From assembly GCA_021737785.1 (NCBI GenBank), contig JAIPDI010000007.1:1-64000 (forward strand): 64,000 nt of DNA. The letters run 5' to 3'. Positions 1-64,000 of the stretch are shown piece after piece. A program made the position numbers and the translations under genes. Below the pieces are notes generated by a model. It did not search any database, was not told the DNA's origin, and saw nothing but the letters and a program-made list of their open reading frames with translations. The first letter of the stretch is position 1. Each line of letters opens with the position of its first letter. This DNA is from Deltaproteobacteria bacterium. GTDB taxonomy: Bacteria; Desulfobacterota; DSM-4660; Desulfatiglandales; Desulfatiglandaceae.

Positions 1-700
1 GATCGGCATATTCCACAACGCGGCGCTGCGCAATGCGGCAGGCCGCCAAACGGGCCTTGATATCCAGGACCATGGTGCGGGGGTCCCGGCTCATGGCCGC
101 GAACATGTTCAGGATGTCCTCACGAAGGGTGTAGTTCTCACCCACTTTTATGGGCGGGGTGATCAGGCCTTCGTCATATTTGGATCGGGCCTTGGGACAG
201 ACGCCGCCCGGGTCGGTCCCGCCGTTTTCGCCCGTATGCACCACCGCACCCACGAAACAGATTAATTCCCCTTCGTGGAACACCGGGACGCAAAGGCCCA
301 TGTCCGCCGGGTGTACGCCGCCATAGAAAGGATCGTTAAAGAAGAAGCTGTCGCCCTCCTTCACCCCCACCGAGCTGTCATTGATCCAGTGTTTCACGAT
401 ATATTTTACCGGAATCTGTCCCAGGACGGCGTGGAACCAGATGCCCGTGGCCACCACCGCCAGATCACCCCGGGCAGTGTAGATGCCGAAGGCCACGTCG
501 CCCCAGCGCATGCCCGAAGAGGCCCCCAGCTTCATGGTGGTCTCTTTGCCCTCCTGGGCCACCATATTCATCTTGTGGACGAATATATCGTACTCGACGA
601 CATCCATCTTTTCCTGGGCCTCGGTCTCCCGAGCCGTCATGGGCTCGGGTTTGAGCTGCTGCACTACCTCCATGTCCCTTGCGTAAACCATTGCGCACAT
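1..700 (-). CDS. Hydantoinase B / acetone-carboxylase alpha-like subunit (3' end outside window)
   Basis: The first 233 residues of a HyuB-family protein are encoded; the frame stays open to the left edge, so the C-terminal part is missing. Reading back from ATG 700, the protein contains segments such as FFFNDPFYGGVHPADMG and HTGENGGTDPGG, which fit the HyuB/AcxB fold. The start is supported by a GGGAG box just upstream. HyuB proteins pair with HyuA-type ATPases in 5-oxoprolinase, hydantoinase and acetone or acetophenone carboxylases. It lies 68 bp after the HyuA-like gene at 769-2913 on the same strand and is probably the last or a late gene of that operon. Because two HyuA-like genes and a small zinc-ribbon protein share the operon, a carboxylase role is favoured over a simple hydantoinase. 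The substrate is unknown. Confidence 0.8.
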   Translation of the reverse strand, partial: MCAMVYARDMEVVQQLKPEPMTARETEAQEKMDVVEYDIFVHKMNMVAQEGKETTMKLGASSGMRWGDVAFGIYTARGDLAVVATGIWFHAVLGQIPVKYIVKHWINDSSVGVKEGDSFFFNDPFYGGVHPADMGLCVPVFHEGELICFVGAVVHTGENGGTDPGGVCPKARSKYDEGLITPPIKVGENYTLREDILNMFAAMSRDPRTMVLDIKARLAACRIAQRRVVEYAD

Positions 701-768
701 GGCTTGTCTCCCTTCCGCAGGAATCTTTCATCCCGCGCTTTTTTTATGAGTGTCGACGTCCTTTGCCC

Positions 769-2913
769 CTAATCGCGGTCGGGTCGCAACACGGCGCTGC
801 CCAGTCCGTCTTTCTTGAAGTTCCAGCCCGGTTCGAGCACATAAGTGGTGTCAGGAGCTTCGATCAGGGCCGGACCATCGATGCTGTTCCCGGGCTCGAT
901 CCGGTCAAAGTCATACACGAGGGTTTCCTTGAATCCGCCCAATTCAGGCCAAAAGGCCTTCCGGGGCGCGCGCACGGCGGCCTCGGGCGGGGTCTCTCCC
1001 GCGAGGGGCCTCTGATCCATGGGTCTGGGCTCGGCCAGCACATAGGCCGTAAGGTAAAAACACTCCACGTTCACCCCGCCCATGGGGAACGTAGCCTCGG
1101 GGCTGTAGATGGCCGAATACTCTTCCGTGAAACGGTCGCAGATATCCTTGTACTCTTCAGGGCCGGTCACCTTCAAATGCGGGCTGATAATCTTGGTGAG
1201 GTTGTATTGCATGCCGTAACGCATGTCCAATTCCAATCGGAAACCGATGCGGTCCGGGCTGTAACCTTCCAGCTTCAGGTCATTGACAGCCAGTTCCTTG
1301 AGTTCCTCCACCACATTGTTAAAGCCGTCATAATCCTGGGAGTAACACTGTTCCGCATAGTAAAATATCTTCATGGTGCGGGATTTGTCCCAGACCTGTT
1401 GGATATTCACCGTGGAGGCCCCAAAGGCCCCGAATACGGGGGAATGGCCCGACACGACGACCTTGTCCACCTGCAGGTAGGGAGCGAAGCCGCAGGCGTG
1501 CGTCGCGCCCGCTCCGCCGCAGGCGAAAATCACAAAGTCGCGGGGGTCGTGGCCTTTTAAGGCCACCTCATTGAAGACTTCCTGACCCATGCGGGCGTCC
1601 ACCACCGCCCGGATGCGCCGGGCCGCTTCCACCACGTCGATGCCCAGGGGATCGGCGATTTTGCTTTTGATGGCTTTGGCGCTGAGTTCCTCGTCCAGCA
1701 GCATCCGGCCGCCCAGGTAGTTCTCCGGGTTCAGATAGCCCAGCACCAGGTCCGCATCCGTGACTGTGGGCTCCTGTCCTCCAAGGTCGTAGCAGGCCGG
1801 GCCGGGCATGGACCCGGCCGACTGGGGACCCACCTCCAGGGCGTCGCCCATCAGTTTGTTGACCCAGGCGATGGAGCCGCCGCCAGCCCCGATGGACTTC
1901 ACTTCAATGGCCGGAATATTGGTTCGCCATCGGTCGATCACCGGGATGAAGTCGTAGGTGCGAAGGCGACCGCCGCTGATCACTCCGATGTCGAACGAAG
2001 TACCGCCCATGTCGGTGAAAATGATATTCTCGTGACCGTATTCCCGGCCCAGGGTAAGGGCCCCGTGCAAACCGGCCACCGGTCCGGCGTTGTGGGTGAG
2101 TACTGCCCGGGTGCGGGAGACCTTTTTCATGCCTCCGGTATTGTGCACCAGCATCAAGGGGCGTTTGTACCCGCCGTCTCTCAGTTCGGCGCCCAGCTTG
2201 TTGAGTTCGTCGGCCATTACCCCGTGGATATAGGCGTTGACCACGGTGGTGATGAAACGGGTGTATTCACCGGATTTGGGCGAGACGTCGCTGGATAGAA
2301 TCACCGGCAGGGAGCCTAGGTAGTCCTCGGGGTATTCCTCTTCGATCACTTGCTTAATCATTTGCTCATGGGTCGGATTGACAAAGGACCAGAGCAGGCA
2401 GACGACGAAACCCATGGCCCCTTTGTCCACCAATTCCTGCAGGGCAACGAGAATCTCGTCCCGATTCAACGGGCAGACCGGGTTCCCGAAGGAGTCCATA
2501 CGCTCTCGTACGCCCACCACCATGTTCCGACGGATCAAGGGTTCGGCCTTGTTGATGCGGGCCAGGTCCTTGTTGGCCGCGCTGTCGCCGCCGTCGGCCC
2601 AGCTCCGGCCTCGACCCAGAAAGATCGCATCCTCGTGCCCGGCGGTGGTGATGAGGCCCAGTTTGGGGCCGTTACGCTCAATGAGGGCGTTGGTCCCCAC
2701 GGTGGTGCAGTAGCGAACAACATCGCTCTCCCCCAAAAATTCGGAGAGGCCCGTCCCAAAGGATCGGGCCAGCGACCGCATCCCCTTCATGAACCCGACG
2801 GAGAGATCATAGTGGGTGCTGGGAGTTTTGGTCATTTGGGTTTTGCCGTCATCTCCACGGGCGTAAAAATCCGTAAATGTTCCGCCGATATCGACGTTGA
2901 TTGAGATCCCCAT
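769..2913 (-). CDS. Hydantoinase A / acetone-carboxylase beta-like subunit (first copy)
   Basis: This is a 714-residue HyuA/oxoprolinase-family protein of the ASKHA ATPase fold. The N-terminus carries the phosphate-binding signature IGGTFTDF. A second loop reads TDMGGTSFDIG, followed by GAGGGSIAWV and GPQSAGSMPGPACYDLGG. Length fits the beta subunit of acetone carboxylase or the large subunits of acetophenone carboxylase, which use ATP to activate substrate or bicarbonate. ATG 2913 is preceded by AAGGAGA. It sits between the URO-D-like gene and the HyuB gene on the same strand. A second HyuA-like gene of clearly different sequence lies upstream at 4215-6257. Two different HyuA subunits are known from the acetophenone carboxylase core complex, not from acetone carboxylase, so the former is the better model. 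Substrate assignment remains inference. Confidence 0.85.
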   Translation of the reverse strand: MGISINVDIGGTFTDFYARGDDGKTQMTKTPSTHYDLSVGFMKGMRSLARSFGTGLSEFLGESDVVRYCTTVGTNALIERNGPKLGLITTAGHEDAIFLGRGRSWADGGDSAANKDLARINKAEPLIRRNMVVGVRERMDSFGNPVCPLNRDEILVALQELVDKGAMGFVVCLLWSFVNPTHEQMIKQVIEEEYPEDYLGSLPVILSSDVSPKSGEYTRFITTVVNAYIHGVMADELNKLGAELRDGGYKRPLMLVHNTGGMKKVSRTRAVLTHNAGPVAGLHGALTLGREYGHENIIFTDMGGTSFDIGVISGGRLRTYDFIPVIDRWRTNIPAIEVKSIGAGGGSIAWVNKLMGDALEVGPQSAGSMPGPACYDLGGQEPTVTDADLVLGYLNPENYLGGRMLLDEELSAKAIKSKIADPLGIDVVEAARRIRAVVDARMGQEVFNEVALKGHDPRDFVIFACGGAGATHACGFAPYLQVDKVVVSGHSPVFGAFGASTVNIQQVWDKSRTMKIFYYAEQCYSQDYDGFNNVVEELKELAVNDLKLEGYSPDRIGFRLELDMRYGMQYNLTKIISPHLKVTGPEEYKDICDRFTEEYSAIYSPEATFPMGGVNVECFYLTAYVLAEPRPMDQRPLAGETPPEAAVRAPRKAFWPELGGFKETLVYDFDRIEPGNSIDGPALIEAPDTTYVLEPGWNFKKDGLGSAVLRPDRD

Positions 2914-2941
2914 TACATGTCTCCTTGTCTTGGTTTCGTTA

Positions 2942-3886
2942 TCAGTGAAAAAATTCTTGAACTATTTTATGAAGCGTTTCCATTTTCACATTCCGAGTCG
3001 TCGGTCCCAGGCTGGTGAAAAAGATACCGCGCCCACCGGTGGTTTCATACAACTCCCGGCCTTCCCGAACAAGTCTGGCTGCCGTCTCCAGATCGTCCAG
3101 CGGCAGGCCCAGACCCACGCCAAGCGCCCCCACTCCCAGATCCCATATGCGCGAGACCTCCGGCAGACTTCCATCACTTGAAGGACCCAGCACATAAAGG
3201 TCCATTTTGAGGGAACTGAACCGATCCACCTGGGACGGATCATATTTCTGGACATAAAGCCCGGCTTTCACGTCGTAATAACCGGTGATGTTCCTGAGGG
3301 TGTTGTAGATCTTCTTGTGGGCAAGGCTGATTTTTTCCGAAGCCAGGGAGCGGCCTTCCATGAATATGAGCACATCGGGACCTGTCTTGCAAAAGGCTTC
3401 GGCAACAGGAACCATCAACTGTTTCACTTCTCCCAGATGTTCGACACCATGCCCGCGTCCAAACAGCATATCCGCCAGGGTCAAGGGGCCGGTCATTGCC
3501 GCGATGCATGCCTGCTCGTTCCGGCTGACCTCAAACACCCTGGACGCTGCCTCCAAGGCATGTTTCATCCGCCCTGTTTCTTCCGGCTTTTCAAAAAGCA
3601 CCTTTTCCGGGTGTGCGGCAACCGGCCGATCATCCTTCCATGATATGCCGCAACCGCAGGCTTCGGCCATGAGCGTGAAGTCAAGCCCCACCACGACGCC
3701 GTCGAATCGAAACAGTTTGTGGGTCTTGACCAACGCATTGGCCCAGAGCGTCGGATCGTTCATGAGCTGTTCCATGGGCATGTTTTCGACCCTGGACAAA
3801 AGTCCGCGGATCATAGGGACAAAGACCGGTCTGGACAGCGGTTCGTCGTTCAAGAAAGCGTTGAAAAGCTCCCTACCCGTGGCCAT
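2942..3886 (-). CDS. Uroporphyrinogen decarboxylase (URO-D) fold protein
   Basis: This 314-residue protein resembles the URO-D / corrinoid-methyltransferase superfamily: an N-terminal LSRPVFVPMIRG segment, MTGPLTLADMLFG in the middle and a C-terminal (beta/alpha)8 pattern ending in ALGVGLGLPLDDLETAARLV. I see no HxC zinc motif of the MtaA/MtbA methyltransferases, so a methyl-transfer role is not supported. It lies between the small zinc-ribbon gene (2-bp gap) and the HyuA gene (28-bp gap), so it is almost surely translated with the carboxylase subunits. Acetophenone carboxylase has an extra subunit of about 34 kDa. The size here is similar, but I cannot confirm homology. It could also be an independent enzyme acting on the carboxylation product. 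Confidence 0.6.
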   Translation of the reverse strand: MATGRELFNAFLNDEPLSRPVFVPMIRGLLSRVENMPMEQLMNDPTLWANALVKTHKLFRFDGVVVGLDFTLMAEACGCGISWKDDRPVAAHPEKVLFEKPEETGRMKHALEAASRVFEVSRNEQACIAAMTGPLTLADMLFGRGHGVEHLGEVKQLMVPVAEAFCKTGPDVLIFMEGRSLASEKISLAHKKIYNTLRNITGYYDVKAGLYVQKYDPSQVDRFSSLKMDLYVLGPSSDGSLPEVSRIWDLGVGALGVGLGLPLDDLETAARLVREGRELYETTGGRGIFFTSLGPTTRNVKMETLHKIVQEFFH

Positions 3887-3888
3887 GG

Positions 3889-4218
3889 CTACACCCCGTG
3901 CCGTTTTTTGAGTGCATCCACGTCCAGCTCAATATCATGGGTAATGGGATGCCCCGGCGGCAGGTACTCATTTTCGATGACGACGCCGCAGGCAGGGCAG
4001 TAAAACTCCAGAAGGCGGCAGTAATTGGGGTCCGGTGAAAAGCTGTATTCTTTTCCTTCCACCAGGGGCGGGTGGACTTCCTCAAAGGGCTTTTCCGCCA
4101 CAAGGCACCCTCTTTTGTAGTTCTCCCGAGCCCCGATAAGTGCGTGGCCGCAACGCTGGCAGCACCATTTTTCCTGGTCCAGATCGATCTCCAGATACTC
4201 GGTGATTCTTACTTTCAT
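3889..4218 (-). CDS. Small zinc-ribbon protein, carboxylase gamma-subunit-like
   Basis: This is a 109-residue protein with two CxxC pairs, C20-x2-C23 and C74-x2-C77, plus Cys19, Cys38 and Cys67. The arrangement suggests one structural zinc site, as in the small gamma subunits of acetone and acetophenone carboxylases. Its start overlaps the stop of the upstream HyuA-like gene by 4 bp, and its stop lies 2 bp from the URO-D-like gene, so it is translationally coupled on both sides. The residues between the pairs (EVHPPLVEGKEYSF) show no enzyme motif. A role as an assembly or linker subunit of the HyuA/HyuB complex is inferred from position and size. Confidence 0.6.
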   Translation of the reverse strand: MKVRITEYLEIDLDQEKWCCQRCGHALIGARENYKRGCLVAEKPFEEVHPPLVEGKEYSFSPDPNYCRLLEFYCPACGVVIENEYLPPGHPITHDIELDVDALKKRHGV

Positions 4219-6257
4219 GACGCGCTCACCTCCTCCAAAAGGGCATTATTAAATTTGTCCACCGTCATTCGCCAACCAGTTGCCACCAGAATCGTGGTCT
4301 GCTCCGATTCAACCAGCGCGGGACCGGATATGCTGTGGCCGTGGGTAAGCAGCACGCGGTCATATACAGGAATGTCCTCGAACCCTTTTTTTCGGTCCAG
4401 AAACACGGATCGAATACTCTTTTTCGCTGACGACACATCCGTTTGGGCCCTGAGGATTTCTTGTACCTCAAAATGGGGGGTTTCCGCCTGGGCCAAGAGA
4501 CTGACCGTATTGAGTTTCAAATCACCGTCAAATCCGTTGCCGTTGCTTCCCAGCAGCTGGCGCGCCTCGGAAACAGCGGTCCTTAAACCCTCTGGTGATA
4601 GAAAAGAATCGAAGTCCGCACCGAACTTTATTTCATCGCCGCCTTCATTCCCTTCCACCATGAGTTCCAGGGAGAGTTTCATATCTTCAAAAGCAAAACC
4701 CTCGCCCCGAATATCGCGAGCCGCTTCATTTTTGAGTTTTGCGAGCGTTTCACCCAAGCTCGAAAGGTCACTTTTTTCATGAAAAGGCATGTTTGCCCTC
4801 GCATAGTAAATGTGTCCCACGTCCATCCCGGAAGAGGCATATGCCGAGAAAACAGCCGAAAAGGGGGTGATGACGATCTTTTTGATCCCCGCAACTTCCG
4901 CCGAAGCGCAACAATGGGCCGGGCCGGCACCGCCGTATACGACCAGGAGCGGCTCCCCTTCTCCTTTCAATTTTTTCCGGATCGCCAATAGTTCCCGGCC
5001 CATGGCCTGGTCTATGGTCTCCTTCACCGCGGCGGCGGCCGCTTCAACGGGGATATCCAGCGGTTTTGCGATTTTATCCGCCATCTGACCGTAGGCTTTT
5101 TCGCGGTTCAGCTTCATGGTCCCCCCTAAGAAATAATCCGGGTCGAAAGTCCCCAGCAGAAGGTCCGCATCCGTCACGGTGGGTTCCATGCCGCCCAGGT
5201 CAAAGCAAACAGGCCCCGGAAGCGCCCCGGCGGATTGCGGTCCCACGCGAAGGACTCCTTCCTGAACCGATGCAATGGATCCGCCGCCGGCGCCCACGGC
5301 CCTGATCTCCACCATGGGGACATTCACCTTGAAACCTTCCACATCCGGCTTTAGCGTGTAACTGACCTGGCCCTGCTGCACATAACCCAGATCAAAAGAC
5401 GTTCCGCCCATGTCCGCGGAAATGATCTGATCCGTGCCGTAGGCCGATCCCGTCACCCGAGCCCCCATGAGCCCAGCCGCCGGTCCCGAATTATAGGTAT
5501 TGATGGCACGGGTCTTGGCAACCCTGGCAACGGCATGGTTGTTGTGAACGATGAGCAGGTTTTTCCGGTACATTCTCCTTCGAAGGTCTTCCCCCGCTTT
5601 GTATAGCATGTTCACCAACTTGCCGTGAATGTAGGCGTTCAGCACCGCGGCATTAATTCGCTCCCCTTCCCCTTTTCGGGTGGAGATATCAGAAGAGAGA
5701 AAAACCGGTACGGAGCCCAGGAAATCTCTGGGGTATTCCTCCTTGATGGCTTTCCGAACGAACCGTTCATGCTCCGGATTGGCATCGGAATTGGCCAGCG
5801 CCACCAACAGACATCGAGCACCGCGGTCTATGAGTTTCTGGGCCCCGGCCATGACGGCTTTTTTGTCCGGTGCACGCACGATTTCTCCATTGGAAGACAT
5901 TTCCTCCTGAATCGTCAGAATCATTTCCGGATCCACCAGCGGTCTCTTTCCGTCGCCCTCACCGTAAGGCGCCTCTTTTTCGTGCCCTTCGGTCAACAGC
6001 AGACCCAAGCGGCTGCCATCCCTCTGAATGATGGCGTTGGTACCGATGGTGTTTGAAAACCGGATGATATCCGTTTCATACAGAAGGGCCTCCACCGCCA
6101 TACCGAACTTTTCAGCGCCCGCCTTGATGCACTCCAGAAAACAGATGGTCAAATCGTGCGGTGAAGTGGGCACTTTCACAGGTTCGACCCGGTCCCCTGA
6201 AACAAAAAACCCGTCGGTGAAGGTGCCGCCCGTGTCAATGTCAATCGTATACCCCAT
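4215..6257 (-). CDS. Hydantoinase A / carboxylase beta-like subunit (second copy)
   Basis: This is a 680-residue HyuA-family protein. The first phosphate loop is DTGGTFTDG, the second ADMGGTSFDLG, followed by GAGGGSIASV and GPQSAGALPGPVCFDLGG. It shares the architecture of the 714-residue HyuA protein in this operon but differs at many positions, so it is an old paralogue and not a recent duplicate. ATG 6257 has a strong AAGGAGGG box. It is the first structural gene after the TetR gene (47-bp gap) and overlaps the small zinc-ribbon gene by 4 bp. A complex with two unlike HyuA subunits, one HyuB and one small zinc protein matches the subunit set of the acetophenone carboxylase core complex. 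Confidence 0.85.
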   Translation of the reverse strand: MGYTIDIDTGGTFTDGFFVSGDRVEPVKVPTSPHDLTICFLECIKAGAEKFGMAVEALLYETDIIRFSNTIGTNAIIQRDGSRLGLLLTEGHEKEAPYGEGDGKRPLVDPEMILTIQEEMSSNGEIVRAPDKKAVMAGAQKLIDRGARCLLVALANSDANPEHERFVRKAIKEEYPRDFLGSVPVFLSSDISTRKGEGERINAAVLNAYIHGKLVNMLYKAGEDLRRRMYRKNLLIVHNNHAVARVAKTRAINTYNSGPAAGLMGARVTGSAYGTDQIISADMGGTSFDLGYVQQGQVSYTLKPDVEGFKVNVPMVEIRAVGAGGGSIASVQEGVLRVGPQSAGALPGPVCFDLGGMEPTVTDADLLLGTFDPDYFLGGTMKLNREKAYGQMADKIAKPLDIPVEAAAAAVKETIDQAMGRELLAIRKKLKGEGEPLLVVYGGAGPAHCCASAEVAGIKKIVITPFSAVFSAYASSGMDVGHIYYARANMPFHEKSDLSSLGETLAKLKNEAARDIRGEGFAFEDMKLSLELMVEGNEGGDEIKFGADFDSFLSPEGLRTAVSEARQLLGSNGNGFDGDLKLNTVSLLAQAETPHFEVQEILRAQTDVSSAKKSIRSVFLDRKKGFEDIPVYDRVLLTHGHSISGPALVESEQTTILVATGWRMTVDKFNNALLEEVSAS

Positions 6258-6304
6258 GACCTTTCCCTCCTTGCTTGTGTTAATACGTGAAGAATATAAA
6301 CCTC

Positions 6305-6916
6305 CTATGAAACGTCTTCTCCGTTACCCTGGGCCCATGCGCCCGCCAACACCCCGTTCATGATGAAAGAAACAATCTCCTCTCTGATTTCTTCCATGGA
6401 CAGGGAACCGTCTGAACGGTACCAGCGAAACTGCCAGTTAATGATGCCGAAGATATTGAATGCCAGGACCTTGATGCTCCTATATTGGATGAGCCCCGCA
6501 TCCTCCAGTTCCCGCAGAACCTGTTTGTAAAATCCGTAGATTTGACGTTGAATATGGCGGTTGACCTTCGCCCCTTCTTCAGAGAGGTGTTCCTCGTCCA
6601 GAAAGAAAATCTTGGCCTCATTATTGTAGCGTTCGGAGAGCCTGACATGGGTCTCAATCAGTTTCCTGAACCGTTCCATGGGAGGGATATCCAGTTGCGC
6701 GGCTTCCCTGAGTTCTTTCACCAGATCTTCGGATGAATGTTGCAGGATGGCCAGGAGCAAGCCTTCCTTGCTCCCGAAGTAGTGGTAAATATTGGAAATG
6801 CTCATTCCCATGGCACTGGCGATATCCCGGATGGAGGTACCCCGAAAGCCCTTGGTGGCGAAAAGATCGATGGCGCACCTGATGACCTTTTCCTTTGTGT
6901 TGTTCGGATCGTTCAT
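6305..6916 (-). CDS. TetR-family transcriptional regulator
   Basis: This is a 203-residue TetR/AcrR regulator. The N-terminal helix-turn-helix is clear: ATKGFRGTSIRDIASAMGMS followed by ISNIYHYFGSKEGLL. The C-terminal ligand domain is helical and of unknown specificity. I chose ATG 6916 because CAGGAGGG lies just upstream. An in-frame ATG at 7018 would place the start inside the promoter and operator and is rejected. It is the first gene of the operon that encodes the HyuA/HyuB complex. A perfect inverted repeat overlaps the promoter (6969-7012), which points to autorepression and control of the whole operon. The inducer is probably the substrate or a CoA ester made downstream, but this is inference. 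Confidence 0.9.
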   Translation of the reverse strand: MNDPNNTKEKVIRCAIDLFATKGFRGTSIRDIASAMGMSISNIYHYFGSKEGLLLAILQHSSEDLVKELREAAQLDIPPMERFRKLIETHVRLSERYNNEAKIFFLDEEHLSEEGAKVNRHIQRQIYGFYKQVLRELEDAGLIQYRSIKVLAFNIFGIINWQFRWYRSDGSLSMEEIREEIVSFIMNGVLAGAWAQGNGEDVS

Positions 6917-6968
6917 GTTGTCCCTCCTGTTGCCCGGCGCAGAGGATGGTGGAGATCGCCCATCCGGA

Positions 6969-7012
6969 GTATATCGATCGTTCGATATGCATATATCGAA
7001 CGATCGATATAC
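6969..7012. promoter_or_regulatory. Perfect 20-bp inverted repeat, probable TetR operator
   Basis: Left arm 6969-6988 and right arm 6993-7012 are exact reverse complements around a 4-base GCAT spacer. Each arm contains ATCGATCGTTCGAT, itself close to a palindrome, so two TetR dimers could bind side by side. The site fills the spacer and -10 box of the promoter reading into the TetR gene, as expected for a self-repressing regulator. Confidence 0.8.
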
Positions 7013-7018
7013 TGTCAA
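6990..7018 (-). promoter_or_regulatory. Sigma-70-type promoter of the tetR/carboxylase operon
   Basis: Read on the minus strand, TTGACA (7018-7013) is followed by a 17-base spacer and TATATG (6995-6990). Transcription would start near 6983, leaving a leader of about 65 bases before ATG 6916. The operator palindrome covers the spacer and the -10 element. Confidence 0.7.
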
Positions 7019-7268
7019 GAAAAAAATCTCACCAAGAAGAAAATGCCGTTACCTGGTGGATCTGCCCGGGCGTGGCGCCCTCTGGCGTCGTCAGGATGAC
7101 GGTGCGTGCAGTATCATTTTTTTGATGACAGGGTCCTTTAGATGATCCGCCGAGGAATCATATTGAGGGATATGGATGTTTTTATTAATATCATCGCAAC
7201 ATGGGGTGAAGAATCAGGTGAAGAAGATGGATGGTTTATGCAGCCCAGTCCGTGGGAGGTCGCGAATC

Positions 7269-7958
7269 GTGAGAAATGCTTTGATACATATGAATGTGCT
7301 GATACGGATTGGGATGGCCGGACTGATATGGGTTGCCGGGACCTCATGCGCGTCCAGGATGATCGAGATGGAAGGGCATCGGGTCTTCAATCCGGAATAC
7401 ACCTGGTATCTCGAGTCAGAGGACCGGGACCGATGGCAGAAGCCCGACCAGGTCATCGAGGCCCTCCAGATCCCCGAAGGCGCTGTAATCGCCGATATAG
7501 GCGCCGGCGGCGGTTATTTTACCGAGCGTTTCTCAAACCAGGTGGGCAAGCGCGGACATGTGTACGCGGTGGATGTTCAGGACGTTATGATCGGGCTGCT
7601 GAAAAAAAGGGTCAAAGACCGTAACCTGGAAAACGTGACGGTCATCAAAGGGAAATTTGAAACCCCCATGCTCCCCTGCCACGCGATGGATATCGCCTTT
7701 TTTTCGAGCGTATATAAGGAAATTGACGACCGTATCCAATATATGAAAGAGGTGCGCAGGTCCCTTAAGCCGGGCGGGCAGGTGGCCATTATCGAATTTT
7801 ACAGAGACCGCGGGCTCCTTGGACCTGAACTTGCGGACCGCCTCTCCGAAACCCAGGTCATTGATGAAATGAGAAGCGCGGGGTTTGTCCTGATCCAGCG
7901 GTTTGACTTCCTTCCCAAGGAATATTTCTTGCTGTTCTGCGTGGCTGACGCATCTTGA
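7269..7958 (+). CDS. SAM-dependent methyltransferase with N-terminal hydrophobic segment
   Basis: This is a 229-residue class I methyltransferase. Motif I reads IADIGAGGGYF, followed by VYAVDVQ (motif II acidic residue) and SLKPGGQVAIIEF (post-motif region). The N-terminus is short and hydrophobic (MNVLIRIGMAGLIWVAGTSC), which suggests a signal peptide, with Cys a poor lipobox match. An exported or membrane-anchored methyltransferase would be unusual. GTG 7269 is chosen because GGGAGG ends nine bases upstream; ATG 7290 is the alternative. Its neighbours are divergent (TetR) or convergent (MBL hydrolase), so it stands alone. The substrate is unknown. Confidence 0.7.
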   Translation: MRNALIHMNVLIRIGMAGLIWVAGTSCASRMIEMEGHRVFNPEYTWYLESEDRDRWQKPDQVIEALQIPEGAVIADIGAGGGYFTERFSNQVGKRGHVYAVDVQDVMIGLLKKRVKDRNLENVTVIKGKFETPMLPCHAMDIAFFSSVYKEIDDRIQYMKEVRRSLKPGGQVAIIEFYRDRGLLGPELADRLSETQVIDEMRSAGFVLIQRFDFLPKEYFLLFCVADAS

Positions 7959-8102
7959 TGCCTTTCCCATTGCCCGGAGAACGGGTGCAGACAGTTGCGG
8001 TCGTGGTGCGTCCATTGCAATGGCAGGAGACCGTGCATGCGCATGTCTATTTGGCGAGGGCGTATGGAAAGTTTTCTTTTTCCGGTGACGTGTCTTGATG
8101 GA

Positions 8103-9077
8103 TTATTCTCCTGTTGTTCCCTGTAATCCGATCACGGATCCGACGCTGTTGAGGATAAATTCCTCCGGAAAGGCCTGGGAAATCTGGTGGATGGCCTTCC
8201 AGCCGGTGCAGTGCATGGGGGAGAGAACCTTTGGGCCGATCTTTTTGAACTCCTCGATGGTCTGTTCGATGATCTTTTCAAAAAAGGGACCGGAGAGGTG
8301 AAATCCGCCAATTGCCGCGTAGACCTCCTGAATGCCGGTGATCTTTTGGGCATAGAGAATCGTATTGATGATCCCGGCATGGCTGCACCCGGCGATGATC
8401 ACCAGTCCTTTTCCCTTCACATGAACCACCAAGGCCTGATCGTCTGCAATGGGATCGGGGACGGTCTCTCCGTCCCGTTCCATACTGGCGTTGGGGAGGC
8501 CTTTCTCAAAGGGGGTGACCCGTTCCACCTCGCCCGTGACTAGAATGGTCCCGTCCGCAAGGGGCGTGGGTCCGGTGCTTTCCACCAGGTCAATGTTTTG
8601 TTTGAGGAGATCCTCCCTCACCAGGGTCTGTGGGAAGAGGAGCCTGCGGCCGTCGGCCAGACCGAAAAAGCGGGGAGCGTCAAAGACCCCCGGATGCAAC
8701 ACCAGGGGGATCCTATGCGGGAGCCTGTCCAATACCGGATAGAGGGACCCGGTATGGTCCATGTGGCCGTGGCTCAGGGCCATGGCCTCCACCCGGCCGA
8801 GATCCACCCCGAGCATGTCTACGTTGTGCATGACCCCGATGCTGCTGTATCCGGTGTCAAAGAGGACCGTGTGGGTGTCATCTCCTGCATAAACCGTCAC
8901 CAGGAGCGACAGTCCATGCTCTGCCAGGAGGGTGTCCGCGGGGATGGTCCCGCTCTTTGACAAAGGGGGCCGGGTGACGACCTCGCTATTGGTGAGGAGT
9001 ACATCCACATAGTTTTCCATCAGGGTCTGGATCTCCACGCGGTCTACGGCCTGGATGGGTGTGGTTCTCTGATTCAT
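8103..9077 (-). CDS. Metallo-beta-lactamase fold hydrolase
   Basis: This 324-residue MBL-fold protein has the metal motif HGHMDH at residues 103-108, a preceding VLFDTG strand and a later GCSHAGIINT stretch. The GCSHAG..N motif is typical of the branch annotated as 7,8-dihydropterin-6-methyl-4-(beta-D-ribofuranosyl)-aminobenzene-5'-phosphate synthase-like, relating to methanopterin-type cofactors, but that label is applied loosely. The start has GGAGGAAG upstream. It is the third gene of a minus-strand run after the FAD oxidase (9828-11198) and coaE, 78 bp behind coaE. No signal peptide is visible, so it should be cytosolic. Substrate unknown. Confidence 0.75.
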   Translation of the reverse strand: MNQRTTPIQAVDRVEIQTLMENYVDVLLTNSEVVTRPPLSKSGTIPADTLLAEHGLSLLVTVYAGDDTHTVLFDTGYSSIGVMHNVDMLGVDLGRVEAMALSHGHMDHTGSLYPVLDRLPHRIPLVLHPGVFDAPRFFGLADGRRLLFPQTLVREDLLKQNIDLVESTGPTPLADGTILVTGEVERVTPFEKGLPNASMERDGETVPDPIADDQALVVHVKGKGLVIIAGCSHAGIINTILYAQKITGIQEVYAAIGGFHLSGPFFEKIIEQTIEEFKKIGPKVLSPMHCTGWKAIHQISQAFPEEFILNSVGSVIGLQGTTGE

Positions 9078-9155
9078 GGTTCTTCCTCCTGAGATGGGAT
9101 GGATGATTGGCGATTTTTGATTGTTGATTGATGATTGCCGGAAAGCACGTCGGAG

Positions 9156-9824
9156 CTATCTTTTCCGCTGCGAGTTCTGCATCTCTTTGAGGCGCTTCCA
9201 GAGGGCCGTGACCTGTTTTCGAGTTCCTTCCACGTCCCCCTCGTTACGGATCACAAAGTCGGCCCGGGCCGCCTTCTCATCGATGGGCATCTGGGCGTCG
9301 AGGATGCGCCTCGCCTCCTCCCGACTGATCCGATCCCGTTTCATGAGTCGCTCGATCTGGGTATCGGGTGAGACATAGACCACCAGGACCTTGTGAACCA
9401 GGGGCTCTAAATGAGCCTCGAACAGGAGGGGGATCACCGCCTGGACAATCCCCTGTGGATTATCGTCGCCGAGTTGCCTGACTCGACGGACAAATGCCTC
9501 CAGAATGCGGGGATGGGTCATAGCCTCCAGTATCCGCCGCTTTTCCGGATCCTGAAACACGATCCCTGAAAGCCGTTTCCGGTCCAGGTTTCCGTCCTCC
9601 CCGATGACCGCTTCCCCGAAATAACCGACGATCTCCTGAAAGGCGGGTTGGCCCGGGACAACCACTTCTCTGGCAAGGAGGTCGAAGTCGATGATCGGGG
9701 CGCACAGTTCCGCCAACATGTGGGCCACGGTGGTCTTGCCGCTGGCGATCCCGCCGGTAACGCCCAAGACCAGGAGATCGCCGGTTGCCGGCAGGGAAAG
9801 ATCCAAAGGGTTCTTCTCCGCCAT
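9156..9824 (-). CDS. coaE: Dephospho-CoA kinase
   Basis: CoaE phosphorylates the 3'-hydroxyl of dephospho-CoA in the last step of CoA synthesis. The 222-residue protein has a P-loop GVTGGIASGKTT around residues 21-32, DFDLLAREVV for substrate binding and the lid-type segment RDRISREEARRILDAQM. Length is close to the family norm, with a short N-terminal extension before the P-loop. It begins 3 bp after the FAD oxidase stop on the same strand, so the housekeeping gene is embedded in a run of redox and hydrolase genes. CoA-dependent pathways dominate the right half of the window, but no direct link is implied. Confidence 0.92.
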   Translation of the reverse strand: MAEKNPLDLSLPATGDLLVLGVTGGIASGKTTVAHMLAELCAPIIDFDLLAREVVVPGQPAFQEIVGYFGEAVIGEDGNLDRKRLSGIVFQDPEKRRILEAMTHPRILEAFVRRVRQLGDDNPQGIVQAVIPLLFEAHLEPLVHKVLVVYVSPDTQIERLMKRDRISREEARRILDAQMPIDEKAARADFVIRNEGDVEGTRKQVTALWKRLKEMQNSQRKR

Positions 9825-9827
9825 ATC

Positions 9828-11198
9828 TCAGCCCATCTCCCAGTTGCCCGGATTCATGATCCCGTTGGGGTCCAGGAGGCCTTTCACCTTCCGGATGAGG
9901 TCCACGGTATTCGGATCCATCTGTTTCAGCATCATCTGCTGTGCCCCCACCTCCCCCTTCCAGATCATCCCGCCCAGATCCAGGGTGACCTGATTGGACT
10001 CCTCCAGGGCCTTGCGGGTCTTTTCAATGTCCTCCTCATCGGCCCGGTTAAAAGAATAGTTGAACCCGAACATGACGCTGTGGCCCAGGAGAACCTGGTG
10101 GACATAGGAGCAGATCATCCCGTGTTTGTGGGAGATCTCGATCCCTTTTTTCCATGCGTCCGGGACCTTGTCGATGGGGAGGATGGCGCCGGTATATTCA
10201 AAACCGCCGCCTTTTCTGAAATCCGCGGCCAGGGCCGCCAGGGGAGGAACATCCAGAAACCGTTTGTTCAATGCCGGATGAAGATCTTCCACAAAGTTGA
10301 ACTTCCCCCCGCCCTTGAACTCCCGGAACAACCGTTTGAATGCCTCCTTCTTGAACGCCAGCTCATCTTCGAAATGGCCCGAGATGATGATGATGAAAAA
10401 GACATGGTTCATCCAGTCGGGTTTTTCCTGGCTGATGAGAAAAAAATCTTCCAGTAAATCGAGTTGGGTCGTCTCAAAGATACCTTCTGAGATGAGGTCC
10501 ACATCATCGGTGTAAAAAGCCAGGACCTCTCGAAAGGCGGGTTTGGGGAAGAGCTTGAGCGAGAGCTTGGTGACGATGCCGGTGGTCCCGAACCATCCGA
10601 TAAACAGCCCGGGAAGGTCCGGGAGAGGCCCCCTCGAGAACCAGGAAGGCCCGAGAGACCCGGCGCCTATGGTGCAGATCTCGCCTGTGGGGAGGACCAC
10701 CTCCATGCCGTTCACCATGTCTGAGTTGATCCCGTACCGGGGCGATATATGCCCGTGCCCCTGGATCAGTGCATTGCCCACCACCGTCACCGTAGGGGGG
10801 GCCTCGGGGGTGGAATGCTGGAGACGGGGATGGTGCTTTTTGAGATAGGACTGGAGCCCGGCCTGGGATACCCCCGGTTCGATCAGGGCGTACCGGTTGA
10901 TCTCGTTGACCTCAATGATGCGGTCCATCTGTTTCATGTCCAGGACAATCCCCCCGCGGTTGGGAACCACCAGGGCCGACAGGGTGAAGCCGCCGCCCAG
11001 GGGCGTCACAGGAATCTTTTCCCGGTTGGCCAGAAGAATTATCAGCCTGACCTCTTGGGCGGTCCTGGGCATGACCACATAATCCACCTGCCGGGGGGGC
11101 TGGGCCCCGGAATCCCGGGAATAGATGAAACGCTCCTCCGGCCGGTTCGACATCCTGTCTTCCCCGACGATCTCCCTCAGCTGGCTGGATATGTCCAT
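9828..11198 (-). CDS. FAD-linked oxidase (GlcD/lactate dehydrogenase type), first copy
   Basis: This is a 456-residue flavoprotein with an N-terminal PCMH/FAD-binding domain (DYVVMPRTAQEV, then VTPLGGGFTLSALVVPNRGGIVLDM, where the GGG stretch replaces the usual GxGT) and a C-terminal FAD-oxidase domain ending in the family signature DPNGIMNPGNWEMG. Such proteins oxidise 2-hydroxy acids such as lactate or glycolate and hand electrons to an Fe-S partner. ATG 11198 has GGAGG upstream. It is clearly paralogous to the oxidase at 12493-13881 but on the opposite strand and without its own adjacent Fe-S gene. CoaE and the MBL hydrolase follow it. Confidence 0.85.
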   Translation of the reverse strand: MDISSQLREIVGEDRMSNRPEERFIYSRDSGAQPPRQVDYVVMPRTAQEVRLIILLANREKIPVTPLGGGFTLSALVVPNRGGIVLDMKQMDRIIEVNEINRYALIEPGVSQAGLQSYLKKHHPRLQHSTPEAPPTVTVVGNALIQGHGHISPRYGINSDMVNGMEVVLPTGEICTIGAGSLGPSWFSRGPLPDLPGLFIGWFGTTGIVTKLSLKLFPKPAFREVLAFYTDDVDLISEGIFETTQLDLLEDFFLISQEKPDWMNHVFFIIIISGHFEDELAFKKEAFKRLFREFKGGGKFNFVEDLHPALNKRFLDVPPLAALAADFRKGGGFEYTGAILPIDKVPDAWKKGIEISHKHGMICSYVHQVLLGHSVMFGFNYSFNRADEEDIEKTRKALEESNQVTLDLGGMIWKGEVGAQQMMLKQMDPNTVDLIRKVKGLLDPNGIMNPGNWEMG

Positions 11199-11326
11199 AG
11201 GGCCTCCTTTGAACGCGGAACGCGGAAAGGGGAACGCGGAAGGTAAGGCGCTCCCATACTGGAGTTTCAGGGGATTTTTCTTATGCTACTTTTTTCACAA
11301 TGTCAAACGGGAAATCGGCTTTCTCC

Positions 11327-11354
11327 TTGACATGGCGGAAACGCTTCATATATC
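11327..11354 (+). promoter_or_regulatory. Promoter for the Fe-S/FAD oxidase operon
   Basis: TTGACA (11327-11332), a 16-base spacer and TATATC (11349-11354) face the Fe-S gene at 11462. A weaker minus-strand match (TTGACA at 11306-11301 with CATAAG 15 bases on) could serve the oxidase at 9828-11198. Around 11213-11242 the sequence GAACGCGGAA recurs three times in imperfect tandem. Confidence 0.5.
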
Positions 11355-11461
11355 TATTGTCTGTCGCAGCTTCTTAACTGTTCACCTTTTCAGGGTTCGA
11401 AGATTCATCCCGGACCCCGGTAACCGCCCACCCTCAACTCATTTCTCAAGAGGGGAAGACG

Positions 11462-12475
11462 ATGTATACTCTGAAATTTGATGAAAACGTGTGCCGGACC
11501 TGCCCCACGGGCGACTGCCTGGTCAAGTGCCAGTATCTCCATCTCGACAAGGAGACGGCCGTGGCAGAGATGGTGAAGATCGGTCAGGGGGCGGATTCCT
11601 TTGTCCTCAACGACTGTGTCACCTGTTATGCCTGCGAGGAGTACTGCCGGAGGGGGAATCACCCCTTCTACCTCATTACGGAGCGGCGTCAGGAAAAGGG
11701 GATCCTGACCGCGCCGAGGGCCATCACCCGGCAGTGGATCAACATCGGCGAGCCCCAGGGAAAATATCGGCTGGGCGAGGTCAAGGAGCGGGTGCTCTCC
11801 TTTGGCTTCATGCCGGAATTCCTGGGCTGGATCAAGGGACGGCTCTTCGAAGATGTCATGCCCTCCTATATCTTCGGTCAGGAGTTCTTCTGCAACGTGG
11901 TGTACATCCATTTTGCGGATACTGCCGTCATCAAGGAAAGACTTCCCCAGGTGGTGGACAATTTTAGAAAACTGGGGGTCAAGGAGGTGATCTTTCTCCA
12001 CGATGAATGCTACGGCGCCTTCACCCAGCTGGCCCCGGCCTTTGGGATCGATGTACCGTTCCAATCGATTCATTACTATGAATATCTGTATCACCGGTTA
12101 CAGGAATTAAAAGACCTCATCCGGCCGCTCAATATCCGGGTCGCCTACCAGAGGCCCTGTTCATCGCGGCTTTCTTCCGACCAGCACCATTTTTTCGCCG
12201 ATATTATGGACCTGATCGGCGTCGATCTGGTGGCGCGGGAGTATCAGGATGAAAACGCCCTCTGCTGCGGCGGGATATTGAGCATGAACTACGGTTATGA
12301 CCTGGCCCACGATGTCCAAAAAAGGAACATTGATGACATGACGGCCCACGGGGCCCAGTTCTGTGTCTTCAACTGCCCGGCGTGCCAGAGCACGCTGGGA
12401 CCCCTGGTGGCCAAGCAAGGGATAAAACCGATACATATGATCCACCTCTGCCGGAAGGCCATCGGCGAGATGTGA
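11462..12475 (+). CDS. Heterodisulfide reductase-like Fe-S/CCG protein
   Basis: This 337-residue protein has two ferredoxin-type cysteine sets near the N-terminus: C11, C14, C19, C23 and C52, C55, C58, C62. The first has an unusual x4 gap (CRTCPTGDC). A C-terminal half of the HdrB/GlcF type follows, with ALCCGG and NCPACQSTLGP. In such proteins CCG domains hold a non-cubane cluster or accept electrons from a flavin partner. It is the first gene of a plus-strand operon with the FAD oxidase at 12493 and the second CCG protein at 13878. Cytosolic; it probably passes electrons from hydroxy-acid oxidation to the Hdr/quinone pool. Confidence 0.8.
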   Translation: MYTLKFDENVCRTCPTGDCLVKCQYLHLDKETAVAEMVKIGQGADSFVLNDCVTCYACEEYCRRGNHPFYLITERRQEKGILTAPRAITRQWINIGEPQGKYRLGEVKERVLSFGFMPEFLGWIKGRLFEDVMPSYIFGQEFFCNVVYIHFADTAVIKERLPQVVDNFRKLGVKEVIFLHDECYGAFTQLAPAFGIDVPFQSIHYYEYLYHRLQELKDLIRPLNIRVAYQRPCSSRLSSDQHHFFADIMDLIGVDLVAREYQDENALCCGGILSMNYGYDLAHDVQKRNIDDMTAHGAQFCVFNCPACQSTLGPLVAKQGIKPIHMIHLCRKAIGEM

Positions 12476-12492
12476 AAATGGGAGGAGACGCC

Positions 12493-13881
12493 ATGACGGA
12501 TATTACCCAGGCGCTTGCCGGGATCGTGGGAGAGGCCTATGTTTCCAACCACCCTGAGGAGGCCTATTTTTATGCCCGGGACCCCGGGCTGATGCCCCCC
12601 CATGCCCCGGACTATGTGGTGGTGCCCAAGGTCGTGGAAGAGATCCAGGAGATTGTCAGCCTGGCCAACCGCGAAAAGATCCCGGTCGTGCCGATGGGGG
12701 CCGGTCTGGCACTGACCGGTCTGGTCATTCCCCTGAAAGGGGGGATCGTGATCGACATGAAGCGGATGACACGGATTCTGAAGGTCAATGAGACGGGCCG
12801 GCATGCCATTGTCGAAGGAGGCACCTCTCAAGGTCTTCTCAAGTCCTATCTGGAAAAACATCATCCCCGTCTTCGGCACAGCATCCCCGATTCCCCGGCC
12901 ACGGCCACCATCGCAGCCAATGTCATGATCCACGGCCAGGGACGGCTGACCCAGCAGTACGGATTCAATTCCGATATGATTACCGGGCTGGAGGTGGTCC
13001 TGGCATCGGGCCAGGTCTCCCGGATCGGGTCCTGCGCCCTTTCTCCGGACTGGTTTTCAAAGGGGGCGCCCTTGCCCGACCTGACCGGGCTTTTCCTGGG
13101 CTGGTTCGGGGCCACCGGGATCATCACCAAGATCGGCGTGAAACTCTACCCCAAAAAGAAGCTGCGGGACGTGGAGATTTTCCTTACGGATCGGGCAGAC
13201 CTGGTCCCGGATATGATCTATGAACTGACCCATACGGAGATGGTGGAAGACATCAATGTGTTCGCCCAGCCAAAGCCGATGATTTTCAAGGACAACCATC
13301 ACATCACCCTTTTTTTCACCGGGGATACGGACGAGGAGCTGGAATTCAAACGGAAGACGATCTGGCATTCCCTTGACCGGTTTATCCGCAACAAGGACGG
13401 CGGATTTATGGGGGTCCCGCCGGTCATGAAGCCGACCCTCCTGGACATGCCCCAGCGGAGCGTCAGCCGGTTTGCGGATGTGACAAAGGGCGGGGGATTT
13501 GAGTACTCGGGCCCGATCATCATGGTGGACAAATATCCTGCCTGCGCGCAGAAAATCCTGGAGTTAGCGGAAAAATATGATCTGGGGTACTCGGGCATGG
13601 CGCGGATCATCGGGAGGAGTCACGCCATGATGTACGGATTCGCCTTTACCTTCAACCGGGCGGACCCGGACATGATGGAGCGGACCCGGAAGGCCCTCCA
13701 CGAGGTGAGCGTCTTTGCCCTGGAGGCCGGGGGCATATTCTGGAAGGCCACTGTGGACGAACAAAGAATGGCCATGGAAAAGATGGATCCCGTGACCCTC
13801 GGACTCATGAAGATGATCAAGGAACAGATGGATCCCAACGGCATTATGAATCCTGGAAACTGGGAGGTTACCGAGGTATGA
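12493..13881 (+). CDS. FAD-linked oxidase (GlcD/lactate dehydrogenase type), second copy
   Basis: This 462-residue flavoprotein has an N-terminal FAD-binding domain with VVPMGAGLALTGLVIPLKGG and a C-terminus ending DPNGIMNPGNWEV. ATG 12493 is preceded by GGGAGGAG; an upstream in-frame start at 12382 is rejected because it lies inside the Fe-S gene. The protein aligns with the opposite-strand oxidase over nearly its whole length (shared LANREKIPV, KKHHPRL/EKHHPRL, INSDM/FNSDM). It overlaps the second CCG Fe-S gene by 4 bp (ATGA), giving a GlcD-GlcF-like enzyme pair. The substrate is a 2-hydroxy acid by family, not identified further. Confidence 0.87.
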   Translation: MTDITQALAGIVGEAYVSNHPEEAYFYARDPGLMPPHAPDYVVVPKVVEEIQEIVSLANREKIPVVPMGAGLALTGLVIPLKGGIVIDMKRMTRILKVNETGRHAIVEGGTSQGLLKSYLEKHHPRLRHSIPDSPATATIAANVMIHGQGRLTQQYGFNSDMITGLEVVLASGQVSRIGSCALSPDWFSKGAPLPDLTGLFLGWFGATGIITKIGVKLYPKKKLRDVEIFLTDRADLVPDMIYELTHTEMVEDINVFAQPKPMIFKDNHHITLFFTGDTDEELEFKRKTIWHSLDRFIRNKDGGFMGVPPVMKPTLLDMPQRSVSRFADVTKGGGFEYSGPIIMVDKYPACAQKILELAEKYDLGYSGMARIIGRSHAMMYGFAFTFNRADPDMMERTRKALHEVSVFALEAGGIFWKATVDEQRMAMEKMDPVTLGLMKMIKEQMDPNGIMNPGNWEVTEV

Positions 13882-15032
13882 AATACGCAGACATGGTTCA
13901 CAGGTGCTTCAGGTGCGGTTACTGCAAGTTTACCAGCGATTATACCGACTTCAATTGCCCGGCCTACCGCAAGTTCCGATTTGAGACCTATTCCCCCGGG
14001 GGCCGGATGTGGCTCATCAGGGGCTGGCTCAATGGCGATATCAAGAACAGCGAGCGTTTTCAGGAGATCCTCTTTTCCTGCGCCACCTGCGCCAACTGCG
14101 TGGAACACTGCGTATTTACCTTCAGCGACGACCTGGTCAACATCTTCATCGCGGCAAGGGAGGAGCTGGTGGCCGACGGTCTTATTCCGCCCCCTGTGAG
14201 AGACTATCTCAAAAACATCCACGTCAACGGGAACCCTTACAAGGCCCCCGCGGCCGAGCGTGGAAAATGGGCCGAAGGGACCTCGATGGAGGCCTACGCC
14301 GGCCAGGAGTATCTTTTTTATGTGGGGTGCGTGGGGTCCTACGATGAGCGGGCCGTCAAGATCGCCCGGGCCGTGGGCACGCTCCTGGTAAAGGCAGGCC
14401 TTTCCATCGGGATTCTGGGGGAGAAGGAGACCTGCGACGGCAACGAGGTGCGGGCCCTGGGCGAGGCCGGACTCTTTGAACAGCTTGCCGCGCAAAACAT
14501 CCAGGCATTCCGGGACCTGGGCGTCAAAAAGGTCATCACCCTCGATCCCCATGCCTTCAATGCGTTCAAGAATGACTATCCGGGTCTGGGCGGGGAATTC
14601 GAGGTCTACCACTATACCCAGGTCCTGGCCCCGTTGATTCAGGGAGGCAAGGTCCCGCTCAAGGAGTGCTCCCTCAAGGTCACCTACCATGATCCCTGTT
14701 ATTTGGGGCGGCACAACACCGAGTACCAGGCCCCGCGGTCCATCCTCAAGGCCATCCCCGGCCTGGAACTGGCGGAGATGGAGAGAAACGGTGAGAATGC
14801 CTTTTGCTGCGGGGGCGGGGGCGGGAACTTCTTTACAGATATCCTGGGCGGCGGCGAGGAGAGCCCTGCCCGGCTGAGGGTGAGGGAGGCCCTGGATACG
14901 GGCGCCGAAATTATCGCGGTGGCCTGCCCCCAGTGCGCCAAGATGCTGGAGGACGCGGTCAAGTCAGAGGAGATGGACGACCGGTTGAAGGTCATGGACA
15001 TCGCTGAAATCGTGAACGGGTGCGTCATTTGA
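13878..15032 (+). CDS. HdrD/GlcF-like Fe-S protein with CCG domains
   Basis: This 384-residue protein has an N-terminal cluster motif C10-x2-C13-x2-C16-x10-C27-P, a second set in CATCANCVEHC, and two CCG-type regions ending in HDPCYLGR with FCCGGGGGNFF and then CPQCAKML. It overlaps the FAD oxidase by 4 bp, so the two are translated together. By family it takes electrons from the FAD subunit and passes them to a membrane or soluble carrier. The protein shows no transmembrane segments, so it is likely cytosolic. Paired with the Fe-S protein at 11462 it gives the operon two CCG proteins around one oxidase. Confidence 0.85.
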   Translation: MKYADMVHRCFRCGYCKFTSDYTDFNCPAYRKFRFETYSPGGRMWLIRGWLNGDIKNSERFQEILFSCATCANCVEHCVFTFSDDLVNIFIAAREELVADGLIPPPVRDYLKNIHVNGNPYKAPAAERGKWAEGTSMEAYAGQEYLFYVGCVGSYDERAVKIARAVGTLLVKAGLSIGILGEKETCDGNEVRALGEAGLFEQLAAQNIQAFRDLGVKKVITLDPHAFNAFKNDYPGLGGEFEVYHYTQVLAPLIQGGKVPLKECSLKVTYHDPCYLGRHNTEYQAPRSILKAIPGLELAEMERNGENAFCCGGGGGNFFTDILGGGEESPARLRVREALDTGAEIIAVACPQCAKMLEDAVKSEEMDDRLKVMDIAEIVNGCVI

Positions 15033-15033
15033 A

Positions 15034-15266
15034 GTGCTAACGTGAGCTAAAGCGGATACCCGCAACCAATCCCGCCCAGGCGGGACTCACACAAAGACAC
15101 AAAGCACACAAAGGATTTTTTTGTAAAGAAACGGAAACATCCCCTCTTCTCTGTGTTCTTTGTGGCTCCGTGTGAGTCTATAAAATAAGGCGTACTGAGA
15201 TAGAAACAGATTTTCTTGTTTTCTGTTACAGGGTTATTGGAAATAGGGTGCTAAACTGAACTAAAG
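15034..15266 (+). repeat. Direct repeat pair, 19 bases, flanking a stem-loop element
   Basis: A 19-base motif at 15034-15052 (GTGCTAACGTGAGCTAAAG) recurs at 15248-15266 with 16 of 19 bases the same. The pair brackets the inverted-repeat element at 15084-15179. The 351-base gap between the Fe-S gene and the Mo gene holds no credible ORF. Confidence 0.5.
15084..15179. repeat. Imperfect inverted repeat element, copy A
   Basis: The left arm at 15084-15114 (rich in CACAAAG triplet-like units) and the right arm at about 15149-15178 pair as an imperfect 29-base stem around a 35-base centre. Elements of the same look occur at 21732-21803 and 31213-31302. They resemble dispersed non-autonomous palindromes; no transposase is nearby. 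Confidence 0.55.
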
Positions 15267-15383
15267 TTGCCCATTGTTCTCAGACTCCGGGTTTGGAGCG
15301 CACTTCCCTGGATGTTTAAGCCTCGCCCCAAGAGACGGCCGGAAGAGAAAACAGCAACAATTCCGTGAAAGACGGCAGGAAAA

Positions 15384-17480
15384 ATGGATGACCATCTTAA
15401 ATGGATAAAGACCCACTGCGGTCGGATGGACCATGGGGGGTGCGCCCTTCTGGCGGGCGTCAGGGATAATACCATTGTAAAAATAAAGGGCGACCCGGAA
15501 GGTTTCCTGAACCGGGGCTATGTCTGCCCCAAGGGGCTGGCCTCACCCGGCCGGCTCGATCATCCCGATCGACTCAAACACCCGCTCCGCCGGACCGGCG
15601 GCCGGGGAGAAGGTAAATGGGAGCGCATTTCATGGGATGCGGCCATCAAGACCATCAGCGAGAATTTCCAGCGGATCAAGGGAGAATATGGGGCCAGGGG
15701 GGTGGCCTTCTGCCAGGGAATGCCTAAAGGGATCGAGCATTTTGTGCTGATCCGGCTGGCCAATATCTTCGGTTCTCCCAATGTGGTATCGGTCCAGGAC
15801 GTGTGCCATGCCCCCAGGGAAGTGACCGGTCTCCATACGTGCGGGTTCTATCCGGTGGCCGATTTCCACTTAAAGAGCAGCCTCGCCCTGGTGTGGGGGA
15901 GCAATGTGACCAGCACCAATGAGGAGGGCGAAATCTGCAGCCTCCTCCTGGATCAGCTCAGGAACGGCACCCGGATGATCGTGGTGGATCCCCGGCAGAC
16001 CGAACTGGCAAAAAAGGCGGACCTGTGGCTCCAGTTGAGACCGGGCACGGACTCGGCCCTGGCCCTGGGGATGTTGAATGTGATCATCGAAGAGGGGCTG
16101 TTTGATGAGGACTTCGTGGTGGCCTGGACATATGGATTTGAAGATCTGGCCCGGCATGTGAATGGGTATCCACCGGAAAAGGTGTCGGAAGTCACGTGGG
16201 TCCCCTCGGACCTTATCCGGGAGGCCGCCCGGTTGTACGCCCGCTCCCGGCCGGCCGCCATCCAGTGGGGGAATGCCATCGAACAGCATACGAGCGCCTT
16301 TGACACGGCCAGGGCCCTGGTGTGCCTCATGGCTGTGTGCGGGAACCTGGATGTGCCGGGCGGCAATATTCAGGCGAACGAACCCAATATCCTTCCCCTG
16401 GGGAAATTCGTCCGGGCCGACCTCCTCCCCGATAAATGGAAGGAGATGATCCACACTGCCCATCACACCATCCCCAAGCTCATGACCGTGCCCCCGGCGT
16501 TTTTGAGAAAGGCCATACTGGAGGAATTTCCCTATCCGATCAAGGGGGCCTATGTCCAGTGCTCCAACCCGGTCATGGCCTACGCAGACAGCCGTATGAC
16601 CGTGGACGCCATGCATCAGCTCGATTTTCTGGTAGTGGCCGACATATTCATGACGCCGACGGCCTCCCTGGCCGATGTGGTTCTCCCGGTTGCCACCCAG
16701 TTCGAGTTCAACGACATCGGCCACTATGGGCTGGGTCACGGGTATATCCTGGCCCGGCCCAAGGTGGTCGAGCCGCCGGAGGGGTGCTGGTCCGACATCC
16801 GCATCCTCAATGCGCTGGGCCGGGCCATGACCCCGGAGGAATTCTGGGGTGACGACCCCGATGACCTTCTGGAGGCCCTCCTTGAGCCAAGCGGCCTCAG
16901 CTATGGCCGGTTCGTCGAGGAGGGGTATTTGAAGGGGGAAGAGAGATTCAAAAAATATGAATCCCGCGGCTTCAAGACGCCGACCGGCAAGGTGGAACTC
17001 TGCCTGAGCACCACGGAAAAATTCGGGCTCAAGGCACTGCCGGGATTTACGGCCTTGCCCGCGGATGATCCGGACTATCCCCTGGTGTTGACCAGCGCAA
17101 AAGACCCTTTCTACATGCATTCCTCTTATCGATGGGTGAAAAGCCTCAGAAAAAGGAGCCCCGACCCGGTGGTGGAGATTCATCCTGAAACCGCCTCAGA
17201 CCTCAATATCCATGAGGGGGAACAGGTGGCGATCGAGACCCGTCAGGGAGCAATCACCCAGGTGGCGCGCCTGACCGAGGGAGTGCATCCCAATGTGGTG
17301 AATGCCGCCTATGGCTGGTGGTTCCCAGAGGCGGATATCACCTCTGAGGATACCTGGACCCGGTCTAATTTCAACATGCTCACCTCTGCAAAAGAATTGG
17401 GGAAGGAATTCGGCACCCCTAATCTCAAAGGCATCCCGTGCAGGATCCGGCCGGCGAATGAAAGGAAAAAGGAAGGCTGA
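15384..17480 (+). CDS. Molybdopterin-dependent oxidoreductase (BisC/DMSO-reductase family)
   Basis: This is a 698-residue single-subunit-type molybdoenzyme. The N-terminal cluster motif reads C12-x3-D16-x3-C20-x27-C48: spacing matches the family, but Asp stands where the second Cys should be. The probable Mo ligand is C141 in DVCHAPREVTG, coded by TGC and not TGA. Later regions (VDPRQTELAKKADLWLQLRPGTD, GNAIEQHT, QCSNPVMAYAD, PTASLADVVLPVAT) bind the two pterin dinucleotides, and a molydop-binding C-terminal domain (FYMHSSYRW) follows. No Tat signal is visible, so it should be cytosolic. It lies 351 bp after the oxidase/Fe-S operon and 131 bp before a two-component pair. Substrate unknown. 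Confidence 0.85.
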   Translation: MDDHLKWIKTHCGRMDHGGCALLAGVRDNTIVKIKGDPEGFLNRGYVCPKGLASPGRLDHPDRLKHPLRRTGGRGEGKWERISWDAAIKTISENFQRIKGEYGARGVAFCQGMPKGIEHFVLIRLANIFGSPNVVSVQDVCHAPREVTGLHTCGFYPVADFHLKSSLALVWGSNVTSTNEEGEICSLLLDQLRNGTRMIVVDPRQTELAKKADLWLQLRPGTDSALALGMLNVIIEEGLFDEDFVVAWTYGFEDLARHVNGYPPEKVSEVTWVPSDLIREAARLYARSRPAAIQWGNAIEQHTSAFDTARALVCLMAVCGNLDVPGGNIQANEPNILPLGKFVRADLLPDKWKEMIHTAHHTIPKLMTVPPAFLRKAILEEFPYPIKGAYVQCSNPVMAYADSRMTVDAMHQLDFLVVADIFMTPTASLADVVLPVATQFEFNDIGHYGLGHGYILARPKVVEPPEGCWSDIRILNALGRAMTPEEFWGDDPDDLLEALLEPSGLSYGRFVEEGYLKGEERFKKYESRGFKTPTGKVELCLSTTEKFGLKALPGFTALPADDPDYPLVLTSAKDPFYMHSSYRWVKSLRKRSPDPVVEIHPETASDLNIHEGEQVAIETRQGAITQVARLTEGVHPNVVNAAYGWWFPEADITSEDTWTRSNFNMLTSAKELGKEFGTPNLKGIPCRIRPANERKKEG

Positions 17481-17611
17481 TAAGTTGTTGAGCTGATGAG
17501 CTTTGGACCTGAACCCTGAAATCTCAATGCAAGGCGGGTTTGCCTAGGCCTCTGGACCCGTGAACAATCACCCCTATCCGGCATCACGTTTCAATTACGG
17601 AGGACACGGCT

Positions 17612-18757
17612 GTGACCGATACGCCGACTTATGGAGAATTGGAACAGAGGGTCAGGGAACTGGAAAAAGAGGCTGCCCGGCGGAAGGAAGCCGAGGAGGC
17701 GCTCCGTGCGAGCGAGGCACAGAAGCGCGCCATCCTGGACGCCTCTGTCGACCGGATACGGTATGTGGACAAGGATCTGAGGATCATCTGGGGCAATAAG
17801 ACAACGGTCTTGTTTCACGGCATGTCCCCGGAGGACCTGGTGGGCAAGACCTGTTATGAGATGTTTCTCGGGAGAGACACCCCCTGCGAAGGATGCGCCA
17901 CCCTGAAGGCCCGGGAAACGGGCAGGCTTGAACGCACCGTGATGTATCATCCTAAGATAAAGGGCCTCGATAGAGAGACGTACTGGGATACCTATTGCGT
18001 TCCCCTGAAGAATAGTGGGGGCGAGGTCGAAGGGTTCATTCAGATCGGAAGGGACATTACCCGGCAGAAAATGGCTGAAGCACGGATCCACACCCTCAGC
18101 CAGCAACTCTTGAAGGCCCAGGAGAATGAACGGGAGAGGATCTCGCAGTATCTCCACGACCACGTAGGCCAAGAACTCTCTCTCATAAAAATAGGATGTG
18201 AGACCCTGTTGGATGGTTATCCCGACGTCGCCCCTGAGGTTGGCCACCGGTTGGCCAGATTGTCCAAGACCGTCCAGGGGACGATCACTGCGGTGCGTGG
18301 ATTGGCATATGATCTGCGTCCTCCGGGTCTGGATCAGCTCGGACTTGCCCAGGCGGTCTTTCAGCTCTGCGAAGATTTTTCTGAAAATTCCGGCTTGAAG
18401 GTCGATTTTCAGGCCGCTGGAATGGATGATCTAAAGATGGACCCTGATATCGAGATCAACCTGTACCGTCTGTTCCAAGAGGCCCTCAACAATATCGAAA
18501 AACATGCCGATGCCGACCACGTGATGATCCGGATGGTGGCATCCCATCCCAATATTATCCTTTGCATCGAAGACGACGGCAAGGGGTTTGATGTGGAAGG
18601 CAGTCTGCTCAGGGCATCCAGTGAAAAACGGATGGGACTCGGAAGCATGGAGGAGAGGGTCAGCCTTCTTGACGGAAATTTGAGGATCCGGTCACGCCTC
18701 ATGGGGGGCACGAAAATACGTATCGAAATCCCCTTGAAGGAGAAGAGCGGTGCCTGA
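17612..18757 (+). CDS. PAS sensor histidine kinase, NarX/DegS (HisKA_3) type
   Basis: This 381-residue soluble kinase starts with a coiled coil (ELEQRVRELEKEAARRKEAEE), then a PAS domain (residues about 40-155) with paired cysteines in DTPCEGCA, then a HisKA_3 dimerisation segment with the phosphoacceptor H182 in YLHDHVGQEL, and a C-terminal HATPase_c domain (EALNNIEKHA, EDDGKGFD, GLGSMEERV). No membrane segment is present, so it senses an internal cue; the PAS cysteines might bind a metal or respond to redox. GTG 17612 has ACGGAGGA upstream. It overlaps the response regulator at 18750 and lies just behind the molybdoenzyme, which may be its target. Confidence 0.88.
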   Translation: MTDTPTYGELEQRVRELEKEAARRKEAEEALRASEAQKRAILDASVDRIRYVDKDLRIIWGNKTTVLFHGMSPEDLVGKTCYEMFLGRDTPCEGCATLKARETGRLERTVMYHPKIKGLDRETYWDTYCVPLKNSGGEVEGFIQIGRDITRQKMAEARIHTLSQQLLKAQENERERISQYLHDHVGQELSLIKIGCETLLDGYPDVAPEVGHRLARLSKTVQGTITAVRGLAYDLRPPGLDQLGLAQAVFQLCEDFSENSGLKVDFQAAGMDDLKMDPDIEINLYRLFQEALNNIEKHADADHVMIRMVASHPNIILCIEDDGKGFDVEGSLLRASSEKRMGLGSMEERVSLLDGNLRIRSRLMGGTKIRIEIPLKEKSGA

Positions 18758-19427
18758 GAAGACATCGATCCTGATCATTGACGACCATCCCCTTTTCAGG
18801 GAGGGATTGAAGGCCATTATCGGGCGTGACGCACGTTTTGAGGTGAGGGGAGAGGCGGGAACCGCACAGGAGGGACTCCGGATCGCCAAGAAGCTCCGGC
18901 CCGACCTGGTGTTGCTGGATATCTCCCTGCCCGATCAAAACGGCATCCAGCTAACGCGGGACATACGAAGTCTCCTGCCGGATACACGGGTCCTGATCGT
19001 CAGCATGCACGCCAAGATCGATTATATCGCCGAGGCGTTTCAGGCCGGGGCTACAGGATATGTGGTCAAGGAATCCGCGGCCGAAAGACTTCTCAAGGGG
19101 ATCGAGTATGTCTTGAGGGGCGATTATTTCCTGGACAGTTCCGTGTCCCAGCAGGTGGTAAAGAAGCTGATGGCGTCTCCGGCAAGAGATGAAAGGATCT
19201 CGGACGCCGGCTATGGCACGCTGAGCCCCAGGGAGCAGGAGGTGATGCGGTTTCTGGCCGAAGGACTTTCCAGGACGGCCATCGCTGAGAAGCTCTTTAT
19301 CAGCCCCAAGACCGTGGAAAACCACCGGACCAACATCATGAACAAGCTCGGCCTTCACAGCACCATGGATCTGATCCGCTATTCTGCAAAACTGGGGTTG
19401 ATCGACGTGGATCTCTGGAAAGAGTAA
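18750..19427 (+). CDS. NarL/FixJ-family response regulator
   Basis: This is a 225-residue regulator with an N-terminal receiver domain (acidic pair D11-D12, phosphoacceptor D57 in LLDISLPDQNG) and a C-terminal LuxR-type helix-turn-helix (LSPREQEVMRFLAEG to VENHRTNIMNKL). The gene begins at GTG 18750, 8 bp inside the kinase gene, so the two are coupled. It is the partner of the PAS kinase and probably controls nearby redox genes, although no binding site could be defined. Confidence 0.9.
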   Translation: MPEKTSILIIDDHPLFREGLKAIIGRDARFEVRGEAGTAQEGLRIAKKLRPDLVLLDISLPDQNGIQLTRDIRSLLPDTRVLIVSMHAKIDYIAEAFQAGATGYVVKESAAERLLKGIEYVLRGDYFLDSSVSQQVVKKLMASPARDERISDAGYGTLSPREQEVMRFLAEGLSRTAIAEKLFISPKTVENHRTNIMNKLGLHSTMDLIRYSAKLGLIDVDLWKE

Positions 19428-19519
19428 CCCGCCCCGCGTCAGGGTTTTCCCCGATCGCACCCGGGATATCCCCCCTTTTTTTTAGGTCTTTTACCCATTC
19501 AATTGAACCTCTCCCACTA

Positions 19520-19548
19520 TTGACAACCTGGCTGAAATTACTCATATT
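19520..19548 (+). promoter_or_regulatory. Candidate promoter of the small signalling cluster
   Basis: TTGACA (19520-19525), a 17-base spacer and CATATT (19543-19548) precede the Cys-rich ORF at 19638. A T-rich run at about 19473-19482 lies just before it after the response regulator gene, without a clear stem. Confidence 0.45.
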
Positions 19549-19637
19549 TCTTTTAAAGGATCCGGGATCCGTGCGGATATTTGAAAGCGCTCTTTCATCC
19601 TGAGGATATGAGCCCTGCAATTGCGGAGGAAATCCCG

Positions 19638-19877
19638 ATGAGTACCCATGTGACCATAAACGATCCAAGCAGGCCCGTCGGAGCTGAATCTATGACCAAG
19701 CCATCCATTCACGTCAAGAATAAAAAGACAAGAAATTATCTGGATATCATCACATTGATCCGGAGCATTCAGCGATCCGAAGGGAATCCCGATTGTTTTT
19801 TGAAGAGAAACGGTCATTGCGACCAGCTGAATTGCGCCTGGCGACCATATTGCTTAGGGAAAGAACGAAAAGGGTGA
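19638..19877 (+). CDS. Small cysteine-rich protein, unknown function
   Basis: A 79-residue protein with four cysteines near the C-terminus: C53-x7-C61-x4-C66-x5-C72, within PDCFLKRNGH and CDQLNCAWRPYCL. Such spacing suggests a small metal site. ATG 19638 is supported by GGAGG seven bases upstream; a longer frame from 19581 has no such site. It precedes a frameshifted receiver gene and STAS-like and GAF genes on the same strand. The helical stretch RNYLDIITLIRSIQRSEGN may be an interaction helix. I do not recognise a characterised family. Confidence 0.6.
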   Translation: MSTHVTINDPSRPVGAESMTKPSIHVKNKKTRNYLDIITLIRSIQRSEGNPDCFLKRNGHCDQLNCAWRPYCLGKERKG

Positions 19878-19970
19878 AGGGGACGGCGGCGCTGGGGAGG
19901 CAAAGGAGCCGCTCAGGATTAAAAATTCCCATCCACAAAATCCCTTTAACGCATTGGAGGGGAGGGGCAT

Positions 19971-20361
19971 ATGAACAGGATTCTGGTTGTCAATGACGAT
20001 GACACGGCCATCCGGCTCCTTTACACCGATGAACTCACCGAGGAAGGCTATGAGGTCATCACGAGAGAGGGCGATATCGGTCTGATGGAACTGATTGAGA
20101 AGAAGAGACCCGACCTGGTGGTACTGGATATGCCGCCCGGCGAGGGTGAGGATATGCGCCTTTGCCGGAATATAAAGGAGCGTCTACGATGAGTTGCCGG
20201 TTATTCTGTCCACGGTTTATGCGGCCGCCGGGCCGGATGTGAAGTCGATGACTGCAGAGCCCTACGTATGCAGGAGTTCAGATTTCAACGAACTGAAAAT
20301 AGCCATCAGACGGGCGGTTGAAGACCGTGAAGCGCTGTGTGTCGAAGGCCATGTTCAATGA
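19971..20361 (+). pseudogene. Single-domain response regulator split by a frameshift
   Basis: The ORF from ATG 19971 encodes a receiver start (ILVVNDDDTAIRLLY, then VVLDMPPGEGEDMRLCRNI) but stops at 20190-20192 after 73 residues. From about 20188 the +1 frame continues the domain: DELPVILSTVYAAAGPDVKS, ending in a C-terminal helix (LKIAIRRAVEDRE) with a stop at 20359-20361. Together they make about 129 residues, the normal length of a stand-alone receiver. One base gained near 20187, a sequencing error, or a programmed +1 shift are all possible. The conserved Lys of the beta-5 strand is replaced by Arg (VCRSSD). The start is preceded by GGAGGGG. Confidence 0.7.
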
Positions 20362-20461
20362 TGACGTTCACTGACCGTTGATCCTCTGCAAGACAGAAGA
20401 CATGAGATTTCAGAGATAACGGATGAGAATACGGGATGCAGTGAAAAAAGGAGTTTCTGTG

Positions 20462-20752
20462 ATGGCAGCCAATTTTCGGATCTTCGTTCATCGGAACAGT
20501 GATAATCTCCATTTGAAACTGATGGGGGATTTTGATGGGTCCTCGGCATGGGAAGTCCTCAATATGTTGAAAAAGAGCGCAAGGGGCGTCTACAGGGTCA
20601 TCATTCATACGGGGTGTTTGAAACATATCGATCCCTTTGGGAGGGATACGTTTCAGGAAAACCTGCGCCACTTGAAAACCGCCACGGTTCCTATTCTGTT
20701 CACAGGAGAGAACGCAAGCCAGATCGCACCTGAGAAGAGTTCATGCATGTAA
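20462..20752 (+). CDS. STAS-like domain protein
   Basis: This 96-residue protein has the alternating strand/helix pattern of STAS / anti-sigma-antagonist domains: a first strand (LHLKLMGDFDGSSAWEVLNML), a middle (VYRVIIHTGCLKHIDPFG) and a last strand (TATVPILFTGENA). The usual phosphorylatable Ser in the DxSG motif is not evident; the equivalent loop reads CLKHID. ATG 20462 is chosen for the AAGGAG box upstream. It sits between the broken receiver and the GAF protein. A partner-switching role is possible but the missing Ser argues for a structural or sensing role. Confidence 0.5.
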   Translation: MAANFRIFVHRNSDNLHLKLMGDFDGSSAWEVLNMLKKSARGVYRVIIHTGCLKHIDPFGRDTFQENLRHLKTATVPILFTGENASQIAPEKSSCM

Positions 20753-20850
20753 CCGATGGGAAACTCCCTGCTGCCGATGAAAGTCTGTCCAGCGGCTATG
20801 GCGGGGTTGTGTCAAGAAACCCTTTGGAACCTCATCGAAAGGAGGGCGCC

Positions 20851-21480
20851 ATGAAAAACGAAATCATGAACTACGAAACCCTTTTAAAGGTGACGCATGG
20901 CTGTGTCCTGTCCAGGGACCCTGAAGAATCCGCTTTACTGATTGTCGAGGCGGTAAAGAGCGCACTGGATGTTAAAGGCTGTGCCCTGTTTCTGTTCAAC
21001 CGGAAGACCCACGAATTGGAGGTGGCGGCATCCATGGGGCTGAGCAACGAGTATCTGAACAAGGGCCCGCTCAGCGCGATGCACTCCATTGCAGGTTCTC
21101 TGAAAGATGGTCCTGTTGCCATCTCGGACGTAACAGAGGATCCACGAATCCAATACCCGGAAGCGGCAAAAAAAGAGGGTATCGCCTCCATTCTCTCGGT
21201 GCCCATCGTCGTCCGGGATAAACCTATCGGCGTGCTGAGGGTCTACTCGGCCACGCGCTGGGAGGCCACGCTGGAAGATGTGAATTTTGTTCAGGCCGTG
21301 GCCCAGATCGCAGGCATGGCCCTGGAGATGTCCCGCCTGCATAAAGGGATGAAGGACAGCATCGAGATATTGAAGCATATGCGGGATCCAAAGACCTTTA
21401 AATCGAAAGGGTGGACCCCTTACGAGGGCATTCCCAAGAGTGTGGGGAAGGTCGGTCCCATTTCCCAACAGATCCAATGA
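20851..21480 (+). CDS. GAF-domain protein
   Basis: This is a 209-residue soluble protein that is almost entirely one GAF domain (residues about 20-155: KGCALFLFNRKTHELEVAASMGLS to SVPIVVRDKPIGVLRVYSA and LEDVNFVQAVAQIAGMALE). It has no output domain, so it must act on a partner. The C-terminal tail (SIEILKHMRDPKTFKSKGWTP) is poorly conserved in type. ATG 20851 has AAAGGAGGG upstream. It follows the STAS-like gene by 98 bp, with a strong hairpin behind it at 21537-21566. Confidence 0.75.
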   Translation: MKNEIMNYETLLKVTHGCVLSRDPEESALLIVEAVKSALDVKGCALFLFNRKTHELEVAASMGLSNEYLNKGPLSAMHSIAGSLKDGPVAISDVTEDPRIQYPEAAKKEGIASILSVPIVVRDKPIGVLRVYSATRWEATLEDVNFVQAVAQIAGMALEMSRLHKGMKDSIEILKHMRDPKTFKSKGWTPYEGIPKSVGKVGPISQQIQ

Positions 21481-21536
21481 GATCCTTTGGCCGTAGGTTT
21501 GTGGCAGCAGCAGAAACCGACGGTATGCGCTGGAAC

Positions 21537-21566
21537 AAGGCGCCGCATTGAAAAATGCGGCGCCTT
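21537..21566 (+). terminator. Hairpin after GAF gene
   Basis: A perfect 12-bp stem (21537-21548 with 21555-21566) closes on a six-base loop. It is GC-rich (AAGGCGCCGCAT arm) but no T-run follows, so factor-independent termination is uncertain; mRNA 3' protection is another reading. Confidence 0.5.
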
Positions 21567-21731
21567 GCCAAGGTGATGCCTCATTTCACAATCTCCATAA
21601 GCTTCATATCCATCCACGCCTTCCATGATTTCCAATTTGCTTCACTTCGGTATTGCCGCTAACCGCAATCTGATGTAAGTTACAGACGAATCCTGAATAC
21701 ATCGCGGTAATGAGTATGTCGATTCCTGTTT

Positions 21732-21803
21732 TCACCGCAAAGGCGCCGAGCACGCAAAGGAAAAATCGGTTTCCTCTGCGTCCTCTTGCCTCCTGGCGGT
21801 GAG
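21732..21803. repeat. Imperfect inverted repeat element, copy B
   Basis: The left arm (21732-21763, beginning TCACCGCAAAGG) pairs imperfectly with the right arm (21770-21803, ending GGCGGTGAGA). It belongs to the same class as the elements at 15084 and 31213. It fills part of the 357-base gap before the kinase-like gene. Confidence 0.5.
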
Positions 21804-21837
21804 ACATCATTCCTTGTTGCCGCCCCGATTGAAGGAT

Positions 21838-23436
21838 ATGTGGATGAGCGGAGACGAGCAATACGGCTCAACGGGCTGGGGCCACCGCATTAAAGAGGAA
21901 AATCGTGGATTGAGGGAAAAACTCACCAGCCTTCGAAAGGAATTGGGAAGCCTGCAGAGAGAGCTTCGGAACACCTGGAAATTGTTAGACCGTGTTCCGG
22001 GCAGTCTCATCCTCGTTCAGCAGGAGAAGGTCCTCTTTGCCAATGAAACTGCATGCAAAGAGACAGGGTACACCCGGAACGAGCTGTTGTCCCTGGAGGT
22101 CTCTGATCTTCTGGATTTTGATTCGGTCTCCTCTACACTTTCCTTTTATCAGAGACAGACCCGGGCTCAGCCCGCTTCACATCAGCATGAGACCTGTCTG
22201 AAAACCAAAGGGGGTCAATCTCTGCCCGCCGAACTCCGGGCAGACAAGATATTGTACCGGGGGAAAACGGCCATTCTATTCCATATCATCTCCCTTGACC
22301 AAAGGAAGGCCCAGGAAAAACGGCACACAGCGTCCGCAAATGCGGAGATCCTTCTAAGGATGGCCTCCGGGTTCAGGCAGGAACTGGACCGGTACCGTAG
22401 GCTGCTCCAGGAGGATACCCCCGGAAATCCAGGCCCCGGCGTATATGGGAACAATGCCCCAACATCCTGCCAGGGGATCGCGGCGATAAGAGAAAAGGAG
22501 TCACGCCTCTCACTGCGCCTTCAATGTCTGGCCAAAACCGAGTATGACCCGTCGGAACTGACCTTCGTCGGTCTGAAGGAACTCATCGAGACAGCCGTAG
22601 ACATCGCCTGTCCGACGACCAATACGGGATCCCGGCCAGATGCACTCGTCACGATGAATACCTTCCTGAGAGCTCCCTCCAGTGTCTATGGCTGCGGCCG
22701 GGAGTTGCAGGAGGCCTTTGCCAACCTTATCCTGAACGCCGTAGAGGCCCTCCCGGACGGGGGGGATGTGTATCTGACGACTGAGGCGCATTCCGGTTTT
22801 GCCCATATTTATATTCAGGATAATGGGGTGGGGATGCCCGAAGCAATCATCGAAAAGATTTTCGATCCCTTTTTCACCACCAAAGATGGGACTTGGAGGG
22901 GGCTCGGTCTGAGCCTCAGCCGCGCCATCATTGATCGCCACCAGGGAGAGATCAGCGTCGTCAGCCAGGAGCGGAGAGGCAGCACCTTTGTTGTTAAACT
23001 TCCCTTGGCCCGGGATGTTGCTTCACTTGTGAAGCGGGTGACCCTCAGAAAAGGGTTAAGGGATGCGCACATTCTCATCATCGGAGATGAGGGGGTCCTG
23101 ACAGATATCCTTTACACCCTTTTTAAAGACAAATGTGATGGTGTCACGGTGGTCTCTTCGGATAGGGATGGTCTCAGACTCCTGCAAGACACGCGGATCG
23201 ACCTGATCATAGCCGACCAGGGCGCCTTCGCTAACGACACGAGCAGGATCGCTCGCCGGATAAAAGAGCTGCGGCCGGACCTCCCCGTTGTCCTCATCAA
23301 TGCCGACAAGATGCCCGGCTCATGGGACATGGAAGGAAAAACGGGCGCAGATCTGACCATGGCCAGGCCCATAGACCTGGACAGATTTCTCTCACAGGTA
23401 GCGCTTCTGATGGAAAAAGGGGGAGCCCCCGAATGA
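21838..23436 (+). CDS. PAS-HATPase-receiver hybrid, kinase-like, lacking the H-box histidine
   Basis: This 532-residue protein has an N-terminal coiled coil, a PAS domain (LLDRVPGSLILVQQEKVLFA onward), a helical segment where HisKA should be, a complete HATPase_c domain (LILNAVEAL, DNGVGMPE, FDPFFTTK, GLGLSLS) and a C-terminal receiver. In the helical segment (LRMASGFRQELDRYRRLLQ) no HE/HD pair is present. The receiver keeps a likely Asp (LIIADQG) but its beta-5 Lys is replaced (MARPID). It may act as an ATP-binding scaffold or need another phosphodonor. ATG 21838 is chosen because AAGGAT lies upstream and the longer frame enters the repeat element. It overlaps rarA by 4 bp. Confidence 0.75.
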   Translation: MWMSGDEQYGSTGWGHRIKEENRGLREKLTSLRKELGSLQRELRNTWKLLDRVPGSLILVQQEKVLFANETACKETGYTRNELLSLEVSDLLDFDSVSSTLSFYQRQTRAQPASHQHETCLKTKGGQSLPAELRADKILYRGKTAILFHIISLDQRKAQEKRHTASANAEILLRMASGFRQELDRYRRLLQEDTPGNPGPGVYGNNAPTSCQGIAAIREKESRLSLRLQCLAKTEYDPSELTFVGLKELIETAVDIACPTTNTGSRPDALVTMNTFLRAPSSVYGCGRELQEAFANLILNAVEALPDGGDVYLTTEAHSGFAHIYIQDNGVGMPEAIIEKIFDPFFTTKDGTWRGLGLSLSRAIIDRHQGEISVVSQERRGSTFVVKLPLARDVASLVKRVTLRKGLRDAHILIIGDEGVLTDILYTLFKDKCDGVTVVSSDRDGLRLLQDTRIDLIIADQGAFANDTSRIARRIKELRPDLPVVLINADKMPGSWDMEGKTGADLTMARPIDLDRFLSQVALLMEKGGAPE

Positions 23437-24776
23437 GCAACCCACTCGATCGCCCGGTCAGGCCGTTGGCTGAAAGAATGCGGCCCAAGAGTCTGGATGA
23501 GATAGTGGGGCAGGAACACCTCCTGGGGCCAGGGGCTTTTTTAAGAAGGGCCCTGCAAAGCGGTCGCATATTTTCAGTCATCTTCTGGGGTCCTCCGGGT
23601 TCCGGTAAAACAACGCTTGCCAGGCTTATGGGAGAGGCCGCTCAATGTGCTTCCCGTTCATTTTCTGCGGTGACCTCCGGGTTGAAGGAGTTGAGGGGGG
23701 TTATTGCCGAGGCTGAAGTGGAAAGGAGTAAGTCCAACAGGCCCACCATCCTTTTTGTAGATGAGATTCACCGGTTCAACAAGGCCCAGCAGGATGCCTT
23801 TCTCCCCCATGTGGAAAATGGGCTCATCATCCTCATCGGCGCCACTACCCAAAACCCATCCTTTGAGGTGATTCCGCCGCTCCTCTCAAGGGCCAGGGTG
23901 ATGGTCCTTCACCCGCTCGACAGAGACGATCTGGAGACCCTCCTGCGCCGGGCTGTTTCAGACCGGACCAGAGGTCTGGGAACTCTGGATGTCCGGGTCG
24001 CTCCCGAGGCCATGGACTACCTCGTTGAACTGGCCCAGGGGGATGCCCGCGTGGCCCTCAATAATCTGGAATCAGCCGCCTACGCTGTTATGGATACACG
24101 GCCTGACGGTCCCGTGCACCTGGCCTTGAAAGATCTTGAAAAAGCCTTGGATCGGAAGGCGCTCCCCTATGACAGGGACGGCGAGCACCATTACGATACT
24201 ATTTCCGCCTTTCACAAGAGTCTTCGGGGGAGTGATGCCCAGGCCTCGGTCTACTGGCTCTACCGGATGCTCATGGCCGGAGAAGATCCGCTCTTCATCT
24301 GCCGGCGGATGATCCGATTTGCCTCTGAAGATGTGGGATTGGCCGATCCCCGCGCCCTGCCCATGGCCCTGTCCGCCTTCGAGGCTTGGCAGAAGATAGG
24401 TCCTCCCGAGGCGGAACTGGCCTTGGCCGAGGCTGCGGTCTATCTGGCCTCGGCGCCCAAGAGCAACGCCTTGTATCTGACCGAAAAGGCCGTCAAAGAG
24501 GAGATCCGGCAATCCGGGTCACTTCCGGTTCCCCTTCACATCCGGAACGCCCCGACCCGCCTCATGAAGAAGCTGGGCTACAGCCGGGGCTACCGCTATC
24601 CTCACAATTATCCGGGGGCATGGATCAGTCAGGACTACCTCCCTGAAAACCTGAGGAACCGGGTCTTCTACCGGCCAACTCAAAGGGGGTTTGAGCAGGA
24701 AATCAGAAGGCGGATGGACAGCTTTCGCAGGGCGGCGCATGCAGAGACCAGGAGCGCCGCAAAGACGAAGGAGTGA
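23433..24776 (+). CDS. rarA: Replication-associated recombination protein A (RarA/MgsA)
   Basis: RarA is an AAA+ ATPase related to clamp loaders that acts at stalled forks and ssDNA ends. The 447-residue protein has [23 protein letters not shown], Walker [10 protein letters not shown] (residues 53-61), Walker [11 protein letters not shown], sensor-1 [11 protein letters not shown] and the C-terminal tetramerisation region ([20 protein letters not shown]). ATG 23433 overlaps the stop of the kinase-like gene (ATGA); an upstream in-frame start at 23322 lies inside that gene and is rejected. A hairpin at 24813-24855 follows. Confidence 0.93.
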
Positions 24777-24812
24777 AACAGATCAGGCCGGAAAAGACAG
24801 ATCAATGCCCCC

Positions 24813-24855
24813 AAAAAAAGATCCATAAGCATGTTAACTCACTTATGGATCTTTT
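24813..24855 (-). terminator. Bidirectional terminator between rarA and tRNA-Ser
   Basis: An 11-bp stem (AGATCCATAAG, 24819-24829, with its complement at 24842-24852) has A7 on one side and T4 on the other. On the minus strand the T7 tract ends the tRNA-Ser transcript; on the plus strand it can end rarA. Confidence 0.85.
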
Positions 24856-24864
24856 GGATTATTC

Positions 24865-24950
24865 TGGCGGAGGGAGGGAGATTCGAACTCCCGGAGCTTT
24901 CGCTCAACGGTTTTCAAGACCGCCGCCTTCAACCACTCGGCCATCCCTCC
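24865..24950 (-). tRNA. tRNA-Ser (anticodon UGA)
   Basis: On the minus strand an 86-base cloverleaf is readable: acceptor GGAGGGA pairs with TCCCTCC, discriminator G and an encoded CCA follow. The anticodon loop is CTTGAAA (UGA), a long variable arm (GAGCGAAAGCTC) is typical of serine tRNAs, and the T loop is TTCGAAT. A terminator follows. Confidence 0.97.
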
Positions 24951-25041
24951 GGCGTCCGTCGAGGGGCATTGTGCCCGACGCCGGACCCGTATCTGCGTAA
25001 AATGTAAGGTACACTTTGATCAAAGACAAGAGAAAAGCGCA

Positions 25042-26055
25042 TCAGGGTTCCGTCTTCAAAAAGGTCTCCACCTTTGCTTCTTTTCTGAGTTTGGCCACGA
25101 ATTCCATCACCTCTTTCTGGACCTTTTCCTGCTTCAGATATTGACTAATCCGTTCCTTTATTTCGTCAAACGGAACAGTACTTTCAGGTTTTTTATCGGT
25201 AACCTTGATCAGGTGATGTCCAAACTGTGTCTCAACGATATCGCTCACTTCGCCGGGTTTCATGCTAAATGCGGCCTCCTCAAAAGGGGGCACCATTTGG
25301 CCCCTGCCGAAATATCCCAAATCGCCTCCTTTGGAACTGCTCGGGCACTCAGAATTGGCCTTTGCCAATTCGGCAAAATCCTCACCCTTTTTTTCCTTCC
25401 CCTGGATATCCTTGATCTTCTTGAGGGCTTCGGCCTTTTCAGATTCCTTGGCGTCCGGGTTTACTTTTATCAGGATATGACTGGCCCGGACCTGTTCGGC
25501 CTGCCTGAACATATCAGGATGAGTGTCATAATAGTCCCTGATCTCTTTTTCGGGAACCGATATGTTATTCACAAATTTATCCACAACAAACTTCTCTGTA
25601 GCCAGGGCCTTTTCAATGTCGGTCTTCATCTGGGCCTCAGAAAGATTCATCTGCTGCAATGCTTTTTTGTAACCCTCATCATCGGGGAATCGCTTTTTCC
25701 ATTGCTCCAGTCGTTCATTAACCGTCTTTTCATCAATCCGGATGCCTTCTTTTTTGCTCTCCTGGTACAAGAGCTCACTCCCGATGAGTTGATCGAGCAC
25801 GCCCTCTTTCATTTGGGCATCATCGGCTGTTTTCCCCATCTTGGAAAACTGCTGCTTTGCGAAGCCTAATGCCCGGTCAAAATCCGCTTGAGTGATCGGG
25901 GTCCCATTTACCATCGCCACATTTTCCCCCTGGCCGGGTAATGAATCCTTGGCTGGTGAAGCCTTTTCGTCTGCTGCAGATGCCTGCCATCCTACCGTGA
26001 TGAAGGCAAGTGCGATGATCATCGCCTTCACCCGTGTCTTCTGTCTGTCTTGCAT
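25042..26055 (-). CDS. Periplasmic peptidyl-prolyl isomerase (SurA/PpiC type)
   Basis: This 337-residue exported chaperone-isomerase has a signal peptide (MIIALAFITVGWQASAADE), a SurA_N-like helical domain (TQADFDRALGFAKQ to EKFVVDKFV) and a single parvulin domain near the C-terminus (ASHILIKV, SSKGGDLGYFGRGQMVPPFEEAAF, TQFGHHLIKVTDK). It should assist folding of outer-membrane proteins such as the porin at 38946. ATG 26055 has GGAGA upstream; the longer frame up to 26226 would destroy the signal peptide position. The gene stands alone, with tRNA-Ser downstream. Confidence 0.9.
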   Translation of the reverse strand: MQDRQKTRVKAMIIALAFITVGWQASAADEKASPAKDSLPGQGENVAMVNGTPITQADFDRALGFAKQQFSKMGKTADDAQMKEGVLDQLIGSELLYQESKKEGIRIDEKTVNERLEQWKKRFPDDEGYKKALQQMNLSEAQMKTDIEKALATEKFVVDKFVNNISVPEKEIRDYYDTHPDMFRQAEQVRASHILIKVNPDAKESEKAEALKKIKDIQGKEKKGEDFAELAKANSECPSSSKGGDLGYFGRGQMVPPFEEAAFSMKPGEVSDIVETQFGHHLIKVTDKKPESTVPFDEIKERISQYLKQEKVQKEVMEFVAKLRKEAKVETFLKTEP

Positions 26056-26510
26056 TGATGTCTCCTTTCCTTGTGAAAACCCAAAAAGCACCTTTAGAAG
26101 GCCTGTTTTCTCTTGAGTGTCTGTAATGCGACCGAATATAAAAAAACCTGAACCGAAACTGCACAGGTCAAAGTTTCCATATTTTCTATCCGATCTTAAC
26201 AAATTAGGGTACATTCTGTATAGCACCTTTTCAGCCGGCCTAGCAAGCGATATCTATGGAAAACTTCGACAACAGATTCGAAGGATTCCATTCTGAAAGG
26301 TATAAAAGATTGAAGATCTAATCACTTACACCTTGCTGCAGATTCGGCGGGAAGCCATGGGGCAGGGGTAGAAGAGGGTCTGGAAACTGCGGCTTCACAT
26401 TCGGTCTCAAACCTGCTAGCATTATGCAAACTGTGTGGCCCTGGGCCTAACATGAAAGCGCTATTTTCCCGGATTCCCAGACCGGGGCAGAAAGGTTGCA
26501 ATCGGTTTGT
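26056..26510. other. Intergenic gap without identifiable gene
   Basis: A 455-base AT-richer gap between two divergent genes. No ORF with a credible start, no tRNA-like fold and no clear repeat was found; weak promoter-like sequences only. Confidence 0.5.
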
Positions 26511-27341
26511 ATGATGAATACAACAGCCGCGAGAGACAAAAAAAATCGTCTTGTCAGTTCCTTGAGGAAGTTCGATTCCCTGCTGGTGGCGTTTTCCGGC
26601 GGTGTGGACAGTGCATTCCTTTTGACTGTCGCCCGGGAAGCCCTGGGGAAAAAGGTGGCGGCGGCTACGGCAGTCTCCCCCATTCACCCCCGGCGGGAGC
26701 AGAATGACGCCGTCAGTTTTGCAGGAGACAGAAAGATTGCGCATTTTCTCTTTAAAACAAATGAAATGGAGATCCCGGAATTCATAGCCAACCATATGGA
26801 CAGATGCTATCATTGTAAAAAAGCGCTCAGCAAAAGACTCCTTCAGATCGCCGGAGAAAAGTCGATAGGCCATGTGGCACACGGCGCCAATGTGGATGAT
26901 CTGGAAGATTATCGTCCTGGGCAGAGGGCTGCCAGGGAAGCCGGGATCATCGCCCCCTTGATCGACGCAGACTTGTCCAAGGAGGAGATCCGTTTTCTGG
27001 CGAAAGAGATGGGTCTTTCCGAATGGGACAAGCCTGCCATGGCGTGTCTCGCCACCCGGTTTCCTTATGGATGCCCTATTACTGAAAAGGGACTCGGAAT
27101 GGTTGAAGCAGCTGAGGCATTCCTTTCAGCCCAGGGGTTCAGGGGCGTTCGAGTCAGGCATCACGGCCCTGTTGCAAGGGTAGAGGCGGCTTCTTCGGAG
27201 ATACATCGGATAGTAAGGGAGGAAACAAGGAACGCCATTGTGGAGAGGCTCCGAAAAATCGGTTTTGATCATGTTGCCTTGGACTTGGAGGGATACATAT
27301 CCGGAAAGATGAACCGGGGGATAGAGGAATTGCGGGATTAG
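26511..27341 (+). CDS. larE: LarE-like sacrificial sulfur transferase
   Basis: LarE donates its own cysteine sulfur, after AMP activation, to build the nickel-pincer cofactor of lactate racemase. The 276-residue protein has the PP-loop AFSGGVDSAFLL (SGGVDS at 29-34), a CYHC pair (C99, C102) and the conserved MACLATRFPYG, where C179 matches the sacrificial Cys. No larA, larB or larC lies in the window. The start is either ATG 26511 or 26514; the upstream TTG 26496 is too close to its AAGG box. Downstream lie a HyuA-like gene and an HDAC-like gene on the same strand. Confidence 0.87.
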   Translation: MMNTTAARDKKNRLVSSLRKFDSLLVAFSGGVDSAFLLTVAREALGKKVAAATAVSPIHPRREQNDAVSFAGDRKIAHFLFKTNEMEIPEFIANHMDRCYHCKKALSKRLLQIAGEKSIGHVAHGANVDDLEDYRPGQRAAREAGIIAPLIDADLSKEEIRFLAKEMGLSEWDKPAMACLATRFPYGCPITEKGLGMVEAAEAFLSAQGFRGVRVRHHGPVARVEAASSEIHRIVREETRNAIVERLRKIGFDHVALDLEGYISGKMNRGIEELRD

Positions 27342-27394
27342 AGGATTAAGTGATGACTATCTGCGAAATCTGCGGATGGGATCGAGGGTGAACC

Positions 27395-29062
27395 ATGATA
27401 TTGGGCCTTGATGTGGGGGGGACTCAGACCGATGCCGTATTAATCCAGGAAGGTCGGGTTGTCGCTGCCGCCAAAACCCCGACCACCGGAGATCTCTTGG
27501 CTACCCTGAGGATCGCCCTCGAAAACACCCTGGGCCATGTGGATCCGGGAAGACTGGTACGGATGGCCTTCTCGACCACCATGGCCACCAATGCCATTGT
27601 GGAAGACCGTCTGGATGATGCCGGGATGATCGTATCCTCGGGACCGGGATTGAATCCGGAATGGTTCTCCGTAGGGCCGTCGTACCATGTGGTGGATGGA
27701 TGCCTGGACCATCAGGGGTTTGAGACCAAGCCTCTGGACCGGTCAGCGGTCATGAACGCCGCCTCATCCATCCTCAACGCCGGCATTCCGGTCCTTGGCG
27801 TAGTCAGCAAGTTCTCTGTTCGGAATCCATGGCATGAACTCCAGGCCGCAGACTGGGTGGGACACTCTTTTTCCCACGTGGCCATGGGACACCGGATCTC
27901 GGGGGCCCTCAATTTCCCCCGGCGGATTGCCACGACCTATCTGAATGCCGCCCTTTACAGGCTGCACAAGAACTTCTCAGATGCCCTTATCCATATTCTG
28001 AGGGAGAAAGGCCTCTCCGGTCCCCGCTATCTTCTGAAACCCGACGGTGGGACCATAGATCTGGACATGAGCATCCAGCGGCCTGCGCAGACCGCCCAGT
28101 CGGGTCCGGCAGCGAGCGTCATGGGGGCCCTGGCCCTGGACGGATGTGAAGGCGTCACACTGGTCCTCGACGTGGGAGGAACCACAACGGACATGTCAGT
28201 AGTGATCGATGGCACGCCGCTGCTCAAGCCCCTCGGCATCCGGTTAGGTCCTTATCAGACCCTGATCCGCTCTCTGCTGACCCATTCCATCGGGATTGGC
28301 GGGGACAGCGAGGTCCGCATGGCGCAAGACGGCAAACTCAAAATCGGGCCGGTTCGCAGAGGGGAACCTGCGGGCTTTGGCGGCCCGGCGCCGACTCCCA
28401 CGGATGCGATGATTACCCTTGGTTTATTAGATGCAGGAAAGAGGGATGTCTCCAGGCTTGCCATGGAAAAAGTGGGGGAGACTGCGGGGTGGGACGGCGC
28501 TGCCACGGCCGAAAGGATCTTGCAGGGAATGGCTGAGGCCATTGCCGCATCTGCCAGGGCCTTTGTATACGACATCAATGCACAACCGGTCTATACCATC
28601 CATGAGGTCCTGGCGGATCAACGGGTCGAACCCACGTCGGTTCTCATTATCGGCGGGCCTGCGCCCCAGATTGCCGGGTATATCGGGAAGGCCTTGGGCC
28701 TGCCGTGCCGTTTTCCCCGGCATTACGGTGTGGCAAATGCCGTGGGCGCGGCCGTGGCCAGGGTTACTTCAGAGATCACCTTGCAGGCGGATACCCAGAG
28801 GGGCTCGGTGATTATCTCCGAAGCAGCTGTGGAAAATGACATCGACGCCGGCTTCACTATGGATCAGGCCATGTCCCTCGGCCGGGCAGTCCTTTGCCGG
28901 CAGGCTGCAATTAACGGGGCCGATGAAAAGGGGCTGGAAATCTCTATCCTCGAGAGACAGGCCTTCACCATGATAAGGGGCTACATGAGAACCGGCCGGA
29001 ATATCCGTCTCAAGATGGGCATCACGCCTGGGCTCATCCCGGAATGGAAGAGAGGAGGCTGA
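27395..29062 (+). CDS. Hydantoinase/oxoprolinase (HyuA) family protein, third copy
   Basis: This 555-residue HyuA-family ATPase-fold protein has LDVGGTQTDAVLI at the N-terminus, TTMATNAIVE, QTAQSGPAASVMGAL, LDVGGTTTDMSVV and a C-terminal IIGGPAPQIAGYIG. It is shorter than the two carboxylase-operon copies and has no HyuB partner beside it. It lies 53 bp after larE and 2 bp before the start of the HDAC-like gene, so it is probably co-transcribed with both. A stand-alone HyuA may act on a small amide or thiohydantoin-like metabolite; I cannot say more. Confidence 0.8.
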   Translation: MILGLDVGGTQTDAVLIQEGRVVAAAKTPTTGDLLATLRIALENTLGHVDPGRLVRMAFSTTMATNAIVEDRLDDAGMIVSSGPGLNPEWFSVGPSYHVVDGCLDHQGFETKPLDRSAVMNAASSILNAGIPVLGVVSKFSVRNPWHELQAADWVGHSFSHVAMGHRISGALNFPRRIATTYLNAALYRLHKNFSDALIHILREKGLSGPRYLLKPDGGTIDLDMSIQRPAQTAQSGPAASVMGALALDGCEGVTLVLDVGGTTTDMSVVIDGTPLLKPLGIRLGPYQTLIRSLLTHSIGIGGDSEVRMAQDGKLKIGPVRRGEPAGFGGPAPTPTDAMITLGLLDAGKRDVSRLAMEKVGETAGWDGAATAERILQGMAEAIAASARAFVYDINAQPVYTIHEVLADQRVEPTSVLIIGGPAPQIAGYIGKALGLPCRFPRHYGVANAVGAAVARVTSEITLQADTQRGSVIISEAAVENDIDAGFTMDQAMSLGRAVLCRQAAINGADEKGLEISILERQAFTMIRGYMRTGRNIRLKMGITPGLIPEWKRGG

Positions 29063-29064
29063 AT

Positions 29065-30372
29065 ATGCTCCATGCCGTGCGTCGAACAGGTCTGGTTTTT
29101 TTCCCCGCCTATGACTGGGCGATCAGCCCTTCCCACCCGGAACGGGAGGAGCGCCTGTTGTATACCCAGGATCAGGTTCTGGAAGAGGGGCTTCTGGACA
29201 TCGACGGGATTATTGAATACCGGGTCCGGCCCGCCGGATTTGAGGACATCCGGCGCATTCACTTCTGCGTGCCCGATGAGGCCGCGGTCACCACGGAGAG
29301 TCACCTGATTTCTGCGGGTGGGTGTCTGGTGGCGGCTGATGCGGTGCTCAAGGGCGAGGTGGAGAGCGCCTTCGCCCTGGTGCGGCCGCCCGGTCATCAT
29401 GCTATGCGGGTGGTTCACGGCAACCGGGGTTTCTGCAATATTAACAACGAAGCGGTCATGATCGAGTATATCCGGGAAAAATATGGAATCCGAAGGGTCG
29501 CCATTGTGGATACAGACTGCCACCACGGCGACGGGTCCCAGGATATCTACTGGCACGACCCCAACACCCTCTTTATTTCCATCCACCAGGACGGCCGCAC
29601 CCTCTATCCGGGATCTGGATTTCCCCATGAAACAGGCGGTCCCAATGCACAGGGGATGACCATCAATATCCCTCTCCCCCCGCAGACCGGAGAAGAAGGC
29701 TTTCTATATGTGCTGGAAGAGCTGGTGATGCCCCTGTTGGAGAAATTCGAGCCGGAGTTGGTGATCAATTCTGCGGGACAGGATAACCATTTCAACGACC
29801 CCATCACCAACATGAATTTCTCGGCCCGGGGATACGCGGCCCTCAATGCCCGCCTGAGACCGGACATCGCCGTTCTGGAAGGGGGATACGCCGTGGAAAA
29901 CGCCCTTCCCTACGTGAATGTAGGGATTATCATGGCCATGGCCGGAATGGACACATCCTGTGTAAAGGAGCCTAACTATGACACAGACTATCGGCCTCAA
30001 CCGTCTGAGATCACGGGGTATATCGCAGATCTGGTGGACCGGCTGAGGGGTGTTTTCCTAGAGGGCGGGTTGAAAACGGTCCCCTGCGAGGAGGGGGAGG
30101 TCGTCCAAAGGAGCAGGGATATTTATTACGACACGGACAATATCCATGAGCGGCAGCACGAGAAGATCCGATGCTGCAAGGCGTGCCCGGGGGCCTTCTC
30201 TATCGCGTCCACCTCCAACCGTGGCCAGCATATTCTGGCGGTACATGTTCCCCTGGGGGCGTGCCGGGCATGTCGGGACATCGGGTCCGCCTGGTTTGAG
30301 GAAGGGACCCGGGGGGCGTTTACTCACGTATACCTGCAGGATCGGGTAAGGGGCGTGTACGAGAAGACCTGA
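29065..30372 (+). CDS. HDAC / acetylpolyamine amidohydrolase-like protein with C-terminal Cys motif
   Basis: This 435-residue member of the zinc-dependent histone-deacetylase superfamily has SHPERE near the N-terminus, RPPGHHAM, GFCNINNEAV, DTDCHHGDG, the metal-site loop SAGQDNHFNDP and LEGGYA. Zinc ligands (Asp and His of DTDCHHG, Asp of QDNH) are present. Bacterial relatives deacetylate polyamines, acetoin-related or acyl-lysine substrates. The last ~67 residues are extra: CxxC pairs at C371/C374 and C400/C403 suggest a second zinc site. ATG 29065 has AGAGGAGG upstream. It is third in the larE gene group. Confidence 0.85.
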   Translation: MLHAVRRTGLVFFPAYDWAISPSHPEREERLLYTQDQVLEEGLLDIDGIIEYRVRPAGFEDIRRIHFCVPDEAAVTTESHLISAGGCLVAADAVLKGEVESAFALVRPPGHHAMRVVHGNRGFCNINNEAVMIEYIREKYGIRRVAIVDTDCHHGDGSQDIYWHDPNTLFISIHQDGRTLYPGSGFPHETGGPNAQGMTINIPLPPQTGEEGFLYVLEELVMPLLEKFEPELVINSAGQDNHFNDPITNMNFSARGYAALNARLRPDIAVLEGGYAVENALPYVNVGIIMAMAGMDTSCVKEPNYDTDYRPQPSEITGYIADLVDRLRGVFLEGGLKTVPCEEGEVVQRSRDIYYDTDNIHERQHEKIRCCKACPGAFSIASTSNRGQHILAVHVPLGACRACRDIGSAWFEEGTRGAFTHVYLQDRVRGVYEKT

Positions 30373-30511
30373 GGGTCTGAAAAGTGACCATAAATGGCAT
30401 AAAGCGGCACAGCCGCAACCAAAAAGGAGGGCGTAAAGCCCAATAGGAGTTTCCAGGCGCGCGCGGGTTTCTACTCCGCGCTCCTTGGGAACGGCACGTA
30501 AAGGCGGCCAC

Positions 30512-30850
30512 ATGACAACACGTAATGACTGGGACCGTGATCCCGCTGTAAGGGCCATGCGCGGGCTTTTTTCCAGGATGGAGGCCGGCCAGGATGATCT
30601 GCTTAAAGAAGTGGGGATCTCGTCCCATGACAGCAGACTCAGACCTTGCCGTGAAGAGGCCAGGGATTTTTTTGAACGGGTGCTTTCCCTCTCTGCGGCA
30701 AGAGGTCGTGAACAGAGCGAGGTGGATGCCGCCGCCCTGTATATTCACTGCCTGATCCGGGCCTTGAAACAGCATGGCCTGCCGGTCCCGGCCGGGGCTT
30801 TCCAGAAAGACAGCCCGATTGAGGAACTGTTCCGGGAGATTATGAAATGA
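30512..30850 (+). CDS. Hypothetical protein, helical
   Basis: This is a 112-residue, mainly helical protein without membrane segments. It shows segments RDDWDRDP-like at the N-terminus and EEARDFFERVLSLSAARG in the middle. ATG 30512 is in-frame; GGCGGCC upstream is a weak ribosome site. It overlaps the next hypothetical gene by 4 bp (ATGA), so the two act as a pair. Following the HDAC-like gene by 139 bp, it may belong to the same transcript. No family recognised. Confidence 0.55.
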   Translation: MTTRNDWDRDPAVRAMRGLFSRMEAGQDDLLKEVGISSHDSRLRPCREEARDFFERVLSLSAARGREQSEVDAAALYIHCLIRALKQHGLPVPAGAFQKDSPIEELFREIMK

Positions 30851-31182
30851 TCCGGCTGAGGCTGTTTGGCAGGTGCCGCATCTATCACGATCCGGTAAGC
30901 CCGGTCCTCCGCGCACCTGCCCAGATCGGGTGGGATGCCTGGTTCAGGACCATCGATCTGGTAACCTCCAGGCGCCTGAAGGGAAAGGAACTTCTCATGA
31001 GGACACGGGGCTGGTGGACGGTTGAGCCTTCTCTGGTGGCCGAGATCGTGGAGTCCCGTGGCCGCCTGGTTGTAGGCGATGAGGGCGAATTGATGGTGGA
31101 ATTTGAAAACGAAAGAGAGGCCCAAGCCCTCTCTGTTGATCTGCGGGATCGATTTGGCGACCAGGTGCTTCTTGCACCCTGA
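30847..31182 (+). CDS. Hypothetical protein coupled to the previous gene
   Basis: This 111-residue protein has a strand-rich start (MIRLRLFGRCRIYHD) and an acidic end (GELMVEFENEREAQALSV). It overlaps the upstream gene by 4 bp. No motif or signal peptide was found. The repeated Trp residues in GWDAWF and GWWTVEP are the only striking feature. Confidence 0.6.
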   Translation: MIRLRLFGRCRIYHDPVSPVLRAPAQIGWDAWFRTIDLVTSRRLKGKELLMRTRGWWTVEPSLVAEIVESRGRLVVGDEGELMVEFENEREAQALSVDLRDRFGDQVLLAP

Positions 31183-31212
31183 GTTCTGGAGCCGGCGCCG
31201 GAAAATCTGTTA

Positions 31213-31302
31213 TGATCACACGAGGCCACAGAGACACACAGGAAAAGGACCGGAAAATATCCGGTTAAGAATTCTCCGGGTCTCTGCGTCTCCATGTGGG
31301 AC
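31213..31302. repeat. Imperfect inverted repeat element, copy C
   Basis: The left arm (31216-31243: CACACGAGGCCACAGAGACA) and right arm (31277-31302: ending CATGTGGGACG) pair imperfectly. This is the most diverged of the three related elements. Confidence 0.4.
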
Positions 31303-31351
31303 GAACGCCTTTTTAGGTCTGGCTATTTGAAAGGACAGGGAGGTTTCAGAA

Positions 31352-31798
31352 ATGATACAGGAGATGTTTGCCGATAGAGGGGAGTACGCTGAGATGGCAG
31401 GGCTCCTGGACACATGGACAGCGGATCCGGGGAATGTCAAAGCGGCATTTATCCAACTCAGGGATTCCCTCTCAAAAAGGGAGAAGGCAATTTTTTATTT
31501 TAAATCGCGAGCAGGTATCAGCCATTCCTTCAGGGCATATGTGCCAAAAGGCGGCGAAACAGCGGATCGGCTTTTTGTCATGGTGGATATTGTTGACGAT
31601 GATCCGGAAAACAGATGGCTTTCGGTATGTTTTTACGGGGATATGATTACGGATCCGGACGAGACAGGCGATCTGGTGCCGGGGGGTTTGCTGGGAGAAG
31701 ACGGCTACTGCTTTGATCTGTACGAATATGATGGTGAGATGATTTCATATTTAAAGGAGCGGATCGAAGAGGCGCACAGGAACAGCCTGGCCCACTGA
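31352..31798 (+). CDS. Hypothetical protein, unknown function
   Basis: A 148-residue soluble, acidic protein (VMVDIVDDDPENRWLSVCFYGDMITDPDE). The start at ATG 31352 follows ACAGGGAGG. Its fold cannot be assigned; the central strand-rich core could be a small alpha/beta domain. It lies between repeat copy C and a terminator shared with the convergent ClpX-like gene. Confidence 0.65.
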   Translation: MIQEMFADRGEYAEMAGLLDTWTADPGNVKAAFIQLRDSLSKREKAIFYFKSRAGISHSFRAYVPKGGETADRLFVMVDIVDDDPENRWLSVCFYGDMITDPDETGDLVPGGLLGEDGYCFDLYEYDGEMISYLKERIEEAHRNSLAH

Positions 31799-31827
31799 AT
31801 TGGCGATGGGGAACAGGTTTATAAGAA

Positions 31828-31853
31828 ACAGGATGCCCCTTCGGGCATCCTGT
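31828..31853. terminator. Bidirectional terminator hairpin with UUCG-type loop
   Basis: ACAGGATGCCC (31828-31838) pairs perfectly with 31843-31853 around CTTC, making a stable C(UUCG)G-type tetraloop. It sits between convergent genes; no long T-run follows. Confidence 0.7.
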
Positions 31854-31870
31854 CTAAGAAATGGACCTGA

Positions 31871-33682
31871 CTATTTGGAAAGATCCGCTGCCATCGGGTC
31901 CTCGCGATAGGTGCTCTTGATCAGGTCATTGATGAATCCTTCCATGTTCTTAACCGCATCGGCGCTGATGCTGAATGTGTCAATGCCCGATCGATCTTTC
32001 ACGAGCCTCAGACCATATTCGAGCCGCTTTGCCAGTTGAAAAGTGAGGGGACCGGGCTCCTGGCCGGTCCGGATGGCCTGGCCGATAATCTCATCCACGG
32101 CGCTCTCATCAAACGCTAACGTTACCTCAAGCTTTTCCATGAGTGAGGCCTCTTCTATCTTGACCTGATCGTACATGGTGTTGAAATCTTCAATCGCCGT
32201 ATCGATCTCTGTGATGTTGATCAGATATAACTCTGCGATGAGATCCATCCTGTTCGAAGAGATTTCCAAACCGCATCGTTTGCTGAGACTTTCCACCCGG
32301 TCTGAGAGGTATTGTTTGATTCTTTCATGCTCATGCTGTCTCGCCTTTTCATAACGATCCGCCCGTTCCGGATCATCCGGGTTGGCCAGCAGCATCTTGA
32401 GCTGGGCTTCCGGTTCCTTCACGATGTCCGGCGTTACCAGAAACTTTCGAATAGTCGATGAAGGAAGTTTCTTCTCAAAGGGGATCAGGACCTTTTCCAT
32501 GGCGCTCACCAGGCCTCTCGCGCCGGTCTTTTCCTCGGCGGCCATCTCCGCAATCCGCGCCAATGCATCGTCCTCAAATTTGATGTCGATGCCATAGGCC
32601 CTGAAATCGATCCGTTTGCTGAGGATAATGGGGTTGTTGGGATTTCCGAGGATCTCCAAGAGGTCTTCCTTGGTAAGTTCATCGAAAACCACTACCACCG
32701 GAAGACGGCCAACAAACTCGGACTCGAAACCGAATTCGATCAAATCCTGCGCCCGCACCTCCTTCAGGATCTCCCAGGGGATCTCGGTCGGTCTCACATC
32801 GGCCTCGAATCCGATTCCCTGTTTCTGGAGTCGTTTTTTGATAATCTCCGCCAGGTCACCAAAGGCGCCGCTCATGATAAACAGGATGTTTCTGGTGTTG
32901 ACCACCTTCTTTTCCCGCTTCCCGGTACGCCGGTAATGCTCAATGGCCTGGATCTGGGATATGGGATCATGGGGGACCTTGAGATCCACATCGGTCTCCT
33001 CCATCGGCTTGAGAAGCGCCCTCTGTACGCCGGTTCTGGAAATATCGTGACCGATCAGATTCTGAGATGAAGCGATCTTATCGACCTCATCGATATAGAT
33101 AATCCCATTTTCCGCCAGGTCGATATTTTCATTGGCCTCATAGACGAGGTCCCGGACCAGGTCTTCCACATCTCCGCCAACATAGCCGGTTTCGCTGAAT
33201 TTGGTGGCGTCCCCCTTTACAAAAGGGACGCCCAGTTTCTGGGCGATGAGTTTAATGATATACGTTTTTCCAACGCCGGTGGGACCGATCATGAGGACAT
33301 TGTTCTTGATCATGCCGACGCCTGTCCTTTTCTTTTCCCCGGCATCTTTTTCGCTGTTAAACTTGATCCTGTTAAAATGGGTGCAGACCTTGGTGGCCAG
33401 AACCCCCTTGACCTGGTCCTGTTTGACCACAAAACTGTGCAAGTAGGATTCCAGCTCCTCAGGCATCATGTCAAAATGGGTTACGGTTCCATCTGCCGCG
33501 CCCCTGTTCTGACCGTCGGTCAGGGCCTCATCCTTCTTAGGGATGATAAATGGGGAGATGATCTTGATCCGGTTGCCATATTTTTTGGTGAGATAGTCGC
33601 TCAACTCTTTTTCGAGTTCGCGCTGATTCGGAATCCTTCCGGTATCGCCCTTTTCCGCTTCAAATATACCTTCTTTTTCCAT
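31871..33682 (-). CDS. ClpX-like AAA+ ATPase without zinc-binding domain
   Basis: This 603-residue AAA+ protein has a ClpX-like core: Walker A GPTGVGKT (133-140), Walker B IIYIDEVDK (194-202), GYVGGDVEDLV (167-177) and the ClpX-like FESEFVGRLPVV box. QGIGFEADV (IGF at 290-292) matches the IGF loop by which ClpX docks to ClpP. The N-terminal ~120 residues lack the C4 zinc domain of true ClpX, and ~160 extra residues follow the core. It may be a ClpP-dependent unfoldase with other adaptors, or a ClpP-independent remodeller. ATG 33682 has AAGGAG upstream. It stands alone, divergent from purL. Confidence 0.85.
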   Translation of the reverse strand: MEKEGIFEAEKGDTGRIPNQRELEKELSDYLTKKYGNRIKIISPFIIPKKDEALTDGQNRGAADGTVTHFDMMPEELESYLHSFVVKQDQVKGVLATKVCTHFNRIKFNSEKDAGEKKRTGVGMIKNNVLMIGPTGVGKTYIIKLIAQKLGVPFVKGDATKFSETGYVGGDVEDLVRDLVYEANENIDLAENGIIYIDEVDKIASSQNLIGHDISRTGVQRALLKPMEETDVDLKVPHDPISQIQAIEHYRRTGKREKKVVNTRNILFIMSGAFGDLAEIIKKRLQKQGIGFEADVRPTEIPWEILKEVRAQDLIEFGFESEFVGRLPVVVVFDELTKEDLLEILGNPNNPIILSKRIDFRAYGIDIKFEDDALARIAEMAAEEKTGARGLVSAMEKVLIPFEKKLPSSTIRKFLVTPDIVKEPEAQLKMLLANPDDPERADRYEKARQHEHERIKQYLSDRVESLSKRCGLEISSNRMDLIAELYLINITEIDTAIEDFNTMYDQVKIEEASLMEKLEVTLAFDESAVDEIIGQAIRTGQEPGPLTFQLAKRLEYGLRLVKDRSGIDTFSISADAVKNMEGFINDLIKSTYREDPMAADLSK

Positions 33683-34115
33683 TCTTTTACTCCTTAGAAA
33701 TCAGCAGTTCCAAAGTGCGGGAGTCTGCAGAGAAAATGGCCCGCAATCAGAAGCGCTGCCTGGTGATTCATAAAATAATATAACTCAAATATATTCATCA
33801 GTCCCTCGATTGCAAGCGTGACGACCCCAGCGGACATACCGCCGACAGGTGTAAAGCTGTGCCGGAAAGGCGCAGGGCATTAGAGGTGCGGAGGGTTTCT
33901 CCCAAAGAATCTGTTGAAATCGGGTGTGGTTTGTGCCATGCTGGAAGCGGGTTCCAATAGGGAGCACATCTATATGTTGGCCCCTTTTGGATCGCAGGAT
34001 GAGAACGGTCGGGATAGGCTGTGCACAGGGTGAAATTTACGACGACGTATAATCTTTTGTAAAAGATAATGTTGAACGGGATCCTGAACTTGTCCCGGAA
34101 AGCAGGTGATTGGCG
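33683..34115. other. Intergenic region before purL; possible structured RNA
   Basis: A 433-base gap between divergent genes. A perfect TATAAT at 34048-34053 suggests a -10 box for purL (the -35 is poor). At 33945-33990 GTGC..GGAA pairs with TTCC..GCAC to form an irregular hairpin, and flanking GGG/CCC pairing extends it. No known RNA family could be assigned by eye and no ORF is convincing. Confidence 0.3.
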
Positions 34116-37109
34116 ATGCCCTTCAGGTTGGAAATCAGGCTGAAACATGAGCTGACAGATGCCGAGGGCGCCGGTATTCGGCGCAACGCAAGGGAGTATT
34201 TCGGATTCGGCGTGGACGATATCCGGGTGATCCGGGTCCTGACCATCGACGCACAATTAAACGCAGACCAATTGGCCCGGATCCAGACCGAAATATTCAC
34301 TAATCCTGTTACCGAAATCTCCTCCTATGCCCCCATGGCACACGATTTCGACTGGCTGATCTGGATCGGATTGCGTCCCGGGGTGAGGGATACCGCCGGA
34401 AGCACGGCCAGAGAGGCGATTGAAGACCTTCTGGGCGTCCCGTTCAAATCGGGAGAGGCCGTCTACACCTCAAAACTGTATGAACTCCGGGGCGATTTGA
34501 AGGAACAACAGGTGCGTCGGATTGCAGGCGATCTGTTGGCAAATGAGGTGATCCAGCAATGGAAGATTTTTTCGCGGAATGACTGGCGGCCTGAGGAGGG
34601 CATCGGTTTCCCTGTTCCAAAGGTCATGCTCGACCACAGTCCTGAGGTCAATACTCTTTCGATTGACAGCGATGAGGAACTCAAAAGAATATCCCTTGAA
34701 CGGAATCTCGCGCTCCAGACAAGGGATATCCCTGTTATCCGGTTCTACTTTATGAGGGAGGATATTAGAAATGAACGGAAAAAGTTCGGCCTCGATCTCC
34801 CCACAGATGTGGAACTGGAGTACATATCCCAGGCCCGCAGCGATCACTGCAACCACAACACCTTCAGGGGCCTTTTCAGATACCACGACCTCTCCACCGG
34901 TGAGAAGGAGACGGTTGACAGCCTCTTCAAGTCGTGCATCGAGGCCCCTACCCTCAAAATTAAGGAAGAAAAGGATTGGGTCATCTCCGTGTTGTGGGAT
35001 AATGCCGGCGTGGGGCGGTTTGATAATGATCACTATTATGTAATTACCGGAGAGACCCACAACAGCCCCTCCAATATGGAGGCCTATGGCGGGGCCATCA
35101 CCGGGATTGTCGGCATCTACAGGGACCCTCTGGGCACGGGAAAGGGGGCGAAACTGATCCTGGGGATGTATGGATATTGTGTGGGGCACCGGGATTATCA
35201 GGGCGACTTAACCCCCCACTTGCATCCCAGGCGCCTGTTGGACGGGATCATCGAGGGGGTCCGGGACGGGGGGAACAAGAGCGGGATACCCACCCCGTAC
35301 GGATTACTCCTGTTTGACGAAAGCTACACGGGCAAATGCCTCGTCTTTGTAACCACCATGGGGATCATGCCGGCCAGGATCGGGGGGAAGTCTTCCCATG
35401 ATAAGACCACCACCCCCGGGGATCTGATTGTCATGTCCGGGGGAAGGGTCGGCAAGGACGGCATCCACGGGGTAACCGCCGCGTCCGAGACCTACAGCGA
35501 ACACACCCCGGCAGGTCACGTCCAGATTGGAGACCCCTATACCCAGAAAAAGATGCACGATTTTCTCCTGGAGGCCAGAGACGAAGGACTCATCGCGTTC
35601 ATCACAGATAATGGCGGCGGTGGGCTCTCGTCCTCTGTGGGGGAATCCGCCCGGTTCAGCGACGGGTGCAGGGTAGATCTCGACAAGGTGCCTTTGAAAT
35701 ACGAAGGCCTGGATCAGTGGGAAATCTGGATCTCGGAATCCCAGGAACGGATGACCATTGCCGTCCAGCCGACCCATATCGATCGGTTCATGGCACTGTC
35801 CCGAAAGCATTCCGTTGAAAGCACGGTCATCGGGGAATATACGGATTCCGGATATCTTCATCTTCTGTACAAGGGGAAGACCTGCGCCTATATCCGAATG
35901 GATCTTCTGGAATCCGACTTTCCCCAGTGGGAGTTTGACGCCCACTGGGTACCGCCCGAGATCAGGGGGCTTGCGGAGCCGGTTATCAGCGAACCCATTG
36001 ATCATGGGGCCCTCCTCCATGCGATGCTGGCCCGGCCCAATCTGTGCAGCCGCAACTGGATTGCACGTCAGTACGATCACGAGGTCCAGGGAACCAGCGT
36101 CATCAAGCCCCTGACAGGGAAACAAAGGGACATCCCCTCGGATGCGGCGGTTATAAGGCCCATCCTTGAATCCCCAAGAGGGCTGGCCGTTTCCCAGGCC
36201 CTCAACCCGTTCTATTCCCTGGTCGATACCTATCACATGACCGCGGCCACCATTGACGAGGCAGTCCGAAAGGTCCTGGCCGTGGGCGGGGATCCTGACC
36301 ATCTGGGGGGGGTGGACAATTTCTGCTGGCCCACCATCGAATATGACCCGGTGAAAAATCCCGACGGCAGGTACAAGGCCGGTCAACTGGTCCGATCCAA
36401 CCGGGCCCTTCGCGATTATTGTCTGGCCTATGGGATCCCGCTCCTTTCCGGAAAAGACAGCATGTACATTGACGGTAATCTGAAAGGCCCCTTCGGGGAG
36501 AGGCGAAAGGTCTCGGGTCTGCCCACTTTCCTGTTTACGGTATCGAGTGTCATCGAGGATATTTTCACGTGCGTATCCATGGATTCTAAATTCCCGGGAG
36601 ACATCATCTACATCCTGGGCGAAACCCGGAACGAACTGGGCGGTAGTGAATATTACCAGCTGATGGGGGCGGTCGGCCTCAATGTCCCTAAAGTGGTTGT
36701 GCCGGCGCTATGGCCTCAATACAAAGCGCTTCACCTGGCCATAACCGACGGCCTGGTCTCATCCTGTCACGCGGTGTCAAGGGGGGGGCTGGCTGTGCAT
36801 CTGGCGCTTACGGCCATGGCCGGCGAACTGGGGATGGATGTCGATTTCTCCCGGATCCCCGGTGCCGACGCGTTAACCCCGAGCCAGGGACTTTACTCGG
36901 AATCGTGCGGCCGATTTATCATCACGGTTGCCCCCGACCGGCAGGAACGGTTTGAATCAATCTTTTCCAATTTGAATATCGGCCGGATCGGGACAACCAC
37001 TGAATCGCCGATGTTCATCATAAGGGGTGATGCAGGGGTGCCTCTTGTACGGGAAAACATTGCGGAATTGAAGGGTTCCTGGAAACGGCCGTTTGGAGAA
37101 CTGATATGA
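34116..37109 (+). CDS. purL: Phosphoribosylformylglycinamidine synthase, PurS-PurL fusion
   Basis: PurL with PurQ and PurS converts FGAR to FGAM using ATP and glutamine-derived ammonia. The 997-residue protein begins with two PurS-like segments (MPFRLEIRLKHELTDAEG; LIWIGLRPGVRDTAG) and then has the PurL catalytic units (ARSDHCNHNTFRG, TGETHNSPSNMEAYGGAITGI, LSGKDSMY, SRGGLAVHLALTA). It lacks a glutaminase domain, supplied by purQ, which overlaps by 4 bp. ATG 34116 has AGGTGA upstream; TTG 34110 is too close to that box. It is intermediate between the fused ~1300-residue type and the ~740-residue small type. Confidence 0.93.
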   Translation: MPFRLEIRLKHELTDAEGAGIRRNAREYFGFGVDDIRVIRVLTIDAQLNADQLARIQTEIFTNPVTEISSYAPMAHDFDWLIWIGLRPGVRDTAGSTAREAIEDLLGVPFKSGEAVYTSKLYELRGDLKEQQVRRIAGDLLANEVIQQWKIFSRNDWRPEEGIGFPVPKVMLDHSPEVNTLSIDSDEELKRISLERNLALQTRDIPVIRFYFMREDIRNERKKFGLDLPTDVELEYISQARSDHCNHNTFRGLFRYHDLSTGEKETVDSLFKSCIEAPTLKIKEEKDWVISVLWDNAGVGRFDNDHYYVITGETHNSPSNMEAYGGAITGIVGIYRDPLGTGKGAKLILGMYGYCVGHRDYQGDLTPHLHPRRLLDGIIEGVRDGGNKSGIPTPYGLLLFDESYTGKCLVFVTTMGIMPARIGGKSSHDKTTTPGDLIVMSGGRVGKDGIHGVTAASETYSEHTPAGHVQIGDPYTQKKMHDFLLEARDEGLIAFITDNGGGGLSSSVGESARFSDGCRVDLDKVPLKYEGLDQWEIWISESQERMTIAVQPTHIDRFMALSRKHSVESTVIGEYTDSGYLHLLYKGKTCAYIRMDLLESDFPQWEFDAHWVPPEIRGLAEPVISEPIDHGALLHAMLARPNLCSRNWIARQYDHEVQGTSVIKPLTGKQRDIPSDAAVIRPILESPRGLAVSQALNPFYSLVDTYHMTAATIDEAVRKVLAVGGDPDHLGGVDNFCWPTIEYDPVKNPDGRYKAGQLVRSNRALRDYCLAYGIPLLSGKDSMYIDGNLKGPFGERRKVSGLPTFLFTVSSVIEDIFTCVSMDSKFPGDIIYILGETRNELGGSEYYQLMGAVGLNVPKVVVPALWPQYKALHLAITDGLVSSCHAVSRGGLAVHLALTAMAGELGMDVDFSRIPGADALTPSQGLYSESCGRFIITVAPDRQERFESIFSNLNIGRIGTTTESPMFIIRGDAGVPLVRENIAELKGSWKRPFGELI

Positions 37110-37939
37110 GACAGATCAAGGCCTTGGTCCTCACGGGCTACGGACTCAATTGCGATTACGAGACCGATTACTCGTTGAAGCTGGCGGGGGCGGATTCCCA
37201 CAGGATACATATCAATGAACTGATCAGTGGCAAAAGTCATCCTGCTGAAATCAGATTATCCGACTATCATATCCTGGTGCTGGGAGGCGGGTTCAGCTGG
37301 GCAGATGATCACGGCGCCGGCGTGCTGATGGCCACCAAAATGAAGCATCATCTGGGCGAGGAACTGAATGAATTTGTTCAAAACGGCAATCTCATCATCG
37401 GTATCTGCAACGGCTTCCAGGCTCTGGTCAATATGGGCCTCCTTCCGGGCTTTGGGGATCGATGCCGGGAGCGGAGCGTTGCCCTGACCTATAACGATTC
37501 GGGCAACTTTATTGATACATGGGTCCGGTTGAAGGCCGACCCGGAATCCGGCGGGATTTTCACCCGGGGGATCTCTGATCTGGAACTCCCTGTGCGGCAC
37601 GGCGAGGGAAAGTTTTATGCTCCCCGGGAGATCCTTGAGCAGCTCTTTCTGAATCACCAGGTGGTGTTGCAGTATGCCGACGACCACGGAAAGGCGGCCG
37701 ACGGGGCCTGGCCCTTCAACCCCAATGGGTCGCTAAGGGATATTGCGGGGATCTGCGATGCGACCGGACGGATCTTCGGAATCATGCCCCATCCCGAGGC
37801 ATTCAATCATTTTACCAATCACCCCGACTGGCTCCGAAAGAAGGAGGCCCTTGCGCGTCAAGGGGAGACGTCCCTTCCCAATGAGGGAGAGGGCATTCAA
37901 ATCTTCCGCAATGCGGTCGATTACATGCGGGGGGCATAG
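37106..37939 (+). CDS. purQ: Phosphoribosylformylglycinamidine synthase glutaminase
   Basis: A class I glutamine amidotransferase of 277 residues. The nucleophile is C101 in IIGICNGFQALV, the His-Glu pair lies in MPHPEAFNHF, and GGGFSWADDHGAG matches the PurQ N-terminal loop. It overlaps purL by 4 bp and feeds ammonia to it. Length is above the ~225-residue PurQ of Bacillus and fits the larger type found with fused PurS-PurL. Confidence 0.92.
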   Translation: MRQIKALVLTGYGLNCDYETDYSLKLAGADSHRIHINELISGKSHPAEIRLSDYHILVLGGGFSWADDHGAGVLMATKMKHHLGEELNEFVQNGNLIIGICNGFQALVNMGLLPGFGDRCRERSVALTYNDSGNFIDTWVRLKADPESGGIFTRGISDLELPVRHGEGKFYAPREILEQLFLNHQVVLQYADDHGKAADGAWPFNPNGSLRDIAGICDATGRIFGIMPHPEAFNHFTNHPDWLRKKEALARQGETSLPNEGEGIQIFRNAVDYMRGA

Positions 37940-38039
37940 GAGAGGGAGCGAGGAGCGGGGAGCAGGCAAATATAGGTCCAATACGATTTATAGGCCGTAT
38001 TCCCTTGGAACCCGGACGAAAAGGCGCAGCGAGCAATCA

Positions 38040-38465
38040 ATGAAGACACACACGGTTGACCGGAAGATCATGTGGGGAGATCTGGATTCCCTCGGCATCG
38101 TATTTTATCCCCGGTTCTATGAATGGATCGATGCATCGGGCCATCTCTTTTTCGAAGCCATCGGGCTGACCCTCGGTGATATGTGGCGCAGCAGGCAGAT
38201 CCTCTTTGGCCTCGCAGAAACCTCCTGCCGATATAAGAAGCCGGGGAGATATCATCAGGAAATCCGGATCAGCACCCATGTGGATGGATTGTCTGAAAAG
38301 ACAGTCTCCTTGAAACACGTTATCACGGAACATTTCACCGGGACCCTCCTTGTTGAGGGATATGAAAAGCGGATTTGCCTCGATGTCTCAAACCCGGACA
38401 ATTTCCGCGCCATTGATATCCCGGCTGATATCCTGGCAGTGCTCAAAGATGTGATGAAAGACTGA
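38040..38465 (+). CDS. Acyl-CoA thioesterase, hotdog (4HBT) fold
   Basis: This 141-residue 4HBT-type thioesterase has the signature DLDSLGIVFYPRFYEWIDASGH, where the Asp and Tyr positions match the 4-hydroxybenzoyl-CoA thioesterase active-site region (usual DxxGHVNNxxY). It should hydrolyse short or aromatic acyl-CoA esters. ATG 38040 follows the purQ stop by 100 bp; the ribosome site is weak. Its location beside purine genes gives no hint of substrate, while the downstream half of the window has several acyl-CoA enzymes. Confidence 0.75.
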   Translation: MKTHTVDRKIMWGDLDSLGIVFYPRFYEWIDASGHLFFEAIGLTLGDMWRSRQILFGLAETSCRYKKPGRYHQEIRISTHVDGLSEKTVSLKHVITEHFTGTLLVEGYEKRICLDVSNPDNFRAIDIPADILAVLKDVMKD

Positions 38466-38757
38466 GCCCACAACCAATCCGAGCAAATCTCGCGAGAAGA
38501 AAGCCTACGCCAAGAGGGATCATGGAAATTCGCCATCCTTGTGCGGGCGAACAAAAAGCCGGACTTCATTTGTTCTTGACTTTCAATGGGAAATAAAGTA
38601 TGAACATCGCGACTTTCGGCCGTTTGTGAAGCAGCGGGAAGGGGAAAGATGCGGCGCAGTTATCAAAGGTCGGGACCACAACAGAAATCCGGGCGGGTAT
38701 CCTGTTGAAATCTCCCCCGCGGGTACGGGGAAAATGGCCTGAACATGAGAAAAATGC

Positions 38758-38785
38758 TTGACATTTCTCTCATAACTTGTTAAAT
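38758..38785 (+). promoter_or_regulatory. Promoter of the porin gene
   Basis: TTGACA (38758-38763), a 16-base spacer and TTAAAT (38780-38785) face the porin. The predicted leader is about 150 bases and contains a second GAAAGGAGGCGAT at about 38857 with no long ORF after it. The remaining gap from 38466 holds no gene. Confidence 0.65.
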
Positions 38786-38945
38786 ACCTGGTCACGAAGT
38801 TTTATTACTTGTAATATTAATGAGGAGTTGCTTAAAACTGTCTATACTTTTTTATAGAAAGGAGGCGATAGGTTTTACTATATTTTAGTGGGGAATTGAG
38901 TTGAGAAACATTTTAACCATAAACACTTTTTAGGAGGAGAGAGTA

Positions 38946-40148
38946 ATGAGAAAACTATTTGTATTGGGTATGGCTGCCTTATTGCTGGTCGCCTTTGCTG
39001 TGCCTGCCATGGCAGATGTGAAAATCGGCGGTATCATCTTTACCGATTTCTATTATCTTGATCGGGATACGGCAAACTCAACCTGGAGAGGATACGGTGG
39101 AGATTCCTTTACCCAGACGGCCATACAAGTCCCCAATATCACCCGTCTGTACGGCAGGTGGACCAATGAAGACAACGTGGGCATGTATATTGAGTTTGGT
39201 CTGGGCCAGGGGACCGGAAACACGATAAATTCCAGTTCCGATAATGACTTCAGCGCTGTCGTGCGTCACGCGTACGGCTGGTGGGATGTCAACCCCATGT
39301 TCACGATTATGGCGGGTCATTCCACCACCCCCTTCTCACCCCTGAACCCCTCCCAGTTGATAGGGACAAGGTCGGGATCTGTCAACATCATCGGCGTGGG
39401 TTACGGTGACTTCTACTCCGGCCGTTTTGCTCAGGTCAGAGGTACCTTTAAATTCGGTAAGGCCGCACGGCTCGAGATTGCCCTGGTGGATCCCAATGGT
39501 ACGCTCGCCGGCGGAAGCTACGGTCCCTGGACAGGTCAAGGCGGTGAGGCCGTAGGCTATCAAACCAACACCAAGATCCCAAGAATCGATATCAGCGTCC
39601 CGATCTATTTGGGACCGGTTCATCTCTACCCCGGTTTCCTGTATCAGCACAGGACCGTGGATAGACTGGGCACCGCTTACGCGGGTGTGGACAACAGCAT
39701 CGATACCTGGATCGGTACATTGGGCGCCAAACTCGGACTCGGCCCCTTCGGGCTCTCCGGCGAATTCAACTACGGCGAGAACTGGGGCAACACCCGCGGC
39801 CTCGCCGGCACCAGCCCGTCTATCATAGGCGGTATGGCAAGCGCTACGCTGAAGAACAACGGTCAGATCCACGATGCAGAGACCTACTCCTTCTGGGTTG
39901 AGCTTTCCTACAAATTCGGTCCGATCACCCCGAGCCTGATGTACGGGCAGCAGAAATCGGAAAATGAGACCGCTGCCGGTGTAGATAGAGATATCAGGAC
40001 ACAGATGTGGGGTATCAGCGTCCCGATCGATCTGGCCAAAGGCTTCCGAGTGAGACCAGAACTGATGTGGTATGACGATGGTGATGATTTGGGCGTAGAT
40101 TACGGCAAATACGCCATCTACGGTGTGCAGTTCCAGATCACCTTCTAA
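38946..40148 (+). CDS. Outer-membrane porin
   Basis: This is a 400-residue protein with a clear signal peptide (MRKLFVLGMAALLLVAFAVPAMA) followed by alternating aromatic strands (FTDFYYLDRD, GVQFQITF at the C-terminus ending in Phe), typical of a beta-barrel porin. The family gives uptake of small solutes across the outer membrane. ATG 38946 has TAGGAGGAGAG upstream, a strong ribosome site suggesting high expression. It has its own promoter and a strong terminator (40201-40244), so it is a single-gene transcript. It may feed the Liv importers that follow. Confidence 0.85.
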   Translation: MRKLFVLGMAALLLVAFAVPAMADVKIGGIIFTDFYYLDRDTANSTWRGYGGDSFTQTAIQVPNITRLYGRWTNEDNVGMYIEFGLGQGTGNTINSSSDNDFSAVVRHAYGWWDVNPMFTIMAGHSTTPFSPLNPSQLIGTRSGSVNIIGVGYGDFYSGRFAQVRGTFKFGKAARLEIALVDPNGTLAGGSYGPWTGQGGEAVGYQTNTKIPRIDISVPIYLGPVHLYPGFLYQHRTVDRLGTAYAGVDNSIDTWIGTLGAKLGLGPFGLSGEFNYGENWGNTRGLAGTSPSIIGGMASATLKNNGQIHDAETYSFWVELSYKFGPITPSLMYGQQKSENETAAGVDRDIRTQMWGISVPIDLAKGFRVRPELMWYDDGDDLGVDYGKYAIYGVQFQITF

Positions 40149-40200
40149 AAACTTGAGTGTATCTATCCAGGGGTCTGGAAGCTCAGGCCCCTGCTGAATC

Positions 40201-40244
40201 AAAAAGCCCCCTTCCTATGATGCATCAGGAAGGGGGCTTTTTTT
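40201..40244 (+). terminator. Strong intrinsic terminator after porin
   Basis: A 16-bp stem (40201-40216 with 40227-40242) with a GC core GCCCCCTTCCT and a ten-base loop is followed by a T7 run (40238-40244). The 405-base gap to the next gene otherwise shows nothing clear. Confidence 0.93.
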
Positions 40245-40553
40245 GTGGCCGTTTTGCTGTCAGGTGGGAATTGAGGGGAGGAGAAGGAACCGCGCGGAAC
40301 GAGAATTGGGGTTTTCATCTTCCTAACAGATCATTTTCTGCTCTGCAGGCCAGTCTTTTTTGTGATCCGGTCCTACGCGTCGCCAAACATTTTTGTTTAC
40401 ACCCTCGCCTGGTGATATTTTCATTGAACACGGGCGTTCTTGCGGGCAATTGACTCTCATCGGTAAAAAGGGTAGATATCCATATCCACTGAAAATCAAT
40501 GGCTGGCCCTGCTGGCTTGAGTCCCGATAACCAGGGTGGGATGGAGGCGATGT

Positions 40554-42386
40554 TTGAGGATCCGCATTTCCATTTTCAGTAAATTGCTGATGTTCATTAT
40601 CCCGATGGTATGCCTGCCTGTTGCGGTGGTTGGCTACTCATCCATTAAGGCATCCGTGGAAAGGGTCAACCGTCTGGTTCGCCAGGAACAAATGGTCCAG
40701 GTGGAGGCGGCAGCCAATAAGATAGATGATATTTTCTATAATTGCCGGGTGGATCTGACCACCATTTCGCGGTCTCCGGTCCTGGCTGAATATCATCTCG
40801 CCAGGTTGTTCCGTCTGGAGGCCGAAGCTGACTTCAATCGGGATAACCTTAGGAAATTGTTTGAAGATATTCTTGACCGCACCCCTTTTTATTCCGGAAT
40901 ACGGGTGTTGAACGAACATGGGGAGAAATTGATCGGCGTGGGGGGCCCCGGCGCCGTCGATCCCTTGGACAATCAAAGCCGGGAACTTTTTTTCGGAAAA
41001 ACCGCGGGCATGAGACCGACAGACGTTCGTTTTTCAGAACTGATCCATTGCCGGGAACGGAAGGGCTTTATTGTCCATTGCAGCAAGGCATTCTTTACGG
41101 GTTGGAAGGAATTCGCCGGAGTTATTGTTATTGATGTTGATTTTGAAAGAATTACCCGTTTTATACGCTCCATCCGCGTGGGAGAAGAGGGATATTCATT
41201 CTTGATAGACCGTGAGGGAAAAACCCTGGCCCATCCTCTCTACGGGCCATACAAGTATGACGCCAGGGACGGTCCGGACGCAAGCCTGATCCATTTGTCC
41301 AAAGACATGGCCTCGGGTGACACCGGATGGAAGGAATACACGTTCCAGGGTCAAAAGAAGGTGGCGGCTTTTGCGCCCATTCCCACCATGAATTGGTCCA
41401 TGGCCGTAACCATCCCCATTGAGGAATTCGGTAAGGAGGCCCAGGCCATCCGGACCAATGTTATTCAGTTGGTTGTGGTAACGCTCCTGATAACCCTTGT
41501 GGGGGCGTTTATCCTCTCATATCACCTTCTCAGGCCTGTACGCCGGTTGGTGACGGCCACGAACCGGCTGGCCTGCGGCGACCTGAACCAGGAAATTCCG
41601 GTGAAGTCCAGGGACGAATTGGGGGATTTGACCGGTTCCTTCAACCGCATGGTCAACAATCTTTCCCGGATACAAAAGGAGCTGGTGCGTTCGGAAAAAC
41701 TCATTTCCCTTGGGCGACTGTCGGCCGGCGTGGCCCATGAGATTCGAAACCCGTTGAACGCAATGAAGGGCGCCATGGTGCATCTGGGACAAAAATGGGG
41801 GCATGAACCCCTGATACAGCAGTATACACAGTTGGTGGGCGAAGAGATTGATCGTTTGGACCGGGTGGTTTCGGAATTCTTGTATTTTTCCAAACAGGCC
41901 CCGCCCAAGTTGGAGGCCGTTGACATCAACGAAATCATTCTGGGAACCGAGGAGCTATTGGCCAGGGAGACGCAAAAAAGAGGCGTCATATTTCGAAATC
42001 TGTTGCAGCCGTCGCTGCCGTTGGTGCGGCTGGATACCCATCAGATGGAACAGGTTCTCCTTAATCTCTTTTTTAATGCCATGGATTCACTGACCCAGGG
42101 CGGTGAAATTGAAGTGGGTACGCTCGTCATGGAGATAGACAACGAAAAGAAGCTGCTGGTGGTGATCAAAGATAACGGCACAGGCATCAGAGACAAGAAT
42201 CTAGCCAATGTCTTCGACCCATTCTTCACCACAAAGGAAGACGGTACGGGGCTGGGGCTTCCGCTCAGTCTCGGCATTGTTGAAGCTCATGGGGGGACCA
42301 TTGAGCTGGACAGCCGGTGGGGTAGAGGGACCCAGGCGACCATCATTCTGCCGCTGACCAAAAACAAGGAGGACATCATAACGTGA
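40554..42386 (+). CDS. Membrane sensor histidine kinase (Cache-HAMP-HisKA)
   Basis: This is a 610-residue kinase with a first transmembrane segment near the N-terminus (LLMFIIPMVCLPVAVVGYSS), a periplasmic dCache-type sensor (YSFLIDREGKTLAHP), a second membrane segment (LVVVTLLITLVGAFILSYH), HAMP, and HisKA with H395 in GVAHEIRNPLNAMKG. HATPase_c follows (LFFNAMDSL, DNGTGI, FDPFFTTKEDGTGLGL). TTG 40554 has GGAGG six bases upstream; GTG 40536 is the alternative. It overlaps the NtrC-type regulator gene by 4 bp and probably senses an external acid, directly or with the binding protein at 43801. Confidence 0.9.
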   Translation: MRIRISIFSKLLMFIIPMVCLPVAVVGYSSIKASVERVNRLVRQEQMVQVEAAANKIDDIFYNCRVDLTTISRSPVLAEYHLARLFRLEAEADFNRDNLRKLFEDILDRTPFYSGIRVLNEHGEKLIGVGGPGAVDPLDNQSRELFFGKTAGMRPTDVRFSELIHCRERKGFIVHCSKAFFTGWKEFAGVIVIDVDFERITRFIRSIRVGEEGYSFLIDREGKTLAHPLYGPYKYDARDGPDASLIHLSKDMASGDTGWKEYTFQGQKKVAAFAPIPTMNWSMAVTIPIEEFGKEAQAIRTNVIQLVVVTLLITLVGAFILSYHLLRPVRRLVTATNRLACGDLNQEIPVKSRDELGDLTGSFNRMVNNLSRIQKELVRSEKLISLGRLSAGVAHEIRNPLNAMKGAMVHLGQKWGHEPLIQQYTQLVGEEIDRLDRVVSEFLYFSKQAPPKLEAVDINEIILGTEELLARETQKRGVIFRNLLQPSLPLVRLDTHQMEQVLLNLFFNAMDSLTQGGEIEVGTLVMEIDNEKKLLVVIKDNGTGIRDKNLANVFDPFFTTKEDGTGLGLPLSLGIVEAHGGTIELDSRWGRGTQATIILPLTKNKEDIIT

Positions 42387-43804
42387 TTGCGCCGGAAAAG
42401 ACCATCCTTGTGGTGGATGACAGAATAAACACGTTGAAGGTGTTGATGCTGTTTTTGGCCGATAAGGGCTATCGCGTTCTGAAGGCCTCCAGCGGCGAGG
42501 AAGCGTTGAGTGTCTTTAAGCAACACACGGATACGGATATCAATGTGGTGCTGGCGGATTTGAAAATGCCGGGGATGAGCGGATTGGAGCTTTACCGCTC
42601 CATGGTCCGGTACGGCCCCACGCCCCCTTTTGTCATTATGACCGCCTATGCCTCGGTGGAAACGGCGATTATGGCCCTTAAGGAGGGCGTAACGGATTAT
42701 CTGATCAAGCCCCTCAATTATGAGGAGCTTCCCATCGTCTTATCCAATGCATGCCGGCAGGCGGAAATGAGCCTCGAACTGGCGTCGTTGCGGCGACAGG
42801 TCAAAAAGGAGAGCATGTTTCACGGAATTCTCGGCGCCGCTTCGGTCATGCGGGATATTTTTGAGATGGTGCGTACGGTGGGCCCTACGGACGCATCCGT
42901 GCTCATCACCGGAGAGACCGGCACCGGAAAGGAACTCCTGGCCAGGGCGCTCCATTCGGAGTCCGGACGACGGGCAAATCCTGTTGTGTGCATCAATTGC
43001 GCGGCCCTTACGGAAAGCCTTCTGGAGGCGGAGCTGTTCGGGCATGCAAAGGGGGCGTTCACAGGGGCCTTGGCGGACAGAACGGGCCGGCTTGAATCGG
43101 CTCATGAAGGGACCCTGTTTCTGGATGAAATCGGTCATATGTCCCTGGGCCTCCAATCCAAATTCTTGAGATTTTTACAGGACGGAATTTTTCAACCTGT
43201 TGGGGATCACAGGGAAAGAAAGGTCAATGTGCGGCTGGTGGCCGCCACCAATGTGGACCTTGAGGAGCAAATCGCTTCCGGCCGGTTCATGAGTGATTTG
43301 CTTTACCGTATCGAAGTTATCCCCATTCGTGTCCCCCCTCTCAGGGAGCGGATGGAAGACATTCCGCTCTTGGCCGAACATTTCGTGGCCCGGTACGCCA
43401 GAAGGTATTTGCGGGCAATGGAAGGGATATCCCCGGAGGCCATGGGAAGGCTTATGGACTACCACTGGCCTGGCAACATCCGGGAACTTGAAAACTGCCT
43501 GGCCCGGGCCGTTATTTTGTCCAAAAAGTCGTTCATTTCTCCGGAAGATCTTCCCAGAAAAATGGGAAAACCCAAGCCTGCCGGCGAAGAATTGTTCGGT
43601 GGCCAAATCCGGAAGGGTTCCTCCCAGGGTCCTACCCTCAGGGATATGGAGACGGATCTGATCATCAATACCTTGAAACGATGTCATGGCAACAAGACGC
43701 TGGCCGCCAAGATTCTTGGAATTTCACGGAAAGGGCTCTACGAAAAGATGACGCGGCTGGGGATCAGAAACACCATGGATTCCCGAAGGGAGATGCCCGA
43801 ATGA
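42383..43804 (+). CDS. NtrC-family sigma-54 response regulator
   Basis: This 473-residue activator has a receiver (phosphoacceptor D59 in VLADLKMPG, K109), an AAA+ domain (Walker A GETGTGKE 177-184; the GAFTGA sigma-54 contact loop at 224-229; Walker B LFLDEIG) and a C-terminal Fis-type helix-turn-helix (NKTLAAKILGISRKGLYEKM). GTG 42383 overlaps the kinase stop and has AAGGAGG upstream. It also overlaps the binding-protein gene at 43801 by 4 bp. A sigma-54 promoter at 45314-45329 is the best target in the window. Confidence 0.95.
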   Translation: MIAPEKTILVVDDRINTLKVLMLFLADKGYRVLKASSGEEALSVFKQHTDTDINVVLADLKMPGMSGLELYRSMVRYGPTPPFVIMTAYASVETAIMALKEGVTDYLIKPLNYEELPIVLSNACRQAEMSLELASLRRQVKKESMFHGILGAASVMRDIFEMVRTVGPTDASVLITGETGTGKELLARALHSESGRRANPVVCINCAALTESLLEAELFGHAKGAFTGALADRTGRLESAHEGTLFLDEIGHMSLGLQSKFLRFLQDGIFQPVGDHRERKVNVRLVAATNVDLEEQIASGRFMSDLLYRIEVIPIRVPPLRERMEDIPLLAEHFVARYARRYLRAMEGISPEAMGRLMDYHWPGNIRELENCLARAVILSKKSFISPEDLPRKMGKPKPAGEELFGGQIRKGSSQGPTLRDMETDLIINTLKRCHGNKTLAAKILGISRKGLYEKMTRLGIRNTMDSRREMPE

Positions 43805-45078
43805 GCCCCTCACGACGCATCATCGCCCTTTTTGTGACGGCGTTGTGTTGGATGGTGCCTGTTGCCGTAGACGGGAGCGGGGAGATCATCCTGGGCGCGC
43901 CCACCTCCTTGAAAAGCGTGGAAGGGTCCGAGAGTCTGCAGGCGGTCCGAATGGCCGTAGCGGAAATCAATGACGCTGGGGGCGTGAACATAGGCGGACG
44001 GACGCACAAATTCAGACTGGAACCCTTTGATCTCAAGGAGGTTGAGCCGGATTCCCCTACTGCCGAGGCCGTGGCGAGGCTTCGGGCATTCATAAAAGAG
44101 AAAAGGCCCCATGCCTTGGTCATAGGCCCCTTTCGTTCCGAGGTGCTTCTGGCTTCCATGGATTTTTTGGCTGAAGAAAAGATTCCCACCTTGGAATGTA
44201 TCGCCATGTCTCCGGCGGTGGACGCCAAGGTCCTTACCCATCCCAAATACAGGTACATCTTTCGCATCGGTCTCAGCTCCAAATATCTCGTGGCGTATCT
44301 TATTCAAACCATGAAACTGATGAGACAGAAATTTGGTTTTGAAAAGGTGTTCATCCTGAATCAGGACGTGGCATGGGCCCGCTCCACGGCCTACCTGATG
44401 TTGAAACTGTACCTGGATGGGTCCGGATGGCGGGTTTTGGGGCAGGAGAACTTTCCTGCGGAAACAAGGGATTTCCGCAAGGCACTGGCCCGGGCAACAG
44501 CTGGCCGGGCCCAGGTTATCCTGGCGGTTTTTGACATGCCCACCAGCAAAAACCTAGTTATGGAGTGGCACGAGATGAAACCGCCAGCCTTGTTATGCGG
44601 CTTCATTTCACCGGCTTCCGGACCCGATGCCTGGACCGCTTTCCACGGCGGCCTGGAAGGGGTGATCAATGTCATATTTGAGTTGGGAAACCTCCCTTCA
44701 TCCAAGTATCCTCCGGCCAAAGCCTTTTATGAGGCCTACAAAGCCAGGTATGGCCATCCCATTCAGGCGGGCCACGGACCGGCCCCAAGCTATGAATCGG
44801 TATATATTCTGGCTCAGGCCTTTAAGCGGGCCGGAACCCTGGACCCGGATCGGGTGGCAACAGCGCTGGAATTCACCGATCGAAAAGGGGTTATGGGACG
44901 CGTGGTTTTCCACAGAGGTCACCAGGCAATTTTCGGGCGGAATCCAGAACAAGAGGTCCTGGCCTGCGTGGTTCAATGGAAGGCACCCGGCAAACGGGTC
45001 ATTGTTTACCCTCACCGCATCGCCGAGGGACAAATGACCCTTCCGTCCTTTATGGAATCCGCCGGGCATCCTCGCTGA
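43801..45078 (+). CDS. Liv-type periplasmic substrate-binding protein, first copy
   Basis: This 425-residue type I periplasmic binding protein starts with a signal peptide (RRIIALFVTALCWMVPVAVDG) and continues with the LivJ-like fold (IILGAPTSLKSVEGSESLQAV, VIGPFRSEVLLASMDFLAEEKI, YESVYILAQAFKRAG). ATG 43801 overlaps the regulator stop by 4 bp; the longer frame from 43681 is rejected because it lies in the regulator gene. It is separated by a 394-base gap with a sigma-54 promoter from its paralogue at 45473 and shares NQDVAWAR and GHGPAPSYESVYILA-like stretches. Encoded with the kinase, it may be a sensing rather than transport protein. Confidence 0.85.
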   Translation: MSPSRRIIALFVTALCWMVPVAVDGSGEIILGAPTSLKSVEGSESLQAVRMAVAEINDAGGVNIGGRTHKFRLEPFDLKEVEPDSPTAEAVARLRAFIKEKRPHALVIGPFRSEVLLASMDFLAEEKIPTLECIAMSPAVDAKVLTHPKYRYIFRIGLSSKYLVAYLIQTMKLMRQKFGFEKVFILNQDVAWARSTAYLMLKLYLDGSGWRVLGQENFPAETRDFRKALARATAGRAQVILAVFDMPTSKNLVMEWHEMKPPALLCGFISPASGPDAWTAFHGGLEGVINVIFELGNLPSSKYPPAKAFYEAYKARYGHPIQAGHGPAPSYESVYILAQAFKRAGTLDPDRVATALEFTDRKGVMGRVVFHRGHQAIFGRNPEQEVLACVVQWKAPGKRVIVYPHRIAEGQMTLPSFMESAGHPR

Positions 45079-45313
45079 CAACGCGAACGTTACCTCTTTT
45101 CACACTCTTCATATTTCGTCACCTTTGGTAACATTTTATCGGCAGGATATTTAACCTGTGGATTATAATTTCATTTTTGTTTGTCTCAAACGTTCATGCC
45201 GCTTTCCTGCTGCCCGGTTGTAACCAATTCTTACACCCTCTACCCATTTCGCCACCAAGGCGTGGCCGCAATATATCATTTGATTTTAGCCAGTTGACAT
45301 TGGCAGTGCTATG
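45079..45313. promoter_or_regulatory. Candidate upstream activator region
   Basis: Before the sigma-54 promoter lie GTTACC (45089-45094), GGTAAC (45127-45132), the palindrome GGTTGTAACC (45216-45225) and GTTTGTCTCAAAC (45178-45190). The first three could be repeated half-sites for the NtrC-type regulator. This is inference from spacing and likeness. Confidence 0.35.
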
Positions 45314-45329
45314 TGGCATATTCTTTGCT
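45314..45329 (+). promoter_or_regulatory. Sigma-54 (-24/-12) promoter
   Basis: TGGCATA-TTCT-TTGCT at 45314-45329 has GG and GC exactly 12 bases apart and matches the -24/-12 consensus except at two weak positions. Transcription would start near 45340, about 130 bases before ATG 45473. It drives the second binding protein and the Liv/ligase genes, downstream of an NtrC-type activator gene. Confidence 0.75.
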
Positions 45330-45472
45330 CTGTTTAAAAGATGATAGGGGGTGTTGGAGTAAATTCCATTCTTGTAGCATGGTGGCTTTCTGATAAAGAG
45401 GTGGTGGACTACTGGACAGTGCACCATATTTTCAGAAGGCGGGCGTGTTACCCAATCTCAAGGAGGAAATCC

Positions 45473-46753
45473 ATGAAAAAAATAATCTGTTCTCTATCTG
45501 TTTTCCTGGCCTTGGTGTGTGTTCTGGCATCTCCGTTTATGACGGCCCATGCAGCCGACCCGATCGTCATTGGGGTTCCCACCTCAACAGGATTTGTAGA
45601 GGGAAAGGAAGGCCTTGCTGTGGTGGAAATGGCGGTTGAGGAAATCAATGCCAAAGGCGGCGTCACGGTCGGATCTGAGAAAAGGCTTTTCAAGGTGGAG
45701 TCCATAGACATACGTGATGCAGCCCCGGGCGTGCCGGTCCCTGAAGCCCTCCTGGGTCTGGAGAAGATCATCCTTGACAAGAAGCCGACAGCCTTGCTGA
45801 TCGGGCCTTTCAGATCAGAGGCCCTCCTGGCCGGGATGGATATTCTCGCCAAGTACAAAGTCCCCATGTTGGGAACCATCGCCATGAGCCCTGCCTCAGA
45901 AGCAAAAATCAAGAAAGATCCGGATAAATATAAATACGTTTTCCGAACCTGCCTCAACGCCAAATACCTGGTCAAGTACCTTGTGGGCATCATGGCCTTC
46001 GTCAATAAGGAATTCGGGTTCAACAAGGTGTATATCATGAACCAGGATGTGGCGTGGGCCCGGGCCACGGCAGACCTCATCAGAAAGAACTATTTTGAAA
46101 AGGCCGGGTGGCAGGTGGTCGGCCACGAGGCCTATCCCACCGGGACGTTGGATTTTTCGTCGGCCATGATGAAAGTCCGGGCCGGGGGCGCTCAGGTGAT
46201 CCTCCCCATATTTGACATGCCCCAGAGCGGGATCCTGGTTAAGCAGTGGAATGCCATGAAGGTGCCGGCATTACTGGCAGGGTTCATTTCTCCTTTGGCC
46301 GGGCCGGGGGCATGGAAGACGTTTGATCAGAAGATCGGCGGGGCCGTCAACTGCAACTTCGAGCTAGGAAGCGCCATGGGGTCTTCGAAGGTGCCCCAGT
46401 CAATGGATTTTCTCGCAGCGTACGAGAAAAAATACGGCAAACCGATGGAGGCGGGCCATGGACCGGCGCCGACCTATGAATCGGTTTACATCCTTGCCGA
46501 GGCCATTGAGCGGGCAGGGTCTCTCGATCCGGACGCCATTGCGGCCGAGATCGCGAAAACAGACCGTACCGGCGTCATGGGAAGAATTCGATTCGATGAG
46601 GGTCACCAGGCGATTTTCGATATGGATCCCAAGGAGTCGGCGGTGGCCTGCGTCTTTCAGTGGACGGACGATGGCAATCGCGTCAACGTGTTTCCAGAGG
46701 CGATTGCCGATGGAAACATTCAATTGCCGGCTGGGTTGAAACCAGCCAAATAG
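45473..46753 (+). CDS. Liv-type periplasmic substrate-binding protein, second copy
   Basis: A 426-residue binding protein with signal peptide (IICSLSVFLALVCVLASPFMTAHAA, cleaved near AHA-AD) and the type I fold (IVIGVPTSTGFVEGKEGLAVV, LIGPFRSEALLAGMDILAKY, NQDVAWARATADL). It is paralogous to the protein at 43801. ATG 45473 has AAGGAGGAA upstream; the longer frame to 45341 has no such site. It heads the transport operon and probably delivers a branched-chain or organic acid to the LivHM permeases that follow. Ligand unknown. Confidence 0.88.
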   Translation: MKKIICSLSVFLALVCVLASPFMTAHAADPIVIGVPTSTGFVEGKEGLAVVEMAVEEINAKGGVTVGSEKRLFKVESIDIRDAAPGVPVPEALLGLEKIILDKKPTALLIGPFRSEALLAGMDILAKYKVPMLGTIAMSPASEAKIKKDPDKYKYVFRTCLNAKYLVKYLVGIMAFVNKEFGFNKVYIMNQDVAWARATADLIRKNYFEKAGWQVVGHEAYPTGTLDFSSAMMKVRAGGAQVILPIFDMPQSGILVKQWNAMKVPALLAGFISPLAGPGAWKTFDQKIGGAVNCNFELGSAMGSSKVPQSMDFLAAYEKKYGKPMEAGHGPAPTYESVYILAEAIERAGSLDPDAIAAEIAKTDRTGVMGRIRFDEGHQAIFDMDPKESAVACVFQWTDDGNRVNVFPEAIADGNIQLPAGLKPAK

Positions 46754-46785
46754 AGCGGACATCCTGGTAGGAAGGGGATTTCTTC

Positions 46786-47658
46786 GTGTTTCTGGGCACC
46801 TGTGTATACGCGCTGATCAACAGTGTGATCCTCCTGCTGATGGCCATCGGCTTCAACCTGACCTTCGGCATCAGCGGAGTGTCCAACTTTGCCTATGGGG
46901 CCTTTTATATCCTCTCGGCCTTTGTCACCTGGATGCTCATAAACTGGATTGGCATCCCCTATTTTCTATCGGCTGTCCTTTCGATTGTCTTCACGGCCTT
47001 TGTCGGGGCCGTCATGTACCGCTTCATTCTCATTCGTGTTCGCGGTCAGGTCCTGTCGGAGGTCATTGCGACCTTCGGCATCGGCCTGATCATCCTTGAG
47101 TTTTTTCGTTATCTGGGTTTTGTGGGGATTGAATACTCCCTTCCGGTGTTCATAGACCAGAGCTTTGTGATCGCCGGAACCTACGTCGATATGCAGCGGA
47201 TTCTGATCGTGCTCTTCAGCATCGTCCTCATCCTCCTCCTGTGGCTTTTCATCCATCATACCTCAATCGGATTGGCGTTTCGCGGGATTGCTCAGGATGA
47301 ACGGACGGCCCTGACCTTCGGTATTGATTCGGACTGGATCGCCATGCTCAGCGTGTCCATCGGGGGGGGGCTGGCTGCAATCGCTGCGACCGTTGTCGTT
47401 CCGTTGGGCACGATTTCGGTAAGCGAGGGCTACGATGTCCTCATCAATGCCCTGGCCGTTTGCATTATCGGTGGATTGGGGAGCACAGGCGGGGTGATCG
47501 TAGCCAGTCTTGTCGTCGGGTTCGCGCAACGGTTTACGGACACCTATATCGGTTCTCACTGGACCATGATCGTCAGTCTGGTGGCAATCTTCTTGGTACT
47601 GGTGATCAAGCCGTCGGGGCTTTATGGAAAGCAAAAGGAGCTGGAGGAAAGAATTTGA
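46786..47658 (+). CDS. livH: Branched-chain-type ABC permease (LivH family)
   Basis: A 290-residue inner-membrane permease with about eight hydrophobic segments, including the LivH-like GINLTFGISGVSNFAYGAFY region near the N-terminus and LAVCIIGGLGSTGG near the C-terminus. GTG 46786 has AAGGGG upstream. It follows the binding-protein gene by 32 bp. The gene name refers to family, not to proven leucine transport. Confidence 0.9.
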   Translation: MFLGTCVYALINSVILLLMAIGFNLTFGISGVSNFAYGAFYILSAFVTWMLINWIGIPYFLSAVLSIVFTAFVGAVMYRFILIRVRGQVLSEVIATFGIGLIILEFFRYLGFVGIEYSLPVFIDQSFVIAGTYVDMQRILIVLFSIVLILLLWLFIHHTSIGLAFRGIAQDERTALTFGIDSDWIAMLSVSIGGGLAAIAATVVVPLGTISVSEGYDVLINALAVCIIGGLGSTGGVIVASLVVGFAQRFTDTYIGSHWTMIVSLVAIFLVLVIKPSGLYGKQKELEERI

Positions 47659-47740
47659 TGCGGCGGATCACTTCGACCGGAATGACAGTTCTTCAAATTT
47701 GATGAGGAGTCGCACTCGCTTCAGGGAGTAAAGAGACAGG

Positions 47741-48745
47741 GTGAAAAAGCGAAAAGAAAGAATTGATCGGGGCATCAAGGTGAGGTCTGAGGATGTCTTT
47801 GCCCTCCTCTCATGGAAAGAGATGGTCTATCTTTCAGGGCCGAGACTTCTTCCCCTGATCGCTTGCGCCCTTTTGCCACTTGTTCTGGGCACTTACTGGC
47901 AGAGAGTGTTATTGTCAGTGGCGGTATTCGGCCTGCTGGCCATCAGCTGGGATATCCTTGCGCAGAGCAGCATGGTTTCCCTGGGACAGGCGCTTTTTTT
48001 CGGCATGGGTGCATACTGCTCCGGGGCGATGAACCATTACTGGGGCCTTTCCCCTTTCATCACCATCCCTCTGGCCACCATCATGGGAGGGGTTATCTGC
48101 ACGACGCTTCTTCTCCCTGTTTTGCGGCTGCGGGGGATCTACTTTGCCATGGTTACCCTCATTATTCCGCTGATGCTGGTCCGGATCATTGAGGCCACCA
48201 AGATTTTAGGCGGAACCGAAGGGATCAGCGGGCTGACCCCGCTTCCCTCTCATTGGATCGAGTCGTATGTGAGCCTGGCCGCCCTCCTGGCCGCCCTTTT
48301 CGGGTTTCGAAGGCTCATGGATTCCGATTACGGTCTGGTGCTCAAAGGGATCAACGACAATGACCGATCGGTGATGAATGCGGGCATCAACATCTACTGG
48401 TTCAAGGCCCAGGCCCTGTTTTTGTCAAGCGCTGTCGGCGCCTTTGCCGGGGCAATGATGACCCATGTCTATATGTTTGTGGGAATGCCTGTCTTTGCCC
48501 TCGATTATTCCATCCTTCCTATCGCTGCGGTGGTTGTGGGGGGCGGGGGTTCACTTGCCGGCGCGGTTCTCGGGGCATTTATCCTGGTCCCGCTTTCCGA
48601 GGCCCTCAGGGCCTTGGGCGGATTAAGAATCGTTTTTTACGGCGCCTTTCTCGTTTTTTTCATCGTGGCCCTCCCTGAGGGGATCTTTCATTTCATCACC
48701 CGAAAGTATCATCAGTTCGAAAGATGGGTGGAGGTGGAAAAGTGA
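47741..48745 (+). CDS. livM: Branched-chain-type ABC permease (LivM family)
   Basis: A 334-residue inner-membrane permease with LivM-like features: a polar N-terminal stretch, then hydrophobic helices (LLSVAVFGLLAISWDILAQ, FFGMGAYCSGAMNHYWG) and the conserved ISGLTPLPSHW to VVVGGGGSLAGAVLGAF segments. GTG 47741 follows a ribosome site. It overlaps livG by 4 bp. Confidence 0.9.
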   Translation: MKKRKERIDRGIKVRSEDVFALLSWKEMVYLSGPRLLPLIACALLPLVLGTYWQRVLLSVAVFGLLAISWDILAQSSMVSLGQALFFGMGAYCSGAMNHYWGLSPFITIPLATIMGGVICTTLLLPVLRLRGIYFAMVTLIIPLMLVRIIEATKILGGTEGISGLTPLPSHWIESYVSLAALLAALFGFRRLMDSDYGLVLKGINDNDRSVMNAGINIYWFKAQALFLSSAVGAFAGAMMTHVYMFVGMPVFALDYSILPIAAVVVGGGGSLAGAVLGAFILVPLSEALRALGGLRIVFYGAFLVFFIVALPEGIFHFITRKYHQFERWVEVEK

Positions 48746-49494
48746 ATGCCGCACCCTTATTGCAGGTGGTGGAGCTTTCCAAGTCCTTCGGCGGGGTGCA
48801 GGCCGTAAGCCGGGTCACCTTCGACCTCCACAAGGGCGAACTCCTCGGGATCATCGGCCCAAACGGATCCGGCAAGACAACTACCGTAAACCTTATCACG
48901 GGATTTGTGAAAGCGACCTCTGGGAGCGTCATCTACCAGGGCCGCGACATCACCAGCTGGGCCCCTCACAAGATCGTACGCTTAGGGATTGCCAGGACAT
49001 TTCAAATGGTCAAGCCGTTTTACCAGCTCCCCGCATTTAAAAATATTATCATCCCCCTTTACTCCCCCCGGGTAAAGCAGCTTGTGGGCGGCAAGTACGG
49101 CGACAGGAGTGCGGTGGCCCTTGACCTGTTGGAAGAAGTCGGCTTTGAAAGGGATGCCCAGGTGGCTTACAAGGTGGCCAGCGTCCTCCCCCAGGGCTAT
49201 CTGAAAAGGCTGGAACTGGCAAAGGCCATCGCCCTGCAGCCCGACCTCATCATCCTAGATGAGCTCTTTTCAGGGCTCAGCCTTGCCGAAGTGGCAAGCA
49301 TTGTTCCTATCATCGAGAAACTCCTTGTCGCGGGAAAGACCATCATCATGATCGAGCACCGGCTTAAGGAGGTGTTCCGCATCGCTCATCGGGTGGTGGT
49401 CCTCAACTACGGGAGGCTGATCGCCAATGGTCCTTCCAAAGAGGTGATGGAGAATGAAGAGGTCAAGAAGGCCTACCTTGGCTCTGAGGACTAA
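48742..49494 (+). CDS. livG: ABC transporter ATPase (LivG family)
   Basis: A 250-residue ATPase: Walker A GPNGSGKTT, the LivG-type lack of a canonical LSGG signature (here SVLPQGYLKRLELAKAI), Walker B LIILDELFSG and EHRLKEVF. The true start is GTG 48742, overlapping the livM stop (GTGA), with GGAGGTGG upstream; an ATG at 48724 would sit inside livM. The altered signature (PQGYLKR for LSGGQ) is typical of LivG proteins with LPQGQ/YG type motifs. Confidence 0.88.
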   Translation: MNAAPLLQVVELSKSFGGVQAVSRVTFDLHKGELLGIIGPNGSGKTTTVNLITGFVKATSGSVIYQGRDITSWAPHKIVRLGIARTFQMVKPFYQLPAFKNIIIPLYSPRVKQLVGGKYGDRSAVALDLLEEVGFERDAQVAYKVASVLPQGYLKRLELAKAIALQPDLIILDELFSGLSLAEVASIVPIIEKLLVAGKTIIMIEHRLKEVFRIAHRVVVLNYGRLIANGPSKEVMENEEVKKAYLGSED

Positions 49495-49586
49495 TAATTC
49501 AAGGGTGGAACCCGCGGATATGAAAGATGCCACCCGAACGATGTGTCTTTGCGTCGGCAGGGTTCTGTCGGTGAAACGGACTGACC

Positions 49587-50333
49587 ATGCTTGAAGTTCA
49601 GAATCTCTTGGTTTTCTTCGAGAACGCCCTGGCGCTCAACGACTTTTCCATGAGCGTGAAGCAAGGCGAGATAGTGGGCGTCATCGGCTCCAACAGTGCC
49701 GGGAAAACGACCCTCATGAATACGCTTTCGGGCCTCATTATCGATATGGCTATCAAGGAACGAAGAAAGGGCGGGGAAAGAATCACGGTTTACGGACGCA
49801 TTCTTTACCAGGGAGAGGAGATCACAACCACCCGGCCGAGCGATAGGGTCAGGAGGGGGATTGCCCTTGCCAGGGAGCGGCATCCTATATTTCCGGAAAG
49901 CAGCGTCATGGAAAACCTCAAGATCGCCGGTTACCTGCGGACCCGGTCGGAAATAAAAGAAGTGACCCAATATACCTTCAAGCTTTTTCCGGCCCTTGTC
50001 CCCCTTAAATCACGGAAAGCGGGATTCCTCAGCGGCGGAGAGCAGCAGATGCTCGCCATCGGCATGAGTCTTATGGTAAAGCCCAAGCTCCTCCTCCTGG
50101 ACGAACCCCTGTTAGGCCTCAGCCCGATGATGCAAAAATCCCTGGTAACCGCCATCTGCAACCTTCAAAAGGAATCCGAGATCACGGTGCTCATCACTGA
50201 GCAGTTCGCACGGCCGGTCCTTCCCATCATTGACAGGGGGTATGTCATTGAAAACGGAATGTTGACCCTGTCCGGGACAGGGAAGGAGCTGATGGACAAT
50301 CCCGAAATCAAGGCCGCCTATTTCGGGGTTTAA
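49587..50333 (+). CDS. livF: ABC transporter ATPase (LivF family)
   Basis: A 248-residue ATPase with Walker A GSNSAGKTT, signature LSGGEQQMLAIG, Walker B LLLLDEPLLGLS and H-loop-equivalent TEQFARPV (the usual EQN replaced). It starts at ATG 49587, 92 bp after livG. It completes a LivHMGF set. The acyl-CoA ligase follows by 64 bp. Confidence 0.9.
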   Translation: MLEVQNLLVFFENALALNDFSMSVKQGEIVGVIGSNSAGKTTLMNTLSGLIIDMAIKERRKGGERITVYGRILYQGEEITTTRPSDRVRRGIALARERHPIFPESSVMENLKIAGYLRTRSEIKEVTQYTFKLFPALVPLKSRKAGFLSGGEQQMLAIGMSLMVKPKLLLLDEPLLGLSPMMQKSLVTAICNLQKESEITVLITEQFARPVLPIIDRGYVIENGMLTLSGTGKELMDNPEIKAAYFGV

Positions 50334-50397
50334 CAAAGAGGCCTTCCAAGGAGACCTCAACCCGGCATCAAGTGACCTGAATGGATCGAATGGCCAA

Positions 50398-52041
50398 ATG
50401 AGTAACAAGGAAGAAAACAACATCTATGCGGCGTTTGAGGCCGCTGCCGAAAGGCGAAGGCACCATCCTGCCGTCATTTACCTCGGTACCCGATATTCGT
50501 ATCACCAGATCAAGGATCTGGCCGAGCGCTTTGCAGCCGCGCTCATCCATCTGGGTGTGAGTCCTGGGCAACGGATCGTTCTCTATATCCCGAACACAGT
50601 CCAGTGGGTGATAACATGGCTGGGTATCCAGCGGGCAGGCGCCGTGCCCGTACCCATCACGCCCATCTATACCCCCCATGACCTGCGTTATATCACGAAC
50701 GACAGCGGGGCAGAAGCGATCGTGTGCGCAGACACCAACTTCGGATATGTAAAGCGGGTATTGCCTGAGACACAACTCAAGAATGTAATCGTCACCCGCA
50801 TGGCCGACCTCCTGCCGTGGTGGAAGCGGGCCTTCGGCACCCTCTTCGATGTGCTTCCGAAAGGAAAGGCCACTCTCGGGGAAAACACCTATTTTCTGCG
50901 GACCCTCCTCAGCCAAAACCGGGGGGCGGGCGCAAAGCTCCCGCCATTGACCAGGGACGGGCGGGCCAGGTGCGAGATCCTTTACACCGGCGGCACAACA
51001 AAGTTTCCCAAAGGCGTTCCCTACACCCATGATCTTTTCCTGGTGTCCGTAGCCGAACAGATCACCGTGAGCAAGGATCTTGTCCCTTTAGAGGACAACA
51101 TCGTATTTGGTAACGCCCCCCTTTTTCATATCCTCGGCCAGACATGCAGCCTGGGCTCCTTGTTTATGGGCGGCACCCTCATGCTCCAGCCCAAGGTGAA
51201 CATCGACGCCACCTTTGAATCGATCGAACGGTTCAAGGCCACCTCCATGATCGGCGTTCCTACCCTGTACCGCATGATGCTGGAACACGACCGGCTCGAC
51301 CAGTATGATCTTAGTTCCGTGGTTTACTGGTACAGTGCCGGCGATGTTCTTCCCGTAGAGGTGGGGAAACGGTGGCAGGAGAGGTTCGGCAGGATAATTT
51401 ATCAAGGCTACGGCGCCACGGAAACCTGCGGCGGGGTCGCCATGTGCCCGACGAACATTACAAATCCCCCGAAGAGCGTCGGCCGCGTGGTGCCGAGCAA
51501 GCGGATCAAACTTGTGGATCCCGCTACCCTCGAGCCGGTGAAGCAGGGGGAACCGGGTGAACTCCTCGTCAATTCCGATCTCATGGTAACGAGCTATCTC
51601 AACAAACCGGAAGAAACCAAAGAGGCCTTTGTAGAAATCGAGGGGAGAAAATGGTACCGCACTGCGGACATCATGTCCATGGATGGAGAAGGAAATCTCT
51701 ATTTCGTGGACCGCACCGTGGATACCATCAAGCACAAAGGCTATCGGATATCAGCCTCTGAAATCGAGGCGGTGCTTCAGGAACATCCCGCTGTGATCGG
51801 ATCCTGTGTGGTGGGCATTCCGGATGAAAAGGTGGGTGAACGCATCAAGGCCTATGTGGTCCTGAAAACGGATGTCAAAGGAATCACGGGATACGATCTC
51901 ATGAAATGGTGCCGGAAGCAGCTCGTTTCTTATAAAATACCACAGTACATCGAATTCAGAGACATGCTTCCCAAGTCAAAGGTGGGGAAACTCCTGCGTC
52001 GTGAGATTCGAAGCGAAGAGGACCGACGGGCACGGGGGTAG
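50398..52041 (+). CDS. Acyl-CoA ligase (AMP-forming), first copy
   Basis: A 547-residue ANL-family ligase, first adenylating an acid and then forming its CoA ester. The P-loop-type motif YTGGTTKFPKG, the GYGATET motif (residues about 340) and TADIMSMDGEGNLYFVDR, plus the C-terminal KHKGYRISASEIE, are present; the final catalytic Lys in SKVGKLLRRE is visible. It closes the sigma-54 operon behind livF, so import is coupled to CoA activation in the cytosol. The substrate is most likely the acid carried by the neighbouring Liv system. Confidence 0.88.
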   Translation: MSNKEENNIYAAFEAAAERRRHHPAVIYLGTRYSYHQIKDLAERFAAALIHLGVSPGQRIVLYIPNTVQWVITWLGIQRAGAVPVPITPIYTPHDLRYITNDSGAEAIVCADTNFGYVKRVLPETQLKNVIVTRMADLLPWWKRAFGTLFDVLPKGKATLGENTYFLRTLLSQNRGAGAKLPPLTRDGRARCEILYTGGTTKFPKGVPYTHDLFLVSVAEQITVSKDLVPLEDNIVFGNAPLFHILGQTCSLGSLFMGGTLMLQPKVNIDATFESIERFKATSMIGVPTLYRMMLEHDRLDQYDLSSVVYWYSAGDVLPVEVGKRWQERFGRIIYQGYGATETCGGVAMCPTNITNPPKSVGRVVPSKRIKLVDPATLEPVKQGEPGELLVNSDLMVTSYLNKPEETKEAFVEIEGRKWYRTADIMSMDGEGNLYFVDRTVDTIKHKGYRISASEIEAVLQEHPAVIGSCVVGIPDEKVGERIKAYVVLKTDVKGITGYDLMKWCRKQLVSYKIPQYIEFRDMLPKSKVGKLLRREIRSEEDRRARG

Positions 52042-52105
52042 GGATCGACTTTGTTTCGTGCCCGGTGTGAACCAAGTCGTCCTCATGAGCGGGTATCTAG
52101 GGTAT

Positions 52106-52909
52106 CTATGTCAGCCATCGCTTTCTTCTCTTGTAATGTTTGACGTCACGGTAGCTCTTTTTCTTTCCCACTTCCGTAAGACCCAGATAGAATTCCCTGA
52201 CATCGGCATTTTCCTTGAGCTTTTCCACCGAATCATCCAAGACGATCCGGCCGTTTTCCATGACATACCCGTGGCTTGCAATGGAGAGTGCCAGACGGGC
52301 GTTCTGTTCCACCAGCAGGATGCTCACCCCCTCCTCCCTGTTGATCTGTTGAATGATCCTGAATATTTCAGAGACCAGCAGGGGAGAGAGACCCATGGAC
52401 GGTTCGTCAAGGAGCATCAGGATGGGGGTGGACATGAGGCCCCTGCCGATCACCAGCATCTGTTGCTCTCCGCCGCTGATGTAGCCGGCCAGGACATTTT
52501 TTCGGGCCTTGAGCCTTGGGAAATAATCATAGACCATGCGCATGTGCGTTCGCATCAGGCCCCTTCCCTTGTTGGTGTGACCGCCTGCCATGAGGTTTTC
52601 GTCAACGGTCAGGTCCTCAAAGACCCTGCGACCCTCCATGACCTGAAATATTCCCATGCGTACGATCTCTTCCGGATATTTCCGGTCGATCCGTTGCCCC
52701 TGGAAATGGATGGACCCGTCGGTGACCTCGCCGTCCTCGGATTTCAGGAGCCCTGAAATCGCCTTGAGGGTGGTCGTCTTTCCCGCCCCGTTGTTTCCCA
52801 GGACCGTAACGATCTGTCCTTTATTGACCTGGAGGGACATTCCTTTCAGGACAAGGACCACATTATGGTAAATCACCTCGATATTGTTGACGACTAGCAG
52901 CGGTTCCAT
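52106..52909 (-). CDS. livF: ABC transporter ATPase (LivF family), second set
   Basis: A 267-residue ATPase with Walker A GNNGAGKTT, signature ISGGEQQMLVIG, Walker B LMLLDEPSMGLS and VEQNARLAL. It carries a basic C-terminal tail (KKSYRDVKHYKRRKRWLT) not usual in LivF. It is the last gene of the minus-strand transport operon and converges on the first acyl-CoA ligase gene with only 64 bp between. Confidence 0.9.
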   Translation of the reverse strand: MEPLLVVNNIEVIYHNVVLVLKGMSLQVNKGQIVTVLGNNGAGKTTTLKAISGLLKSEDGEVTDGSIHFQGQRIDRKYPEEIVRMGIFQVMEGRRVFEDLTVDENLMAGGHTNKGRGLMRTHMRMVYDYFPRLKARKNVLAGYISGGEQQMLVIGRGLMSTPILMLLDEPSMGLSPLLVSEIFRIIQQINREEGVSILLVEQNARLALSIASHGYVMENGRIVLDDSVEKLKENADVREFYLGLTEVGKKKSYRDVKHYKRRKRWLT

Positions 52910-53009
52910 TAAGTGCTCTCTAACCGAAAAAGGGACCAGAGGGGCCCAAAGGACAAAAAAATTGATTTCGATGCCTCACGCCTGGCGCGCCTGATGCCTT
53001 ACGCCGCTA

Positions 53010-53816
53010 TCACGCACCCAACCTTGAGTAGGTAATGTCCTCTTCGCCCAGATAGGCCTTGATGACGTTTTCATCATGCCGGATCTCCTGGGGTTTGCCT
53101 TCCGCAATTTTCTGGCCGAAATCGAGGACGCAGATCCGGTCGGAGATGTCCATGACCACCCCCATGTCGTGCTCGATCAGGATGATGGTGACCCCCCAAT
53201 CCTCGTTGATATCCAGGATAAAGCGGGCGATATCTTCGGTTTCCTCCAGGTTCATTCCGGTGGCAGGCTCATCCAGGAGGAGGACCCTCGGTTTCATGGC
53301 CAGGGCACGGGCCAGTTCCACACGCTTCTGGAGCCCATAAGGGAGGGCATGGACCACCTGTTTCCGGATGGGTTCGATTTCCAGGAGGTCTATGATTTTT
53401 TCTTCTATCTCTTTACGGAGTTCCATCTCCTCTTTTCGTGACTTTCCGTAATAAATCCCCCCGGAAAGGAACCCCGATCGCAAATGGACGTGCGCACCCA
53501 GCTTGATGTTGTCCAGAACCGTCATATGGGCAAAGAGTTCCACGTTCTGAAATGTACGTGCGATGCCCATTCCGGCAATCTTGTGCGGCTTCGTCCGGGA
53601 GATGTCCCGCCCTTCGAAAAGGATGCTCCCCCTTTCAGGATGGTAGAATCGATTGATACAGTTCAGGAGGCAGGTCTTGCCCGCACCATTGGGGCCGATA
53701 ATGGAAAAGATCTCCCCCTTCCTGACACCGGTGGTCACCCCATTAAGCGCCATGAGGCCCCCGAAACTGAGGTGAATATCCTTAACTTGAAGCTGATATT
53801 CTTCGTTATTTTCCAT
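53010..53816 (-). CDS. livG: ABC transporter ATPase (LivG family), second set
   Basis: A 268-residue ATPase with Walker A GPNGAGKTC, LPYGLQKRVELARAL in the signature position, Walker B VLLLDEPATGMN and EHDMGVVMD. It lies 46 bp after the larger acyl-CoA ligase and 100 bp before the second livF. Confidence 0.9.
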   Translation of the reverse strand: MENNEEYQLQVKDIHLSFGGLMALNGVTTGVRKGEIFSIIGPNGAGKTCLLNCINRFYHPERGSILFEGRDISRTKPHKIAGMGIARTFQNVELFAHMTVLDNIKLGAHVHLRSGFLSGGIYYGKSRKEEMELRKEIEEKIIDLLEIEPIRKQVVHALPYGLQKRVELARALAMKPRVLLLDEPATGMNLEETEDIARFILDINEDWGVTIILIEHDMGVVMDISDRICVLDFGQKIAEGKPQEIRHDENVIKAYLGEEDITYSRLGA

Positions 53817-53862
53817 TCAGGATTCGACGTTCGATGTTGAATGTTGGATGTCCATTTCTACT

Positions 53863-55788
53863 CTATTCACCGGGGTCCACCTGCTTGACCCTGACAGTGG
53901 TCTTCATGCGGAATCCCTTTCCATCCTGATATCGGATATCCGCTTCAATCTGCAGCTCTTCCTTGTCCCCATACAGGGCCTCGATCAGATCTTTATACCG
54001 CTCTGCAACGAATTTTCTTCTCACTTTGCGGGTTCGGGTCAATTCATCGTCATCCGCATCCAGTTCCTTGTAGAGAAGGACAAATTTCCTTATTTTGGCC
54101 ACCTTTGGCAATGACTCATTGGTCTTGGCCACTTCCCGGGCAATCAGATCATAGGTTTCCTGCTTCTGGGAGATGTCTGTAAAGGTCGTATAAGGGATCT
54201 GGTTGTTCTCCGCCCATTTGCCCACGTTGGGCATATCGATGGCAATCATGGCCGTAATAAACGGGCGTTCCTGGCCGATGACCACGGCATCCAGGATGTA
54301 GGGACTGAACCTCAATTTATTTTCAATGAGCTGGGGCGAGAATTTGCTCCCGTCCGCCAGTTTCATCACATCGGACATCCGATCTATAATGATGATGTGG
54401 CCGTCCTCTTCGATAAGCGCTGCATCTCCCGAATGAAACCATCCTTCTCTGAGGGCCTCTGCAGTGGCCTCGGGGTTCTTGTAATACCCCTTAAAGATGG
54501 TGGGCCCCCGTGAGAGGAGTTCGCCGGTATCGGATACCTTAAATTCGATTCCAGGCAAGGGTTGTCCCACCGTGTCGAGACGGATGTCGTCCGTGCGATG
54601 GATGATGGAGGCAGCGGTCTGCTCGGTCATGCCGTAGGCCTGCTTGATGTTGACGCCGAGGGCCTGGAACATCTGAAAAATCTCCGGCCCCAGCGGGGCC
54701 CCACCGGTGTACACGTGTTTCAGCCTGGCAAGCCCCAGGTAGTTTTTGAGTGCACGAAACAGAAACAAATGCCCCAATCCATAGAGCAGCTTCCATTGAA
54801 AGGGGAGGGCCTTTTTCTTGAGTTTGAATTCGGACATCCGGTAGCCAACGGGAAGGAAAATCTTGTACGCCAGGCGTTTGATCCAGGCGGCATCCTGGAT
54901 TTTGACCTGAATGTCCGAGCACATGCGCTCCCAGATTCGAGGTGGGGCCAGCATGATATGGGGGCCGATCTCCCGGATATTCTCGCGCACCGTTTCCACC
55001 TTTTCCGGAAAGTTGACTGTAAAGGCCTTATACAGTGACCAGTAGACGCCGAATTCCTGTTCCCCTATCCAGGGAAAGGGGAGGAAGGATACATACTCGA
55101 AGGTATCTTCTGCAGCATCCACATCGTCCTGGCCCTTGGCCACACTGTACATGTTCTTTTGGGTGATCATGCTCCCCTTCGGGACTCCGGTCGTTCCTGA
55201 TGTGTAGTTGATCATGCCGACATCATCGGGGGTGATCTTACGCCACATTTCTTCGAAGAGGTGCGGTTCCTTTTCAAATAACTCGCGACCCTCTTTTTGA
55301 ACATCCCTGAAATAGAGAAGGATCGGGTCATCATAGCGACGCATCCCCTTTGGATCATCCACGATCACCCTTTGAACCAGGGGGCATTTCTCTTTGATGT
55401 CCAGGATCTTATCGGCCTGTTCCTGATCGCCCGCCACGGCAAAAACGGCGTCTGAATGATTCAGGATGTATTCCACCTGGTCCAGATTGCTGTCGGGATA
55501 GATCCCCACAATCGTCCCACCCAGGGACTGGGCCGCCAGTTCTGAATAAAGTCCCTCGGGCCGGTTGTCCCCGGCATAGGCGAGCTTGTCCCCCGGCTTG
55601 AAGCCCAGACAGTGGAGTCCAAGGGCGAAATCCCGCACGTTTTCGTAATACCCCCTCCAGGTGACCGGTTGCCAGATCCCGTATTCTTTCTCCCGGATGG
55701 CCACACGGGAATCGCCGTATGTCTGGGCGTTCCGATGCAACAGGGCTGGAAGCGTTAGTATGTCCATAAAAGCAATCTCATGATCCAA
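53863..55788 (-). CDS. Long-chain-type acyl-CoA ligase, second copy
   Basis: This 641-residue AMP-forming ligase is of the FadD15-like long form: YTSGTTGVPKGS, AYGMTEQTAA, the LKxxDGS-like MKLADGSKFSPQ and a C-terminal helical extension (LTRTRKVRRKFVAERYKDLI). It has a TTG start at 55788 with AGGAG four bases before it, or ATG 55767. The AGGAG lies in a 13-bp hairpin (55790-55826). The gene sits between the binding protein and livG, so uptake and activation are linked. It is not closely similar to the 547-residue ligase. Confidence 0.87.
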   Translation of the reverse strand: MDHEIAFMDILTLPALLHRNAQTYGDSRVAIREKEYGIWQPVTWRGYYENVRDFALGLHCLGFKPGDKLAYAGDNRPEGLYSELAAQSLGGTIVGIYPDSNLDQVEYILNHSDAVFAVAGDQEQADKILDIKEKCPLVQRVIVDDPKGMRRYDDPILLYFRDVQKEGRELFEKEPHLFEEMWRKITPDDVGMINYTSGTTGVPKGSMITQKNMYSVAKGQDDVDAAEDTFEYVSFLPFPWIGEQEFGVYWSLYKAFTVNFPEKVETVRENIREIGPHIMLAPPRIWERMCSDIQVKIQDAAWIKRLAYKIFLPVGYRMSEFKLKKKALPFQWKLLYGLGHLFLFRALKNYLGLARLKHVYTGGAPLGPEIFQMFQALGVNIKQAYGMTEQTAASIIHRTDDIRLDTVGQPLPGIEFKVSDTGELLSRGPTIFKGYYKNPEATAEALREGWFHSGDAALIEEDGHIIIIDRMSDVMKLADGSKFSPQLIENKLRFSPYILDAVVIGQERPFITAMIAIDMPNVGKWAENNQIPYTTFTDISQKQETYDLIAREVAKTNESLPKVAKIRKFVLLYKELDADDDELTRTRKVRRKFVAERYKDLIEALYGDKEELQIEADIRYQDGKGFRMKTTVRVKQVDPGE

Positions 55789-55789
55789 G

Positions 55790-55826
55790 ATTCTCCTGTC
55801 CTGTGCGGTTTCAAGGACAGGAGAAT
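55790..55826 (-). promoter_or_regulatory. 13-bp stem-loop overlapping the ligase ribosome site
   Basis: ATTCTCCTGTCCT (55790-55802) pairs perfectly with 55814-55826 around an eleven-base loop. On the minus strand the right half of the stem contains AGGACAGGAG, the only ribosome-like site for the ligase gene. It may hide this site, act as an operator, or end the binding-protein transcript. Confidence 0.6.
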
Positions 55827-55941
55827 CATTGAAATGGACCGGTTATGCAAAAGGCTTAACTCCAAAGAATTAATACACCAGGGCTTAAAACCGGCTAAGG
55901 AGTTTACCCGTCAGGGTTTTATTGTAAGCTGAGCGGTTACC

Positions 55942-57120
55942 TCAATCCAGCGTCATCCAGTCGGAAATCGGATCAAACTGCATGGTCTTTGAATTGCCCC
56001 GCACGATCCTTCCCACGGGGATGCTGTTGTTCTTCATGGTCACCGGGGGCATGAGACCGCCCACGTCAAAACCCTTGATGGACTGGAGGGCCTTGGCAAG
56101 ACTGGTCCCGTCGATGGCGCCGGTTTTGGCCGCAATCCGGTAGGCTTCAATGATGAGTTGCGTCCCCATGAAGACCTGCATGTAGGCCTGAGAACGATAT
56201 GCGGCTGTTTTTGGGTGATGCTTTTCAGTCCAGGCACGGATCTTTTGGATCATCGGGTTTTCATCCTGGTAGTAATAGGAATAGGCTGTGACGCCCACAT
56301 ATTCATCGGCCATGGGTCCCAGTTGGTCCAGCAGGTGTTTCTCGGTTGACCAGAAGGTCCCCATAAACTGGGCCTTCAATCCGTAATCTTTGGCCTGTTT
56401 CATCACCGCGGTAATCGGCGTGGTGACAAACCCCTGGAAAATGCAGTAGTCCACCTTTTTCCGCTTCATATCCAGAACCTGGGTGGAGATATCAACGCCC
56501 CCTACCTTGGCAACCTCCTCAGCAACCAGGTTGAGACCCAGCTTTTTGCAGATCTCTCGGCCCGCCGGGATGGGTTCACGCCCGAACTCGGTGTCGCTGT
56601 AAAAAAAGGCGATATTGGCCCCGGGTTTCTGCTCGGAGATGTATTTCAACAGAATACCGAACTGCTCCACATAGGTGGGTCCGGGAAGAAACAGGTATGG
56701 GTTCTTCGCAGGGTCGGCGGCAATTTCGGCAAAGGTATAGGCAGAATACAGTACTTTGTAACGGTCCTTGATCTCCGGTCCCAGTGCCTCGGTCATGCCC
56801 GTGCTCTGTCCCCACATGGCCTGGGGTTTGTGCTGTGCATAAAGACGCTTGAAGGCGGCAATGCCCACGTCATTTTTGTATTCCCCATCGGCCCAGAAAT
56901 ATTTGATCTTCTTTCCGTTGACCCCTCCTGCCTCATTGGCCATGGCGACAGCATCTTCCATGGCATCCGCGCCGTGAATGCCTGCAAAGGCAAAACGGCC
57001 CGTGAATGGGTGGACCCCACAGATGATGGGTTCCTCATCCTGGGCCATGGCCGTGTTGATGCTCAGACCTCCCAACGTCACCATGATACAGAAAAGCAAA
57101 GCGCCAATTTTTTTCATCAT
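55942..57120 (-). CDS. Liv-type substrate-binding protein, third copy
   Basis: A 392-residue periplasmic protein with signal peptide (KIGALLFCIMVTLGGLSINTAMAQ) and a type I binding fold (IICGVHPFTGRFAFAGIHG, ANEAGGVNGKKIKYFWADGE, YCIFQGFVTTPITA). ATG 57120 or 57117 follows AAAGGGGGG; the longer frame upstream is rejected. It is only distantly similar to the two proteins at 43801 and 45473, so it should bind a different ligand. It lies between livM and the ligase on the minus strand. Confidence 0.88.
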   Translation of the reverse strand: MMKKIGALLFCIMVTLGGLSINTAMAQDEEPIICGVHPFTGRFAFAGIHGADAMEDAVAMANEAGGVNGKKIKYFWADGEYKNDVGIAAFKRLYAQHKPQAMWGQSTGMTEALGPEIKDRYKVLYSAYTFAEIAADPAKNPYLFLPGPTYVEQFGILLKYISEQKPGANIAFFYSDTEFGREPIPAGREICKKLGLNLVAEEVAKVGGVDISTQVLDMKRKKVDYCIFQGFVTTPITAVMKQAKDYGLKAQFMGTFWSTEKHLLDQLGPMADEYVGVTAYSYYYQDENPMIQKIRAWTEKHHPKTAAYRSQAYMQVFMGTQLIIEAYRIAAKTGAIDGTSLAKALQSIKGFDVGGLMPPVTMKNNSIPVGRIVRGNSKTMQFDPISDWMTLD

Positions 57121-57251
57121 GATTCCCCCCTTTGCATAATTGGATGGTTGATTCCCCCTATCTGAAATAAATGCTGGTTCACCTCCTTTCACAAATTTGG
57201 CAGAAATTCTCCAAGCGTCGGTCCCAGACTCTCTTTACCAACCCGGCCTGC

Positions 57252-58295
57252 CTAATAAGAAAACGGCCACAGCCTGAAAAACACCTTTATCCGGTTCCAG
57301 ATTTCAGCCAGGCCCCTCGGCTCGAAGATCAGAAAAAGGACAATGAGAAGACCAAAAATCACCTCTTTCATGGGGACAAAGATTTCTTCATACCCAGGGG
57401 CACTGGCCTTTACGACCTCTGACAGATAGTTGAGGAATTCAGGCGTTAAGGTGATGAATATGGCGCCAAAGATAGAGCCCAAAACACTCCCCAGTCCCCC
57501 AACGATGATCATGGCCAGGTACTGAATGCTCAGGATGAAAGGGAAATGATCCGGCGTCACCACCTTGAGAAAGGTCATCCACAGGGCGCCGGCCACGCCT
57601 GCATAAAAAGAGCTGATGGCAAAGGAACTGAGCTTATACCTGAAAAGATTGATCCCGATGATCTCAGCCGAAAGATCCCGGTCCCGGATGGCGATGAAGG
57701 CCCTTCCGGTTCGCGAACGAATCAGGTTCCTGGCATAGCCGACAGCGAGCACCACAAAAACGAGGGTAATCCAGTAGAAATCCCTTTCGGTCTTAAATTC
57801 GAAGCCGGCGATGGTCGGGGGAGGGATGTGAATGCCGGTGATTCCCTTGGTCATGGATTCCCACCGGGTGAAGATGAACTCGAAAATAAACTGGGCCGCG
57901 AGGGTGGCAATGCAGAGATAGAGACCTTTCACGCGAAGTGAAGGTATGCCGATAATTAATCCGGCCAAGGCAGCCACAAGCCCTGCACAGGGAATCGACA
58001 GCCAGAAGGAAAACCCCAGGCGGGTAACCAGGATGGCCGAGGTATAGGCCCCCACGCCCAGGAAGGCGGCATGGCCCAGGGAGATCTGTCCGGTAAAGCC
58101 GGTGAGGAGATTCAGGCCGATGGCCCCGATGATGGCGAAGCCGACCATATTGGCCACATAGAGGATGTAGGCGTTGGCCAGAAAGGGCAAGCCCAGAAGA
58201 AACAGAAAGAGGAGACACAACCAGAATTTCACAAAAAGAGACTGAAAAATCGCCTCGTCCTGGATATAGGTTTCTTTAAAATCTCCGCACCGCAT
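57252..58295 (-). CDS. livM: Branched-chain-type ABC permease (LivM family), second set
   Basis: A 347-residue membrane permease with hydrophobic segments and the LivM signatures NLLTGFTGQISLGHAAFLG, GVGAYTSAIL and MIIVGGLGSVLGSIFGA. Its N-terminal polar stretch precedes helix 1. It follows livH by 98 bp and precedes the binding protein. Confidence 0.9.
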   Translation of the reverse strand: MRCGDFKETYIQDEAIFQSLFVKFWLCLLFLFLLGLPFLANAYILYVANMVGFAIIGAIGLNLLTGFTGQISLGHAAFLGVGAYTSAILVTRLGFSFWLSIPCAGLVAALAGLIIGIPSLRVKGLYLCIATLAAQFIFEFIFTRWESMTKGITGIHIPPPTIAGFEFKTERDFYWITLVFVVLAVGYARNLIRSRTGRAFIAIRDRDLSAEIIGINLFRYKLSSFAISSFYAGVAGALWMTFLKVVTPDHFPFILSIQYLAMIIVGGLGSVLGSIFGAIFITLTPEFLNYLSEVVKASAPGYEEIFVPMKEVIFGLLIVLFLIFEPRGLAEIWNRIKVFFRLWPFSY

Positions 58296-58393
58296 CGTTT
58301 AAAAACACTCTCCTTGGCTGTTCATCCTTGGTTTCGGGTCATACACGGTCCGGCAGGATCTTTCCGTCGTTTCAATCGTCAACCGTCAATTCC

Positions 58394-59278
58394 TCAGACC
58401 CTTTCAATGAGCTGCTTGCCGAACAGGCCATAGGGCCGAATCATGAGAATGAGTACCAGGATAAAGAAAGGCGCCACGTCTTTGGCCCCTCCCCCTACCA
58501 GCGGATCGATATAAAGGCCTGTCAGATTTTCCAGTATTCCGATGATGAAACCCGCCAGGACGGCCCCCCCGATGCTGTCGAGGCCCCCCAGAATAATGAC
58601 GGCCAGTACCTTCAGCCCGATATCGCCCATGTATACGCTGATGCCGCTGATGTTCCCGATGACAATCCCTCCGATTACTGCTGCCATGGCTCCGAAACAC
58701 CAGGCAATGGCAAAGACCCATCGGACGCTGATGCCCATGGAAAGGGCCGCCTGCTGGTCGCTGGCCACGGCCCGCATGGCAACGCCGGTGCGGGAAAACT
58801 TGAAGATAAGGAGGAATGCAGTGGTTGCGATAATGGCGAAGACAAAGCCCCACAAGAGCCCGGACGGGACCACGGCAAAGTTGAGATCCAGGGGCTCGGG
58901 GGGAAAGATTTCAGGAAAATTTCGGAACGTGGGCGTCCAGACCATATACATCAGGCCTCTGAGGATAACGCCGAGACCGATGGTGATCATGATGACGGAT
59001 ATTATGGGCTCTCCGATAAGCGGCCTTAGAATAAGCCGTTCCACCAGGATGCCGAGGACGATGGCTGCCGCAAGCGTCAGAAGAAGGGCCAGGGAAAAAG
59101 GAACCTTGACCTGGGTCAGCACCGTAAAACAGATAAATGCGCCGAGGGTCATGAACTCCCCCATGGCCAGGTTAAGGACGCTGGTCGCCTTATAGATAAG
59201 GACAAATCCGAGCGCTATCAGGCCGTATAAGCCGCCCGTTGCAAATCCCGTGATGATGACCTGGATCAGGATATCCAT
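58394..59278 (-). CDS. livH: Branched-chain-type ABC permease (LivH family), second set
   Basis: A 294-residue membrane permease with LivH features: GLYGLIALGFVLIYKATSVLN, NLAMGEFMTLGAFI, VIILGGLDSIGGAVLAGF. It lies 155 bp after the acyl-CoA dehydrogenase and starts the transport part of the operon. About eight hydrophobic helices are visible. Confidence 0.9.
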   Translation of the reverse strand: MDILIQVIITGFATGGLYGLIALGFVLIYKATSVLNLAMGEFMTLGAFICFTVLTQVKVPFSLALLLTLAAAIVLGILVERLILRPLIGEPIISVIMITIGLGVILRGLMYMVWTPTFRNFPEIFPPEPLDLNFAVVPSGLLWGFVFAIIATTAFLLIFKFSRTGVAMRAVASDQQAALSMGISVRWVFAIAWCFGAMAAVIGGIVIGNISGISVYMGDIGLKVLAVIILGGLDSIGGAVLAGFIIGILENLTGLYIDPLVGGGAKDVAPFFILVLILMIRPYGLFGKQLIERV

Positions 59279-59433
59279 TTGAAAAAGGTCCCTCGCGGTT
59301 CATGATGATACGTCGGCCCCTGTTTAAGGGGGGAATCAATCACATGGATCACCCATGTCGCAGCTTATTACCATTCATCTGTCGGGTGTGTCAACAAATT
59401 TCGGTGAATGACATTCAGAAAACTGTGCCGGCT

Positions 59434-60591
59434 TCAGAGGGTGCTCGATATCACGACCTTTTGAATCTGGCTGGTCCCCTCATAGATCTGGGTGATTTTC
59501 GCATCCCGCATCATCCTCTCCACCGGGTATTCCTTGATATAGCCGTATCCTCCCAGGAGCTGAACCGCGTCGGTGGTGACCTTCATGGCGGTCTCAGCAG
59601 CAAAGAGTTTGGCCATGGCCGAATACCGGATGAGGTCTTTTGAGAGCCGGTCCAGATTTTTGGGTAGCTTTTCAAAAAGGGCGGCGGCCTTGTAGGTCAA
59701 CTGCCTGGCCGCCTCCACCTGGGTGGCCATATCGGCCATCATCCATTGAAGGCCCTGAAATGAAAAAAGCGGTTTGCCGAACTGGGTCCTCTCTTTGGTG
59801 TACTGAATGGCGTAATCCATTGCCCCCTGGGCAATTCCAACAGCCTGAACCGCAACCGGGATACGGGTCAGGTCAAGAGTCTTCATGAGAATGGCAAACC
59901 CCATCCCCTCCCCGGCCAATATGTTTTCCGCCGGGACCCGCACGTCCTCCAGGATGATCTCCACAGTAGAAGATCCGCGAATGCCCATCTTGTTTTCGTG
60001 CTTGCCGATGCTGAACCCGGGGGTTCCCTTTTCCACCACAAATATGCTCGTACCCTTTGTTCCGGGGGCGGACGGATCGGTCCTTGCCGCAATGCACACG
60101 AGATCCGCCACATCCGCGTGGGAGATAAACATCTTGGTGCCGTTGATCACATAATCGTCCCCGTCCCTGATCGCCCGGGTTCGGAGCCCGGAGACATCTG
60201 ATCCGGCGTTCGGTTCGGTAAGGCCGAAGGCCACCAGGTGTTCGCCCGAGGCCAGCTTGGGGAAATATTTCTCCTTTTGTGGGTCGGTTCCGGCAATCAT
60301 GATGGGCGTGGTGCCCAGCTCATGGACAAGTAGTATGACCGATGTGGATGCGCAGACCTTGGCGATCTCCTCGATAATCAGGCAGAGGGAGAACAGACCC
60401 ATTTCAGCGCCGCCGTATTGCTCAGGGAAATCAGCCCCGAACAGGCCGTTGTCCCGCAGGACCTCCACCATGTCCCAGGCGAATTTCCCCTCCTCATCCC
60501 GCTTTTCAGCCCCCGGCGCAATCTGCTCTCTTGCGATGCGCGCCACGGTATCCTTTAGCATCTGTTGTTCTTCTGTAAGATCGTATGACAT
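59434..60591 (-). CDS. Acyl-CoA dehydrogenase
   Basis: A 385-residue FAD enzyme of the acyl-CoA dehydrogenase family that introduces an alpha,beta double bond. Motifs: AFGLTEPNAGSDVSGL (FAD/substrate), KMFISHADVADLV, KERTQFGKPLFSFQGLQ and the C-terminal LLGGYGYIKEYPVER with the catalytic Glu in YEGTSQIQ. ATG 60591 has AAGGAG upstream; an in-frame start at 60630 is rejected for that reason. It heads the minus-strand operon with Liv and ligase genes, so imported acids would be activated and then oxidised. Electron acceptor (ETF) genes are not in the window. Confidence 0.93.
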   Translation of the reverse strand: MSYDLTEEQQMLKDTVARIAREQIAPGAEKRDEEGKFAWDMVEVLRDNGLFGADFPEQYGGAEMGLFSLCLIIEEIAKVCASTSVILLVHELGTTPIMIAGTDPQKEKYFPKLASGEHLVAFGLTEPNAGSDVSGLRTRAIRDGDDYVINGTKMFISHADVADLVCIAARTDPSAPGTKGTSIFVVEKGTPGFSIGKHENKMGIRGSSTVEIILEDVRVPAENILAGEGMGFAILMKTLDLTRIPVAVQAVGIAQGAMDYAIQYTKERTQFGKPLFSFQGLQWMMADMATQVEAARQLTYKAAALFEKLPKNLDRLSKDLIRYSAMAKLFAAETAMKVTTDAVQLLGGYGYIKEYPVERMMRDAKITQIYEGTSQIQKVVISSTL

Positions 60592-60675
60592 GTCTCGCTC
60601 CTTTTCAAAAGGTCTTTGCTTCCTGCTCATGCCCAGTCAAAATCCATGTGTCCCTTTATAAAGACCGGTGAAGGG

Positions 60676-60704
60676 TCATTATCCCTTTTTGGATGTTTTG
60701 TCAA
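60676..60704 (-). promoter_or_regulatory. Promoter of the acyl-CoA dehydrogenase/Liv operon
   Basis: On the minus strand TTGACA (60704-60699) is followed by GATAAT after 15 bases, or TAATGA after 17. It lies back to back with the plus-strand promoter at 60723. Confidence 0.5.
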
Positions 60705-60722
60705 TACCCGAGGCGCAATCCC

Positions 60723-60751
60723 TTGACACCGTGGCTCCCCTATCTTATGGT
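60723..60751 (+). promoter_or_regulatory. Promoter of the acyl-CoA synthetase-like gene
   Basis: TTGACA (60723-60728), a 17-base spacer and TATGGT (60746-60751) face the gene at 60827. The two -35 boxes of the divergent pair are only 18 bases apart, so one regulator could control both. Confidence 0.55.
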
Positions 60752-60826
60752 CCAGCATTCTGAAAAAAATCGTGCCCGAGCCGTGATAAACGGTCAAAAA
60801 GGCGGGTGTCTTGGAAAGGAATCGAC

Positions 60827-62290
60827 ATGATCAAATTCATTGAAGAGAGTCCGTTGTATGAGATCGCCAATCCCAAAAGTATTGCATTTTTTGGAGCTTC
60901 CAACAACATCACCGCCATGGGAACCAATCTCCTTTTATCATTGCAGGCCGCGGGTTTTGAAGGCCCTGTCTACCCGGTTCACTACAAGGAGTCTCAGGTG
61001 CTGGGCCTGAAGGCCTACCCCAGTGTCCTCGATCTGCCGGATGTCCCTGACCTGGCGGTGATAGTGCTTCCCACCCGGATTGTGAACGCTGAAATCGAGG
61101 CGTGCGGCCAAAAAGGGATTCGGAGGGCGATCATCGTTTCCGGCGGGTTTAAAGAGCTTGGAGGGGAGGGGATTGCCCTTGAGAGGGAATTGGTGGAGAT
61201 CGCCCGTCGATACGGCATTCGTGTTCTGGGCCCGAATTGTCTCGGCGTAGCCAACCTTCACCGGCAGGTAAATACCACCTTTATCCCCTATGAAGGGCCG
61301 GCCGGGTTTATCGGTCTGGCATCTCAAAGCGGGAGCCTTGTTACCCAGATGTTTGATTATCTTGCCAGGATGGGCCTGGGATTCAGTACGGCCTTCAGCG
61401 TGGGAAATGAAGCGGATCTCGACCTGATTGATGCCATGGAATATCTGGCGGTTTGTCCCCATACAAAGGTCGTCGCCCTCTATATAGAGGGAATCCGGCG
61501 GGGCAGGGAGTTCGTTGAAGCCGCCCGCTCCATCATCCCCCATAAGCCGGTAGTGGCCCTTTATGTGGGCGGATCCGAGACAGGGAAACACGCCGGTTTT
61601 TCTCATACCGGGGCCCTGGCAGGCCCGGATGAGCTGTATGAAGGGATATTCAGGCAGAGCGGGATCATACGTGCCCGGTCGGTTACCGAATTATTCGATT
61701 TCTGTTGGGTGTTGGGAAGCCAGCCCCTCCCCAAGGGGCCGAGGGTGGTGATTCAGACCCATTCAGGCGGGCCGGGGGCCGCAGCTGCCGACGCCTGCGG
61801 CAGGGCAGGTCTGAATCTCCCTTCACTTTCAGACAAGACGGTGAAGGAGCTGGCACCCTTTGTACCTCGTACCGGGAGCGTCGGCAATCCGGTCGATCTT
61901 ACCTTTACCAAGAATCCTAATGACTTTTATTCGAGTATTCCGGAGATTCTTATCCGGGAAGACCGGGCCGATACCCTCCTCATCTATTTTCTTACCCCGG
62001 CTCAGGTGGTCAAAAGGGCCCTCGTGCAGATGGGGTTGCCCCCGGAACAGGTTGCCGATCAGGTCCTGACCCTTATGGACGAACAGTGCAGCGCTGTTGC
62101 GCGCCTGGCACAGACAAGGGATAAACCGCTTGTGGGGTTTACCTTTCGCAGTCCCGACGACCCATCCATCCGAGGGCTTATGGACCGGGGCGTCCCTGTC
62201 TTTCCGGGACCTGAACGTGCGGCCCGGGCCGTTTCGGCCATGGTGACGTATGGGAAGCGACGAGATGATTGGGAAAAGGATATCAAGTGA
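60827..62290 (+). CDS. NDP-forming acyl-CoA synthetase alpha-like protein
   Basis: This 487-residue protein matches the alpha part of ADP-forming acetate/acyl-CoA ligases: a CoA-binding Rossmann domain (PKSIAFFGASNN), LGPNCLGVAN, the ligase-CoA domain (ASQSGSLVTQ, FSTAFSVGNEADLDLID), and the likely phosphohistidine H260 in FSHTGALAG. It lacks the ATP-grasp beta domain, which must be elsewhere if active. ATG 60827 has GGAAAGGA upstream. It is divergent from the acyl-CoA dehydrogenase operon. It could turn acyl-CoA into acid plus ATP, or the reverse. Confidence 0.83.
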   Translation: MIKFIEESPLYEIANPKSIAFFGASNNITAMGTNLLLSLQAAGFEGPVYPVHYKESQVLGLKAYPSVLDLPDVPDLAVIVLPTRIVNAEIEACGQKGIRRAIIVSGGFKELGGEGIALERELVEIARRYGIRVLGPNCLGVANLHRQVNTTFIPYEGPAGFIGLASQSGSLVTQMFDYLARMGLGFSTAFSVGNEADLDLIDAMEYLAVCPHTKVVALYIEGIRRGREFVEAARSIIPHKPVVALYVGGSETGKHAGFSHTGALAGPDELYEGIFRQSGIIRARSVTELFDFCWVLGSQPLPKGPRVVIQTHSGGPGAAAADACGRAGLNLPSLSDKTVKELAPFVPRTGSVGNPVDLTFTKNPNDFYSSIPEILIREDRADTLLIYFLTPAQVVKRALVQMGLPPEQVADQVLTLMDEQCSAVARLAQTRDKPLVGFTFRSPDDPSIRGLMDRGVPVFPGPERAARAVSAMVTYGKRRDDWEKDIK

Positions 62291-62362
62291 AAGGGGCTTG
62301 AAGGGCAATCGAAACGCAAGGCCAGAATAAAGGTCAGGGTGTGAAACCTTAAATAATTTATT

Positions 62363-62391
62363 TTGACATTGCTTGAAAATACTGGTATCTA
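62363..62391 (+). promoter_or_regulatory. Promoter and leader of pyrR
   Basis: TTGACA (62363-62368), a 17-base spacer and TATCTA (62386-62391) precede pyrR by 151 bases. The leader has two small hairpins: TTCCC/GGGAA (62400-62404 with 62418-62422) and CCTGGAG/CTCCAGG (62435-62441 with 62451-62457). They could be part of regulation, but no PyrR-type attenuator was proven. Confidence 0.45.
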
Positions 62392-62541
62392 AAATACTTT
62401 TCCCTAAAGAAACGTTTGGGAATGTGTCCGACCCCCTGGAGGGTACATCTCTCCAGGATTGCAACTCTTTTATCGTGCGAAAGGTTTTGGCCGGACGCGC
62501 TAAGCGGTATGTGATTCCCTAATTTTGTATCTGGTGTTGCT

Positions 62542-63090
62542 GTGACAAAGTCGGTTATATTGAAACAAAAGGACGTGGCAGAGCGTATTGACAAGATTGC
62601 GCGTCAGATCGTCGAAAAGAACGGCTCTGGAAACGGGGTTGTTCTTATAGGCATCCGTACCGGGGGGGCATTTCTGGCCGCCCGGATCCAGAAGGCCATA
62701 GCCGGTCTGAATGTGCCGATGCCGCCATTGGGCATTCTGGATATCACCCTGTACCGGGATGACTGGACGAGAATCGGCCCGACCCCGGTAGTCGGGCAGA
62801 CCGACCTCCCCTTTTCGGTGGATGACAAATGGGTTATCCTGGTAGATGATGTCCTCTTCACGGGAAGAACGGTTCGGGCTGCCATGGATGCCCTGATGGA
62901 TTTCGGACGCCCAAGAAAGATCGAGCTGGCCATTTTGGCGGACCGTGGAGAAAGTAACCGGGAACTACCGATTTCACCCAATTATGTCGGCGGGGTTTGG
63001 AATACCTCCCCTGAACAGACCATCAATGTCTATTTGAAAGAGGAGGGCTACGATGATCATGTGGCGATTGAGGAAAAAACGGCTGCATGA
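62542..63090 (+). CDS. pyrR: PyrR bifunctional regulator / uracil phosphoribosyltransferase
   Basis: A 182-residue PRT-fold protein. The PRPP loop is VILVDDVLFTGRTVRAA (98-114), and GIRTGGAFLAAR and ITLYRDDW are PyrR signatures. In Gram-positive bacteria PyrR binds pyr mRNA leaders; here RNA binding is not shown. GTG 62542 is the first start in frame. The stop overlaps the next gene by 4 bp (ATGA), so they are coupled. Confidence 0.92.
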   Translation: MTKSVILKQKDVAERIDKIARQIVEKNGSGNGVVLIGIRTGGAFLAARIQKAIAGLNVPMPPLGILDITLYRDDWTRIGPTPVVGQTDLPFSVDDKWVILVDDVLFTGRTVRAAMDALMDFGRPRKIELAILADRGESNRELPISPNYVGGVWNTSPEQTINVYLKEEGYDDHVAIEEKTAA

Positions 63091-64000
63091 AACGAAAAAA
63101 GAAACCTAGGAAGAGGCCTTCATCCCCACCTCTCCTCAGCGCGGAGGAAGAGGGCCTGGTTGCCCAGCTCATTGAGGAGATGGGGATCAGCGCGCCTGTG
63201 GATATTGTAAAAAGGATTCCGAATCCCCTTTCTGCGCGACGTCTCATAGAACTTCTCCCATCAGACGCATCCGTGATTCCCCTGCTGTCAGCCCTGAAAG
63301 CGTCTTTCCAGGACAAAATTGTCGGAAAGGCTGTCAAACGGGCCGTATTCAGGCTCGAACAAAAGGGCATCTCCACAAAGGAGTTTTTTTCTGAAAGGGA
63401 AGATTCTCCTCCCATTCTGAAGCCTTTCCGGAAAGACCCCCCTCAGTGCTATCTCGGACCTGTGAACGGGGCGGGTCTCCGGGCCGTCGGAGTTATCCTG
63501 CACCGGGGAGGGAAAGAGGTCGATACGGGTTTCGGGATTATCTCCGATAAAGAAGGATTCAAGGAGTTCCTATTCCGTACCGTAAGCAGGAGAGACGCAA
63601 AGGAACTGAAAGAACGGTTTCAAAGGGAGGCCGGTCCCTTTGTAGATACATCGCTCGCACACGGAACAACACTCCTGGAGGAGGCCTACCAAAGGGAGGT
63701 ATCACTCAACTCCCATGCGCCGGAGGATTATCTTGAATTGAGGCCGAGGCTTCTGGAACATGCGGCCCCCCTTGAACGGCCGCTGGTTTACGACCTGGTT
63801 TCAGAAAGCGCTGTTTCAGAACACACCCCTACCGATGCGGAAATCAGAGACCTCCTGGAAGACCCGTTGATGGAAACCTGGCTCATTGAACTCGATGCGA
63901 TGACGCCGTTTATGGAAGAGATGTACCGGGTGCATGAGAGTCCCATCGTCCTTTCCCCGGTTCAGAAATCTGCCAGGATCCGGGAGATCCAGGATAAATG
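63087..64000 (+). CDS. Hypothetical protein coupled to pyrR (3' end outside window)
   Basis: At least 304 residues are encoded; the frame is open at the right edge. A very basic start (KRKKKPRKRP) is followed by an acidic-helical body (LSAEEEGLVAQLIEEMGI) and a strand-rich middle (CYLGPVNGAGLRAVGVILHRGG). No enzyme motif is recognised. ATG 63087 overlaps the pyrR stop. The basic N-terminus could bind nucleic acid, which is speculation. Confidence 0.7.
   Translation, partial: MKRKKKPRKRPSSPPLLSAEEEGLVAQLIEEMGISAPVDIVKRIPNPLSARRLIELLPSDASVIPLLSALKASFQDKIVGKAVKRAVFRLEQKGISTKEFFSEREDSPPILKPFRKDPPQCYLGPVNGAGLRAVGVILHRGGKEVDTGFGIISDKEGFKEFLFRTVSRRDAKELKERFQREAGPFVDTSLAHGTTLLEEAYQREVSLNSHAPEDYLELRPRLLEHAAPLERPLVYDLVSESAVSEHTPTDAEIRDLLEDPLMETWLIELDAMTPFMEEMYRVHESPIVLSPVQKSARIREIQDK

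Follow-up and report, generated by a model that had tools for sequence, protein, structure and literature searches.

A predicted pseudo-histidine kinase gene next to rarA abuts an independent two-component operon in a member of the Desulfatiglandaceae

Do five small sensory genes in a row on one strand belong to a single signalling system? The question was raised by a stretch of 64,000 nucleotides from a Deltaproteobacteria bacterium of the Desulfatiglandaceae (hereafter the window), in which a first-pass annotation had proposed one system of five proteins, either independent of His-Asp phosphotransfer or a decaying two-component locus. The five open reading frames were present on the forward strand in the order described, and their Cys-rich, receiver-like, STAS-like, GAF and kinase-like (PAS, HATPase_c and weak receiver) identities were confirmed. 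The five-gene stretch is two independent units side by side, not one cluster. The first-pass annotation had omitted two genes immediately 5' (HK3 and a LuxR regulator), members of the same conserved operon, and the fifth protein (HKr) groups with the downstream rarA rather than with the first four. The features are as follows.

17612-21480, forward strand: unit A, with HK3, LuxR regulator, four-Cys protein, receiver, STAS-fold protein and GAF protein
17612-18757, forward strand: HK3, a complete PAS_4, HisKA_3 and HATPase_c sensor kinase (Pfam HisKA_3 E 5e-13, HATPase_c E 6e-11)
18750-19427, forward strand: complete LuxR/NarL-type response regulator (Response_reg E 1e-28, GerE E 9e-22)
19692-19877 (first ATG possibly 19638), forward strand: four-Cys small protein, motif C-F-x7-C-x4-C-x-W-R-x2-C
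19971-20192, forward strand: receiver gene, first part, with a stop after 73 codons (PF00072 E 1.9e-6, below the gathering score)
20185-20361, forward strand: receiver remainder in another frame (tblastn and alignments), conserved Lys replaced by Arg
20462-20752, forward strand: STAS-fold protein, PF replacing the phosphorylatable Ser
20851-21480, forward strand: single-GAF protein of 209 aa (PF01590 E 9e-15)
21481-21837, no strand: junction between the units; the match to genome G001 resumes at 21838
21838-24776, forward strand: unit B, with HKr and rarA
21838-23436, forward strand: HKr, with coiled coil, PAS, DHp-like hairpin without phospho-His, intact GHKL ATP site and pseudo-receiver
23433-24776, forward strand: rarA (MgsA), AAA+ ATPase (MgsA_C 229.5 bits, AAA_assoc_2, AAA)

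The division into two units was drawn from G001, a genome of the same genus. The window matched it by blastn as two blocks (15369-17507 and 21838-23225) that lie 115 bp apart there. The window block 17508-21837 was absent from this site and HKr was retained, directly preceded by a molybdopterin oxidoreductase gene with no unit A between. None of the genes for HK3, the LuxR regulator, or the four-Cys, STAS and GAF proteins was found on the matching G001 contig, and a search for the four-Cys gene in G001 was also negative. A single five-gene system was rejected because of this empty site. In the junction, a G-C-rich hairpin without a T run was seen by eye at about 21540-21564 and was not listed by the terminator scan. 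The segment 21722-21812 was matched in part (74%) at a single further place in the genome, and is therefore no high-copy repeat. The promoter scan was uninformative (3 found, 2.7 expected).

For HKr, the likely start is 21838 rather than 21799, and its stop overlaps the rarA start (ATGA). A total of 51 loci were examined, of which 44 were counted as HKr orthologues (E <= 1e-40 to the window HKr, or E <= 4.4e-90 to profile A1 in the class). A further match above the cut, G047:C53 (1178-aa frame), was left out of the 44. In the available stretch, both rarA and dnaE were missing from the seven uncounted loci (L294, L295 and L296 in the class; L263, L277, L278 and L279 outside it); for the four outside loci this stretch comprised flanks of 1.5 kb only. 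Among the orthologue loci, dnaE was divergent from HKr in 39/44, and rarA immediately followed HKr in the same orientation in 35/44. These linkages are kept across two families even though the orthologues are only 23-61% identical.

The position of HKr between dnaE and rarA might be fortuitous, with HKr serving an unrelated pathway, which we think unlikely, though it is the alternative that survives best. It would account for the seven loci with dnaE but not rarA beside HKr (L209, L220, L223, L224, L286, L287 and L288), from which it follows that rarA is not an obligate neighbour. Four of these seven belong to genus g12, and in these four rarA was found only as a different, long form located elsewhere. 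Chance would also fit the window genus, in which HKr-rarA is separated from the divergent dnaE that flanks them elsewhere, and two genomes (G025 and G008) in which dnaE adjoins rarA without an HKr-like gene. The persistence of both linkages at such low identity argues against it. The conserved neighbourhood may also reflect a common housekeeping promoter instead of function. Outside the class, no HKr-like gene was found upstream of rarA in the best-scoring 22 loci of 186 rarA genomes, one of these loci (L326) being covered for only 127 bases upstream.

Shorter genes were found at the position before rarA. The PAS and DHp regions were gone in two genomes of one genus, leaving a GHKL plus receiver form, and receiver-only genes (pseudo-receiver) preceded rarA in six more distant genomes. 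A GHKL-only identity for the short open reading frames of these six genomes was considered and rejected, as they are receiver-only. They scored 78-104 bits against the HKr receiver profile, compared with 70-81 bits for large hybrid kinases and 80, 68 and 66 bits for other receivers in the examined loci. Their kinship to the HKr receiver is only suggestive, and for the five receiver-only f4 genomes the claim is carried by position; a divergent dnaE was seen in only two of these five (L336 and L337).

Sequence comparison showed HKr to have the features of a pseudo-histidine kinase, unable to carry phosphate on the usual His. The acceptor position is Gln at 181 in the window, and the acceptor His was present in 3/32 orthologues and lost in 29/32, in a 32-row alignment in which the DHp region aligns poorly. 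Ten residue types occupied the site with no consistent substitute for His. In L215 a His lies one residue past the acceptor position, and the HKr proteins of L204 and L205, although 91% identical, differ there by Gln and His. The GHKL ATP site is intact in its N, G1, F and G2 boxes (HATPase_c E 2.7e-24, Pfam), with the N box Asn in 32/32, the G1 Asp in 30/32 (Glu in 2) and the box glycines in 32/32; on these grounds the domain probably binds ATP. The full receiver set (acidic pair, Asp, Thr/Ser, Lys) occurred in 0/31 C-terminal receivers, and the alignment showed a domain that would not be switchable in the usual way.

We consider it rather improbable that HKr is an active histidine kinase that uses another acceptor residue or the DHp of another kinase in a heterodimer. 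The GHKL boxes, intact in 32/32, and the receiver phospho-Asp, retained in 26/32, would agree with such activity. The inconsistent replacement of His would not, nor would the loss of PAS and DHp in two genomes and the reduction to a receiver in six. Pairwise dN/dS of HKr was 0.17-0.30 in seven pairs, indicating purifying selection. Also against an active kinase, the DHp-like region had the highest value of four segments in 4/7 pairs, the segments being cut by fraction of aligned codons and not at exact domain ends.

In unit A, accessory genes accompany a His-Asp two-component pair (HK3-LuxR) of the ordinary kind. The idea of signalling without His-Asp phosphotransfer is compatible with HKr and the STAS protein, but unit A as a whole starts with an intact His-Asp pair. 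The order LuxR regulator, four-Cys protein, receiver, STAS and GAF was kept in 4/4 of the closest named loci (L057-L060), with HK3 upstream in L058, L059 and L060 and the end of HK3 at the contig edge of L057. The LuxR-type regulator was 80-85% identical in the four relatives. All four Cys of the small protein were invariant in 12/12 alignment rows. It resembles Rho_N-like proteins of the same phylum in their C-terminal four-Cys motif (LIRxIQxxEGN...CF...C...C.WR..C), but these relatives carry a Rho_N-like N-terminus ahead of the same motif, which the window protein lacks.

The receiver gene of unit A is broken by one extra base (a +1 frameshift), since its sequence continues in another frame and the relatives have one open frame across the region split in the window. 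A naturally short receiver was ruled out by this second half, which runs to 20361, and by the single-frame relatives. The complete set (DD, D, T/S, K) was present in L058-L060; Thr and Lys were lost in L057, of the same genus, and the window showed no intact frame with the set (frameshift, K to R). The receiver dN was 0.44 against the same-genus relative and at most 0.04-0.05 among L058-L060; outside the genus the receiver is canonical and slow-evolving. Judged from these sequences, constraint on it was relaxed in the genus, and in this genome it has since become a pseudogene. The extra base may be an assembly error in this genome, but Thr and Lys are lost in L057 too. A receiver lay within 500 bp upstream in 15/29 STAS loci (16/30 when one contig entered twice, L057 = L164, is counted twice).

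The STAS-like protein was matched by Pfam STAS at only E 0.13. Its model (pLDDT 83) matched the folds of SpoIIAA, TM1442, RsbV and RsbS in Foldseek (E 2.9e-5 to 1tid). It shares the STAS fold with SpoIIAA, RsbV and RsbS and, unlike them, follows a receiver gene and lacks a phosphorylatable Ser/Thr at the site in 24/25 rows, a Ser/Thr at the two site positions being found in 1/25. As the Ser is missing family-wide, its loss is not decay. No anti-sigma kinase was identified near the STAS gene. The GAF gene probably starts at 20851, behind AAAGGAGG, rather than at 20743.

Decay of all five genes from one two-component locus is very improbable. It draws on the receiver, with its extra base and high dN against the same-genus relative, and on the phospho sites missing from HKr and the STAS protein. 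The site losses in 24/25 STAS proteins and 29/32 HKr orthologues are old and stable, which counts against decay, and the other genes are under purifying selection. Between the window and L057, dN was 0.07 for GAF, 0.09 for LuxR, 0.17 for the four-Cys protein and 0.18 for STAS, dN being used instead of the ratio because dS was saturated in many unit A pairs. Of the earlier claims, the lack of a usual catalytic or phospho residue in most proteins was borne out for the STAS protein and HKr, and decay for the receiver gene only. The annotation would have been abandoned had gene order been unconserved and selection relaxed; the first four genes kept their order, and relaxation was confined to the receiver.

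A nitrate/oxygen sensor of the NreABC type (GAF receptor, HisKA_3 kinase, LuxR regulator) is scarcely credible and was rejected for want of support: its three domain types do co-occur in unit A, and the regulator scores 144 bits to NarL and the kinase 73-74 bits to NarQ/NarX, all below curated cut-offs, but no NreA structure was among the nine PDB matches of the GAF protein listed at E <= 0.01, the GAF gene occurs without the four-Cys and STAS genes in 74/78 related loci (with both in 4), and to our knowledge the four additional small genes of unit A have no Nre counterpart.

On balance we favour the explanation that two unrelated conserved units abut, and that HKr is a regulator incapable of phosphotransfer and associated with the replication genes dnaE and rarA. 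Its PAS domain would read a signal and its GHKL domain a nucleotide, and the output would be passed by direct protein contact, as from NifL to the AAA+ protein NifA or from DivL to CckA. The likeliest partner, judged from gene linkage alone, would be RarA, the AAA+ fork-processing ATPase encoded by the next gene. The linkage itself is shown by the loci above, and the target is our inference from it.

HKr shares with NifL a PAS sensor, a GHKL domain with N, G1, F and G2 boxes and a co-encoded AAA+ protein (PMC9866876, available part; structure 9qq6), the last seen in the ATGA overlap with rarA. According to the same part of that source, NifL has two PAS domains and keeps the conserved His in its H domain, and no C-terminal pseudo-receiver is described there, whereas HKr has one. 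NifL has an FAD-binding PAS1, and its partner is the sigma-54 activator NifA; the neighbour of HKr is a MgsA_C/RarA protein. With DivL, the pseudo-histidine kinase of Caulobacter (4q20), HKr shares a kinase fold in which another residue stands in place of the acceptor His. DivL acts by binding, with no kinase or phosphatase activity found, in the accessible part of PMC4211667. DivL has Tyr at the site, binds an ATP analogue weakly and acts on CckA through DivK~P, whereas HKr has intact boxes and varied residues at the site, carries a pseudo-receiver of its own and lies in a different locus. The HKr C-terminus resembles bacterial pseudo-receivers, which keep the receiver fold without key active-site residues, but is joined to a pseudo-kinase or stands alone before rarA, a locus unmentioned in the portion of the review available (PMC12632262). 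In that portion, 0.9% of HisKA domains (722/76,471) are reported to lack the His, against a whole HKr family without it (29/32). In searches of open-access PubMed Central, none of the listed articles described, in its title or the beginning of its abstract, a gene for a kinase-like protein lying between dnaE and rarA. In Foldseek, the HKr model (pLDDT 80, pTM 0.48) matched ordinary kinases at the top, with NifL-NifA and DivL among the matches after them.

Pseudo-histidine kinases and pseudo-receivers are common, and few have a known partner; HKr offers an obvious candidate in the fork-processing ATPase RarA. It is possible, and we propose it tentatively, that the class carries in its dnaE-rarA locus a dedicated phosphotransfer-free sensor (PAS, ATP-binding pseudo-kinase and pseudo-receiver, in some lineages the pseudo-receiver alone) that sets RarA or replisome activity by cell signal and nucleotide state, as a NifL-type switch that acts at replication forks instead of on transcription. 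The HKr-rarA pair makes both phosphate-free signalling by a pseudo-kinase and pseudo-receiver and the regulation of RarA by a sensor testable.

The first-pass annotation had described five incomplete signalling genes at 19638-23436, and all five ORFs were present in the order stated. By Pfam, the receiver match was weak, the STAS match was below threshold and the GAF match was clear, while the kinase-like ORF (HKr) matched PAS, HATPase_c and a weak receiver. Two complete genes lie directly upstream of the five, and the genes fall into two units:

17612-21480, + strand: unit A, encoding the HK3 kinase, a LuxR regulator, a Cys-rich protein (CYS), a receiver (REC), a STAS protein and a GAF protein
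Unit A, directly upstream of the five: HK3 kinase, complete by Pfam (PAS_4/HisKA_3/HATPase_c)
Unit A, directly upstream of the five: LuxR response regulator, complete by Pfam
21838-24776, + strand: unit B, encoding HKr (PAS, DHp-like, GHKL and pseudo-receiver), then rarA

HKr is a unit separate from unit A. When the window was aligned with G001, a genome of the same genus, the match covered the molybdopterin oxidoreductase to 17507, broke off and restarted at 21838; the two matching blocks are 115 bp apart in G001, and unit A is not present at the corresponding site. The HKr-rarA order holds in G001 as well, on two contigs, as its rarA contig starts with the HKr end (L329). The FAD-linked oxidase, CCG/4Fe-4S protein and molybdopterin oxidoreductase are consecutive at 12382-17480, with 86-92% identity to G001, where this row directly precedes HKr.

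HKr is part of the dnaE-rarA locus. At E <= 1e-40, 32 of 61 relatives gave a single best match, and at E <= 4.4e-90, 42 of 67 class genomes matched the profile. Of 44 orthologue loci, 35 have rarA downstream in the same orientation and 39 have a divergent dnaE upstream. Two of the nine loci without rarA (L198, L214) stop at the edge of a contig, and the other seven are true exceptions (L209, L220, L223, L224, L286, L287, L288). Three of the five loci without dnaE start at a contig edge (L215, L228, L284), and the other two, the window and L198, are from the window's genus. The window genome carries dnaE on a different contig, C52 (81% identical). Outside the class, no HKr-like gene was found upstream of rarA in 22 loci, the best-scoring of 186 genomes with rarA. 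In the phylum sample the HKr profile matched 28 genomes, and the best matches there were large hybrid kinases or proteins of that kind. The rarA of genus g12 (L342, L343, L344, L345) is of another, longer type, with frames spanning 745-782 aa and 49-50% identity, and is located apart from dnaE-HKr.

Judged by its active-site residues, HKr is predicted to be a protein that cannot perform ordinary phosphotransfer. The acceptor position, in 32 aligned rows, held Arg (13), Gln (5), His (3), Ser (3), Asn (2), Leu (2), and Pro, Lys, Ala and Asp (1 each); L215 had a His one residue past it. The N-box Asn and G-box glycines were kept in these rows, and the G1 Asp nearly always. In the receiver, Asp was kept in 26/32, Thr/Ser in 5/31 and Lys in 11/31 (Arg instead in 17), and the full active-site set in 0/31. 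The dN/dS was 0.17-0.30 in seven pairs, and the protein is therefore maintained. In the structural model, residues 9-51 form a coiled coil, followed by PAS, by two helices (153-193 and 207-232) where a DHp would be expected, and by GHKL and receiver folds; Foldseek returned histidine kinases on top, NifL-NifA (9qq6) coming 37th and DivL (4q20) 44th.

Reduced forms were found ahead of rarA: GHKL plus receiver (317 aa) in G009 and G030, of one genus; a receiver with degraded GHKL in G041; and a receiver alone in G053, G058, G060, G062, G046 and G039. A divergent dnaE lay inside the 1.5-kb flank in G053, G058, G060 and G030. By inspection, the receivers of all reduced forms had an incomplete active set. 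In G025 and G008, dnaE adjoins rarA with neither an HKr-like nor a reduced gene; no HKr-like gene was found upstream of rarA in G063, G040 or the four long g12 rarA loci, and the upstream sequence of G016 and G048 was too short to judge. The pseudo-receiver is the part that every form found retains, and it may therefore make the output contact.

Unit A forms a conserved operon. The order LuxR-CYS-REC-STAS-GAF was found in 4/4 of the closest named loci (L057-L060) among 78 with the GAF protein. L057 corresponds to a contig of G002, a genome of the window's genus. The HK3 kinase precedes LuxR in L058-L060, and in L057 the kinase end is at the contig edge; L058-L060 carry one additional gene, of ~95 aa, that separates STAS from GAF. 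The series in G005 and G026 is LuxR-CYS-REC-STAS, lacking the GAF gene, and that in G051 is REC-STAS-GAF. The GAF protein is mostly encoded by a stand-alone gene, since neither CYS nor STAS was adjacent in the remaining 74 of 78 loci. This single-GAF protein (20851-21480; L057-L134) is unusually conserved Desulfobacterota-wide, often with 60-70% identity over ~180-200 aa, and its stand-alone genes had no neighbours in common outside the closest relatives. Two small families of ~95 and ~115 aa (L058:5643-5930 and L058:3822-4169) recur in or beside unit A of relatives, with no Pfam match above cut-off and no NCBIfam match; a relative of the former is present in L152, a locus rich in receiver genes within the genome that the window comes from.

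The STAS protein, found in 31 of 61 relatives, is not in decay. Its model (pLDDT 83) matched SpoIIAA, TM1442, RsbV and RsbS. With site positions aligned to the phospho-Ser motif by motif and helix start, Ser/Thr was missing at both positions in 24/25 relatives, and Thr50 (window numbering) was invariant in 25/25 despite loss of the usual phospho site. In 16/30 STAS loci (15/29 minus one duplicate), a same-strand receiver gene lay <=500 bp upstream. A second STAS copy, with an internal TGA, lies among several receiver genes in L152 (G000:C9). The Cys-rich protein, present in 20 of 61 relatives, has four Cys that were invariant in 12/12 alignment rows. It may bind metal. The four-Cys motif occurred in 49 of 148 genomes of the phylum sample, in several relatives behind a Rho_N-like segment that passed the Pfam cut-off in one of two tested.

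The unit A receiver, by its sequence, appears to be decaying in the window. Its second half is in another frame, and in the nucleotide alignment the window gene has one base more than in three relatives, plus three additional bases near the acidic pocket. The active-site set DD, D, T, K is present in L058-L060; T and K are gone in L057, and K in the window. The receiver dN between the window and L057 was 0.44, against 0.07-0.18 for GAF, LuxR, HK3 (40 codons only), CYS and STAS; among L058-L060 the receiver was one of the slowest genes (dN 0.018-0.038). Together these values point to relaxed constraint limited to the window's genus.

The GHKL domain of NifL is where ADP/ATP binds, and NifL forms an inhibitory complex with the AAA+ protein NifA (PMC9866876). 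DivL works through binding, without kinase or phosphatase activity (PMC4211667), and RarA, an AAA+ protein located at forks, modulates RecA and replication restart (PMC10804225). By analogy with NifL and DivL, RarA may be under the control of HKr, which would bind ATP, respond to a signal, and contact and affect RarA.
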